Below, piece by piece: positions 1-41,917 of a stretch of 41,917 bases of DNA (the first letter of the stretch is position 1; each line of letters opens with the position of its first letter). A program made the position numbers and the translations under genes. The notes under the pieces are model-generated. The model did not search any database. It saw only the letters and a program-made list of their open reading frames with translations, and had not been told where the DNA came from. This stretch comes from a virus, in the IMG/VR virus record IMGVR_UViG_3300049718_000153, positions 1 through 41,917 of that record; one strand, 5' to 3'.

Positions 1-1538
1 AAAAACTCCGTAGCACCGCTTCCTGCCGCGATGATCGTTGTAGCGACAGTGATCGGTGATATGATCGATGTTGCGTTTAAGGCTTGTAAGCTGTTTGGCC
101 CTTGGTAATCGTTCTGTTCTGTAAGCGCACCAGCGAATAAACTGAACACACGCAGACGTGAATTAGTGCCATCAGCGATCACGTATTGGCCTTGCTGGTA
201 AAACAATCCAACAACTGATCCTGAGAACGTAGCTGTCAGCCCTTGCGTATAAAGATAGCCGTTAGCTCCTTGAGTTCCAGCGGCAATGATGTTTCCAAGG
301 GAATCACTCGCAAGATAAGAGGGTGTGAACGAGAGAGTCGTTGAAGCTCCAATCACCCAGGCTCCTAACGTGTATTGTAAATTAACCAACGCGCCACTTG
401 CCCCTACAACTGCGGTAGAGGCCGTAGGTAAGAAAACCGAACTAGCTTTAGCAATCGAAAGCGGTGCGCCTAGTGCCCAGGTTGAACCTCCTAGGCTCAA
501 AGACGTTACGGTGTTTAAGCTTGGCTGACAAGCGAGCGCTTTTGTTGCGTTAGGCGTGAGGCCAACAGCGGTTGCACCGCTAAGAGCAAGAGTTTGAGAA
601 CGCGTCAGCGAGCCGAACGTGTAGTTAAACACGCTTAGGACGTTATTGATGGAATCAGTTCCAAGTAGTGTGTTCCCGATAGAAGACCACGCTAGGGCGT
701 TTAGACTCCCAATACCGCTTAGCGTTTGGGTTTCAGCCCAGCCGTTAAGACCATTGAGCTGCCAATACGAGATAGCTGAAACAGCAGGCGTTGCTCCAAT
801 GAAGGAAGTGTTGTTTAGAGGATTAGCCGCAAGCGCTGAAAAGCCAGAGCTTATAGTCATTGTCCCCCAACCGCCTACAGCAATAAGGCTTCCGCTGACA
901 GCTAGACAGCTTGGCACAGGCATAGGCGTAGCGATGAGGCTACTAGTCACAACAGCGCCTGAACCTGTTCCTGAGATCGTGGCAGTGCCTATGCCGCTAG
1001 CTGTTGCTGATAACGTGTAAAGCTTATTACCTTGGCCGGACAGTGTTAGAGCCGGAGAGCCAAAGGTTCCAATTGCGACTAACCCACTCGTCCCAAGTCC
1101 AGATGACGCAAAGAGATCGGCTGTAGAGAGAACGTCATAGAGACTAAGAATGTCGATAGTTGTCGTGTTTTCAGCTAGCGTGTAGATATTTCCCGACGCA
1201 TCAACAGCGTAAGGGACTGTACTAAGTGATCCGAGTCCTGTAAAAACAATGGCTGCATTTGGAGGAACATAAGCGTTAACGATCCCGCTCATGTTGTAAA
1301 GGCTAAGTGGCCCATAAAAAGGCAGAAGCCAGAGTCCGACGTTACCGCTAGGGGCTACGCCAGCAAAGCCAAGCTCTGTGCTACCTGACACTGCCGTGGT
1401 CGCAATGACGCCAGCGTTAAGCTGATAAGCGCTTGGGTGCTCCCAGGCAGGCAAAAACACCCCACTCGCCCACGCGGTTTGCAAGGTCGCTCGGATCGAC
1501 GTATGTGAGTCGCTATAGCGATAGTAGCCTGAAGCCAT
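1..1538 (-). CDS. Beta-propeller-like tail fibre or baseplate protein (3' end outside window)
   Basis: The minus strand is open from an ATG at 1538 to the left edge, at least 512 codons, so the gene is truncated by the window. An in-frame stop lies five codons upstream, which makes this ATG the only ordinary start; no clear ribosome binding site precedes it. The product is rich in Ser, Thr, Gly and Ala. It has repeated short beta-type segments ending in small polar residues (for example TLALSGATAVGLTPNATKAL and FSALAANPLNNTSFIG), which resemble the blades of a beta-propeller. It has no signal peptide or membrane segment. It lies just downstream of the baseplate spike gene, where phages usually encode wedge, fibre or receptor-binding proteins. 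Propeller fold and receptor role are inferences from composition and position. Confidence 0.7.
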   Translation of the reverse strand, partial: MASGYYRYSDSHTSIRATLQTAWASGVFLPAWEHPSAYQLNAGVIATTAVSGSTELGFAGVAPSGNVGLWLLPFYGPLSLYNMSGIVNAYVPPNAAIVFTGLGSLSTVPYAVDASGNIYTLAENTTTIDILSLYDVLSTADLFASSGLGTSGLVAIGTFGSPALTLSGQGNKLYTLSATASGIGTATISGTGSGAVVTSSLIATPMPVPSCLAVSGSLIAVGGWGTMTISSGFSALAANPLNNTSFIGATPAVSAISYWQLNGLNGWAETQTLSGIGSLNALAWSSIGNTLLGTDSINNVLSVFNYTFGSLTRSQTLALSGATAVGLTPNATKALACQPSLNTVTSLSLGGSTWALGAPLSIAKASSVFLPTASTAVVGASGALVNLQYTLGAWVIGASTTLSFTPSYLASDSLGNIIAAGTQGANGYLYTQGLTATFSGSVVGLFYQQGQYVIADGTNSRLRVFSLFAGALTEQNDYQGPNSLQALNATSIISPITVATTIIAAGSGATEF

Positions 1539-1566
1539 AATGCGGCTAGGGTACTACAGAATCAGC

Positions 1567-2418
1567 CTAATCTGAGATACCGATAATGGTGCTGGAGATG
1601 TCTGAGGCTGAGAGATTTGTCGTCGGTGTGCCGCTGTTGGCTGTTCCAGCTTGCACAAGCTTATGCGTGTGATTATTGAACTTATCGATAAGCTTAGAGA
1701 CTAGCGTTAGGAAATCGGACGGAGAACTGCCACCTTGGGTGATATTAAGCTTGTCGCCGCCAGCAAGCGCGATTGTGGCTGTTCCTGTGTTGCCAATCGA
1801 TAGCGTTGTGCCGCCAATTACAATATTCAAAGCTGAAACGCCGGAGACTGCCACGCTTCCACTTGTATCAACCTCGATTGTTGTTCCGGTAGCGTGTTTG
1901 AAAAAGAAATTGAAAGGTGAAGGAGGCGCCGTGACACGTTCTGCATATGTGAAAGGAATTCGTTGCTGTGCGTTGCTTGCGTCTACTGTGTGGCGATAGG
2001 CGGTAGGGAGTGTAGTTCCCGAGGCGGCTACAATATAGCTTCCATCAGCAAACTGCTCTGCAAGATTTCCTAAGCCGTCGAGTAACCGCCAATGCCCCGA
2101 GAAGGTGGATTCATAATCGATAAAGGGATCAGTTGGGGCTGAGCCGCTTGCCTGTGTAGCGGTCATGGCGTCCAGGCCGCTGGGGAGATAAGCCCCTAGC
2201 CAAATTCCATTACGAATGTCGCCATAAGGGAAGATGACAACTCCCCAAGAGCCGATTTGAGGTAAGGGTTTCTGTTTAACACGCACAGCGTCTGCGTAAT
2301 CGAGCAGCATAAGGACATCTGCTGCAAGCTCCTGGCCGGTGGACTGAAAAAGCACACGAAGCCCACGCGGGGGGCTGAGAGCTGTGACTCGTGCTAGGGC
2401 GAAGGAGAGTCCTTGCAT
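1567..2418 (-). CDS. Baseplate spike / gpV-like puncturing protein
   Basis: A 283-residue protein. Its N-terminal half looks like the OB-fold of baseplate spike proteins: residues about 20-85 include the GSWGVVIFPYGDIRNGIWLG stretch. The C-terminal part has short repeating beta strands (GTTIEVDTSGSVAVSG, NIVIGGTTLSIG) typical of a trimeric beta-helix. A NNHTHK motif near residue 247 resembles the HxH segments common in spike proteins. In contractile tails such a protein forms the membrane-piercing tip beneath the hub. It lies between the hub gene (4893-6491) and the fibre-like gene at the left edge, separated from the hub by the sugar cassette. The assignment rests on architecture and gene order. 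Confidence 0.72.
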   Translation of the reverse strand: MQGLSFALARVTALSPPRGLRVLFQSTGQELAADVLMLLDYADAVRVKQKPLPQIGSWGVVIFPYGDIRNGIWLGAYLPSGLDAMTATQASGSAPTDPFIDYESTFSGHWRLLDGLGNLAEQFADGSYIVAASGTTLPTAYRHTVDASNAQQRIPFTYAERVTAPPSPFNFFFKHATGTTIEVDTSGSVAVSGVSALNIVIGGTTLSIGNTGTATIALAGGDKLNITQGGSSPSDFLTLVSKLIDKFNNHTHKLVQAGTANSGTPTTNLSASDISSTIIGISD

Positions 2419-2431
2419 TTTTTAGTGTTCC

Positions 2432-3298
2432 TTACACCTCATCATGTGCCCAGAGCAGATACTCGTTTTCCAAGTCTTCCAGAACCGTAGGGAGTTTAAG
2501 CTCAAACGTCTCACAAAAGGTCTTGTTGGAAAGAACGCTATAAGCCGGACGCGGATTAGCCAACGTTCCAGTTCGCACGTTAGCTCCAGAAACAGCTTCA
2601 TATAAAGAAAGCGCCTTCAAAGCAAAAAAGTCTTTCCAGACAGGCTCCCAAGTCACGAGATTGTACAGTCCCCCAAGCGGCTGCTTGGACTTGTTAACAA
2701 ATTCCAAAGCTTCAAACATCTTGTGTGCAATGAGGCGTGTTGAGGTTGGTGTCGTAAGCTGTTTCAAGACTTTGATCGGGTTTTCAACTGTCCCTTTGCC
2801 AGCACGATACTGCTTAATAGCGTCTAGCGATCCGCACATGTCAGCACTATCGTAAATAGAAGACAGCCGGAAGATAAAATGTTCCGGCGCCCGCAAAGCC
2901 AAAATCGCTTGTTCTCCGCAGTATTTAGAAATGCCATAGACTCCCCAAGGAACACCTGTCGAGGGTGTGAGTTTGTTAGAGCAACAGGCGTAATCAGTAG
3001 AGAAATGAACGAACGAGGCTTGGCAATCGCGTGCCCCAAGAGCCATTTCTAACGGGGCAAGCGTGTTGAGGAGAAAAGCTTCTTCAGGATCAGCTACACA
3101 CTGTTCCAAGCCATTCTTAGCCGAACAGTTAATCACGAGATCAGGGTTGTATTCTGAAACGAAACCGCGGATTTGAGGAGAATAGCTCAGGTCAAGGTCT
3201 TCCCGACTCACACCACTGACCTTATGGCCGTGCGCTCCAAACTCTTCAACAATACGCTTCCCAAGCCGTCCTTTGGCGCCAAAAACCAAAACGTGCAT
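2432..3298 (-). CDS. rmlD: dTDP-4-dehydrorhamnose reductase (RmlD-like)
   Basis: A 288-residue extended short-chain dehydrogenase. It has a Rossmann motif GAKGRLG at residues 7-13, the STDY segment at 100-103 and the catalytic YGISK (Tyr121, Lys125). These are hallmarks of RmlD, which reduces dTDP-4-dehydro-L-rhamnose to dTDP-L-rhamnose with NAD(P)H. The ATG at 3298 is preferred to upstream in-frame starts because AGTAGGG stands just before it and the RmlC stop is only a few bases upstream. It is co-transcribed with rmlC. Related reductases act on other dTDP-deoxysugars, so the exact sugar is not certain. No rmlA or rmlB is present in the window, so the substrate would come from the host or from phage genes elsewhere. 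Confidence 0.82.
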   Translation of the reverse strand: MHVLVFGAKGRLGKRIVEEFGAHGHKVSGVSREDLDLSYSPQIRGFVSEYNPDLVINCSAKNGLEQCVADPEEAFLLNTLAPLEMALGARDCQASFVHFSTDYACCSNKLTPSTGVPWGVYGISKYCGEQAILALRAPEHFIFRLSSIYDSADMCGSLDAIKQYRAGKGTVENPIKVLKQLTTPTSTRLIAHKMFEALEFVNKSKQPLGGLYNLVTWEPVWKDFFALKALSLYEAVSGANVRTGTLANPRPAYSVLSNKTFCETFELKLPTVLEDLENEYLLWAHDEV

Positions 3299-3302
3299 TT
3301 CC

Positions 3303-3860
3303 CTACTCCCAAGGCTCAGCTTCAGACAGCAACGGCGTAACGCGGTCTTTCGCCGATAGCACCACCTGCGCGCCAATCCCCATCGGCCATTGAATCCCAA
3401 TCACCGGGTCATCCCAACGCACCGCGCGTTCTAGCTCTTGGCTGTAATAAGCTGTCATGTCGTAATGAACAACCGCACCTTGCTCGAAGGCGAAAAAGCC
3501 ATTAGCAAACCCAGGTGGCACCCAGACTGATTCGTTAGCCACGCCGTCGAGAACAACCCCAGCCCACGTTCCGAAATTTGGCGAACCAGCTCGTACATCA
3601 ACAGAGACTTGGAAAATCTTTCCTGAAATGCAACGGAGGAGCTTACCCTGCATAGGCCGTCCAAGCTGATAATGCAGCCCTCTTAGCGTAAACGGCACAG
3701 AGACGGAGAAATTGGACTGGACGAATTCCAAGCCAGTCGTCAAGTCCATGTATTCATTCGAACGCCTAGCGTCGAGAAAGAACCCGCGGTGGTCTCGGTA
3801 AAGGCGCTCAGGGGTAATGACTGTAACGCCGCCTGGGTGGATAAGCCTTGTGCGTAGCAT
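3303..3860 (-). CDS. rmlC: dTDP-4-dehydrorhamnose 3,5-epimerase (RmlC-like)
   Basis: A 185-residue cupin with the RmlC signature: RGLHYQ (catalytic His63), QGKLLRC (Lys73), VSVDVR, and VPPGFANGF followed by a Tyr-rich stretch. RmlC converts dTDP-4-dehydro-6-deoxy-D-glucose to the L-lyxo epimer, the step before RmlD. Length matches the family. The start is ATG 3860 with GAGGG nine bases upstream; the longer frame up to 3914 lacks family similarity. A good leftward promoter (TTGACA, 17-base spacer, CATATT at 3902-3930) stands just upstream. The pair rmlC-rmlD sits inside the tail operon but has its own promoter, as expected of an acquired cassette. Confidence 0.9.
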   Translation of the reverse strand: MLRTRLIHPGGVTVITPERLYRDHRGFFLDARRSNEYMDLTTGLEFVQSNFSVSVPFTLRGLHYQLGRPMQGKLLRCISGKIFQVSVDVRAGSPNFGTWAGVVLDGVANESVWVPPGFANGFFAFEQGAVVHYDMTAYYSQELERAVRWDDPVIGIQWPMGIGAQVVLSAKDRVTPLLSEAEPWE

Positions 3861-3901
3861 TTCCCAAATCCCTCTCGCTAAGACGTTGTCTGTTGTGAGG
3901 C

Positions 3902-3930
3902 AATATGGTAGCAAATTCGTCCTTTGTCAA
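3902..3930 (-). promoter_or_regulatory. Sigma-70-like promoter for rmlC-rmlD
   Basis: On the minus strand a perfect -35 TTGACA (3925-3930) is followed after 17 bases by CATATT (3902-3907, four of six matches to TATAAT). It is about 40 bases upstream of the rmlC start, in the 101-base gap between divergent rmlC and the plus-strand epimerase gene. Inferred from consensus match only. Confidence 0.55.
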
Positions 3931-3961
3931 ACAACGGCTATGGCTAAAAAGCGAGGAAACC

Positions 3962-4951
3962 ATGAGAGTTTTAATAGTTGGCGGCGCTGGCTTCATCGGT
4001 TCAGTGCTCGCTCCCGTGCTGCTTGCACGAGGGCATGAGGTTACGGTTTTCGACCTCTTCTGGTTTGGAGATCATCTGCCGAAAGCTGTCAAGAAGCAAA
4101 AAGTCAACGCTGGCGCGCTCAAGGCCGAAGACCTTAAGCCTTTTGACGCTGTGATTTTCCTCGCCGGGCTCTCCAACGATCCTATGGCCGATACGGCGCC
4201 TTTCTCTAATTACGTTTTTAACGCTGCACTCCCAAGCTATCTAGCCTATATTGCACGGCAGGCAGGCGTTAAGCTTTTCATTCATGGCGGCTCGTGCTCT
4301 GTGTATGGGCGAACGGAAGAACGTGTTCGCGAAGACAGCCAGCCTCAGACTTTCTCGCCGTATGGCGTCTCTAAGCTTATCGCCGAAACAGGGATTATCC
4401 AGCAGTATTGCCACGAGATGCGTGTCGTCCTCTTCCGCATGGGGACAGTCTGCGGCCCGAGTCCTCGAATGCGTTACGACCTTCTGCTTAACGCTATGGT
4501 CAAGGACGCAATCAAAAAACAAACCATCTCCGTCTTTGACAACATGGCCGAACGCCCAATCTTAGACATCGATAGCGCTTGCATTGCGTATGCGAATGCG
4601 CTGGAGGATAAAAAGGTCGTTGGGATTTACAATCTTCTCTCGTTCAACCTTGGCGTCTCATTTGCCGCCGATGCAGTGCAAAAACGCGTCTTTGCCAAAA
4701 CGCGCACACTTCCTAAAATCGTTTATCAAGGCGGGACGGACATCCGCAGCTATTCGGTCAATGACGGTCGGGCACAGCGTGCTAACTTGTCTTTTGAGAC
4801 GCTCCCAACAGCCACAATCGATAAAATCATTGATGGCGTGTTAGCTTCGACCGCTGACTTAGAGTCCTCAGCGTATCACAACATCAAACGTTTTAAGGAG
4901 TTGGTGGCGACTGAGTTCCCTGTGCTGTCAGGTACAGGTTGTCCAGCGTAA
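3962..4951 (+). CDS. NAD-dependent nucleotide-sugar epimerase/dehydratase
   Basis: A 329-residue extended SDR enzyme with GGAGFIG at residues 7-13, the SCSVYG segment at 111-116 and YGVSK (Tyr134, Lys138). These define the NAD-dependent epimerase/dehydratase family acting on nucleotide sugars. The ATG at 3962 is chosen because GAGGAAACC precedes it and the Rossmann motif starts six residues later. It is one of the few plus-strand genes, divergent from rmlC. Its 3' end overlaps the end of the hub gene by 59 bases in antisense. Together with rmlC and rmlD it forms a sugar-nucleotide cassette. The exact reaction (4-epimerase, 4,6-dehydratase or 4-reductase) cannot be read from the sequence. Confidence 0.85.
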   Translation: MRVLIVGGAGFIGSVLAPVLLARGHEVTVFDLFWFGDHLPKAVKKQKVNAGALKAEDLKPFDAVIFLAGLSNDPMADTAPFSNYVFNAALPSYLAYIARQAGVKLFIHGGSCSVYGRTEERVREDSQPQTFSPYGVSKLIAETGIIQQYCHEMRVVLFRMGTVCGPSPRMRYDLLLNAMVKDAIKKQTISVFDNMAERPILDIDSACIAYANALEDKKVVGIYNLLSFNLGVSFAADAVQKRVFAKTRTLPKIVYQGGTDIRSYSVNDGRAQRANLSFETLPTATIDKIIDGVLASTADLESSAYHNIKRFKELVATEFPVLSGTGCPA

Positions 4952-6491
4952 TCATTTGCTCTGCAAACTTATTAGAGGGGAGTGCTTTTAGGAAGTCGCC
5001 TGATCCAGATGGCAGTCCGACTTTGTACTCCCCTCCTATACGCTGTGCGTTTCCAATGTGCATGTTGAAGAGTACGCCAGTTGTGCTTGAATCGTTATAG
5101 ATAGCTGAAGGCAGCCCGCGCGTAAGCGTCAGATGCGTCATCGAAGGGCCGCCAAAGACATAATGGTTCGTAACGCCTTCGATATAAAAATCCCACAGCA
5201 CTCCGTCTCGATAAGGTGCGTAGCTAAAGCGCGTTCCGATCTCAATATCAGGCCGCAGCCACGTCGAGACATCCGCTTTAGCCATAAGAGGCATGGCTTC
5301 GTAATAGCCGCAAAGCTGCCCAAGCACAGTCGCCATGACTTCTGGCAGTGTCGCATTTTTACCTGTTTGCTGCGCAATCTGCCCTGTAATATCAGCAAAC
5401 CACGAGATCGTCTGCATCCATGGCCGATAACCATAACGTGTTACTGACGCCCAATCTATTCCAGCTTCATAATTGAAAATGTATTGGCGTAGGTTTGAAT
5501 TTGAATCGCCATTCTGCCCCATAAGCCATGTGGGGTTTATAGTGTAGAAATTATAGACTTCTGATTCTGAGAAAGAAATGTGTGAGCTTATAAAGCCAAC
5601 ACCTTCAAGATCGAAATTAGGAAGCTTCTGCCACGCTGATGTATCGATAGAATCAAATGACGGAAGGCTGCTTTTTATAGAGGTCACAAGTTGAGGCAAA
5701 GGATTTAGGCGTGCAATAACGGCCGGTGTAGCGGTGACAGACGCGCCTAAGCCAACTGTTGCGAAAGCTGTTCCACCTGATAGGGCGCTAAAAGTATTAG
5801 GCGCTGTTGTGGTGACGAAGAATTCGTAAAAGGGAAACGGAAAAATCGCACGGTATTTTGCCATCCAGGCACCGTTGATCCCTAGAAAATAGTCTGAGTA
5901 CGGCACGTAGACTTTGAACTTGTCAAAGCGTGTCGCATAGAGATTCTTGAATGCTACTTTAGCCTTCTTGTACGAAATAGAAGTATCCTTAAAAACACCT
6001 TCCGTCATGATCGTATCATACCATGTCTTCCCCATCACGTCAGGTTCACCTGATAGCAAACCCGCAGCGTTTCCACCCTGTAAAAGCGCCCCCGTTGCTG
6101 TTAGGACCCATAGTGTGTAATAGTCTTCCATCATAAAATAGTACGCAATATCAGGGCCGGTTATGGTGATTGTACGCACGACTGATTTTTCAGGCTGCCA
6201 TACCTGCCCTTCTTCAACTAACGAGATAAAGCCAAGCATTGTGACTGCTGATTTATCGGCGCGTTGCATCCCGATAACAACAAGTGACATAGGGGTTAGA
6301 ATTTGAGCGGCTGATAAGCCGTTACCAAAAACAGTCGGCGCGAGAACAATTTTAAAGCTCCCAACGTCCTCTTTGAGCCTTTTGTTCGTAATGACTTCCA
6401 AGACAGCCGCACCCGAAAACGAATAAGGCCCGCCCTCAAACGGGTAAATATCCACTGTACAAAAATCAAAAGCCGTACCGTTAGGACTCAT
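4893..6491 (-). CDS. Baseplate hub protein (gpD/gp27-like)
   Basis: A 532-residue protein whose N-terminus has the pattern of phage hub proteins: residues about 35-75 contain GSFKIVLAPT, an ILTPMSLVVIGM beta strand and a following MLGFISLVEEG strand. The hub connects the tail tube to the spike and organises the baseplate. The start overlaps the tape-measure stop in an ATGA arrangement, so translation is probably coupled. Aromatic residues are frequent throughout, and there is no signal peptide. Position right after the tape measure supports the call. The tail of the gene overlaps the convergent epimerase gene. Confidence 0.72.
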   Translation of the reverse strand: MSPNGTAFDFCTVDIYPFEGGPYSFSGAAVLEVITNKRLKEDVGSFKIVLAPTVFGNGLSAAQILTPMSLVVIGMQRADKSAVTMLGFISLVEEGQVWQPEKSVVRTITITGPDIAYYFMMEDYYTLWVLTATGALLQGGNAAGLLSGEPDVMGKTWYDTIMTEGVFKDTSISYKKAKVAFKNLYATRFDKFKVYVPYSDYFLGINGAWMAKYRAIFPFPFYEFFVTTTAPNTFSALSGGTAFATVGLGASVTATPAVIARLNPLPQLVTSIKSSLPSFDSIDTSAWQKLPNFDLEGVGFISSHISFSESEVYNFYTINPTWLMGQNGDSNSNLRQYIFNYEAGIDWASVTRYGYRPWMQTISWFADITGQIAQQTGKNATLPEVMATVLGQLCGYYEAMPLMAKADVSTWLRPDIEIGTRFSYAPYRDGVLWDFYIEGVTNHYVFGGPSMTHLTLTRGLPSAIYNDSSTTGVLFNMHIGNAQRIGGEYKVGLPSGSGDFLKALPSNKFAEQMITLDNLYLTAQGTQSPPTP

Positions 6492-8854
6492 GGCCGCGGT
6501 CTTTCAAGCGGACTCCAGCCAGGAGTGCTATAACCGCGGCGGCTGCTAGTATCTGCCCAAAGGGCCGAAAAGCCTTTAGCCGCCTTGGTCATTCCATCAA
6601 TAGCAGACGTTAAGCCTTTGATCGCTGTCTCAGCAGCAGGAATAAGCGTGTGAATAGCAGCATTAGCTTCCGTCAAATCACCTGTGGCCTTTTCCGCATA
6701 AGCGCGATTAGCGCCTACTGGCAAATTAAGCGGCAGAGGCTGTGTGCCCATGCCAAGGCTTTGTCTGAAAATATCAGCGCCTGTTGCCAAGTTCCCGCTT
6801 ACGCTTCTTAGTGCGCCGGGATATCTACCCCAGTTTGCACTATTAATCTGCATCATGCCAAAGTCATCGCTATTGTATTTATCGTTATGCACGAAGCCGA
6901 CATTTGGATTGATCTTAGAGACTAAACCTTCTCCGTGCTTTTCGCTTTCCTTTGCGGCTATAGCAGCCAAAGAAAGAGGGTCTGTCTCGCTAAACAAACC
7001 AGCACGCGCAAATTCAGGCGCGAGATCAGGCGCCATTCCTGCTTTAAGCAGCATGTCTTTGTATTTGTCTAGCCCTATAGATTTGTCAAACTTTCCAGAA
7101 CCAGGAGCTATGCCAAAGTTCTTCTTATAAATTTCAGCAACTGATTTTCCATAGGCTACGTTTACTTCACGCCCAGGCCCTTTGCCTCCGCCATTATAAC
7201 GCGCAAAAGCAGCCTCAATGCCTTTAGGCAGCCAACTATATGATCGTGTTGTATCTTGCGTAGCACCTGTAAGACCGGACAATATGCCCGGTTTCATATC
7301 ACTATTGCCACCTGTTATGGAGTTTACAAAAGGATCAAGTATCTCAAAGGCGCGCTCTTTATTGGATTGCATAAAGGCAGAAGTGAGAATTCCCACTGCT
7401 ATTGGGTAGCGTTCAGCTTGCGCAGCTTTTACAGCTTGTGCGATTACAATGTCGCGCATCTCAGGAGAAGCCGCGTTATAATTCTCTTCACCAATAAAGG
7501 CTTTTACATCTTTGGCCGACTTTAAATTACCAAAGCGACCAATTTGTGAGAGCAACGCTGTAAGAAGTGATGGATGTGCTGTGACATTAGAAAGCGTCTC
7601 TGTCATGCCTTGCTGTGTAGCAAGCGTTGAAGCGCCGGTTAGCCCTCCAGGCGTTCCAGTCATAGCATTTTGGCGTAGCATGGCGGCAATTGCAGCAGGG
7701 GAAGCCCCTAAGCTGTCAGACTTGGCGATTGTTTCAAGCGAGCCTTGCATGGACTCAAGTACTTTAGAACTGTCGAGTCCTTTAACATTTGCTTCTTCAA
7801 CAACGTGCATGAAGGGCTTGAGGTATGATTCAGCCCCTCCAGCTGTTGGCGTTGTTAAGCCGTAGCCCGCGCCTTTACCGACGAGAGACTCAACAGTCCC
7901 AGGCGCCATGTTTGTAAAGGCGGGGGATAGGGAGCTACGGCGCAGTGTTTCGGCTAGCTGATTCAGCTCAGCCGGATTGCCTTGCGGTGCAACACCAAGC
8001 GAAGAAAGGCTTTTGATAGCTTCAGGCGCAGAGGAGCCTAATTCCTCCATCCAAGGCTGTGAACGATATGCGCCTGGATAAAGCTTACGTTCAATTCCTG
8101 CGCCGGAGTTTCCGCTATAACGCCCAAGCGAATAAGCTGAAGTCTGATAATCAAAGTAAGGCTTCGCCGCGCCGTAAGCTGCCGACATTGGGTTGACCAA
8201 CGTCTTAACGATCTCACCAACGATTTCGGCAATCAGCCCGGCTGCTCCTGCACCAGCCCCGGCCATTTTAGCAATGCCGTAACCAGCAAGGCCGCCGATG
8301 CCCCCTGCCATGCCTCTGACGCCGCCCCCACCAAGCGCGCTGACAGCCAGCCCGCCGATAGAGAGATCACGCCACATGCGGTTTCGTGCGCGCACATGTT
8401 CAAGCTCAGTGCGCTTTTCACGCTGTTCCATGCGTGCGGTGCGCCGCGTGTTGTCTCTTTCAACACGCGCTTCTTGCTGCGCTTGTTCACGTTCGGAACG
8501 TTTTAGATCAGACGCTTCCTTGGCGTCTTTTCGTGCTTGTGTTGCTTCGTCCCGGAGCTTTTTTCGGCTGACGGCTGCTTCTGCACGAAGCTGTTCAGTG
8601 TTTGCTTTTTCTATTGCGCGAAGCTTTTTGTCTTCTGCTTGCTTCTCTACCTTTGCATTGTAAGTGTTGATGGTCTGCCGAAGGTTGTATTCATCTTTCG
8701 AAGCCTGTTCAGCCGTAATTTGTATGCGTTTGGTGAAACCACTACTGGCCCCTCCGCTGTTAGAAGCCGGTTCACCGCCCATGTTTCCACCCCCACGCGC
8801 GCCTCCTCCACCACTGTCCGCGCCACTCCCCCCGTGTATGTTAATCGTGGGCAT
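6488..8854 (-). CDS. Tail tape measure protein with C-terminal lysozyme-like domain
   Basis: A 788-residue protein. Residues 1-40 are Gly/Ser-rich. Residues about 40-165 form a highly charged coiled coil (Lys/Arg/Glu/Ala). A Gly/Ala-rich hydrophobic stretch follows at about 170-220, typical of tape measure proteins, which set tail length and help DNA enter the cell. Near the C-terminus (about 630-700) a lytic-transglycosylase-like segment appears: a glutamate in IAAKESEKHG followed by DDFGMMQINSANWGRY. That domain would open peptidoglycan during infection. The start directly follows the stop of the chaperone frame (TAGATG). At 788 residues it implies a moderate tail length. Confidence 0.85.
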   Translation of the reverse strand: MPTINIHGGSGADSGGGGARGGGNMGGEPASNSGGASSGFTKRIQITAEQASKDEYNLRQTINTYNAKVEKQAEDKKLRAIEKANTEQLRAEAAVSRKKLRDEATQARKDAKEASDLKRSEREQAQQEARVERDNTRRTARMEQREKRTELEHVRARNRMWRDLSIGGLAVSALGGGGVRGMAGGIGGLAGYGIAKMAGAGAGAAGLIAEIVGEIVKTLVNPMSAAYGAAKPYFDYQTSAYSLGRYSGNSGAGIERKLYPGAYRSQPWMEELGSSAPEAIKSLSSLGVAPQGNPAELNQLAETLRRSSLSPAFTNMAPGTVESLVGKGAGYGLTTPTAGGAESYLKPFMHVVEEANVKGLDSSKVLESMQGSLETIAKSDSLGASPAAIAAMLRQNAMTGTPGGLTGASTLATQQGMTETLSNVTAHPSLLTALLSQIGRFGNLKSAKDVKAFIGEENYNAASPEMRDIVIAQAVKAAQAERYPIAVGILTSAFMQSNKERAFEILDPFVNSITGGNSDMKPGILSGLTGATQDTTRSYSWLPKGIEAAFARYNGGGKGPGREVNVAYGKSVAEIYKKNFGIAPGSGKFDKSIGLDKYKDMLLKAGMAPDLAPEFARAGLFSETDPLSLAAIAAKESEKHGEGLVSKINPNVGFVHNDKYNSDDFGMMQINSANWGRYPGALRSVSGNLATGADIFRQSLGMGTQPLPLNLPVGANRAYAEKATGDLTEANAAIHTLIPAAETAIKGLTSAIDGMTKAAKGFSALWADTSSRRGYSTPGWSPLERPRP

Positions 8855-9169
8855 CTAAGACTGCTTCGCCGCTGCGGCCAGCTTCGCGCCAGCCTGTGTC
8901 ATCTGTGCTGCCTTTTGTAACACAGCAGCGCTCGGCATGAACATCCCCCAAAAGTCCTGCTTGGCTTTTCCCAGCAGCCTGCACTCCCACTCCGCCATGC
9001 TTTCTGTCGCAGTCAGCGGAGTTGGTTTATCGGCGCGCACAAACGTGACTTCCTCTGGATTGTCCTTCGCGTACATTTCCAGAATGAAATCAAGCTGTGC
9101 TTCCGAGTGCTGCAAAAGCTCGTCAGCAAAAGGCGAGATGTTGTTAAGAACTCGGCTGACTTTCCACAA
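8855..9169 (-). CDS. Tail assembly chaperone, downstream frame (probably a +1 frameshift product)
   Basis: The 104-codon frame overlaps the end of the upstream chaperone and is offset by +1. Its only in-window start is a TTG at 9169 with no ribosome binding site, but the frame stays open upstream past 9181. A CCCCC run (9182-9186) lies in the overlap. A tRNA-Pro reading CCC at 9185-9183 could slip one base forward and enter this frame, giving a fusion of about 235 residues. Tail chaperones of many phages are made as such short and frameshifted-long pairs just before the tape measure gene. The protein is helical and charged, with no known motif. The frameshift is inferred. Confidence 0.7.
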   Translation of the reverse strand: MWKVSRVLNNISPFADELLQHSEAQLDFILEMYAKDNPEEVTFVRADKPTPLTATESMAEWECRLLGKAKQDFWGMFMPSAAVLQKAAQMTQAGAKLAAAAKQS

Positions 9170-9563
9170 CTTTGTCAGTAAGGGGGTTGTTACCGGGAGC
9201 CCCTCCCGAACGAAAGGAAGTCAGCTTTTCCTGATACGCTTGATACACCTGGACGACATCGGCGGCATTTTCGGGAGGGAATTTTGAGGAATCAACCTTC
9301 ACCGCGCCAATATCATCGGGCGAGAAGGGCCATTTTGCCGAGCTTTTCTGCAAAAGAAGCTCAAACGCCGCACAAGCGCGGAGGCTGTATTGCGTGCCGC
9401 CGTCGAGTCCCATAGAGAAGCCATCCCAGTCAGGATCGATAACCGCCCGCAGCTTGGACATACGCGAGCCAATAGCGATCTCGTTATGAATGCTAGGAAT
9501 TTTGAACTCGAAATTATCGTCCTTGTACGGAACAATCAGAGTCGTCTGCAATTTCTCAGCCAT
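9144..9563 (-). CDS. Tail assembly chaperone, upstream frame
   Basis: A 139-residue protein encoded between the tail tube and the tape measure, where tail assembly chaperones are encoded in nearly all long-tailed phages. They coat the tape measure during tail assembly and are absent from the virion. The sequence is mixed alpha/beta with a Trp- and Asp-rich middle (VIDPDWDGFSMGLDGG) and a low-complexity tail. An AAGGTGAG ribosome binding site precedes the ATG. The last 14 codons lie in a region where a second frame is also open, consistent with a programmed frameshift. No direct motif supports the call; it rests on position and overlap. Confidence 0.7.
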   Translation of the reverse strand: MAEKLQTTLIVPYKDDNFEFKIPSIHNEIAIGSRMSKLRAVIDPDWDGFSMGLDGGTQYSLRACAAFELLLQKSSAKWPFSPDDIGAVKVDSSKFPPENAADVVQVYQAYQEKLTSFRSGGAPGNNPLTDKVVESQPSS

Positions 9564-9609
9564 TAGCTCACCTTTTTAGATTATGGGACCGTAGGGAGCG
9601 CGAACTGTA

Positions 9610-10137
9610 TCAGAGCGAAAGGCTGATCCCAAGGCCCCCCTGCACAGAAACGCCTACCGAGCCCGGCATTGAGAAAGCATTCGGGCCGTTGAGGATCGAT
9701 TGGCCAGTTTGGTCGAGCACGTCCATAGCATCGAAGCTGATGGCATCGGTGATTGGGCGGTTGGCAGCGATGGATTCGCTGAAGTCGCGGGCTGTACAGC
9801 CGACGTAGGTATAAAGGACGACGTTCTTAATCCCATCAACGATTGAGATATTGAACTGGTTGTTTGCGATGATGCTGGCGAAGACAACGCTGTTTTGGAT
9901 AATCGCCGCGCCTGCATCGGTGAGCGAGAAGTTGTCGATAGTGATTTCAGGGGAATCGCGAAGCTGTTGGATTTCCTGCGGCTTGGCGCTACCAACGCCA
10001 TAAAGGACTTCCGTTCCCAAGCCAAAGCGATGGTTTACTGTCTGTGCGAACGCAAGCGGCTGATCACCAATTAGAATAACCGCTGAATTGGCGTTCCGAG
10101 CTTGGTAATTGAGCTGCTGAGGACTGAATCCAGGCAT
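9610..10137 (-). CDS. Tail tube protein
   Basis: A 175-residue, beta-rich protein encoded directly after the sheath, the standard position for the tube subunit of contractile tails. The strand-rich pattern (SPEITIDNFSLTDAGAAI, QFNISIVDGIKNVVLYTYVG) is typical of tube folds that stack as hexameric rings around the tape measure. AAGGAG stands 11 bases before the ATG. There is no export signal. Size is normal for the family. The call depends mainly on gene order and beta composition. Confidence 0.75.
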   Translation of the reverse strand: MPGFSPQQLNYQARNANSAVILIGDQPLAFAQTVNHRFGLGTEVLYGVGSAKPQEIQQLRDSPEITIDNFSLTDAGAAIIQNSVVFASIIANNQFNISIVDGIKNVVLYTYVGCTARDFSESIAANRPITDAISFDAMDVLDQTGQSILNGPNAFSMPGSVGVSVQGGLGISLSL

Positions 10138-10151
10138 GTTTCATCAGCTCC

Positions 10152-11921
10152 TTATTGGCCGTTCAGGCTGAGGGTAAACGAGGTTGGCAAGATGTTCGTC
10201 TGCGTGGTGATGAAGCGGTTCTGGCCGATAAACTGCACATCAACACGGAGCGCAGCAACCTGCTGCTGCCCATTGTAGACAAGCGTCAAGGACGAAGGAG
10301 ACCACGCCAGGAGAACGCCATTAGCATTTCCCGAGTTATACATAAGCGCGTTCAGCATCGCCTTTGCGGCGTTGAGAATCTTAACTTCACGAAGCGGATC
10401 GGCTTGTGTGCCAGTGTAAGGCTGCGTTGCGTTCACCAGCGAATAAGCCAGATACTGGCGACAGGCGACTTGCTGATTAAACACGTTCTCAGGATTGGCA
10501 TCGTTCTGCCAAGTTGTGAGATCAGACACAATTGTCGGGACGCTGGTTTGAAGCGGAACCCAAATCGGCATGACGCCCGCTTGCTGGAGCTGATTGATCT
10601 GAGAGGGCGTCAAAGCGATCTCAATACCTGTTCCAGTGATAGCTTTGTTTGTTAAAGGCGTGGTGACGGCATTGCCTGTGGCCATGCCAGCCGCAGCGGC
10701 AGCGGCATGGTGCCCGTCGAACAACGTGTTAACACCTGTGGTCGTATCGACGGCGTAGATGCCTGGATAGACATAGGTGCTTTGATAAGCGTTGGCATTT
10801 TGAGCCGCCTGTACAGCATTCGCGACCGAATCGCCCAAGCTGGAACCAGAGAAGAACCGGCGCCATTGTCCGTTAACTGTCTCGCTCGCCGTGATGACGT
10901 GCTGGGTTCCAAGCGCATTGACGCCTGAAGCATTGGAATCCGCAAAGACCGCCCAGCCAGGGATAGCGAGGGCAACGTTAAAGCCAGAAGCGTAGTTGCT
11001 TAGGGTTGGCGGAACGCTCGTAGCGCCAGAGAAAGGAGTCAGGGGGAGTAACGAAGGCTGCACAGCAGGCGAGGACGTAACGCCGCTAGCGATAGCCGCT
11101 GTAGCCAGTCCAAGCGCGTTGTTATTAACCCAATAGACGATATCGCCCAAGGTTGCCGTGACGCCGACTGCTGCGGCTCCAGAAGCCAGCGCGCCAGAAG
11201 CAATCGCGTCCAAGTTTGTTGCTGGCAGATTGCCGTTGCTGATGACTGTAGCGTTGTAGAAGCCCGTCCCGTTCAGATACCCGGTCAGCGAAGCAATGGT
11301 GCTGTAATTGCCCGGCCCGAGCGGGATCGTGAGCGATTCGCCCGCGTGAGGGCTTGTGGTCGTAAAGGTCGTAGCCACCCCACCCGAGACAATGACGCTG
11401 TAGCTGACGCCCGAAGAAGTGCCGGTATAGGCAAGCTGGAAAGGCACACCTAGATTGTCGCCAGCGGCAGTCTTGTTGCCGTAGCCGTCATAGAGGGTCA
11501 TCTGGCGACCGGCCAAGGAGCCTGCTTGAATCTCAGCCTGAAGCAGATTGGACGGCAGGCCATAATTGGTCGATTGAAGGCTGACAACGCCTGACGTGCC
11601 GGAGAGCAGTGTTAAGGAAGACTGTGTGTTCGCCCCTACGTTGATAAAGGTAACCTGCTGTGCGCCATTAAGTACAGGCGAGGGGTTGGTTAGGAAGGGG
11701 ACAAAGCCCGACACAGGACCGCCACGGATCGCCGTGAGAAGGTCTTGGGGCGTGAGATAGGTGGCCGGGACAAAGGGCTTCTGGCCGTAGCCATAACCGA
11801 TGAGAATCAGAGGAGGCGTGGTGACAGGAGCAGGCGACAAAGCCGCTGCGACGTTATCGGCATAATAAGCGCCGGGAATTACGAGAGTCTGCCCGTTGAA
11901 GCTAACGTTCATATTTGGCAC
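10152..11921 (-). CDS. Contractile tail sheath protein
   Basis: A 589-residue protein starting with GTG at 11921, preceded by a perfect AGGAGG with an 8-base gap. The N-terminus (residues 1-75) has the sheath pattern: a short beta region (VSFNGQTLVIPGAYY) and then the PLILIGYGYGQKP strand, followed by a D-L-L-Ala segment. The C-terminal domain (about 400-589) includes ALTPSQINQLQQAGVMPI and a final beta hairpin (QFIGQNRFITTQTNIL), also typical. The sheath contracts to drive the tube through the envelope, which marks the phage as a myovirus. A large beta-rich insertion (about 100-330) makes it longer than minimal sheaths and may be surface exposed. Confidence 0.85.
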   Translation of the reverse strand: MPNMNVSFNGQTLVIPGAYYADNVAAALSPAPVTTPPLILIGYGYGQKPFVPATYLTPQDLLTAIRGGPVSGFVPFLTNPSPVLNGAQQVTFINVGANTQSSLTLLSGTSGVVSLQSTNYGLPSNLLQAEIQAGSLAGRQMTLYDGYGNKTAAGDNLGVPFQLAYTGTSSGVSYSVIVSGGVATTFTTTSPHAGESLTIPLGPGNYSTIASLTGYLNGTGFYNATVISNGNLPATNLDAIASGALASGAAAVGVTATLGDIVYWVNNNALGLATAAIASGVTSSPAVQPSLLPLTPFSGATSVPPTLSNYASGFNVALAIPGWAVFADSNASGVNALGTQHVITASETVNGQWRRFFSGSSLGDSVANAVQAAQNANAYQSTYVYPGIYAVDTTTGVNTLFDGHHAAAAAAGMATGNAVTTPLTNKAITGTGIEIALTPSQINQLQQAGVMPIWVPLQTSVPTIVSDLTTWQNDANPENVFNQQVACRQYLAYSLVNATQPYTGTQADPLREVKILNAAKAMLNALMYNSGNANGVLLAWSPSSLTLVYNGQQQVAALRVDVQFIGQNRFITTQTNILPTSFTLSLNGQ

Positions 11922-11924
11922 GGG

Positions 11925-12113
11925 TTAGACCTCCTGATTGCGCAGCGCGGCCAAGACAGCCTGCCATTCTTCCAACGTGTGCTTTTCTGAGCCGTGTTCG
12001 AGCTTTAGAAGCCGCCCCCAGATTTCATCCGCCGTGCCTTTTAGGGAAGGCAAGAATCGCGCCAACGGGACCGGAAAGGCTTGTTCGGTTGGGGGATTAG
12101 GGGTGTCGGACAT
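11925..12113 (-). CDS. Small tail-operon protein of unknown function
   Basis: A 62-residue frame whose stop lies inside the spacing of the sheath ribosome binding site, as expected for a co-transcribed gene. The N-terminal half is Pro-rich; the C-terminal half (TADEIWGRLLKLEHGSEKHT onward) is predicted helical. It is the first gene after the leftward promoter at 12151-12180. No Shine-Dalgarno is obvious before the ATG. I do not recognise a family; it may be a tail-completion or chaperone-like peptide. Confidence 0.55.
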   Translation of the reverse strand: MSDTPNPPTEQAFPVPLARFLPSLKGTADEIWGRLLKLEHGSEKHTLEEWQAVLAALRNQEV

Positions 12114-12150
12114 GGCGAATCAACCGCTGGAAGAGGGCTCCTAGCGGGAG

Positions 12151-12180
12151 ATTATAGAGGGAGGAGAGGGGAAGGGCCAA
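12151..12180 (-). promoter_or_regulatory. Leftward late promoter of the tail operon
   Basis: On the minus strand TTGGCC (12175-12180), an 18-base spacer and a perfect TATAAT (12151-12156) are followed by CTCCC. The 20-bp block covering the -35 (12169-12188) occurs again, identical, before the scaffold gene at 23307-23326. The site stands about 40 bases upstream of the 62-residue gene and the sheath. Confidence 0.6.
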
Positions 12181-12218
12181 TAGCGGGTAGGGGGCTAAGG
12201 GCTGGAGGGGAAACAAAA

Positions 12219-12259
12219 ACCCCGGAAGCAATCAGGGGGGCTGGGAGCTTCCGGGGTCT
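12219..12259 (-). terminator. Rho-independent terminator for leftward neck operon
   Basis: The arms CCCCGGAAG and CTTCCGGGG form a 9-bp perfect stem. In the leftward direction the stem is followed by a run of five T residues; in the rightward direction it is not. It would end transcripts coming from the neck genes just before the tail-operon promoter. Confidence 0.65.
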
Positions 12260-12354
12260 TGGGGGGTTCTGTACGCACAAGGGTACGGGAACAGCAGAAA
12301 GCTAAAACGGAAAAAGCGCTTTGTCAAGCCCCCTTCCTCCCTTCAGCGCGGCAG

Positions 12355-12390
12355 TTGACAGCCCATAGCTAATGCAATACATGTTGCATT
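12355..12390 (+). promoter_or_regulatory. Rightward promoter overlapped by palindromic operator
   Basis: TTGACA at 12355-12360, a 17-base spacer and a weak -10 TACATG at 12378-12383 are seen. The -10 lies at the centre of a perfect inverted repeat: AATGCAA (12371-12377), six bases, TTGCATT (12384-12390). A dimeric repressor bound there would block the promoter. The adjacent HTH protein at 12598-12780 is the obvious candidate, giving autoregulation. The binding is inferred. Confidence 0.55.
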
Positions 12391-12412
12391 GACGAAAAGA
12401 GGAAGCCGCTCA

Positions 12413-12601
12413 ATGTTCACCACCGTCTCCAGAATCGACATTTTTCAGCAAGTGGAAACTGAAAGAGTTGTTTATCCGTTCAGGTTGATCGAAACTTTTC
12501 TATGTGCTGATGGTCCGCGAACAAGAGTTTGTGATGGACAGTGGAGAACTTTGCAAGACGCGGTAGCCGCAAAACAGGCTTATGAAGCTTTGAGAAAATG
12601 A
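12413..12601 (+). CDS. Small plus-strand protein preceding an HTH regulator
   Basis: A 62-residue protein translated from ATG 12413 with AGAGGAAG at a good distance. It has mixed beta and alpha character and no recognised motif. Its stop overlaps the start of the HTH gene in ATGA, so the two are translationally coupled. It is the first gene after the operator-like palindrome. It could be a partner or antagonist of the regulator, but nothing in the sequence shows this. Confidence 0.6.
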   Translation: MFTTVSRIDIFQQVETERVVYPFRLIETFLCADGPRTRVCDGQWRTLQDAVAAKQAYEALRK

Positions 12602-12780
12602 CAGCCTGTGAGCTTCAGCGTATTGGACGAAAGGTGTTCGGCCACGACTGGCAGGCATCACTTGGGCGCTGTATCGGCGTCCACCGCATAACTGCCTGGC
12701 GTTGGGCTACAAAGAAAACGCCTATTCCAGAAGATAAAGCTGCTGCTATTCGCCAGCTTGTGATTCAACCGATAAAGTAA
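12598..12780 (+). CDS. Cro/CI-type HTH regulator
   Basis: A 60-residue protein with a helix-turn-helix at about residues 18-40 (WQASLGRCIGVHRITAWRWA): a helix, the turn CIGVHR, and a recognition helix ITAWRWATKK. It then has a PEDKAAAIRQL helix, the usual pattern of small Cro-like repressors. It is coupled to the upstream gene by an ATGA overlap. A palindrome suited to a dimer lies in the promoter of this pair. Placed inside the late tail block on the opposite strand, it may keep local transcription in check or be a moron. The regulated target is inferred. Confidence 0.7.
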   Translation: MTACELQRIGRKVFGHDWQASLGRCIGVHRITAWRWATKKTPIPEDKAAAIRQLVIQPIK

Positions 12781-12791
12781 GGAATTTTCCT

Positions 12792-12902
12792 ATGTCACGT
12801 TCGCGCAGCATAATCGTTAACGTTGAAGCTTTTCCGTCTGAAGCGTCAGACGAAGATATTGCGGCCTTCGTAGCAGAAGCTTTAGAGGTCTGGGGAGGGT
12901 AA
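12792..12902 (+). CDS. Small 36-residue protein, end of plus-strand cassette
   Basis: ATG 12792 opens a 36-codon frame with GGAATTTTCCT just upstream. The product has a basic start (MSRSRS), a beta segment IIVNVEAF, and an acidic Ala-rich helix ending in VWGG. The position 11 bases after the HTH gene and the sensible composition support it as a real small gene. No family is recognised. It ends 86 bases before the convergent minus-strand neck gene. Confidence 0.5.
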   Translation: MSRSRSIIVNVEAFPSEASDEDIAAFVAEALEVWGG

Positions 12903-12988
12903 CGGCATCCTAACGACCCACTATTCGGAAGTTTGGAAGTCAACAGCGTGAAAATAGGCAGCACTGTCTACAAAAACGCTAAATAGCC

Positions 12989-13861
12989 TCAAGCTCCCAG
13001 CGGAACACGCGTAACCGTCTCCACGCCGTCATCCGTTACGGCCGTAGTTGTGATCTTCGTGATAATCCCATAGGTCGGCATGAATGTAACATTCAGCGTT
13101 CCCTCAAACGACAGTACCGCGTCTGAATAGTAAAACCCCGGAGCCTTGCCCAAACGATCAGTCGCCACCTGCCCGCGTGAAACCTGCCAGGAATGCGTGA
13201 CGTCCATTCCGAGTGGCTGGAGGATGTATTGGTAGGAGCTTTCGAAAATCCCAACGATGAGATCAGAATAGAAATTCCGCTCAATAGCGTTGGCTGAGAG
13301 CACTGAGACTCGGAAGGTGCGCTTTGCAAATCCAACAAACGTGAACCCAGGGATCGAACCATCGGGCGTATCGATAGCGGGAGTGGGTGCAACAGACTGC
13401 CCAATTGGGACAGCGCCCTGCTGTGTTAGGTCGTTATTGATAACGACCAAAGGCATGTTGATGCTACCGCCCAAAGGCATAGCTTGCGTGACTTCGGCTT
13501 TTTTAATCCCAACCGGAAGCGTGAGGCTGTTTATGCCTCCTTGGATTAAACGAATAAGAAGCTCGATGATTGGTTCGGGCTGGACAGCGAGAGTTGAAGC
13601 AGGCTGGATAAAGGGAGTTGTGGTCGTGCCGGTTATGTCTGTGTAGCGATATTGATAGAACTTTGTGGGATCGAGTGGAGCAGGGAGAAAGTCCCCAGCA
13701 TCGATATAGAGCGCCTGAGCAGAACCGCTATAGAGTGGAGAAAACGCTTGTCCCGAAACCGCTCGTTCAAGCAACGCCGCCCCACTCACAGCGCCGTTGA
13801 TCGTGAGAGAGATCACGCCGCCAGACGGGATCACGTAAGCTGTGAGCTGCGGAGCGGTCAT
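12989..13861 (-). CDS. Tail terminator / neck protein candidate
   Basis: A 290-residue protein, last of the neck operon, coupled to the preceding gene by a TAATG overlap. The C-terminal half (about 180-275: RNFYSDLIVGIFESSYQYIL, a Gln/Val strand, then APGFYYSDAVLSFEGTLNV) resembles tail terminator proteins that cap the tail tube. The N-terminal part is beta-rich, possibly an Ig-like domain (ISLTINGAVSGAALLERAVS). The order adaptor, closure, gp10-like, terminator then sheath supports the assignment. The similarity is weak and no signature motif is present. Confidence 0.55.
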   Translation of the reverse strand: MTAPQLTAYVIPSGGVISLTINGAVSGAALLERAVSGQAFSPLYSGSAQALYIDAGDFLPAPLDPTKFYQYRYTDITGTTTTPFIQPASTLAVQPEPIIELLIRLIQGGINSLTLPVGIKKAEVTQAMPLGGSINMPLVVINNDLTQQGAVPIGQSVAPTPAIDTPDGSIPGFTFVGFAKRTFRVSVLSANAIERNFYSDLIVGIFESSYQYILQPLGMDVTHSWQVSRGQVATDRLGKAPGFYYSDAVLSFEGTLNVTFMPTYGIITKITTTAVTDDGVETVTRVPLGA

Positions 13862-14250
13862 TAGTTTTTAAACGCACTTGGAGGGAGAGCGCGAGGGAAT
13901 GGCGCACGAGGATCAGCGAGGCCACGTGGAACAAGGCGTTCGGTGCTGGTAGCAGGGGAAGAGGTGGTTAGTAAGAACAGCTCATACTCTGCACTATCGA
14001 GAGCGACCTTGGTAAAGAAAGCACGATCCCAATCAGTCTCAAGCTCGCCTTGCACGAGTTGTGTAAACAGCTCTCGCAGATTGTCAAAGTCTTCGGGCTT
14101 CACGAGATCGATACAGGCGTCACACAGCTTAAGGCCGATGATGCCTGAAATTGGGGCTTGCTGATCGGGTGAGAGCCCGAGAATAGGGACGTTAAGCTTG
14201 GGCGCCCATTTCGCTTCGTGCGTGCAGCCTGTTCGATTACAAAGAGCCAT
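13861..14250 (-). CDS. Small protein with putative zinc-binding cysteines
   Basis: A 129-residue protein in the neck operon with TAATG overlaps at both ends. It has CNRTGC near the N-terminus and LCDACI at about residues 42-47, giving a C-x4-C ... C-x2-C arrangement that could hold a metal. The C-terminal tail is Pro- and Arg-rich and probably disordered. No family is recognised. The coupling suggests a structural or assembly role in the neck or tail. Confidence 0.6.
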   Translation of the reverse strand: MALCNRTGCTHEAKWAPKLNVPILGLSPDQQAPISGIIGLKLCDACIDLVKPEDFDNLRELFTQLVQGELETDWDRAFFTKVALDSAEYELFLLTTSSPATSTERLVPRGLADPRAPFPRALPPSAFKN

Positions 14251-14750
14251 TAAAGTTCTCCATTTCTAAGCAATTCGCTTAAATGAAAAGCCGGAGTCCA
14301 CGCCGTCATGGCCGGGATAATCCAGCTATCAGCGTTCTCCGCCGTAATCACTGATGGTATCCTAGCAACACCGTTAAATCCAGCCGCTCTTGGCACGGCC
14401 CAGACATTCGCAGCCCTCCCGCCCATGGTTGGGTTATAAATCGGCGTTCCAGTCCCACGGTGCATTGGGTAAGCGCGCCCACCTATGAGGTGTTGCTTTA
14501 GGTCGATTTCTTTATGGCCTTCTTCCAAAATCTCAGCTTCAGGCGAGTCAGCGATCACAGCGATGTGATTAGGTCCTCGGTCTTCGACGCGGATATTGGA
14601 GGCCATTCGGCCGGTTGGATTGAGGACGCGATAGCCTGCTAAAGACTCCTCTCCCATAGCGAAAGCGATCCATTTTTGCAGGACTTCATGCGCTGCGGCC
14701 GTGAGTTCATCTGGCGATAAAGTGGTGAAAACGTCGTAGCTGATCGGCAT
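14250..14750 (-). CDS. HK97 gp10-like neck / tail completion protein
   Basis: A 166-residue protein starting at ATG 14750, which overlaps the stop of the preceding gene; an upstream in-frame start at 14777 would overlap it further. The size, the N-terminal helix with EVLQKWIAFAM, and the ILEEGHKEIDLK segment resemble gp10-like proteins that join head and tail. It has TAATG coupling to the next gene. Assignment is from general pattern and position between head closure and tail terminator candidates. Confidence 0.55.
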   Translation of the reverse strand: MPISYDVFTTLSPDELTAAAHEVLQKWIAFAMGEESLAGYRVLNPTGRMASNIRVEDRGPNHIAVIADSPEAEILEEGHKEIDLKQHLIGGRAYPMHRGTGTPIYNPTMGGRAANVWAVPRAAGFNGVARIPSVITAENADSWIIPAMTAWTPAFHLSELLRNGEL

Positions 14751-15493
14751 TAAATCTTCCCCGACCCGCGCAGCCAAAGGTCTAAGGCTTGAAGCCGAAA
14801 ACGTTTAGGCAGCGGCTGCTCTCCATACGGACGATCATGCGCCATCGCGCCAGCAGGACGCCATGCGACAAACGCTTTGGCAGCTTTGTACTGCACGACA
14901 TAGCTTGTTCCTGTGGCATAGCCACTAGGAAGCGTGACCGCCGCGCCCGACACAACATAGCCTGACACCAAATCGACTGCATTTGTCGCGGTGTTATAAA
15001 CCGTCACCGCCCCAGATACAGGGACGGTAAGAAGCTGCTGATAAGGAACCACCTGAATCCCCCCGACTTGAAGCTGGCTTTCAAATCTATCAATCGCATC
15101 GATCTGCACAAACACATCGTTCAAGCTGGCTTCTTGCCAGACTGCTCCAGCGGCTTGCGGAATAGTAAGCGTCGGTTCAGCGTGTTGGATTTGGCCGAAT
15201 TTCTCATCCATCATCACGCCGGGTTCATCAGGCGACGGGGACATGTGAACGAACGTGATAAGGCCAGAGAAAGTCGGGGAAGCCGTATCCCAATACCAGC
15301 CAAGCCCATGGCAGGTGTTGCATTGCGGATCAGGAGAGCCAGTGAGCTGGCCTGAAAAAGTGCAAGGACAGAGATGAGATTTCTGCCAAGTCAGTCGCGT
15401 TCCGTAATTGCCGAGGAGCTTGTCGAACGGCCCAAACGGCATTACGTAGGGATTGATCGGCGGGAGATAGGGAGAATAGCCGGAAGCGGACAT
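14750..15493 (-). CDS. Head closure-type protein with Cys-rich knuckle
   Basis: A 247-residue protein. Residues about 41-65 hold CPC, then C-x2-C-HGLGWYW, a four-Cys knuckle like those in some phage connector proteins. It probably binds zinc. The rest is beta-rich (residues 100-200), with repeated V-S-G-Y segments. AAAGG precedes the ATG. The position after the adaptor and before the gp10-like gene suggests head closure. The role is inferred from order; the metal site is inferred from the cysteines. Confidence 0.6.
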   Translation of the reverse strand: MSASGYSPYLPPINPYVMPFGPFDKLLGNYGTRLTWQKSHLCPCTFSGQLTGSPDPQCNTCHGLGWYWDTASPTFSGLITFVHMSPSPDEPGVMMDEKFGQIQHAEPTLTIPQAAGAVWQEASLNDVFVQIDAIDRFESQLQVGGIQVVPYQQLLTVPVSGAVTVYNTATNAVDLVSGYVVSGAAVTLPSGYATGTSYVVQYKAAKAFVAWRPAGAMAHDRPYGEQPLPKRFRLQALDLWLRGSGKI

Positions 15494-15504
15494 TTAGAAC
15501 CTTT

Positions 15505-16530
15505 CTAAAGCGATCCTAGCATGGGTCCTGCCACCTTGCTTTGAGCCATCTTCATCAATCGTTCACGGCGTTTTTCGAAATTAGAAATCAGTGGACCAAA
15601 CGGCCCGTTCTTAAAATACGTGGTCTTATACTGCATTCCGTCAACAGCCATAGAATATGATTCCGCGCCTAGATTCAACGTCCCTTGGATCGCAGACAGC
15701 GCGGTTATCGACGCTTCAGCAAGCACGAGTTCTTTCATAAAGGAATAATGCGAAGCATAATCGAGTGCTGTCAGCCCAGCTGTGTAGTTAACCCAAATCC
15801 CCCCTGGCGTGTTTTCGTTAAACCCCATAAATGCAAGCTGCATTGCCCAAAGTGGAAGCATTTGGACATTCGTAGCTGGGACAAGGCGGATGTAGCCATA
15901 GTTGCGGTCTTCAACAAACCACGGCGGAGGGACTCGAAAATACTCGTTCAAGAGCGGATAGATAAACGACATGCTCTTGATTGCTGTGATTCCCTGCGTA
16001 GCGGGTGTTCCTGATACGCCGATTTTATTGTACGTAGTGCTTTGCACTGGCCGATAGCGGAGAGTCAGATAAGTCCAGCCTGCATCCTGTGCGCGCGCGA
16101 AGTTGAAATCGTAGGCATTGTCTTCAAGATCATAGTCGTAGCCAAGCTGCTGGCCATTGCCGTTCTTTGTAATCAGCCCTACAGAATTGGCGATTTGCTG
16201 ATCCAACGCAGGCGGAGAGGCCACCCATGTCTGGCAAAGGAGAATCGTTGTCTCTTGCTCGACTTTATCCTCAGCCCAGCGAATCCACTGCTGGATTGTC
16301 GCAGGGAGAACAGGAGTCGGCGGGTTGCCGTAATAGACTAGCGGAACGCCTACATAGGCTTGGAGATCGGCCGGTGACACGCCGGTCTTGGTCGGGGCGT
16401 AGCCGCTTGGATAAGCCGTCGAGATGCCCACAGGATAGCCTGAGACGACCGGGACTTCCCCGCTGGTGTCCCATAGCCAGAGAGCCTGATCGGGGACGGC
16501 TGGCGCGTAGCCAGAGGCGTAGGTAGGCAT
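15505..16530 (-). CDS. Head-tail adaptor/connector candidate
   Basis: A 341-residue protein, the first large gene after the capsid block. Its N-terminal 60 residues contain repeated SGYPxG / SGYAP motifs. Residues about 75-110 (IQQWIRWAEDKVEQETTILL) resemble the helix of connector proteins that sit under the portal. It ends with a basic helical segment (NFEKRRERLMKMAQ). It is followed closely by the Cys-knuckle closure candidate. No defining motif exists, so the call comes from order and helix pattern. Confidence 0.55.
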   Translation of the reverse strand: MPTYASGYAPAVPDQALWLWDTSGEVPVVSGYPVGISTAYPSGYAPTKTGVSPADLQAYVGVPLVYYGNPPTPVLPATIQQWIRWAEDKVEQETTILLCQTWVASPPALDQQIANSVGLITKNGNGQQLGYDYDLEDNAYDFNFARAQDAGWTYLTLRYRPVQSTTYNKIGVSGTPATQGITAIKSMSFIYPLLNEYFRVPPPWFVEDRNYGYIRLVPATNVQMLPLWAMQLAFMGFNENTPGGIWVNYTAGLTALDYASHYSFMKELVLAEASITALSAIQGTLNLGAESYSMAVDGMQYKTTYFKNGPFGPLISNFEKRRERLMKMAQSKVAGPMLGSL

Positions 16531-16536
16531 TTCGAG

Positions 16537-16830
16537 CTAGTCCCTCTCGACAGGCGGCGGGGATTTTTTGAGGGCTATGGGCGCTTTGTGAGGCGTTGGA
16601 GAAGGCACTGAAGATGGCGCGGCTTCTGTCCCAACGCTAAAGACCTCGATATCAGGATGCCCCTTACCTTCGCCAACAAGAAACTCCCCGTTGAGAAGCT
16701 CTTCAGATTCAAAGGAGCCATCTTTCAGCCGCTTGAAATGTACGCCTGCGATCACGCCCCCAATACGGTTATGGGCTGTCCAGATGTTGAACAGGAGGCT
16801 TTTGGGGCGAATGCGCGCAAAATGCTTCAT
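16537..16830 (-). CDS. Hypothetical 97-residue structural-region protein
   Basis: ATG 16830 is preceded by AGGGAG at seven bases. The first 50 residues form a compact basic region (FNIWTAHNRIGGVIAGVHF); the C-terminal 35 are Pro/Ser/Lys-rich and likely disordered. The gene opens the neck operon, right after the promoter at 16855-16883. A minor head or decoration protein is possible, but I do not recognise it. Confidence 0.6.
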   Translation of the reverse strand: MKHFARIRPKSLLFNIWTAHNRIGGVIAGVHFKRLKDGSFESEELLNGEFLVGEGKGHPDIEVFSVGTEAAPSSVPSPTPHKAPIALKKSPPPVERD

Positions 16831-16854
16831 TGGAGGGCTCCCTAAGAGGGGGAG

Positions 16855-16883
16855 ATTGTAGCGGAGAGACCAGGGTTTCTCCA
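16855..16883 (-). promoter_or_regulatory. Leftward promoter of the neck operon
   Basis: Minus-strand TGGAGA (16878-16883), a 17-base spacer, then TACAAT (16855-16860) followed by CTCCCC. The -10 and downstream bases match the other two leftward promoters at 12151 and 23291. It lies 25 bases upstream of the first neck-operon gene. Confidence 0.5.
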
Positions 16884-16891
16884 GCACGTAT

Positions 16892-17536
16892 TTAAGAAGA
16901 GGGCACTATCTTTCGTCCCGCAAGAACAGTCATCTGCTTTTCCTGCACAACGTAAGCTCCTACAGGCGTGAGGTTTATTTCAGGAAACAAAGCTGTGTAA
17001 AAAGGAACAGTGCGTGCTTTCCAGAATGAATCAGACTCTTCCTCTTTCTCAGCTGTGCGTTCAACCAAGAACAGCAAACCATCTGGAGCCAAAAGCTGAT
17101 TTAACAACGGCCCGTACTGGCTAACAATGTCATCAGGCAAATATCCCAGGACATTCACAATCCACATAGCGTCAAAAAGGTGCTTTTCAGCATGGAAAAA
17201 CGAGTGCGGGCCGCAAGCACGATAACGGACGCGCTTATGGTAACTAGCTAGGTTGAAAAAGTCCGAACAGGGGTCATAGGCTAAGACGCGATATGTTGCG
17301 TAAATGTTAGCCAGTGCGTTAGAAAATCTCCCATAGCCACATCCGAAATCTAAAATTCTAGCTTTTCGTTTATCAACTATTTGCGCTTTGAAAAGCGAAA
17401 TAAGCAGGTTTAGCTGCCGATTAGTGCTGTGGCTGAAATAAGTACGATCAATTGCCAAGTCATCAGCCGCGCGTTTTCCATAACGGCTGACACGTTCCTG
17501 CCAGATGTCACGAAAAGGGTTGAAGGAGTCAGACAT
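16892..17536 (-). CDS. Class I SAM-dependent methyltransferase
   Basis: A 214-residue protein with motif I ILDFGCGYGRF (residues 61-71), the Asp in VLAYDPCSDF for SAM ribose contact, and a motif IV-like MWIVNVLGYLPD. The catalytic region shows no DNA-methylase NPPY-type motif. It is therefore more likely a small-molecule, sugar or protein methylase than a DNA N-methylase. With rmlC, rmlD and the large glycosyltransferase, O-methylation of a deoxysugar is a reasonable guess. It lies between the exported-protein trio and the neck operon. Confidence 0.8.
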   Translation of the reverse strand: MSDSFNPFRDIWQERVSRYGKRAADDLAIDRTYFSHSTNRQLNLLISLFKAQIVDKRKARILDFGCGYGRFSNALANIYATYRVLAYDPCSDFFNLASYHKRVRYRACGPHSFFHAEKHLFDAMWIVNVLGYLPDDIVSQYGPLLNQLLAPDGLLFLVERTAEKEEESDSFWKARTVPFYTALFPEINLTPVGAYVVQEKQMTVLAGRKIVPSS

Positions 17537-17576
17537 GGACTTTTAGCTTAGGAGACTGCGTGAAAAACTCAAGCCT

Positions 17577-17927
17577 TCATTCGTAACCCCACCCTTCGTG
17601 GTCAGATCGGCCGGTGTTCAAATGCCCATCCTCATGCCGGATGATGCAGGCGACTTCGACCACGGGCAGATCGCTCGGCACGATCCGCAGCGGCACGCCG
17701 TCGACGCGACCGGGGATCACGCAACCCTCCAAACGCCCGCGGTAGTCGCGCAATCCCTCAAACACCCGGCACGCGCTGTCGATGTCCCAATACGGCAGGC
17801 GGTGATCGATGAACGGCCGCGTTGGGACGTGGTCGTAGGGCTGCGGCGGGATCAATGTCGTGTCGCAGTCTGCCAGTGCTGGCGTGGCGAGGAGGAGCAA
17901 GAGGGCTAGGGCTGCGGCGCGAGTCAT
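17577..17927 (-). CDS. Small exported protein with HExxH motif
   Basis: A 116-residue protein with a clear signal peptide (Arg at 3, then a Leu-rich core ALALLLLLATPALA, cleavage near Ala-Asp). Near the C-terminus RHEDGHLN is an HExxH zinc-protease-like motif followed by an acidic His/Glu segment. Four cysteines occur in the mature part, compatible with periplasmic disulfides. ATG 17927 overlaps the preceding stop in ATGA. It may be a minimal metalloprotease or only metal-binding; the rest of the fold is too small to match known peptidases. Secreted genes are unusual inside a capsid operon. Confidence 0.7.
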   Translation of the reverse strand: MTRAAALALLLLLATPALADCDTTLIPPQPYDHVPTRPFIDHRLPYWDIDSACRVFEGLRDYRGRLEGCVIPGRVDGVPLRIVPSDLPVVEVACIIRHEDGHLNTGRSDHEGWGYE

Positions 17928-19162
17928 GGGGCGGTGGCCGCTTGGAATTGTGCGTCTGACATCGCATATGGGACTACATACTGCCGCGCCGTGTTGCCAT
18001 TCTGGAATGCTGACGACCCGCCTATTGATCCCTGATACACCGCCGTAACCGCAGCCGGGGTATTCGCGGCGCTCACTATCGTGCCACCATTCAACACGAT
18101 AGCAACACTTGTCGGCATCCACCGCAGACCGACCTTGACTGTTCCGGTCCACGTCGCGGTGTTTGCCGTTGTTTGCGCCCCACCCCATGCGGTCGTCAGT
18201 TTGTTGTCTACGGTCTTGCCAAGACCGATGAGAGAGTTGATGCCGAAGAGTGTCCCGGCCACAGATTGCACGCCGTTTTTAAGTGTGATGATGATGGTGC
18301 CGCTTGGCTTTTGCATAGCGGCAAGGGCCACGCTCTGCCACGGCGCATTATCGGCAGCCCGCGTGGCAGCGGCGCCTGCGGTGATGATCGGGGGTGTGGC
18401 GAAGGAGCCTTCTTCGAGTTGGTTAAGGATGAAGTAGACGACGGCGCCAGGCTGCGCACGGATGCCTAATTGATCCGCACTTACAGAGGTGCCCGTTACG
18501 CTGACGCGGGCGTATGTTGCAGAGGTAATTGCAACAAAAACTCCCGTACTCGTAACCATCCGCAAGATACTGCCCGCAGGCCCCGAAACTCGTGCGTACA
18601 CGCTTAGCGTTTGGGTATTTATATTGCCCGCCGTTCCACCCATTGCTGCAATTGCGGCCGTAGACCCACTGGTATTATCTAGCTTGTAGACTTTGCCGCT
18701 GGTAGCAATTTGAGAGAGCAGCGCCGTGGCAAGCGCAGAACTATCATCAACAACCGTGAGCGTCGCCGCAGCATCCCCCGTCTTCGTGACGTTCGTCAGG
18801 TCTGTCGGATTTGCGTTGTAATTGGTGTTTTTGTTCGTCCTCGCCTCGTACACCTGCAACCCGAGGTCGGAAATAGCCAGGACGTTGTTACCAACGCTAG
18901 ACCAATGCCCATTCACCCACTGCACAAGTTCTGGCGATGCGCGCGAGACCGACAGCACGCTTGTGATTGGCACAACGCGCCGATTGATCGTGCATTGCGC
19001 AGTCGTAAACTGGCAGTCCGCCGACGAGCCCGGCTGCGTCCACGCAACGACGCCTGAGAACAGCACCGCATCTTTTGCGGCGGGTGTGATCCCGCTAGAT
19101 GGCGCAGCAAGCAACCCGACTAGCAGGAGCGGAAGCAGCAATATCCGGAGGAGGTTCTTCAT
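17924..19162 (-). CDS. Exported beta-rich (LamG/concanavalin-like) protein
   Basis: A 412-residue protein with a signal peptide (MKNLLRILLLPLLLVGLL, cleavage near Ala). The central region (about 100-260) has carbohydrate-binding style beta strands, ending in the PPIITAGAAATRAADN segment seen in phage and prophage surface proteins. The C-terminal part (260-400) resembles a second jelly-roll or LamG domain. It is coupled to the HExxH gene by ATGA. It could be a virion surface or cell-surface glycan-binding protein. A signal peptide would be odd for an ordinary virion part. Confidence 0.7.
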   Translation of the reverse strand: MKNLLRILLLPLLLVGLLAAPSSGITPAAKDAVLFSGVVAWTQPGSSADCQFTTAQCTINRRVVPITSVLSVSRASPELVQWVNGHWSSVGNNVLAISDLGLQVYEARTNKNTNYNANPTDLTNVTKTGDAAATLTVVDDSSALATALLSQIATSGKVYKLDNTSGSTAAIAAMGGTAGNINTQTLSVYARVSGPAGSILRMVTSTGVFVAITSATYARVSVTGTSVSADQLGIRAQPGAVVYFILNQLEEGSFATPPIITAGAAATRAADNAPWQSVALAAMQKPSGTIIITLKNGVQSVAGTLFGINSLIGLGKTVDNKLTTAWGGAQTTANTATWTGTVKVGLRWMPTSVAIVLNGGTIVSAANTPAAVTAVYQGSIGGSSAFQNGNTARQYVVPYAMSDAQFQAATAP

Positions 19163-19177
19163 GCGCCTGCGCCTCGC

Positions 19178-19972
19178 CTACTGAGCCGTCTTAACGCCGA
19201 ACTGCCAGTCGCCCGTCGTCGGAGGCGTCTCGGCAGTATTATCGGTCACGCACATGTAGAGCGTAGTCCCGTCGCTCACATACGACAGAGCCAAATTCGT
19301 GAGGGCGCCAAAGCTTGCAGTTGCGGCGTCACCAGATACCGCGGGGAATAATTGCCCAAGCGAACCGTTGAGGACCATGAACAGGTCATCGGCGGCGCTA
19401 CCAACAAAGGCGGCTTTGTCCGTGCAGGTCGTATTAGTTGGGTTATGGTCCCAAACCCGCACCGTCTTGGCCACCGTCGAGCCACTGGCTGACCGGCCTT
19501 GCACCACCATGAGCGCCCCGGACGACGTGACTGTGAATGACATCAGGCCGCCCAGCGCATTGCCTTGAGCATAGGCTGCGTTTTGAATGGTTGGCTTGAT
19601 CCAGACGTTTTTGTAGGCTGCGGGATCGGTGCCGACCTTACCAATAACGTTGGCACCGGCATTCGCCACCACCCCATTCGTTGACCCCGGCGTGGTCTGG
19701 TCGATCTTGACCGGCCACGGGCTTGCGCCTGCGGTGCCTTGGTTCGCCGTCACTGTGCCGGAAACCGAAACCGCCGAAATGCAAAGCGTTCCATCAGGGC
19801 CAAGCGTGATAACACGCAGTTGCCCGACTGCTGTTGCGTAGTTCGCCCCAGCACAAGCAGCAAGGACAATTCCACGTGCCCCAGCATCTTGCGCTAAGGC
19901 AGCGGGCGAAAAGAAAAGCCCAAAAAGGCTCCCCATAAAAGCCAAGATCAGGGCAAAACGAGGGGATTTCAT
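19178..19972 (-). CDS. Exported protein of unknown function, capsid-proximal
   Basis: A 264-residue protein from ATG 19972, with a signal peptide (MKSPRFALILAFMGSLFGLF, cleavage after ALA-Q). It contains the VSGTVTANQGTAGASPWPVK segment, a repeated-beta pattern found in phage head or tail surface proteins. The C-terminal part includes a cysteine pair and ends with TGDWQFGVKTAQ. An upstream in-frame start at 20062 would remove the signal peptide from the N-terminus and would run through a promoter. It opens a three-gene exported cluster. The function is not known. Confidence 0.65.
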   Translation of the reverse strand: MKSPRFALILAFMGSLFGLFFSPAALAQDAGARGIVLAACAGANYATAVGQLRVITLGPDGTLCISAVSVSGTVTANQGTAGASPWPVKIDQTTPGSTNGVVANAGANVIGKVGTDPAAYKNVWIKPTIQNAAYAQGNALGGLMSFTVTSSGALMVVQGRSASGSTVAKTVRVWDHNPTNTTCTDKAAFVGSAADDLFMVLNGSLGQLFPAVSGDAATASFGALTNLALSYVSDGTTLYMCVTDNTAETPPTTGDWQFGVKTAQ

Positions 19973-20009
19973 CAGCAGTGCTCCGTACAGGGTAGCCGCA
20001 GGCAGCGCA

Positions 20010-20015
20010 ATTATA
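20010..20015 (-). promoter_or_regulatory. -10 element upstream of exported-protein cluster
   Basis: A perfect minus-strand TATAAT stands about 40 bases before the ATG at 19972, directly after the capsid terminator. No good -35 is visible at 16-18 bases. It suggests separate transcription of the exported trio. Confidence 0.4.
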
Positions 20016-20049
20016 GCTGAAAAGTGGTCTAACGACAGATAGCAAAAGC

Positions 20050-20079
20050 AAAAAGAGCCCACTTACGCAGGCTCTTTTT
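20050..20079. terminator. Rho-independent terminator after major capsid gene
   Basis: A perfect 10-bp stem (AAAAAGAGCC / GGCTCTTTTT) with a 10-base loop stands 30 bases beyond the capsid stop. It has U-tracts in both directions, so it may work bidirectionally. It uncouples the highly expressed capsid gene from the downstream cluster. Confidence 0.8.
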
Positions 20080-20108
20080 AATAGGTCTTAGTGGCTTATC
20101 TTCAGCTC

Positions 20109-21893
20109 TTAAGTGGCGCTTGCATTCGGCAAGAGAGGATTCCAGTTCGGCTGATCAGGCACGTAGTTATTGATCAAGCCGTGGAATTTCGGAATGCGCA
20201 GCCGCGAGGCGCCAATCATGCACACTGCCCAAGGCATGTAGAGGTTTTGGGCGAAAAGCTCAATCTTGGTAAGCGGGAGCAGATAACGGAAGTCCAGCGC
20301 GAAATCGTTCTCGTCCAAGTCAAGAAGGAAGATAACTTCCGAGCCGGGGATTTTGGTATTGAGATCAGTCCAGGTGACTGCCGAACCCCCCGAAGCCGCA
20401 ACCGTGCCAACGTAGCGGTAAGAAGCCGCGTTCGCCGCACCGCTGGTGGCAGGCGCGTAGCCAAGGCCAGAGCGATAAATGCGGAAGGCTGCGTCGGTGG
20501 CTTCAGCTGGGGTGACGGTCAAGGTGATCGCACCACTGGCCGCAACACCCGTCACGGCCAGGGTCGAACCAGCACCGGCGCCCGAAGAGATGAAGGTCAG
20601 GAGTGATTCGTTCATGGATGCATCGCAGGATGCGGCGGCGTAGCTGTAGACGCCAGAGGCCGCGACATAGCCGCCAGCCCAGGCCGAGTTGGCAACCGCG
20701 CCAGTGACCACCGCAGCGCTCAACGACGTGGGCTTAAGCGGATTGGAAACAGTCGCGTAGTTTGTGCCATCATCAAAGAGGATCGCCTGGGCAGGCTTAT
20801 CACGCGCACTGATGAAGAGATCGATTGGAAATTGAATCTCACCAAAGCGCGTGCGCATTCCTTGCAAATCGCCATCCACAACGACGCCAGAAAGGCGTTC
20901 CTGGGTGGGCGTAATCGCCGTGACAATGTTGTTCAAGACGGTCGTAACGAGTGATTGGAGAGAACCAGCAGCAGTTGGCGACATGAACGCGTGGGTAATC
21001 CGGCCAAACTGACGGAAGTTAGTAATCTGCGCCGAAGCTTCATAGATCAGGTTGAACAAGCCCTGAGCCGAAGTCCAGCCGTTGGTCGTTCCAACCGACG
21101 CGTACCACGTTTGGTAATTGAACGTATTCGCCGCGGGGATCGAACCAGCAATACCCTGGAACTGATTCGCGAAGAAAGTCGGATTGCCCCAATAGCACGT
21201 CCAATTGATCGAAGAGAGGACCGTCAGGGCAGCGTTGATGTTTTCCTGCGCCGTGATATCGACAAAGGAGTTCTGCGCTGCCAAGGCAGTTGTGATCGCA
21301 CGGCCATTGACCGCGAGCTTGAGCGTGATGTTGTTGAGGTTATAGACGCCCGCGCTGGTGGACAACGTGCCAGAGGCAACATTGCCAAAGCCCTGGAACG
21401 CCGTACCAGGAAGACCGCCGCCAGTATCGGCAGCATACGGCCAGTAATCGACAACCTGATAGGCGCCGGACTTGTGAAGGCACTGATAAAGCGTGAAAGA
21501 ATTCGGCCGAACCGTGCCACGGGCCATCTGTGTATCGAGCGAGACATAGCCGAGCGACTGGCCACCGTTGATGGCCGAGAAGTTCGTCAATGTGCCAACG
21601 TCAAGCTGCGACTTGGTGATTGCACCGTCTTTGGAGAGATCGCGCAAAGACTTAAACTGCTTCGCTCGCGTGTTCGACCGGAAGGCTTTAGCGATAGCAT
21701 TATGCGCCGTCATCCGGCGATCCGCTTCCTGACGCACATACTCAATGTCCGCGCTGCGGCTCTCTTGAGGCATCATCAGCCCGAGCAAAATCCCGCGGAA
21801 CGGGCTGTTCGGATCGATCATGGCGTTGAGCCGGTCAACGGACTTTGCAATCTCCATTTGGAGGTGATCGCGAACAGTTAGCTCCTGAGTCAT
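20109..21893 (-). CDS. Major capsid protein with Ig/FN3-like insertion
   Basis: A 594-residue protein encoded directly after the scaffold gene. ATG 21893 is chosen because GAGGACC precedes it; the frame upstream to 21932 adds only a basic leader. The N-terminal 370 residues have an E-loop-like and central region with HAFMSPTAAGSLQSL and IQFPIDLFISARDKP, consistent with the HK97 fold. Residues about 385-510 differ: they are Ala/Gly/Ser-rich beta strands ending in FRIYRSG and a YRYVGTV strand, typical of an Ig or FN3-like domain. The C-terminal 80 residues return to the capsid type. The inserted domain is probably exposed on the capsid surface. Confidence 0.85.
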   Translation of the reverse strand: MTQELTVRDHLQMEIAKSVDRLNAMIDPNSPFRGILLGLMMPQESRSADIEYVRQEADRRMTAHNAIAKAFRSNTRAKQFKSLRDLSKDGAITKSQLDVGTLTNFSAINGGQSLGYVSLDTQMARGTVRPNSFTLYQCLHKSGAYQVVDYWPYAADTGGGLPGTAFQGFGNVASGTLSTSAGVYNLNNITLKLAVNGRAITTALAAQNSFVDITAQENINAALTVLSSINWTCYWGNPTFFANQFQGIAGSIPAANTFNYQTWYASVGTTNGWTSAQGLFNLIYEASAQITNFRQFGRITHAFMSPTAAGSLQSLVTTVLNNIVTAITPTQERLSGVVVDGDLQGMRTRFGEIQFPIDLFISARDKPAQAILFDDGTNYATVSNPLKPTSLSAAVVTGAVANSAWAGGYVAASGVYSYAAASCDASMNESLLTFISSGAGAGSTLAVTGVAASGAITLTVTPAEATDAAFRIYRSGLGYAPATSGAANAASYRYVGTVAASGGSAVTWTDLNTKIPGSEVIFLLDLDENDFALDFRYLLPLTKIELFAQNLYMPWAVCMIGASRLRIPKFHGLINNYVPDQPNWNPLLPNASAT

Positions 21894-21958
21894 TTTGGTC
21901 CTCGTTGAGTGCCGACTTTTACGGCGATACAAGCGTCAGTTGTTGTGGCGGACGGCGG

Positions 21959-23230
21959 TTAAGCGACTCGCAGAACGTCAGAAAAGAGCGAACGAACAGA
22001 GGCGGTGGTCTTGGCAAGGCGGTCAGTGACGACAGTCGGGTCGAGCTTGCCGCCTTTGACGAGTTCCAGCTTGGAGAAAATGTCGCGGGCAGCAAAGGCG
22101 TCGGTCATGGAAAGCGTGCCGGAGTCTTCCATGTCCATAATGCGCTCAGGGATCGTGTTGAGGGATTCCAGAGTCGCCTTGGCGATGTTAGGGACCTGAT
22201 CGCTTACGCGGCTTTTGCCAGAGACAACATCGAGCATTCCGGCGACGGTGGTCTGGAGAGTCGCAATACCAGCGAGGGCTTTCTGGAGGTCGTCGGGGGA
22301 GACGGCGGATTTAGCAGCTTCAGCAGCCTGATTGCCCGTCTTCGGGTCAGCGTGATCGGCCTGATTCCCAGCGATGTCGGTTTTGGCCTTGGCAGCTTTT
22401 GCAGCTTTGGCAGCCTTGGTCTGCTCTTCGCCGTCGTCTTCCTCGTCCTCTTCGTCGTCTTCCTGCTCCTGCACGACATCGACATCGGCTTTCGCTGCGA
22501 GGGCACGGACGGATTTCTTGAGTTCGAGGCTCTTGGCCGCATAAGCACAGCTACGCGCCTTGCCGAGCAGCTTGCCAGCCGCCTTACGGAGAGCCTTCGC
22601 TTCGGCTTTAAGGGCCTTGCATTTCTCTTCGTCTTCAGGTTCGTCTTCGGCGAGCGCTTCGGCTTTCTTGGCCTTTTTGATAAGGCCCTTTGCCTTAAGG
22701 ATCAAGGACTTAGCGCGAGAAGCGTTGATCTCAACGACCTCGGACTCTTCCTCATCTTCCTCTTCGTCGGTTTCCTCCTGCGCTTCATCCTCGTGATCGG
22801 CTTTGACCAGTGCGGAGAGCAGGGCTTTGATAGCGGTCTGGCTATTCGCCAAGACGTTGAGATTGTTGGAAATCGCCTTCATAGAGGCGTTGAAATTGTG
22901 CAACATGTCCGCGAGGGCCATCGGGGTTTCGGCAACGCCGTGAACCTGGGTGACAGGATTGGAATATTCCTTGACCATTGCTTCAGCGCCTGCGCCCGAA
23001 GCAGCCTGGGCCGGGCCGGTCTTAACCTGTTCAGCAGTAGCCGAACGATTGGTCTGGCCTTCCAAGAAATGCCCTTCGACCAGTTCGCCAGGACGAAGCT
23101 TTTCCGAACCGTTCTGGAGCACGCCTTTGGTCAGCGCGGCGTCATCAGAAAGCGCCTCAACCAAATCAGGATCGGCCCCTTTCAGGATATTCAGGGCATC
23201 CAACAGGGTTGCAATCTTGGACTTGGGCAT
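21959..23230 (-). CDS. Capsid scaffold protein
   Basis: A 423-residue, highly charged helical protein (blocks of Glu/Asp and Lys/Ala at about 150-290), typical of internal scaffolds. Scaffolds direct capsid assembly and are then removed by the prohead protease, whose gene lies immediately upstream. ATG 23230 with GGAGAA at nine bases is preferred to the upstream frame beginning at 23383, which overlaps the protease and has no scaffold-like sequence. A leftward promoter at 23291-23318 precedes it. The long open frame on the opposite strand is a composition effect. Confidence 0.75.
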   Translation of the reverse strand: MPKSKIATLLDALNILKGADPDLVEALSDDAALTKGVLQNGSEKLRPGELVEGHFLEGQTNRSATAEQVKTGPAQAASGAGAEAMVKEYSNPVTQVHGVAETPMALADMLHNFNASMKAISNNLNVLANSQTAIKALLSALVKADHEDEAQEETDEEEDEEESEVVEINASRAKSLILKAKGLIKKAKKAEALAEDEPEDEEKCKALKAEAKALRKAAGKLLGKARSCAYAAKSLELKKSVRALAAKADVDVVQEQEDDEEDEEDDGEEQTKAAKAAKAAKAKTDIAGNQADHADPKTGNQAAEAAKSAVSPDDLQKALAGIATLQTTVAGMLDVVSGKSRVSDQVPNIAKATLESLNTIPERIMDMEDSGTLSMTDAFAARDIFSKLELVKGGKLDPTVVTDRLAKTTASVRSLFSDVLRVA

Positions 23231-23290
23231 AGGATTCTCCGCTTTCGCCGTGGAGGCGCGTTTATTGCAGCACGCCATCATGCGAGGAAG

Positions 23291-23318
23291 ATTACAGCTA
23301 GGGATTGGGAAGGGCCAA
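23291..23318 (-). promoter_or_regulatory. Leftward promoter of scaffold-capsid operon
   Basis: Minus-strand TTGGCC (23313-23318), a 16-base spacer and TGTAAT (23291-23296), followed by CTTCC. A 20-bp block around the -35 (23307-23326) is identical to one at 12169-12188. The site lies 60 bases before the scaffold start. Confidence 0.55.
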
Positions 23319-23348
23319 TAGCGGGTTTTTAGGAAAAATGGGATTTTT

Positions 23349-24293
23349 TCAGGAAAGGCGACGGCTAGACAATAGCAACTCATGCATAAGGGCGTGTGCG
23401 AAAAGCTCAGCCATCTCAGGCGCCATCCCGCAGCAGTTTTGAAAGTGTGCGGAGAAGCCGGGGGTGCTTTTTAGGCCGCCCGAATGAGGGCAGTCCTTTT
23501 TGATATGCGTATGGTATTGGCCTACGGCGTCGGACAAATTGCGCGGGGAAGAGAAGGAGGGGGCGGCTGGGGCGCCTGATTGCGCGACATAAGGCGATCC
23601 GCCGTCGAGGTCGAGAGGCTGGACAGTAGGCGGGGAAGAAAGGTTATCGCTCATGCTCATAGCTGGGACGGTGGGAGGTATAGAGCCAGCACTGGATTTC
23701 AGAAAAGCCGCGATGAAAGCCTTTGCCGAGACGATTTTAACAAAGCCTTCGATTGCGTCGTTAACAGGAGAAGTCGTCAGCGCGAGAGATTTCCAGTCCA
23801 TGCCGCTGATATGAAAGCGCCGGGCGCCGTTTTCACGGCTTTTGCCACGACAATCTTCGACCATACCGGGCTTGGGGAAGCCATAAATAGAAGCGCGATA
23901 GCGCACGCCCGCCTTGATCGCACGCCAGACAGACTCGGCTTTATGAAGCGCGCCGTTGGAGTCCTCGGTCTCGCGAAGAAGCTCCATACGAACGCCGGTT
24001 CGCCCATCACCAAGATCGTTGACGGCTTTCGGATAGCCAATAATCCAGTCGGAAGGAATGCCTGGAAGCCCAAGACGGTGATGAAGCTCAGAGCCATGGT
24101 CAAGATCGATGTGGCCATTTTTGAGAAAAGAATCAGCTGAAGACATAAGAGCTTTTTGCTCAATAACATCGCCTTCGGAATCGCATTCCTCGTTGCTGAC
24201 TTCACATTCCACGACGCGATTGCCTGCGGCATCGGTAGACGCCTTGACGATTGTCGGGAGAGAGATGATTACGGCGTCTTGCGCGATCTGCAT
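23349..24293 (-). CDS. Prohead protease
   Basis: A 314-residue protein. Residues about 25-70 carry the protease pattern: ECDSEGDVIEQKAL, then NGHIDLDHGSE (catalytic His candidate). A later segment WKSLALTTSPVNDAIEGF supplies a candidate Ser. Prohead proteases of the HK97 type cleave scaffold and capsid N-terminal arms during maturation. Gene order portal, protease, scaffold, capsid is the usual one. The C-terminal 110 residues are Ser/Pro-rich and end in a His/Cys segment, possibly for self-cleavage or targeting. No strong Shine-Dalgarno is visible. Confidence 0.72.
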   Translation of the reverse strand: MQIAQDAVIISLPTIVKASTDAAGNRVVECEVSNEECDSEGDVIEQKALMSSADSFLKNGHIDLDHGSELHHRLGLPGIPSDWIIGYPKAVNDLGDGRTGVRMELLRETEDSNGALHKAESVWRAIKAGVRYRASIYGFPKPGMVEDCRGKSRENGARRFHISGMDWKSLALTTSPVNDAIEGFVKIVSAKAFIAAFLKSSAGSIPPTVPAMSMSDNLSSPPTVQPLDLDGGSPYVAQSGAPAAPSFSSPRNLSDAVGQYHTHIKKDCPHSGGLKSTPGFSAHFQNCCGMAPEMAELFAHALMHELLLSSRRLS

Positions 24294-24394
24294 AGGAATG
24301 GCCTGCTATCGTGGTGGCATAAGCGCCGGATAGGATAGCGTAATGCAAGCGCTGGGGCCTATAGCAGTCTGAAAAACAGCGGCAGCCTTACTGC

Positions 24395-24766
24395 TTAGAG
24401 AAAATCGCGGATAGCTGATTTGTGCTGCCCAGTTCCGATGTCGTTGTTCCCCCGCTTATCAACGCTTCCAGTGCGCAATGCAACACGCCCAGGAGACCCG
24501 TCGTCATCTGTAGCCTTAAAGAAGGCGTTCGGGTGGCGAGGGTGCATATATTCGATCATCGCAAAGTTGGCGGCGTCCATTAAATACTCTGTGTTGCCTG
24601 TTTCTGCGTATGACCGAAGGCGCTGCATGAGAGACCCGATAGCGTCTACTTTGTGTGGATAGGCGTTAGCGACGGGGCCATACTTGTAAAAGCTCATGTC
24701 CATGCGAGCCTTCATTCCAGCAGTAAAAGATAAGCAGAATTCTGTTGTTGGGACTTCGGTCATCAC
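24395..24766 (-). CDS. Hypothetical phage protein (TGN-type helical domain)
   Basis: A 123-residue protein. The core (residues 30-95) includes KVDAIGSLMQRLRSYAETGN and YLMDAANFAMIEYMHPRHP, a helix-rich pattern I recall from small phage proteins related in shape to MazG-like pyrophosphohydrolases. It lacks the EExxE metal motif of those enzymes, so no activity can be claimed. Its start overlaps the stop of the preceding gene, so it belongs to the glycosyltransferase operon. Confidence 0.65.
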   Translation of the reverse strand: MMTEVPTTEFCLSFTAGMKARMDMSFYKYGPVANAYPHKVDAIGSLMQRLRSYAETGNTEYLMDAANFAMIEYMHPRHPNAFFKATDDDGSPGRVALRTGSVDKRGNNDIGTGQHKSAIRDFL

Positions 24767-25401
24767 GATTCTCCACTTACGGTCAAGCTATGAAGCGGGT
24801 CGGACAAAAGCCCTGAGCGCGGAAGGGAGTCAAGGTCCACGAAAAGCCGGTCCTCATAAACGCGATCCTTGGTGACGCTGATTTGAAACATGGTCAGCCA
24901 GTACTGGAGAGAAAGATAAGGCGCCTTTCCAACCCACCAACTGTCTTTATAAGTTGTGCGATTGGCTAGGATTCGAGACAGCCACTGCATAAAGTATTCC
25001 CCAACCATAACAAGCTCCATAGAGGAAGCGTGCCAGGAGCATTCGCTATAAAGATCACGGCGGTTGTCAGAAGCGTGAAAAGCCGCACGCGCAGCACGAC
25101 CGGTGCGGCAAAGAGAACAAGGACCACGCATGTCATTAAAGCAGCCGCGCGTGGTGCAAGTGGCAACACGCGTTGTGACGATGGATTGCGCGAGCTGAAA
25201 AGCTTTTAAGCGCTCGCGCCATTCAACGCAGAGAGGACAAATGCAAAAACGGTCGAGGTCATAGTAATCGTAATGCTCAAGCGGAGGAAAGACGTGAGTT
25301 TTAGAGAGCTTGATGATGGAGGGCATGGAGGTTTTCAGCTCTTTAACTTCCGATAGGCGTTGTGTGCGCCCATTCTTTAATACGCACATCTGCTGCAACA
25401 T
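24763..25401 (-). CDS. Cys-rich protein in glycosyltransferase operon
   Basis: About 212 residues from the ATG at 25401; 25389 and 25326 are also possible, and the reading frame is open up to 25491. The longer form would overlap the upstream KOW-like gene by about 150 bases and looks less protein-like. The middle shows CICPLC, CTTRGC and CSLC pairs at short spacing, so it probably binds one or two metal ions. A Trp/Tyr-rich segment follows (WWVGKAPYLSLQYWL). No family is recognised. The last bases overlap the next gene, so it is co-translated. Confidence 0.6.
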   Translation of the reverse strand: MLQQMCVLKNGRTQRLSEVKELKTSMPSIIKLSKTHVFPPLEHYDYYDLDRFCICPLCVEWRERLKAFQLAQSIVTTRVATCTTRGCFNDMRGPCSLCRTGRAARAAFHASDNRRDLYSECSWHASSMELVMVGEYFMQWLSRILANRTTYKDSWWVGKAPYLSLQYWLTMFQISVTKDRVYEDRLFVDLDSLPRSGLLSDPLHSLTVSGES

Positions 25402-25525
25402 GCCAACTTGACCGTACACTACTCCAGCTGATCCTGACCTTATCACCGTCCCATTTTGTGACGATGCCAAATCGCTCAGGCGCTTTGTCAAGATAAACCA
25501 CGTCTCCCAGTCTTGGAGTCTTCAT
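25343..25525 (-). CDS. Small KOW/SH3-like protein
   Basis: A 60-residue protein starting in an ATGA overlap with the glycosyltransferase stop, so translation is coupled. The sequence GDVVYLDKAPERFGIVTKWD followed by a KVRISWS strand has the beta-barrel pattern of KOW or SH3-like nucleic-acid- or protein-binding domains. It overlaps the possible N-terminal region of the next gene in another frame. I infer only a small beta-barrel; no partner is shown. Confidence 0.6.
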   Translation of the reverse strand: MKTPRLGDVVYLDKAPERFGIVTKWDGDKVRISWSSVRSSWHVAADVRIKEWAHTTPIGS

Positions 25526-28500
25526 GCAGCACCTTCTGTTTTTGGCGCCTGCTCACCATAGACATGTTCAACTGCCGCGCGTTCAGCCGGATCAGAAAGG
25601 AAATCAAGCTCGACGCTGATGTTTGAGTTTTCAGAAGCCAAGAAGCGAAACCATTCTGCGTACCAAGCAGGCATTAGAACATTCCCGTAAGGGCTGCTGT
25701 TTAGATTCATGCAGCTTTGGCAGAGGTTGCGCGAATAGCCAAAGTCGCAAGACTTGTCGCCTTCTAACTTGAGATTCCCACGCGGACAAACCGCTTCAGC
25801 CGAGCTAGGCCGATAAATCACAGGAACGCCCAAGCCTTTAAAGAATGAGAGAAGCTGAAGCGGCGCCTCATCCAAGCTTGTAAAGACAACCTTATCAATC
25901 CCAAGCTTGCGAAAGGCTGCGGAGGCAATGTCAGGACGGCGGATGTCCCAAGGTCCGGCGTTTGAAAGCTCAGGAAGGCTGATCGATATGACGTTGCCTT
26001 GGCAAGAGAGCTTATAGATGACAGCCCCGTCGTGAGATTCAGAAGCGCAGGCTTCAGACGGCCCAAAGAGGAGAACACGCTGGGTTTTGGAAAGCTGCCA
26101 AGGGATTGAAGGAGGTGGATAGGAATAAGTCGCGAGGTCCATGCCTGCGAGCATCATGCCGTTTTGTGCGTAGGCGAGCGCGAGATTTGGGTTCCAGTAA
26201 GGATCGGGTTCGGGATAAAGCTGTCCAAGCCGAACACCTTCATCTTGGAGGCGTTTGAGTTTGATAGCGTCAAAGCCGCTGTTATGGCGAGTCACGCCTT
26301 CAAAGTGCTGAAGCTCCGCTAGCGAACAGACGATGTTTAGATAGCCTGCACGAATGGCCTCAAGACAGAACGCCACGTCGTTAAAGTCGTGAGGGAAGGA
26401 TTCATCAAAGCCTCCAAGCTCCTCAAAACGATGACGTGTGACAGCGAGACAGGCGCCAGTTACGGCGGTTGATTCATGTGTCGTAAATGCGTAGCCGTTA
26501 ACGCCTGGGTTGTTGGCCGCTAGTCCTTTATGGATGTGCCCGGTTAGGCCAGAGTTGCAGACAACACCGACGTGTTGGACATAGCCATGGGGGTAAGTGA
26601 GGCGTGCGCCTGCGGTGGCGACGGTGGGGAGAGTCGCCGCGCCGATAAGTTCAGCAAGCCAGCCAGAAGACATGACGCGCGTATCGTCGTTAAGGAAGAC
26701 AAGAACCTCGCCTTTGGCCTCTTTGACCGCGAAGTTGTTGAGGGCTGACCAGTTGTAAGACTGTGGCCAGGAAAGAAGGCGGATGCGCGGATTGGTGGCA
26801 AGAGAGGCTTGGTAAGCAAGCATGTCTTCTCGCGTCGAACCGTTATCGACAATAAGGATTTCGTATTCGTTGTGTGAGGTCATCTTTAAGATCGTCGCGA
26901 TGCAAGGCGCGAGCATTTCGAGATTGTCTTTGCAGGGGATGATGATGCTGGCGAAGACATTTTCAGCGCGAGAAGCAAAAGAGGTCGTTGTAAGAAGCGG
27001 GATAGTAGCGTTCTGTCTGATCGTAAGACCAAGCGATTCAGTAAGGGAAGCTGCAACTTTGGCCTTTTGAGAAGCTTCATGTACGCCATTTTCGAAATTC
27101 AGCGGCGGGAGGTGTGCAAGGACGCGGGGAAGGTGGCTGATAACCTTGCGATTGCTGAAGCCTTGAGTCAGGACAAGCTCATAAAGGCTGATCGCTGTAG
27201 CCTCGAAGTTAGCAGGAATGAGTGAACTGTGAACCGCGAGCGCCTGGGTCACGTAGTCACGCGATAACAGCATGAAGAGGTCAAAGTTAGGCTTAAAGTC
27301 TGGGTTAACGCGCTTGCCGTCCGTGATAAAATCGTTGTCTGCGTAGACAATAAGCGCTTCGGGATTTCGGCTGATGTGCTCTTTAAGAAGCTCATAAAAG
27401 TCGCCAGCAATTTGGGCACCGGCTGGAACAAAAAACCGCCAATCACCAATCTGTTCTCCTGGCTGCTCAACCACAGTCGTCGGGTAAAAGAGATGCTCTA
27501 TTAACGGCGCACCTTGTTGCTTATTTCCCCACTCTAACGCAGCTGCAAGAGTCGCCTCCCCTCGCGTATCACACGCGTTAGCCCAAGCCGTGTAATCGCT
27601 ACGGCTTTGCGGCGGGAGAGATTCAAAATGCTCACGATAGAATGAGAATTCAAGCTCTTCGCGAAGCGCTTTAAGCGCAGCTTCGTCCGATTTCCCTTGC
27701 GGCCAACGGCTGTTAATACGCAAAGCAGCCGTGTCGGCTTCTTCTTTAAGTGGCGGGGAAGCGTGAGGCACACCGACGAAAGCGCTAGGACAGAGACCGA
27801 CTTTGAGCCCCCGCGCGCGTGCGGCACAGGACCATTCGAGAAGCGCGATTTCGAGCGAGGAATCATCGAGATCAGGCGAGCCGATAGCTGCTAAGGCAGA
27901 GCGCCGACAGAGAACAGCTGGGCCGCTTGCGGCTACGAGATCGATTGGTTTGGCTTCAGCGAACGCTGCGCAAGACAAGCTAATCCCTGCCATGGCAGTT
28001 GAGTCAACAGGAGAGAAGGCAGTTTGAGTCGGAAAACCCCAAGGCCCACCGTCGTTGGTTAGAGCGCAAGCAACATCGAGATTGACTGCTTTGAGATTGG
28101 CGAGAGAGTCCTCTGTGTAGGTCGCGCCGGGACGGAGATAAAGGATGTCCTCTGAGGAGTCCAAAGCCTCGACAAATTCGGCTTTATTCGCCACAACGCA
28201 AACGCCCGAGCCTTTAGCGTTAAGCGCTGGCTTGAAGGGACGCACGTTTTTGGGAAGCCATGCCGCAAGACGCTTTTCAGCGTGATCATCGAGAATGTAG
28301 AAGTTCTTTACCCAAGTATGAAGCATCTGGCCGAAATGACGACGGCGTTCGGCTGTTGTGTCAATAAAAGATCGAATGGCGCTGATCCATTCGGCAGGCG
28401 TAGCAGCGTAGGCAAATAAGGGCGGACAGTCGGTTAGATAAGGCCCGACTGGTGAGGCAATAGTTGGATAAGCACAAGCGCCTGCTTCAACAAGACGGAG

Positions 28501-29277
28501 ATTGGATTTACAGCGATTGAAGAGATTGTCTTCCAAAGGTGCGACAATCAAATCAACATTGATTGAAGCAAGAGAGGCGAGATAGCGGTCGGGAGGAGAC
28601 GCCCCGGCGTAGGTTTTATGAACGCCTTCTGGAACAGGCGGGTCCATGCCGAGAAACACCCATTCGACTTCATCTTTGAGCGCAATAAAGGCTTCAGAGA
28701 GAATTGCGAGATCGCCAGCATGACCAATCCCGCCTCCCCAGCCGATACGGAGCTTTTGGCCGGGCGTAGGAGGCATGAACTGCTTTCGGATTTGCGTGGT
28801 GAGTTCTAGATCGTCTCGCCCAAGCATGTTAGGAACGACGCGGATATCAGTGCCTTCCTCGCAGATAGAGCGCATATGATCAGCGAGTTCGACCGTTGTG
28901 ACCGTAACGGCGTCACATAGCGCGACGGCTCTGCGAATTTTCTCGTCAATGTTTGGCGTCATGTAAGGAGCGTGCCAGGAATAAGAAGGCACAGCAGAGA
29001 GCGCATCATCGACTTCAAAGACAAAGAAGGCGTCAGGAAGGAGTTCACGCCAATGGCGCATGGTGGCAAGGTGAGAGTCTTCGGTCTGACGCTGCCAGAC
29101 AATGATAGAGGGGTTTATGGCTTTGAGAACAGGATCAGACGGGAAAGACATCTCGGCACGGCCAGAAAGAACACCGCAGCGCCCCATGATCTGCATTGGA
29201 CGAAGAATTCGGTGCCAACCGCAACCAGAAATATCCCCAGGCAGGGCGAGCACAAACGGAGGACGTGTGAGTTTCAT
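25522..29277 (-). CDS. Giant multidomain glycosyltransferase
   Basis: A 1251-residue protein with several glycosyltransferase regions. Residues about 1-340 are GT4-like, with RIGWGGGIGHAGDL and VVPNMLGRDDL patterns. About 350-560 and 610-740 are degenerate GT2-like segments (ILYLRPGATYTED; IVYADNDFITDGKRVNPDFK). About 770-1040 form an intact GT2 (GT-A) catalytic domain with IIIPCKDNLEML, a DxD-type FLNDDTR and GGFDESFPHDFND. The C-terminal 200 residues carry a four-Cys cluster (C-P-R-G-N-L, CDFG, C-x2-C). Such enzymes move sugars from nucleotide donors to glycans, proteins or phage DNA bases. The start follows the upstream stop directly (TAAATG). The acceptor is unknown. Confidence 0.85.
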   Translation of the reverse strand: MKLTRPPFVLALPGDISGCGWHRILRPMQIMGRCGVLSGRAEMSFPSDPVLKAINPSIIVWQRQTEDSHLATMRHWRELLPDAFFVFEVDDALSAVPSYSWHAPYMTPNIDEKIRRAVALCDAVTVTTVELADHMRSICEEGTDIRVVPNMLGRDDLELTTQIRKQFMPPTPGQKLRIGWGGGIGHAGDLAILSEAFIALKDEVEWVFLGMDPPVPEGVHKTYAGASPPDRYLASLASINVDLIVAPLEDNLFNRCKSNLRLVEAGACAYPTIASPVGPYLTDCPPLFAYAATPAEWISAIRSFIDTTAERRRHFGQMLHTWVKNFYILDDHAEKRLAAWLPKNVRPFKPALNAKGSGVCVVANKAEFVEALDSSEDILYLRPGATYTEDSLANLKAVNLDVACALTNDGGPWGFPTQTAFSPVDSTAMAGISLSCAAFAEAKPIDLVAASGPAVLCRRSALAAIGSPDLDDSSLEIALLEWSCAARARGLKVGLCPSAFVGVPHASPPLKEEADTAALRINSRWPQGKSDEAALKALREELEFSFYREHFESLPPQSRSDYTAWANACDTRGEATLAAALEWGNKQQGAPLIEHLFYPTTVVEQPGEQIGDWRFFVPAGAQIAGDFYELLKEHISRNPEALIVYADNDFITDGKRVNPDFKPNFDLFMLLSRDYVTQALAVHSSLIPANFEATAISLYELVLTQGFSNRKVISHLPRVLAHLPPLNFENGVHEASQKAKVAASLTESLGLTIRQNATIPLLTTTSFASRAENVFASIIIPCKDNLEMLAPCIATILKMTSHNEYEILIVDNGSTREDMLAYQASLATNPRIRLLSWPQSYNWSALNNFAVKEAKGEVLVFLNDDTRVMSSGWLAELIGAATLPTVATAGARLTYPHGYVQHVGVVCNSGLTGHIHKGLAANNPGVNGYAFTTHESTAVTGACLAVTRHRFEELGGFDESFPHDFNDVAFCLEAIRAGYLNIVCSLAELQHFEGVTRHNSGFDAIKLKRLQDEGVRLGQLYPEPDPYWNPNLALAYAQNGMMLAGMDLATYSYPPPSIPWQLSKTQRVLLFGPSEACASESHDGAVIYKLSCQGNVISISLPELSNAGPWDIRRPDIASAAFRKLGIDKVVFTSLDEAPLQLLSFFKGLGVPVIYRPSSAEAVCPRGNLKLEGDKSCDFGYSRNLCQSCMNLNSSPYGNVLMPAWYAEWFRFLASENSNISVELDFLSDPAERAAVEHVYGEQAPKTEGAA

Positions 29278-29787
29278 TTATAGAAAACCTCTTGCTTCGG
29301 GGATTTGTGCTAAGGGCTTGGTTGGGTTTGAAGGACGGATATGTGGACGTTTCAAACCGAGGAGGTGCGCTTTAGAAAAAAGCACCATGCGGTCTTTTTT
29401 AACAATACGGCTTATATCTGCAACAGCTGCGTGAGTAGGCCACAACTTCCGCAACGCACGTTCTTGCGCTTTAGTCCACTGAAAAGCCTCTGTTGTAAGA
29501 CCTTCATACGCACTCATGTGGTAAATTGCTGCAACAGAACGCCCAAGGCGTTTCGCAATCTCAGCGCATTTCACATTCTTAGCCCTAAGTGCTTTTAGTA
29601 AGGCTATGTCTTTTGGAGTCCACATCTTACCGCCCGCTCGTCCAAAACGTCTAGGAAGCCCAAACGCTCGCGCTTTAGAGTCTACCGTCCCCGGAAGAAC
29701 GCCAAAATACGCTGCAATCTCAGCTCTTGGTGTTTTAGCTTTCCAGAGCTTTTTGAAGAGCTTGTCATCATTTATTTTCTTAACCAT
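29278..29787 (-). CDS. Triple Myb/GcrA-like repeat DNA-binding protein
   Basis: A 169-residue protein with three similar units at about residues 10-47, 55-95 and 103-147. Each has a first helix, a helix with AEIAAYFG / AEIAKRLG / ADISRIVK, and a recognition helix (GTVDSKARAFGL, AAIYHMSAYEGL, MVLFSKAHLLGL). The pattern is that of Myb/SANT or GcrA-type HTH repeats. A perfect AGGAGG precedes the ATG. It lies between portal and glycosyltransferase in the same operon. It may be a transcription factor, or the DNA-binding part of a mobile-element protein; no nuclease motif is visible. Confidence 0.75.
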   Translation of the reverse strand: MVKKINDDKLFKKLWKAKTPRAEIAAYFGVLPGTVDSKARAFGLPRRFGRAGGKMWTPKDIALLKALRAKNVKCAEIAKRLGRSVAAIYHMSAYEGLTTEAFQWTKAQERALRKLWPTHAAVADISRIVKKDRMVLFSKAHLLGLKRPHIRPSNPTKPLAQIPEARGFL

Positions 29788-29802
29788 AAAACCTCCTATT
29801 AG

Positions 29803-32640
29803 CTAAGCTTCTTGCGAAGAATTCCGCCGAACACCCGCTGCATGGCCGTGACCTTGTGCGAGAGCAGAGTCTTGTCGAGAGGTGATTGCTGAGCCGGGTG
29901 TGTCTGCGTCTTTTGTGCTGCCCTCAAACATCATCTTTAAGAACTGCGCCGCAAGTGTCTGAAACACGCCACTTCTGTTAGCGTCAGAAGGTGTTAGTTC
30001 TAAAATCTTTGCAAGCTTCTTAAGGTCTTTATCCTGTACCAAGGTCTCAAGCGACGGAAGACCGTTCTCAGCACGTGCTTCTTTCCATGTGCGAGATTCT
30101 TTCATCTCCGCGAACTGCCGCGCGTCTTCTTTAGGAGTCTTACCTGTGAAGCCAAAACGCAGATGCGGCCAGCGTGTTGCTATAAGGTATTCGTTGATAA
30201 CGACTTCCCAGTGCGTCAGCAGGGGAGCAAGGCCAGGATCGTCTTCGTCAACTGCGGCGATAGAGGAGTCAGGAAGAGGTTCGTTGTCTCGCGCTGTGCC
30301 GCTGACTTTATAGCCCAGGCGGCGGACTGGAAAACGCCAGAGCGTTGCAAGTGCTCCTGCAAGCATGTTCATCCAGAGATTATAAAATGACTCGTTTCCT
30401 TTTAAGCGCGTCAAGTCCAGGAGTTCAAGTTTTGCACCATCTGGAAGCCCCATGACGGGAAGAGCCCACCACTTCGAAATGCCTTTTTTCATGTTCGTAA
30501 ACATGCGAGTAAGCAAGTCGATTTGGCGTTGCGTGATCGCTCCACCAGAGACTGTTAGGATACCTTGTGCTATGCTCGAATTTCCTGACCAAGCAGCCTT
30601 GCCATTACGCCGAACATAGAGCGTTCCATTGGGAACAGTGACGCAGCCGATCTTACCTGTATAAGGCGTCTTCTCTAAATTGAAGGCTTGCATTTTCGAC
30701 ATTTTTAGGCGGATGTCGTAACGAGTCCTGCTTGTTTTGATCGCTTGTGTACCGCCCTTAATGATGCGCCCTGGCACGATATATTTTTCAGCGTTTACAG
30801 TACTGATTGTTGCAGCATACCCCATTTTTTGCGCTAGTTCTTGCAGTTGATCAGCCATAAGGCGGCTAGTCGTAGCTATGTGTTCAACACGGTTAAGCCT
30901 TTTTGCATTCTTCGTTTTTACCCATTGAATACAGCCGTCCCCTAAACAGTAATAATCCCAGAAGATTTTTTGTTGGCGAGGTGTCGCGTCAAGAATTTCC
31001 TGTGGGATGTGCTTTGTGTAGCAGTCTTCTCCAAACTGCCGAAGGTGTTCAGCAAGGCCGTGCCAGTTCACAGCAAAACAATTTTCTGCATAAAACTGAG
31101 GCTTAGCATCAAGCACTTTTTGAATCAGTGCGTAAAACGGTTGGAAACCCTTAGAAGCGCGTCTTTGGGCAATGGAGATTTTCTCTAAACGGCGGCTGTT
31201 ACCCTTTGCCAAGCTTCCTTCCGAAAGAAACATACCCAAGAAAGCACAATAATCGTCGCCCGAAATCTTTCGAGGTTTACGGCCATAATGTGTAGGATAG
31301 GCAGAAAACGATTTTGTTTTGATCTCCTTACCCTCCCACGCAGATGTCGTCGGAAGGCAATAGTTTTGCCTTGAAAGCTTCTTCATGCCTTGTAACTGCA
31401 AAAACAAATCGCGTGCAGTACTGACAGTGTAATCAGTCTCGCCATAAATCAAAAAAGAGGGCTTGTATTGTGTAATGATCCGATGGTTTGGCGTTACCTC
31501 AAAATCAAACGACCTTGAAGCCACACGATACATGTCACCTGAATAGTCGTGCCATGTTTTAGCTGTAGCTTTCTGGTATTCAAACGTTCCATGCTGCAAA
31601 TTAAGCGTTGCAAACAAGTCCTTTTCGATGTCTACCGCACCAAACAGCTTCCAGCCTTCTTTTGTCAAAACCTCCGTATCTGCTCGGTGGCATTTATCGA
31701 AGACATCACAATTAAGGTCAATCGCATTCTGAAATCCCTTGATAATGCGCATCGCCATTTCGACCTCCGGGTACCCGTAGCCGAAAACGTCAGGGTCAGT
31801 ACGCGGGTTACGCACCGCAATGGTCAGCTCATCACGTGTAAATGCTTGAATGACTCTTCCGCCCTCATCAACTGCCACAGCATATTTGTCAGGATCGTTC
31901 TCATAACCAGCCGTCGTACAAAGCCGGATGTTTCCTGCTGGAAGAAGCGCGTAGCCTTTAACACACTCCTTCATATCCATGTCCGTCCAGATCGCGAGCA
32001 TGTCGAAGGTGAGCCAGTCGCGCGTTCCAGCCGCAAGAAACTTTTGAAAGCCTGTGAGCCGTTTGGAGTCACGTTTGCGGACTTCCGTATAGCTCGTTTC
32101 GATATTAGAGTTCTGGATGAAGCGTGTCGCTTCAGCTATGTCTTTCTTGACGTTCGCTTTGTCGTTATCTTCCGTATCGACGGCTTCAATGTGCCAGCCG
32201 GGTTTCCAAATGTGTTTTGCGTGGTTTGAATAACGAAGCACGTCATCAACGCGCATTCCGAGAACAAGCTGTGGGGCGACATTCTCACGCACGATCTTGC
32301 GAAGGGAATCCGGGTTAATCCCCGGCCATTGCATCACGCCGCCATTAGTCGTCGCATCAGGCGCGTAAGAAAGCCGCCCGAAGTTAAAAGCCGTAGGAGG
32401 AGTCCCAAGCGCCTTAGCGCTGGTGTATTTTGGCGACTCAACCCCAAGCGCCTTAGCCGCAGCCAGCATCGGATCATCCGACCCGAGCATACTCTCGAAA
32501 GCCTTAGCGTAACCCCCAATATCAATAGCTAAGGTGTTCTCAGGCATGGACGGGAAACGATAGCCCTTAACAGCATCAGCGCCTTCGTTAACGTCAAACA
32601 CCGCCGCTTTGGCTGTTACAGCCGGACTTGATTCACTCAT
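29803..32640 (-). CDS. Portal protein interrupted by a LAGLIDADG intein
   Basis: A 945-codon gene. Extein residues 1-316 and 688-945 form the portal, the dodecameric ring through which DNA is packed. The N-part has IVRENVAPQLVLGMRVDDVL and the W-rich portal pattern; the C-part begins SSIAQGILTVSGGAIT and contains a Trp-rich and helical clip. Residues 317-687 are an intein. After splicing the portal has about 574 residues, a normal length. The start overlaps the stop of the terminase nuclease gene (ATGA). The C-terminal tail is Ser/Gln/His-rich. Confidence 0.85.
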   Translation of the reverse strand: MSESSPAVTAKAAVFDVNEGADAVKGYRFPSMPENTLAIDIGGYAKAFESMLGSDDPMLAAAKALGVESPKYTSAKALGTPPTAFNFGRLSYAPDATTNGGVMQWPGINPDSLRKIVRENVAPQLVLGMRVDDVLRYSNHAKHIWKPGWHIEAVDTEDNDKANVKKDIAEATRFIQNSNIETSYTEVRKRDSKRLTGFQKFLAAGTRDWLTFDMLAIWTDMDMKECVKGYALLPAGNIRLCTTAGYENDPDKYAVAVDEGGRVIQAFTRDELTIAVRNPRTDPDVFGYGYPEVEMAMRIIKGFQNAIDLNCDVFDKCHRADTEVLTKEGWKLFGAVDIEKDLFATLNLQHGTFEYQKATAKTWHDYSGDMYRVASRSFDFEVTPNHRIITQYKPSFLIYGETDYTVSTARDLFLQLQGMKKLSRQNYCLPTTSAWEGKEIKTKSFSAYPTHYGRKPRKISGDDYCAFLGMFLSEGSLAKGNSRRLEKISIAQRRASKGFQPFYALIQKVLDAKPQFYAENCFAVNWHGLAEHLRQFGEDCYTKHIPQEILDATPRQQKIFWDYYCLGDGCIQWVKTKNAKRLNRVEHIATTSRLMADQLQELAQKMGYAATISTVNAEKYIVPGRIIKGGTQAIKTSRTRYDIRLKMSKMQAFNLEKTPYTGKIGCVTVPNGTLYVRRNGKAAWSGNSSIAQGILTVSGGAITQRQIDLLTRMFTNMKKGISKWWALPVMGLPDGAKLELLDLTRLKGNESFYNLWMNMLAGALATLWRFPVRRLGYKVSGTARDNEPLPDSSIAAVDEDDPGLAPLLTHWEVVINEYLIATRWPHLRFGFTGKTPKEDARQFAEMKESRTWKEARAENGLPSLETLVQDKDLKKLAKILELTPSDANRSGVFQTLAAQFLKMMFEGSTKDADTPGSAITSRQDSALAQGHGHAAGVRRNSSQEA
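30580..31692 (-). other. Intein with LAGLIDADG endonuclease in portal gene
   Basis: A 371-residue intein, residues 317-687 of the portal precursor. It starts with Cys in CHRADTEVLTKEGW (block A). Block B has VTPNH (Thr383, His386). Two LAGLIDADG-like helices are FLGMFLSEGSL (about 467-477) and WDYYCLGDGC (about 561-570). The C-terminal block ends TLYVRRNGKAAWSGN, then Ser as +1. The penultimate residue is Gly instead of the usual His, which may slow Asn cyclisation but is known in active inteins. Removing it joins FDK to SSIAQG in a sensible portal sequence. The endonuclease would spread the element between portal genes. Confidence 0.88.
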
Positions 32641-33806
32641 TTTCGCATCGCTTCCGAGAGCAGGTTAACATCCGTAGGAAGGTCGTCAGCGTATGAGTCG
32701 CAGGAGTCCAAAGCAAGCATCCTACGGCCTTGGATAGTGCAAAATTTCTGTCCGTCATGGACGCAGCGTGCACAGGTGCCCCAGTAGGGGTCCTCGGATT
32801 GGTTCACGAGATCGCCTATGGCGGAGAGCATAAGCGCACGGGGATCGGTGGCGAGGGGCTGGGAGCTTTGAGACGCGGCAAGGTAGCCGGGGAGCTGGGA
32901 ACGTTCGGGAGCCCAATCAGCCGGGAGGTGGACCATACCCGAGCCCATGATGATAGCGCGAGTGACGAGATGGACCGTGGCGTCTACTTGGTCGGATGAG
33001 GCATCGTCGTTACCGGAGAAGTCTTTGAGTTCCGTGCGCCATGCTTCGAGCCAGGGGGCATAGGTAGGGGAAAGGACGCGGTGCTGACGAAACCATCCTT
33101 GGACGGAACCGGCGGTTTTTAGCGTAACGCTGTTAACTGCGCGAGCACCTTTGGAGGCGGTGGCGGGCATTGGGACGATTGGAATGCCTGAGGATTCTAG
33201 GGATTGGATAAGGGAAATGCCCGAGGCTTTCTTTTCGATTAAGACCTCTTGCGGACGCCAGAGCTGGTAAAGGGTTTTGGCTGCGTTGACCAAACCGCCC
33301 CAATCGACACGACGGCGGAAGACATCTAGGATGAGCACGTCGAAATGATAATCACAAGGACCGACGATGGCGGGGTTTTCGCCACGATGGTAGGCTTGAC
33401 AGGGGACGATTAAGGCCGTGACGCAGACGGTGTGCGCGGCTTGGAGAGACGTGGAGAAAGCCGTGTCCCAAGCCTGAAGGACACAATGCCCTTGCGAGAC
33501 AAAATCTCGGACGTAAGGGGACGGCATTCCGAGAGCGAGTTCAGATGGAGAGAACTGAACGCCGCGGACGAGGCACTGATAAAAGGAATCAAGATCGTCG
33601 GCTAGGAAGATTGAGCCTTGGCGCGAGCCAGGACGGCATTGATAAGTTGCCTCGAAGACATCGGGCGAGGAGCGTTTAATGATTAAGACTTCAGAGCGCT
33701 TTTGCTCGGACTCTGGCCAGTAAAAACCCATGCCTTTGGGATCAATGCCATAAGGCATTCGAACGCGATAGATGCGGCGAGGGGAGTCGTTGTGAGTGGA
33801 AGGCAT
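32637..33806 (-). CDS. terL: Large terminase, C-terminal nuclease half (split gene)
   Basis: A 389-residue protein corresponding to the RNase H-like nuclease half of TerL. Residues 50-60 (FEATYQCRPG) match the linker after the ATPase. Acidic residues expected for the two-metal site are Asp114 (VLQAWDTAF), Glu191 (VLIEKKASG) and Asp272/275 (SDQVDATVHL). It has its own AGGAAA ribosome binding site and ATG. The C-terminal about 45 residues hold an extra Cys cluster (CARC, then C and C) that could bind metal. The ATPase half is a separate gene with a Mom-like gene in between. The two polypeptides must assemble to form a packaging motor. Confidence 0.85.
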   Translation of the reverse strand: MPSTHNDSPRRIYRVRMPYGIDPKGMGFYWPESEQKRSEVLIIKRSSPDVFEATYQCRPGSRQGSIFLADDLDSFYQCLVRGVQFSPSELALGMPSPYVRDFVSQGHCVLQAWDTAFSTSLQAAHTVCVTALIVPCQAYHRGENPAIVGPCDYHFDVLILDVFRRRVDWGGLVNAAKTLYQLWRPQEVLIEKKASGISLIQSLESSGIPIVPMPATASKGARAVNSVTLKTAGSVQGWFRQHRVLSPTYAPWLEAWRTELKDFSGNDDASSDQVDATVHLVTRAIIMGSGMVHLPADWAPERSQLPGYLAASQSSQPLATDPRALMLSAIGDLVNQSEDPYWGTCARCVHDGQKFCTIQGRRMLALDSCDSYADDLPTDVNLLSEAMRK

Positions 33807-33831
33807 TTACAGCTTTCCTGCTTGTCTGTTG

Positions 33832-34494
33832 TCAAGCCTCAACATTTATAAGCTCTCCAGGACGATGAAGGACAAACTTGTGCTTGTAAAAGCTACCAAC
33901 TTTTGTATGACCAAGTGCTAGCATTTCAGCTTTCACGCGATTTTTTGTAGCCTTCTGTGCGACTTGTTTTCCGTTTGCATCCAACCACCGAGGGTAAGGG
34001 CCTGTACGTCCTACGTACAACCAGTTAGCTGCACGATAAATCTGTCCAAAATGGTTTTGGCTTTCGTCTGCATAAGTGACAAGCGTTACAAAGCGATTGT
34101 CTGACCAAATGCGCCTAACAGAATGTGCTAACAGAAAAGAGGCCGCGTTTTTTGGAACGTCCGGTAAGATAACCAGCCGTGTTAATGAAAGGACTTTCTT
34201 CCAGTTAAGCTTATTGACGCTCTCACAAGCGACACGCGTTGGTGGAAGCCACCACGCTACGCCCGCTAACTGCCCAGAGACACGATTGTATAGCCCATGC
34301 ATATAGCAGCAAGTGTTGCTGCCTCCGTGTGCATAATGCCACTGCTTAACAAGCGCCTGACCTTCTTTTAGCGGTGCATCCGCAACAAGCCAGTCACGCT
34401 TTTGGAGCAGCAAGATCGGAATCGAACCGTCTTCCTTCTGTTGGACAACAGAAAGCTCTACCAATGAGCTATTGCTGCAAAGCCTCTTCAACAT
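33832..34494 (-). CDS. Mom-like DNA-modification (GNAT-fold) protein
   Basis: A 220-residue protein. The core from about residue 38 has KQWHYAHGGSNTCCYMHGLY, GVAWWLPPT, VLSLTRLVILPDVP, then LVTYADESQNHFGQIYRAAN, the pattern of phage proteins annotated as Mom-family. Mu Mom adds a carbamoylmethyl group to adenine and protects phage DNA from restriction. The fold is acetyltransferase-like. It lies nine bases after the stop of the terminase ATPase half and just before the nuclease half. The start (ATG 34494) has only a weak AGGGTG site. DNA modification is inferred by family resemblance; the chemistry may differ. Confidence 0.68.
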   Translation of the reverse strand: MLKRLCSNSSLVELSVVQQKEDGSIPILLLQKRDWLVADAPLKEGQALVKQWHYAHGGSNTCCYMHGLYNRVSGQLAGVAWWLPPTRVACESVNKLNWKKVLSLTRLVILPDVPKNAASFLLAHSVRRIWSDNRFVTLVTYADESQNHFGQIYRAANWLYVGRTGPYPRWLDANGKQVAQKATKNRVKAEMLALGHTKVGSFYKHKFVLHRPGELINVEA

Positions 34495-34503
34495 TCAAAC
34501 ACC

Positions 34504-36189
34504 CTAGATAATGTCCCTCTCAGGCTCAGAGAAGATAAGCTTGGACTCTTCAGCAAGCGCGCTTTTTAACGCTTCTTCTGAAGGCTTTAACAATGCCTCA
34601 TCCGAACCAACGTTCTCAAACCCAACAGCTTGAATCATCGAACGTGCGTCTTCGGACTTGGGGATGCCTAAACAGGCAGGATGCTCTCCACGCATCATTT
34701 CTGTAAAGACACATTCTAAGCCTTCGGGAATCGTAACGTCCCAATACAGATAATCCGCCTTCTCGCGAATGTTAGGAAGCTCCATAACAACCCATTCGCC
34801 TGTGCGCTTGAGATGGCCATAGATGTCTTCATCGTGCCAACGGCGGCCTGCAAAGATAAATCTCGCACCGCGCGGATCAGCGCGGCCTAAGATTTGAGAA
34901 TAAAACGTATCGCGGACGCTTTTGCAGGCTTCAGCTGAGGAGGAGTTTTCCTTATCATGCAAGTCGTCCCCGATAATAATCCGCGCGTGAACGCCGGTTA
35001 GGCGCTTAGACGAAAGCCCAGCCGCAAGATAAGAAGCATCAGGGTCGCCAGCCGCGTGCCCAGAGACAAACATCCCGCGCTCGGTGGACCAGCCACGGCC
35101 TTTGTCAGGGAGGACTTGCGGGAAAGCAGCTTTCCAGCCAGGAGCGTGTTCAACCCATTCCATAACCGCTGACATGAAGCCTTGCATAAGGGCTTCACCA
35201 GCCGAAATCCCGACGATGGTTGTGTCAGGGACTTGGCCAAGCATGTAAGCAGGGAAGACAGTAGAGAGGAGCGCAGAGTTATGCGTGACGATGTTGTTTT
35301 CGATAACAAACAACCCAGCAGGATGATCGATGTTGATGCAGACGGAAGGGGACTCGAATGCTTCCTGGTGAATAGACATGATCTCTAAGCTGGCGAGATC
35401 GTTGTATGTAGAGCTGCATTGCTGCACGTACCATTTTACGCGATTGCCTCTTGGCGCATGTTTATAGAGGCAAATCTCCTCAGTCGTGCGAATGCGCCAG
35501 TCAAGGTCTACGTTTCCAAGCTTGAAGTCCTTATTATAGACCTTCCATAGGTGATTCCCATTGGCGCGGATTAAACAGCCATCGGCAAAGTTTAGACGGT
35601 AGAGGCGGCTTAAAGGCTGCTCGAACACGCCACGGACCTTAACCCAAGTCTTCCCGTCAGGGATCATCACGAAGTCAGATGTTGTAAGCGCCCCCATGCG
35701 AAGCCAACCGCGCTTGGTAAGGACTTTGGTATCGGGGTGCAGGGCTTTGCCCGACCCTGGGCCGATTACGATTAGGAGCTTTTTGATACGAGGGTCAGAG
35801 AGGGCGAAGGCGGGGTATTGCAGGTGAGGCGGAAAGGAAAACCCACGTGCGTGATACATGAGGTTGTAGAAGGTGATTAAGCCGACCGCGTTATTAGGGA
35901 TCGTGGAGGCAAGACGATACGTAGGGGCGTTGCGACCTTGGCTGATCGCGGGGGAAGCCACGCCGGGAGATAAGGCTTCGCCAGAACCATACGGAGAGGC
36001 GGCGGGGGAGGAGGCCGGGGGAGGAAGATCGTCTTCTAAACCGGAAGTTAGAAGCTTTTGACGCTCCTTTAAATCCCATTGTGCTTTGATGAAGTCAGGA
36101 TCGCGTGAGCGGGGCGCAGCCTCGGAGTCGGGGCGGGCTTTGGGCGGCCGACCGCGTTTCTTTGGAAGGATTGGCAGGAGATCACGCAC
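34504..36189 (-). CDS. terL: Large terminase, N-terminal ATPase half with mini-intein
   Basis: A 561-codon gene with GTG start overlapping the preceding stop. Extein residues 1-148 and 305-561 give an ATPase half of about 405 residues. Walker A is GPGSGK (143-148) completed by Ser305 after splicing. Walker B is RIIIGDD (Asp408, Asp409), and the coupling motif FAGRRWHDED follows near 447-455. The nuclease half is missing and is encoded separately at 32637-33806. The N-terminal about 90 residues are basic and Pro/Ser-rich. The protein would power DNA translocation with the nuclease half at the portal. Confidence 0.88.
   Translation of the reverse strand: MRDLLPILPKKRGRPPKARPDSEAAPRSRDPDFIKAQWDLKERQKLLTSGLEDDLPPPASSPAASPYGSGEALSPGVASPAISQGRNAPTYRLASTIPNNAVGLITFYNLMYHARGFSFPPHLQYPAFALSDPRIKKLLIVIGPGSGKALHPDTKVLTKRGWLRMGALTTSDFVMIPDGKTWVKVRGVFEQPLSRLYRLNFADGCLIRANGNHLWKVYNKDFKLGNVDLDWRIRTTEEICLYKHAPRGNRVKWYVQQCSSTYNDLASLEIMSIHQEAFESPSVCINIDHPAGLFVIENNIVTHNSALLSTVFPAYMLGQVPDTTIVGISAGEALMQGFMSAVMEWVEHAPGWKAAFPQVLPDKGRGWSTERGMFVSGHAAGDPDASYLAAGLSSKRLTGVHARIIIGDDLHDKENSSSAEACKSVRDTFYSQILGRADPRGARFIFAGRRWHDEDIYGHLKRTGEWVVMELPNIREKADYLYWDVTIPEGLECVFTEMMRGEHPACLGIPKSEDARSMIQAVGFENVGSDEALLKPSEEALKSALAEESKLIFSEPERDII
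35278..35745 (-). other. Mini-intein in Walker A of terminase ATPase
   Basis: A 156-residue intein (residues 149-304) between GPGSGK and SALLSTVFP. Block A reads ALHPDTKVLTKRGW, so residue 1 is Ala rather than Cys or Ser. Block B has GCLIRANGNH with Asn in place of the usual Thr of TxxH. The end is VCINIDHP, then LFVIENNIVTHN, then Ser. No LAGLIDADG or HNH endonuclease is present. Ala at position 1 cannot make the first N-S/O shift, so splicing would need direct attack by Ser305, the route known for Ala1 inteins such as KlbA, which use Cys. Ala1 together with Ser+1 is unusual. Confidence 0.85.
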
Positions 36190-36668
36190 TATGAAACGTT
36201 CTCTTTCCAGTCTTCATCGACCTCAGCAAAGACCTCTGGCCCGAAAACAAGTTCCCCACGATAGGGAAGCTTTCCCGTTAGAGCAAGCTGATCGCCGTAA
36301 TATGTGAGCGTAACGTGTGGGTGATAGTCGTCATAATCCCAAGACGCGCCTTTGTTGCAGAAGTCTATCCAGCGCAGCTCGAATTTGTTCGACGAAAAGA
36401 GCAGCACGACCGCGCCTTCGTCACCAAGTGGGGCGAGCTTTCTAACGCCATAGCCTTCAGGGATGATGACACGATTGCGTTTGGGCTTGAGATGACTCCA
36501 GTCGAACGCCTTTCGGCTGAAGGCCAAGGTAACGTGCATGTCGTCAGGAGAAAGCGGTTGCTCAAAGCCATTACGCTGTGCCCAAGCGAAGAGCGCTTTA
36601 GCGTTGAGAAGAGGACGGGAGACGTAGAGAGTTTTTGGACGGGCTTTTGCAAGCAGGGGCTTTTTCAT
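36189..36668 (-). CDS. 2H phosphoesterase, Acb1-like anti-CBASS candidate
   Basis: A 159-residue protein from ATG 36668 (GGAG at seven bases). It has the two HxT motifs of 2H phosphoesterases: MHVTLAFSRK (His45, Thr47) and YHPHVTLTYYGD (His118, Thr120). The spacing and length match T4 Acb1 (gp57B; 152 residues, with HxT near 44-46 and 113-115 as I recall). Acb1 cleaves the cyclic di- and trinucleotides of CBASS immunity. The HVTLAFSRK segment and the acidic FAEVDEDWKEN tail fit too. The stop overlaps the terminase start. Other 2H roles such as RNA-end repair remain possible. Confidence 0.78.
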   Translation of the reverse strand: MKKPLLAKARPKTLYVSRPLLNAKALFAWAQRNGFEQPLSPDDMHVTLAFSRKAFDWSHLKPKRNRVIIPEGYGVRKLAPLGDEGAVVLLFSSNKFELRWIDFCNKGASWDYDDYHPHVTLTYYGDQLALTGKLPYRGELVFGPEVFAEVDEDWKENVS

Positions 36669-36669
36669 T

Positions 36670-36987
36670 TTAGTCTCCAGGACAGTGAACGCCTTCGGCA
36701 CCGCTTTCAATTGCGTCTAGCGCAGCCTTATCGAGCATCCGGTGGACAGGTGTGCTGCCGTCTTCTTCCTCTTGCGAGAGCGCACAGTCTATGGCTTGCG
36801 CAAAAACCAGCGGGTCAGTGACTTCGGGGTATTCGAACTCGCCAGTTTCCTCGTTAAACAGCGAAAGGCTAGGATCAAACTCGATAGCGTGTGCGAGACA
36901 AGCAATGCCGATGGTGATTACAAGCCGTCCACCAACGACTTGAACTTTAAGAGGCTCGTCTTCTGGCGAGAAGCTTACATCCAACAT
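36670..36987 (-). CDS. Hypothetical acidic protein
   Basis: A 105-residue acidic protein with a beta-strand start (LKVQVVGGRLVITIGIACLA) and an acidic C-terminal half. GGAG in the end of the preceding small gene serves as ribosome binding site. It overlaps the spacer of the Acb1-like gene and is co-transcribed. No family is recognised. Confidence 0.65.
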   Translation of the reverse strand: MLDVSFSPEDEPLKVQVVGGRLVITIGIACLAHAIEFDPSLSLFNEETGEFEYPEVTDPLVFAQAIDCALSQEEEDGSTPVHRMLDKAALDAIESGAEGVHCPGD

Positions 36988-36991
36988 GTGT

Positions 36992-37084
36992 TTAGTCTCC
37001 GCGGGAATTAGTAGGGCTAGCTAAGACAGTAAATATAAGCGCTATCACAGCGACGCATACTGCGATTCCTAACCATATGGGCAT
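36992..37084 (-). CDS. 30-residue single-pass membrane peptide
   Basis: A 30-codon gene with a strong GGAAGG site six bases before the ATG at 37084. Residues 3-22 (IWLGIAVCVAVIALIFTVLA) form one hydrophobic membrane helix; the tail is SPTNSRGD. Its stop lies within the ribosome binding site of the next gene. The strong site and tight fit between neighbours support translation. It is a membrane peptide of unknown role. Confidence 0.6.
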   Translation of the reverse strand: MPIWLGIAVCVAVIALIFTVLASPTNSRGD

Positions 37085-37103
37085 GTGAAGCCTTCCTCTC
37101 CAA

Positions 37104-37769
37104 CTAAACTGCGTTTTTCACCGCAGCTAGTTTACGATCTCGATCTTCGTTCCAGCTTGCCTCAATAGCAATGCCGACACAGTTTCGACGATGACCTTCC
37201 CTAGATGAAAATTCCGCATTGGCTTCCGTCTGTCGCTGAAACTGAAAATCAACAGGCAGTCCAGTACGTCGTTCAAACCATTCCGAGATAACGACGTTCA
37301 TGAATAAGTGCTGCGGAGAATATAGCCACCTGAACATTTCATCAAATTGAACATCGCCAACGATGCAACGTAAATCAACATCTCGCCAATTCTGCCGTGT
37401 AAGTGAACTTCCGACTTGGTAGAGTCCATAACCAATGTTCCGGTGTGCTTTATTGAAGATTACACTAGCGCACTCGACAGCGTATTGCTGTTGAACAGTT
37501 AGATGGGTTACACGCCGCTTTTCTGGTTTTTGGCTTAATGCCCTTCCAAAATCAGGATCATACATGTCGTCAATTTTGCGCTTAGCCTCTTGCTCAGACG
37601 CAGCAGTGCCGCATTCATACCTCGTTGGGCTGTCAGGCGCACCGTCAAACGCATCCGACCAGAACTCCCATACCTCGCCAATCGGATCGCCGTTGCCGCT
37701 TAGGCTGATGTTCCAACCGCGATAGCGGATTGGGTTGGACTGGCTGGAGCCTGGGATGCTGTCGCTCAT
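37104..37769 (-). CDS. Nucleotidyltransferase-fold protein
   Basis: A 221-residue protein with two regions. Residues 14-70 form a small W-rich domain of phage type. Residues 95-185 have nucleotidyltransferase motifs: QVGSSLTR (Gly120-Ser121), RDVDLRC (Asp130, Asp132) and a later LPVDFQFQRQ (Asp174). GS, DxD and a third Asp are the core catalytic set of the superfamily. Substrates in this superfamily include tRNA, proteins and small molecules. It is in the leftward accessory run with the Acb1-like gene and has an ATGA overlap with the preceding gene. Activity and target are inferred only. Confidence 0.7.
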   Translation of the reverse strand: MSDSIPGSSQSNPIRYRGWNISLSGNGDPIGEVWEFWSDAFDGAPDSPTRYECGTAASEQEAKRKIDDMYDPDFGRALSQKPEKRRVTHLTVQQQYAVECASVIFNKAHRNIGYGLYQVGSSLTRQNWRDVDLRCIVGDVQFDEMFRWLYSPQHLFMNVVISEWFERRTGLPVDFQFQRQTEANAEFSSREGHRRNCVGIAIEASWNEDRDRKLAAVKNAV

Positions 37770-38008
37770 GCCTGTACCTCTTCAAGATAACGCCAAGCTA
37801 CCACACTCGCCGCAAGGCTTTCCCCATCCCCCGGCTCATTATCTTCATCAACCGGGATGAAATCCCAATCTCCTGCTTCCATGATATTGCAAGAGAAGAA
37901 AGCTTTGGTCAGCGTCCCGTCCTTAAGCCTGATCTCAACGAGAGATTCATCCGCGGGCATTCGGGAAACAACCCAAGCGCCGTCATAGGTGATTGGAATA
38001 AAGTCCAT
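37766..38008 (-). CDS. Small phage protein of unknown function
   Basis: An 80-residue acidic protein whose stop overlaps the next start (ATGA). It contains a beta hairpin (VEIRLKDGTLTKAFFSCNI) and an acidic DEDNEPGDGE turn. No family is recognised. The coupling supports it as a real gene. Confidence 0.6.
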   Translation of the reverse strand: MDFIPITYDGAWVVSRMPADESLVEIRLKDGTLTKAFFSCNIMEAGDWDFIPVDEDNEPGDGESLAASVVAWRYLEEVQA

Positions 38009-38031
38009 GAGCCTTAGCCTTTATCTATTGC

Positions 38032-38310
38032 CTAGTACCATTTTCCATCAACGCCAAGAACACCGCCTGGAAAGCCTATAGAGCTTCCATGCTGTATCGG
38101 CTCTCTAGTTGTTGGCGGTTCAGGAAGCGGAAGCCAGTACGTGTAAGGTGCTTCAGGATATTGGAAATGGGCACTCGGCCATTTTGGTGAGAAGCTGTCT
38201 ACTCTATAATAAGGAGCGTCTGCGTTCTGATTAGACGCTCTCTTTTTTCCCGGACTGTAGAACAAACAAGGCGTCCCGTCCCTTGGTGCTGTCTCAATCG
38301 ATTGCCACAT
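38032..38310 (-). CDS. DUF551-like phage protein
   Basis: A 92-residue protein starting MWQSIETAPRDGTPCLFYSP and containing TYWLPLPEPP. The W-x-S-I-x-T-A-P-R-D-G-T start and the W-x-PLPEPP motif are the DUF551 pattern, common in phages and prophages. The molecular role is unknown. Confidence 0.75.
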   Translation of the reverse strand: MWQSIETAPRDGTPCLFYSPGKKRASNQNADAPYYRVDSFSPKWPSAHFQYPEAPYTYWLPLPEPPTTREPIQHGSSIGFPGGVLGVDGKWY

Positions 38311-38316
38311 GAGGCT

Positions 38317-38568
38317 TTATCCTTCTACGCTAATCAAATCATCCGCCTTCTTCACCTGTTCAATCAACCCCCTCCCATAAAGCTCGATCAATCTCTTCTC
38401 ACTCATCCCCCTGCCTTTATGAAACCTCACCGCTGCAATCGTCTCAGCTTGCGCCCATAATCTCCTCTCTTTAAGCTCCCGCTGCTCTAAAATCAGCCGC
38501 TTGATTGCTTGGTGGTCTGCCTTAGACCGAGTTTCTTTCACACAAGCCAAGAGCTTAGCGTCAGCCAT
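38317..38568 (-). CDS. Small helical protein
   Basis: An 83-residue, strongly charged helical protein (QAIKRLILEQRELKERRLWA, then LIELYGRGLIEQVKK). It sits in the leftward accessory run six bases before the DUF551-like gene. No motif is recognised; a short coiled coil is possible. Confidence 0.55.
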   Translation of the reverse strand: MADAKLLACVKETRSKADHQAIKRLILEQRELKERRLWAQAETIAAVRFHKGRGMSEKRLIELYGRGLIEQVKKADDLISVEG

Positions 38569-38626
38569 GATAACGAGAAACCTTAGAATGCACCCAAGTT
38601 TCTAGATAGCATGATTGGGAGGGGGT

Positions 38627-38992
38627 TTAAAGAGGGTTCTTTGGCACGCCTTCCTTAGCTTCAGACGCCTCCATTGTCTCAACAGCAGGCTCCTCAAACA
38701 GCACACAAAGCCCCGACGACTTCGGCTCATAGCTCCAACAGGTCTCTGGCCTGTTCTCGTAATCTAGGCACCTTCCGGTCTTTTGACTCAGGTTAGGACA
38801 CCAGAACCACCATGCTTCTTTTGAATCACGAAACAACGGCTTGAAAGGAAGCGTCTCGTCTGTCGAGGCGTTTCGTTTATCGATCCATGTCTGCACTTCC
38901 TCCACGGTCTTAAGTTCAGGAAGGCCGCCATTAAGCGTAAACACGCGACAGCATTTTCCAGGCACGGGGCAGGAATCACAAAGGCTCTCCAT
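38627..38992 (-). CDS. YkgJ-like cysteine-cluster protein
   Basis: A 121-residue protein from ATG 38992. It has CDSC then KCC near the N-terminus and a later WCPNLSQKTGRCLDYENRP followed by CWSY. This is the YkgJ family cysteine pattern (metal-chelating, zinc or iron). An ATG at 39019 would add nine residues. The function of YkgJ proteins is not well defined. It is the first gene of the leftward accessory run. Confidence 0.7.
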   Translation of the reverse strand: MESLCDSCPVPGKCCRVFTLNGGLPELKTVEEVQTWIDKRNASTDETLPFKPLFRDSKEAWWFWCPNLSQKTGRCLDYENRPETCWSYEPKSSGLCVLFEEPAVETMEASEAKEGVPKNPL

Positions 38993-39028
38993 AGCATAAA
39001 GCCTAAACACCCAACGCATAGAGTTCAA

Positions 39029-39437
39029 GAAGGTGCAACGTTAAAAGAGGCGGCTATGGTGATAATGACAAGGGCAATGCAAAAAATGTTAAAAATTTAG
39101 CGAGGGGATAGCCCGTTTCCTCGCCTCCGTCCTTCCGTCCTCCCCGGCTACGGGGGGCATGGGGCTTGCGAAGGCCTAAGCCGCCAGGACAGGGGGGGGG
39201 GGGATTGAGCGCTGGCAAGGCGCGCGACGTTGCAGCTGGCAAGGCGCAAGGCGCAAGGCGCAAGGCAAAGGCAAAGGCATTAAGCGTGCCATAGTGATAA
39301 GCGTGTAGTGCATAAGAGGTATGCGTGTGGCGCTTAGAGATAATGAGGCATTGCGTAGCTATGGCGATAAGAGAGTGTTGCATAACGCGCGACTCTGCTT
39401 TATATAATAGAGACTGAATTGAGAGAGGAACAAGGCA
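39029..39437. other. Intergenic region with G-tract and short tandem repeats
   Basis: About 400 bases without a supported gene. It holds a run of 12 G residues (39192-39203), tandem GGCGCAA/GGCAAA units (about 39236-39280), and the rightward promoter at 39378-39408. It separates divergent leftward and rightward gene groups and is a good place for regulatory or recombination signals. Confidence 0.55.
39378..39408 (+). promoter_or_regulatory. Rightward sigma-70-like promoter
   Basis: A perfect TATAAT at 39403-39408 with TTGCAT at 39378-39383 (19-base spacing, longer than ideal). It lies 30 bases before the ATG at 39438, the first of three plus-strand genes. Confidence 0.5.
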
Positions 39438-39749
39438 ATGGCATTCATGCAAACGCAAATCGTATATGGCCGGTGGATCATGGTTGATGGACCTTGCGGC
39501 GTTGACGCGATCCCGTTTGACGTTGTGTACGGCAATCCAAGCAAGAAGACCATGCATCCTACGTTTGAAGACGTAAGGGATTATACGGAGAATCGGGAAG
39601 CATGGGAGATTAGTGTGCGAGACGGTTACGGCGCGCGTATGAGCGCTCCTGGTTATAGTGCTAACTTCGGGTCAGGCGCGGCTATGAAGGCTAAGGCAGT
39701 GGGGCTCTTGCTGCCTGATTTCAAAGTCCCGGAGCTATTCGCCGCTTGA
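39438..39749 (+). CDS. Hypothetical plus-strand protein
   Basis: A 103-residue protein with AGAGGAAC before its ATG and a terminator directly after. It has one Gly/Tyr/Ser-rich segment (YGARMSAPGYSANFGSGAAM) and several Trp/Tyr residues. No family is recognised. The promoter, ribosome site and terminator around it make it a self-contained unit, consistent with an early or moron gene. Confidence 0.65.
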   Translation: MAFMQTQIVYGRWIMVDGPCGVDAIPFDVVYGNPSKKTMHPTFEDVRDYTENREAWEISVRDGYGARMSAPGYSANFGSGAAMKAKAVGLLLPDFKVPELFAA

Positions 39750-39762
39750 GTCAACGCTAATT

Positions 39763-39789
39763 AGGGGAGCTTGAAACGCTCCTCTTTTT
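39763..39789 (+). terminator. Rho-independent terminator
   Basis: AGGGGAGC and GCTCCTCT form a stem (one G-T pair) followed by a T-tract, 13 bases after the preceding gene stop. It ends the first plus-strand transcript, so the next gene may have its own weak promoter or depend on read-through. Confidence 0.6.
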
Positions 39790-39826
39790 GGGCAATGATA
39801 GACAATCAGGCATAAGGAAAAACGCT

Positions 39827-40537
39827 ATGACAAAGCTTTACAAGTTAACGGATCAAGAAGGTTACACACGTCGCGGTGAATCAAACAAATGCCTTTGGGG
39901 CAAGGGAGTCTCACATTCTGGGACGGGCGAGGGGGAGCTATGCAGGCCGGGACTTGTTCATGCTTATGAGCATCCGTTGCTGGCTGTGTTGCTTAACCCG
40001 ATTCACGCAAATTTTTCAAACCCGCGGCTTTGGGAAGCGGAAGGCACGATTGCTAAAAGCGAGGGGCGGCTAAAATGCGGTTGTGTAACGCTCACAACGG
40101 TTAAAGAGATTGCGTTGCCGATAGTTACGAAAGAACAACAAATCAGGTTTGCGATTCTATGCGCAAAAGCTGTTTTCACTGACGAGGCTTGGAATCTATG
40201 GGCTGATAGCTGGTTGTCAGGTAAAGATCGTACCACTGAGGCAGCTGAGGCAGCTTGGGCAGCAGCTCGGGCAGCTAAGGCAGCTTGGGCAGCAGCTGAG
40301 GCAGCTTGGGCAGCAGCTGAGGCAGCTTGGGCAGCAGCTGAGGCAGCTTGGGCAGCTGAGGCAGTTCGGGCAGCTTGGACAGCAGCTCGGGCAGCTTGGG
40401 CAGCTCGGGCAGCTTGGACAGCAGTTCGGGCAGCTTGGGCAGCAGCTCGGGCAGCTGAGGCAGCATGGGCAGCTAAAAAATCCATTGATCTCATAACCAT
40501 CGCCAAAACCGCCTGCAATTGGGAAGAAACGCCATGA
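39827..40537 (+). CDS. Protein with Ala/Trp heptad tandem repeats
   Basis: A 236-residue protein from ATG 39827 with AAGGAAAA. Residues 1-125 form a globular domain (YKLTDQEGYTRRGESNKCLW, LVHAYEHPLL), similar in style to small phage proteins that precede Ala-rich tails. Residues about 137-215 are tandem seven-residue units (A-W-A-A-A-E-A and variants with Arg, Lys, Thr). Trp recurs mostly every seven residues, with some 4-residue steps, so a long amphipathic helix or coil is likely. The DNA is a 21-bp tandem repeat. The stop overlaps the next gene. The function is not known. Confidence 0.7.
   Translation: MTKLYKLTDQEGYTRRGESNKCLWGKGVSHSGTGEGELCRPGLVHAYEHPLLAVLLNPIHANFSNPRLWEAEGTIAKSEGRLKCGCVTLTTVKEIALPIVTKEQQIRFAILCAKAVFTDEAWNLWADSWLSGKDRTTEAAEAAWAAARAAKAAWAAAEAAWAAAEAAWAAAEAAWAAEAVRAAWTAARAAWAARAAWTAVRAAWAAARAAEAAWAAKKSIDLITIAKTACNWEETP
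40238..40473 (+). repeat. 21-bp tandem repeat array inside the Ala/Trp-repeat gene
   Basis: A block built from GAGGCAGCTTGGGCAGCAG CT units, about 21 bp each, with point changes (CGG, AAG, ACA). Three successive units are identical. Such arrays expand and shrink by slippage or recombination in multiples of seven residues without changing frame. Confidence 0.75.
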
Positions 40538-40830
40538 ACACACCAGCTATTCGCCAGTGCTTGCACAACGCGCGGGCGATTCTCTTAACCGCCTTGATCC
40601 TGGAAGCAATCCCAGGCGGCATGTTTTTCGCCGCGGTCAATTGTATCGCAGAGCGGCTAGATAACGCCCTGCCCGTGCCGGGAGCGCTGATTACAGTCGA
40701 GCTGATTTGCCTTTACGTGCTTATCGCGATTGCCACAGGCGCCTTGCTCGGCCTAGCGCAGGTTCTTTATCAGCTGAATCGCTTGGTTAGCGAGGCGCCT
40801 GAAAGCGAGCAAGACTCACTCTATATATAG
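40534..40830 (+). CDS. Small two-helix membrane protein (possible holin)
   Basis: A 98-residue protein starting in an ATGA overlap with the repeat-protein gene. Two hydrophobic helices, about 16-36 (AILLTALILEAIPGGMFF) and 53-82 (ALITVELICLYVLIAIATGA), flank a short charged loop. The C-terminus is acidic. Size and two-helix topology fit a class II holin, but no endolysin gene is next to it and many small phage membrane proteins look alike. It is the last gene before the terminator at 40905. Confidence 0.6.
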   Translation: MNTPAIRQCLHNARAILLTALILEAIPGGMFFAAVNCIAERLDNALPVPGALITVELICLYVLIAIATGALLGLAQVLYQLNRLVSEAPESEQDSLYI

Positions 40831-40904
40831 GGGCCTGTACAGGCGCCAAAGCCTTGACGCCTAGGCAGGGCAACCGCTACGCTCCTCCCCGGATCGCTCA
40901 AGCC

Positions 40905-40933
40905 AAAAGCCTCGCCTCGCCGCGGGGCTTTTT
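40905..40933 (+). terminator. Rho-independent terminator of plus-strand genes
   Basis: A 10-bp stem (AAAAGCCTCG / CGGGGCTTTT with one G-T pair) with an 8-base loop and a run of T residues. It stands 75 bases beyond the membrane-protein stop. Confidence 0.7.
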
Positions 40934-41278
40934 CTTTGCCCAACCAAAGCCTTAGCAGGCGGCTTGATTTTAATCCTAGCGTTTTGGCCTCAAATCCTAG
41001 CGCCGATTTCCCATATTCCCCATTATCAGAAGCCTGGAATAGAGGCTTAAGCGGGGATTAAGAGCCTAAGCGTTAGGGCTTTGCTCCTAAAGCCGCGATT
41101 TCCCATAATCACAAGCAAGATTCATGCCTGTTAGCGATTCGTTCTAGGCATTGGCATGAGTCTTGCATCGCGGTCGGCTGAACAAACTGGCATGAGTCTT
41201 GCACGCCGCTAGGGCTTTGATCTTGGCATGAGTCTTGCATGGACTGAGGGGCTGGAAAGCTAGGCGGCTGAAAAGGCA
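40934..41278. other. Noncoding repeat-rich region beside the small terminase
   Basis: No gene is visible. The region has AATCCTAGCG twice (40972, 40993), GATTTCCCATA twice (41005, 41097), and the three 36-bp-spaced repeats at 41152-41239 with one inverted relative at 41114-41129. It lies between the plus-strand group and the small-terminase-like gene, and may be a packaging or replication site. Confidence 0.55.
41152..41239 (+). repeat. Three 16-bp direct repeats with exact 36-bp period
   Basis: TGGCATGAGTCTTGCA is found identically at 41152-41167, 41188-41203 and 41224-41239, separated by 20-bp unlike spacers. A related copy on the opposite strand (AGGCATGAATCTTGCT, 13 of 16 matches) lies at 41114-41129. 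Each unit also fits the sigma-54 layout (GG, ten bases, GC). Orientation would drive antisense into the terminase gene, so binding of a phage protein is more likely. Confidence 0.8.
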
Positions 41279-41911
41279 TTAAGCCTTATCCACGATCTCC
41301 GTGCCATTAAGCGTTAACGCGCCTGTCTTAGCAGCGTTCCCAATCTCTCGCACCTTGCCGCTGTCTTCCAAAGCCGCCTCGCTTGTCTCATCGGCGATCA
41401 CCGCTTCGAAGCTCCCCTCAATCGCGGGGATTCCAGCCGCCGAGACTCCTTTCAGCCCTTTTGTAACGCTCGCAACGGCGCCCGCGACGATTGTGGCAAA
41501 AACATCACGCATTGCTTGTGCATTTTCATTCTCTTGGTCATTTATGTCCAAAACCTTGCCATATTCTAACGGTGCGGTTGCTTTGAGTTTAAAAATCCCA
41601 ACATTAGCTTTCACGGAGGTTAATTTTACGTCATTTAGCTTCGTTTCGAGGCACAAAACCCTCTTGTTGGCACCAATCTTGCATGATTCGTCAAACTCGG
41701 GGTAGCGTGCGCGCCATTTCGTGATGGTTTCGGCCGTTACGCCAATGTGACCGGCGAATGCGGTTAGGGAATAATCGTTCGCCATGAATTCCGAAACCAT
41801 GGTGATGTATTCGGGGCGAAAGATCGAGGGCGCCCCGACCGGGAGGACTGGGGGGAGGATGTAGGTCTTTGCGACGGGGGGTTTTGGTTTGGATTCTTTC
41901 GAATCAACCAA
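41279..41911 (-). CDS. terS: Small terminase-like HTH protein (may start outside the window)
   Basis: A frame of 210 codons from TTG 41911 that remains open to the right edge, so the true start may lie beyond it. Residues about 33-75 have the small-terminase pattern: PEYITMVSEFMANDYSLTAF, an HTH with HIGVTAETITKWRARYPEF, then a helical segment with KLTSVKANVGIFKLKATAP. Small terminases recognise the pac or cos site and regulate TerL. The C-terminal part is Ala/Gly/Val-rich and variable. It is unusual that it is separated from terL by several kilobases. The adjacent repeat block is a natural candidate binding site. Confidence 0.68.
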   Translation of the reverse strand: MVDSKESKPKPPVAKTYILPPVLPVGAPSIFRPEYITMVSEFMANDYSLTAFAGHIGVTAETITKWRARYPEFDESCKIGANKRVLCLETKLNDVKLTSVKANVGIFKLKATAPLEYGKVLDINDQENENAQAMRDVFATIVAGAVASVTKGLKGVSAAGIPAIEGSFEAVIADETSEAALEDSGKVREIGNAAKTGALTLNGTEIVDKA

Positions 41912-41917
41912 GGAAGC

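What the first reader, a model, noticed from the sequence alone, without database searches (positions are those of the whole stretch)
32637..36189. Large terminase split into ATPase and nuclease genes around a Mom-like gene
The ATPase motifs (Walker A/B, FAGRRWHDED) are in one gene and the nuclease acids (Asp114, Glu191, Asp275) in another, each with its own start. A DNA-modification-type gene sits exactly between them. Packaging motors are normally one chain. The arrangement could couple modification and packaging, or be the result of a gene insertion that the phage tolerates because the halves assemble in trans.
Basis: partly seen in the sequence, partly recalled or inferred. Interest (0 to 1): 0.88.

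Follow-up and report, generated by a model that had tools for sequence, protein, structure and literature searches.

The report
Phage DNA-packaging motor split between genes
In this phage the large subunit of the DNA-packaging motor, normally one protein, is made from two genes, and relatives show that this split is an old, repeatedly occurring arrangement whose gap carries different passenger genes, so the DNA-modification gene found here probably did not cause it.

Summary
In detail: ATPase (34504-36189) and nuclease (32637-33806) are separate intact genes with a Mom-family gene between them, identical in a second assembly of the same phage.

Six further phage types also have a split TerL: three with abutting halves (TAATG/ATGA), three with halves 3.0, 3.6 and 5.9 kb apart around unrelated cargo. 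Eight viral relatives and one Acidiphilium contig have whole TerL. All breaks lie at one place. Split and whole forms interleave on the tree (AU p = 0.0004 against one split clade), so fission recurred or was reversed. Mom is private to this phage.

In a modelled whole relative the break falls in a loop about 50 residues before the ATPase/nuclease boundary, so the nuclease gene also encodes the end of the ATPase domain. Best reading: a two-chain TerL in which the nuclease chain completes the ATPase domain. Assembly in trans is inferred.

PHROGs holds short ATPase-only and nuclease-only TerL profiles, so stand-alone halves are not unprecedented.

The parts
34504..36189 (-). terL ATPase gene (561 aa with intein, 405 aa without): Walker A GPGSGK|S, Walker B IIIGDD, coupling motif AGRRW; ends in a 65-residue tail of unknown origin
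   Evidence: tail without match in phages
35278..35745 (-). Mini-intein (156 aa, Ala1 ... THN|S) between Lys and Ser of Walker A, class 3 WCT pattern, no endonuclease domain
   Evidence: absent in whole relatives; L003 has the same intein with an endonuclease insert; PDB matches 6rix/6bs8 with W, C and T aligned
34403..34478 (-). tRNA-like element (tRNA-Gly-like, 8-nt anticodon loop UUGUCCAA, bulge in T stem)
   Evidence: ARAGORN, Rfam RF00005 31.8 bits against cut-off 29, fold -25.1 kcal/mol, z -2.06
33832..34494 (-). Mom-family DNA-modification gene (likely start TTG 34413)
   Evidence: PF25680 2.4e-27, phrog_1384 5.8e-31; homologue starts
32637..33806 (-). terL nuclease gene (389 aa): about 60 N-terminal residues belonging to the end of the ATPase domain, then the RNase H-like nuclease with D114, E191, D275
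29803..32640 (-). portal gene with its own intein (LAGLIDADG_3); terL neighbour in the relatives

Best explanation
The large terminase of this phage lineage is encoded as two separate polypeptides through gene fission at one position. Shown: the position is the same in seven split phage types; it maps to a loop between two predicted strands near the end of the ATPase domain, about 50 residues before the nuclease domain; both halves keep their motifs and are under purifying selection; the space between the genes holds anything from nothing to 5.9 kb of unrelated genes; the Mom gene is one such passenger. Inferred: the ATPase chain (after removal of its intein) and the nuclease chain associate without a covalent link because the first ~60 residues of the nuclease chain supply the missing end of the ATPase domain; the pair then works as an ordinary TerL on the portal. 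Once the halves were separate genes, the junction tolerated cargo that would have destroyed a single gene.
For: Seven split types with one break point: the ATPase chain ends soon after C[CV]F[NT][ED], the nuclease chain starts soon before YGxDPxGxGFYW. Halves adjacent in L003, L029/L053, L063, apart in window, L054, L060, L057, with cargo partly on the opposite strand. Only one copy of each half in the records searched. Window, L003, L057, L060 form a split clade, 99/97. Motifs intact; dN/dS about 0.17 against L003. Model of whole L005: break between residues 248 and 262, in the loop 236-261 between two strands; solved ATPase domains align to model 1/4-312 and nuclease domains to 312-528. The segment after the break is confident in the whole chain (pLDDT 80-95) but not in the nuclease chain alone (32-47). 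Nuclease chain core matches G20c and RB49 TerL nucleases.
Against: No complex was modelled and nothing is known about the proteins in vitro. The pLDDT contrast may partly reflect shallower alignment (10 against 20 rows). The 65-residue ATPase tail of the window is unexplained. dS is near saturation, so dN/dS is rough. For the abutting pairs alone, a programmed frameshift or a sequence error cannot be fully excluded.
Confidence: 0.72

Rival explanations
1. Insertion of the Mom-like gene (with the tRNA-like element) broke a whole terL in this phage, which tolerates it.
For: Mom segment and ATPase tail are lower in G+C than flanking terL; Mom is private to this phage among split records.
Against: L003, L057 and L060, in the same clade, are split at the same point without Mom.
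Confidence: 0.07
2. The halves are rejoined after transcription or translation, by an intron, a split intein at the junction, or a frameshift or bypass.
For: The phage is rich in inteins; several relatives have overlapping ATGA/TAATG junctions where frameshifting is conceivable.
Against: No intron family by Rfam at the junction; no intein motifs at the new chain ends by inspection; own starts, ribosome-binding site AGGA in the window; in L057 and L060 genes on the other strand lie in between.
Confidence: 0.06
3. The split terL is decaying and another packaging enzyme does the work.
For: None found.
Against: One copy only of each half, intact motifs, purifying selection.
Confidence: 0.04
4. Mom sits between the halves because modification and packaging are functionally coupled.
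For: Position only.
Against: Cargo at the junction differs in every phage; Mom relatives lie next to other genes in unrelated contigs.
Confidence: 0.03
5. Fission (and the inteins in TerL and portal) helps to escape host Avs-type defences that sense TerL or portal.
For: Top structural match of the TerL model is a TerL bound by Avs3 (8dgc); an Acb1-family anti-CBASS gene lies next to the ATPase gene.
Against: Pure inference. Avs proteins recognise fold and active sites (own knowledge), which a complementing pair would still present. Relatives with whole TerL carry Acb1 too.
Confidence: 0.05

Closest known systems
Single-chain large terminase (T4 gp17, P74-26/G20c TerL; phrog_38)
   Same: Same motifs, same ATPase and nuclease folds, next to portal; whole relatives at 40-63% identity exist
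   Different: Two genes; break inside the ATPase domain; cargo of 0 to 5.9 kb between
PHROGs phrog_4758 (243 aa, ATPase part) and phrog_5573 (250 aa, nuclease part), both called terminase large subunit
   Same: Short TerL profiles covering one half each; split and whole proteins of this family match them
   Different: Which phages they come from, and whether by fission, intron or annotation, was not established here
TerL inteins of mycobacteriophages, site TerL1-a (PMC5050341) and class 3 DnaB inteins
   Same: Insertion between the P-loop Lys and the next hydroxyl residue; WCT pattern
   Different: Mini form without endonuclease here; the TerL belongs to another family and is split
Phage Mu Mom / Mom family PF25680
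   Same: Family profile well above cut-off; weak similarity to Mu Mom itself (E 0.076)
   Different: Location between the two terminase genes

Membership tests
Large terminase (TerL) | Walker A, Walker B and coupling motif of the ATPase | tested here: met
   Walker A complete only once the intein is removed
Large terminase (TerL) | RNase H-like nuclease with three acids | tested here: met
   D114, E191, D275 invariant; fold matches 5m1q, 3c6a
Large terminase (TerL) | ATPase and nuclease in one chain | tested here: not met
   Separate ORFs 697 bp apart, confirmed in a second assembly
Large terminase (TerL) | DNA packaging activity with portal | not testable with these tools
   portal gene adjacent
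Mom family (PF25680) | Profile above curated cut-off | tested here: met
   96.4 bits against 27.1
Mom family (PF25680) | Adenine modification activity | not testable with these tools
   -
Class 3 intein (TerL Walker A insert) | No nucleophile at position 1; Trp, Cys, Thr at blocks B12, F4, G5 | tested here: met
   Ala1; W of NHLW, C of SVCINI, T of VTHN align with 6rix and are conserved in L003; definition from PMC5050341
Class 3 intein (TerL Walker A insert) | Splices | not testable with these tools
   -
tRNA (element 34403-34478) | Cloverleaf with 7-nt anticodon loop | tested here: not met
   Cloverleaf yes, but the anticodon loop has 8 nt and the T stem a bulge; called tRNA-like only

The most novel reading that the evidence does not exclude
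A packaging motor whose ATPase domain is itself completed by a separately encoded chain: TerL as an obligate heterodimer, formed at one permissive loop more than once (or formed once and re-fused repeatedly), with the gap between the genes serving as an insertion site for cargo.
Probability: 0.55. Interest if true: 0.75.

Novelty: new variant of a known kind. Interest (0 to 1): 0.62.

Why it matters
TerL is treated as one chain whose ATPase and nuclease communicate through a covalent linker. A natural two-chain TerL, with relatives that are whole, gives a ready experiment on whether motor and nuclease need that link, and on where a viral packaging motor can be cut without loss of function. It also means that terL-based phage surveys may misread or drop such genomes.

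Tried and rejected
Sequencing error and simple frameshift: rejected. Intron at the junction: no Rfam hit. Origin of the 65-residue ATPase tail: no match in phages; similarity to the linker of whole L061 not significant (shuffle p 0.07); left open. Terminal repeats around the Mom segment: only short, chance-like repeats. Candidate split TerL in isolates: Aeromonas phage phiA008 and a Helicobacter prophage have single long ORFs under the ATPase match. The ATPase scan of bacterial genomes gave nothing; the nuclease scan gave one close relative, in an Acidiphilium MAG, with a whole 645-aa TerL. Literature searches found no description of TerL fission; the library is incomplete. All split rows as one clade: rejected by AU test.

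Full report
What is there. On the - strand of the window run an ATPase ORF (36189-34504), a Mom-family ORF (34494-33832), a nuclease ORF (33806-32637) and the portal ORF (32640-29803). Profiles confirm each: the ATPase and nuclease ORFs match different parts of the same TerL profile phrog_38, and the middle ORF passes Pfam's cut-off for Mom. A longer contig of the same phage (89,137 bp) is identical through the region; the only difference found is a poly-C length near 39203. The split is therefore not a reading error.

Directly after GPGSGK of Walker A the ATPase ORF contains 156 residues that are absent from whole relatives and end in IVTHN|S. The relative L003 has the same element with an extra endonuclease-type insert. 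The best PDB matches are the DnaB inteins 6rix and 6bs8, and the W, C and T residues align with the class 3 pattern (pattern as given in PMC5050341; that 6rix and 6bs8 are class 3 inteins is my own knowledge). TerL inteins between the P-loop Lys and the next hydroxyl residue are known in mycobacteriophages (PMC5050341). The portal ORF also has an intein. Between the ATPase stop and Mom lies a tRNA-like element that overlaps the first codons of the Mom ORF. Mom homologues begin about ten residues before the stretch that aligns with DWLV, so translation probably starts at TTG 34413.

Relatives. Scans of IMG/VR with halves and alignments gave a family with a conserved terL-portal neighbourhood. 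Split: L003 (halves overlap, TAATG), L029 and L053 (ATGA), L063 (ATGA), L054 (3.6 kb apart; NrdA, NrdB and a D12 DNA methylase between), L060 (about 3.0 kb; methyltransferase, glycosyltransferases GT9 and GT34, YAcAr, partly on the other strand), L057 (5.9 kb; DUF4214 protein, then GP88, CxxCxxCC, GT9 and methyltransferase genes, mostly on the other strand). Whole: L004, L005, L031, L045, L047, L048, L058, L061 and one contig in an Acidiphilium MAG. The halves found are the only copies in the records searched. Mom occurs only in the window phage among the six split records searched. Close Mom relatives (64-72%) lie beside other kinds of genes in unrelated contigs.

History. On a 19-row tree, window, L003, L057 and L060 form a supported clade of split genes (99/97). 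L029 and L063/L054 are split elsewhere, with whole genes interleaved. One split clade is rejected (p 0.0004), and so is one whole clade (p 4.6e-5). So either fission happened more than once at the same place, or an old fission was reversed more than once; the data do not decide. Within the window's own clade the split is older than the Mom insertion by parsimony. The Mom segment and the tail of the ATPase ORF are poorer in G+C than the rest of terL, in keeping with later acquisition of Mom. The origin of the tail itself is open.

Where the break lies. In every split case the ATPase chain ends shortly after C[CV]F[NT][ED], and the nuclease chain begins shortly before YGxDPxGxGFYW. In a model of the whole relative L005 (mean pLDDT 82.6) these correspond to residues 248 and 262, in a loop between strands 226-235 and 262-271. 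Solved ATPase domains of P74-26 and T4 TerL align with model residues 1/4 to 312, and TerL nuclease domains with 312 to 528. The break is thus about 50 residues before the domain boundary, and the nuclease gene also encodes the last part of the ATPase domain. That part is confident in the whole-chain model (80-95) but not in the model of the window nuclease chain alone (32-47), although the latter used fewer sequences. From this I infer that the two chains bind each other, the nuclease chain completing the ATPase domain. This is an inference from structure prediction, not a measurement.

Function. All motifs are intact, and both halves differ from L003 mainly at synonymous positions (dN/dS about 0.17, dS near saturation), so both are maintained. 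I find no sign that packaging and Mom modification are coupled. The simplest mechanism is a two-chain TerL that works like an ordinary one, with the gene junction tolerating passengers.

Known or new. A short ATPase-type and a short nuclease-type 'terminase large subunit' profile already exist in PHROGs (phrog_4758, phrog_5573), so separate halves have probably been annotated before. I found no paper that describes a fission of TerL, the recurrence of the break, or the variable cargo; the library searched is incomplete. I rate it a new variant of a known kind.

Noticed in passing
window 34403-34478 (-): tRNA-Gly-like element with an 8-nt anticodon loop (UUGUCCAA, four-base anticodon GUCC) and a bulged T stem: either a decayed tRNA or one resembling +1 frameshift suppressor tRNAs.
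   Followed up: partly
window 35278-35745 (-); L003 4033-5058: Class-3-like intein inside TerL Walker A; mini form in the window, endonuclease-bearing form in the relative.
   Followed up: partly
window 29803-32640 (-): Portal gene contains a second intein (starts CHRADTEV, ends before SSIAQG) with a LAGLIDADG_3 domain.
   Followed up: partly
window 36189-36710 (-); L003, L004, L005, L045: Acb1-family (anti-CBASS) gene near terL/portal in several relatives, with changing position.
   Followed up: no
L037 211-930 and 1007-1570: Two Mom-family genes side by side on one contig.
   Followed up: no
window ~40266-40456 and 39203: Tandem repeat of GCTGCCCAAGCTGCCTCA-type units, and a poly-C tract that differs in length between two assemblies of the same phage.
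   Followed up: no
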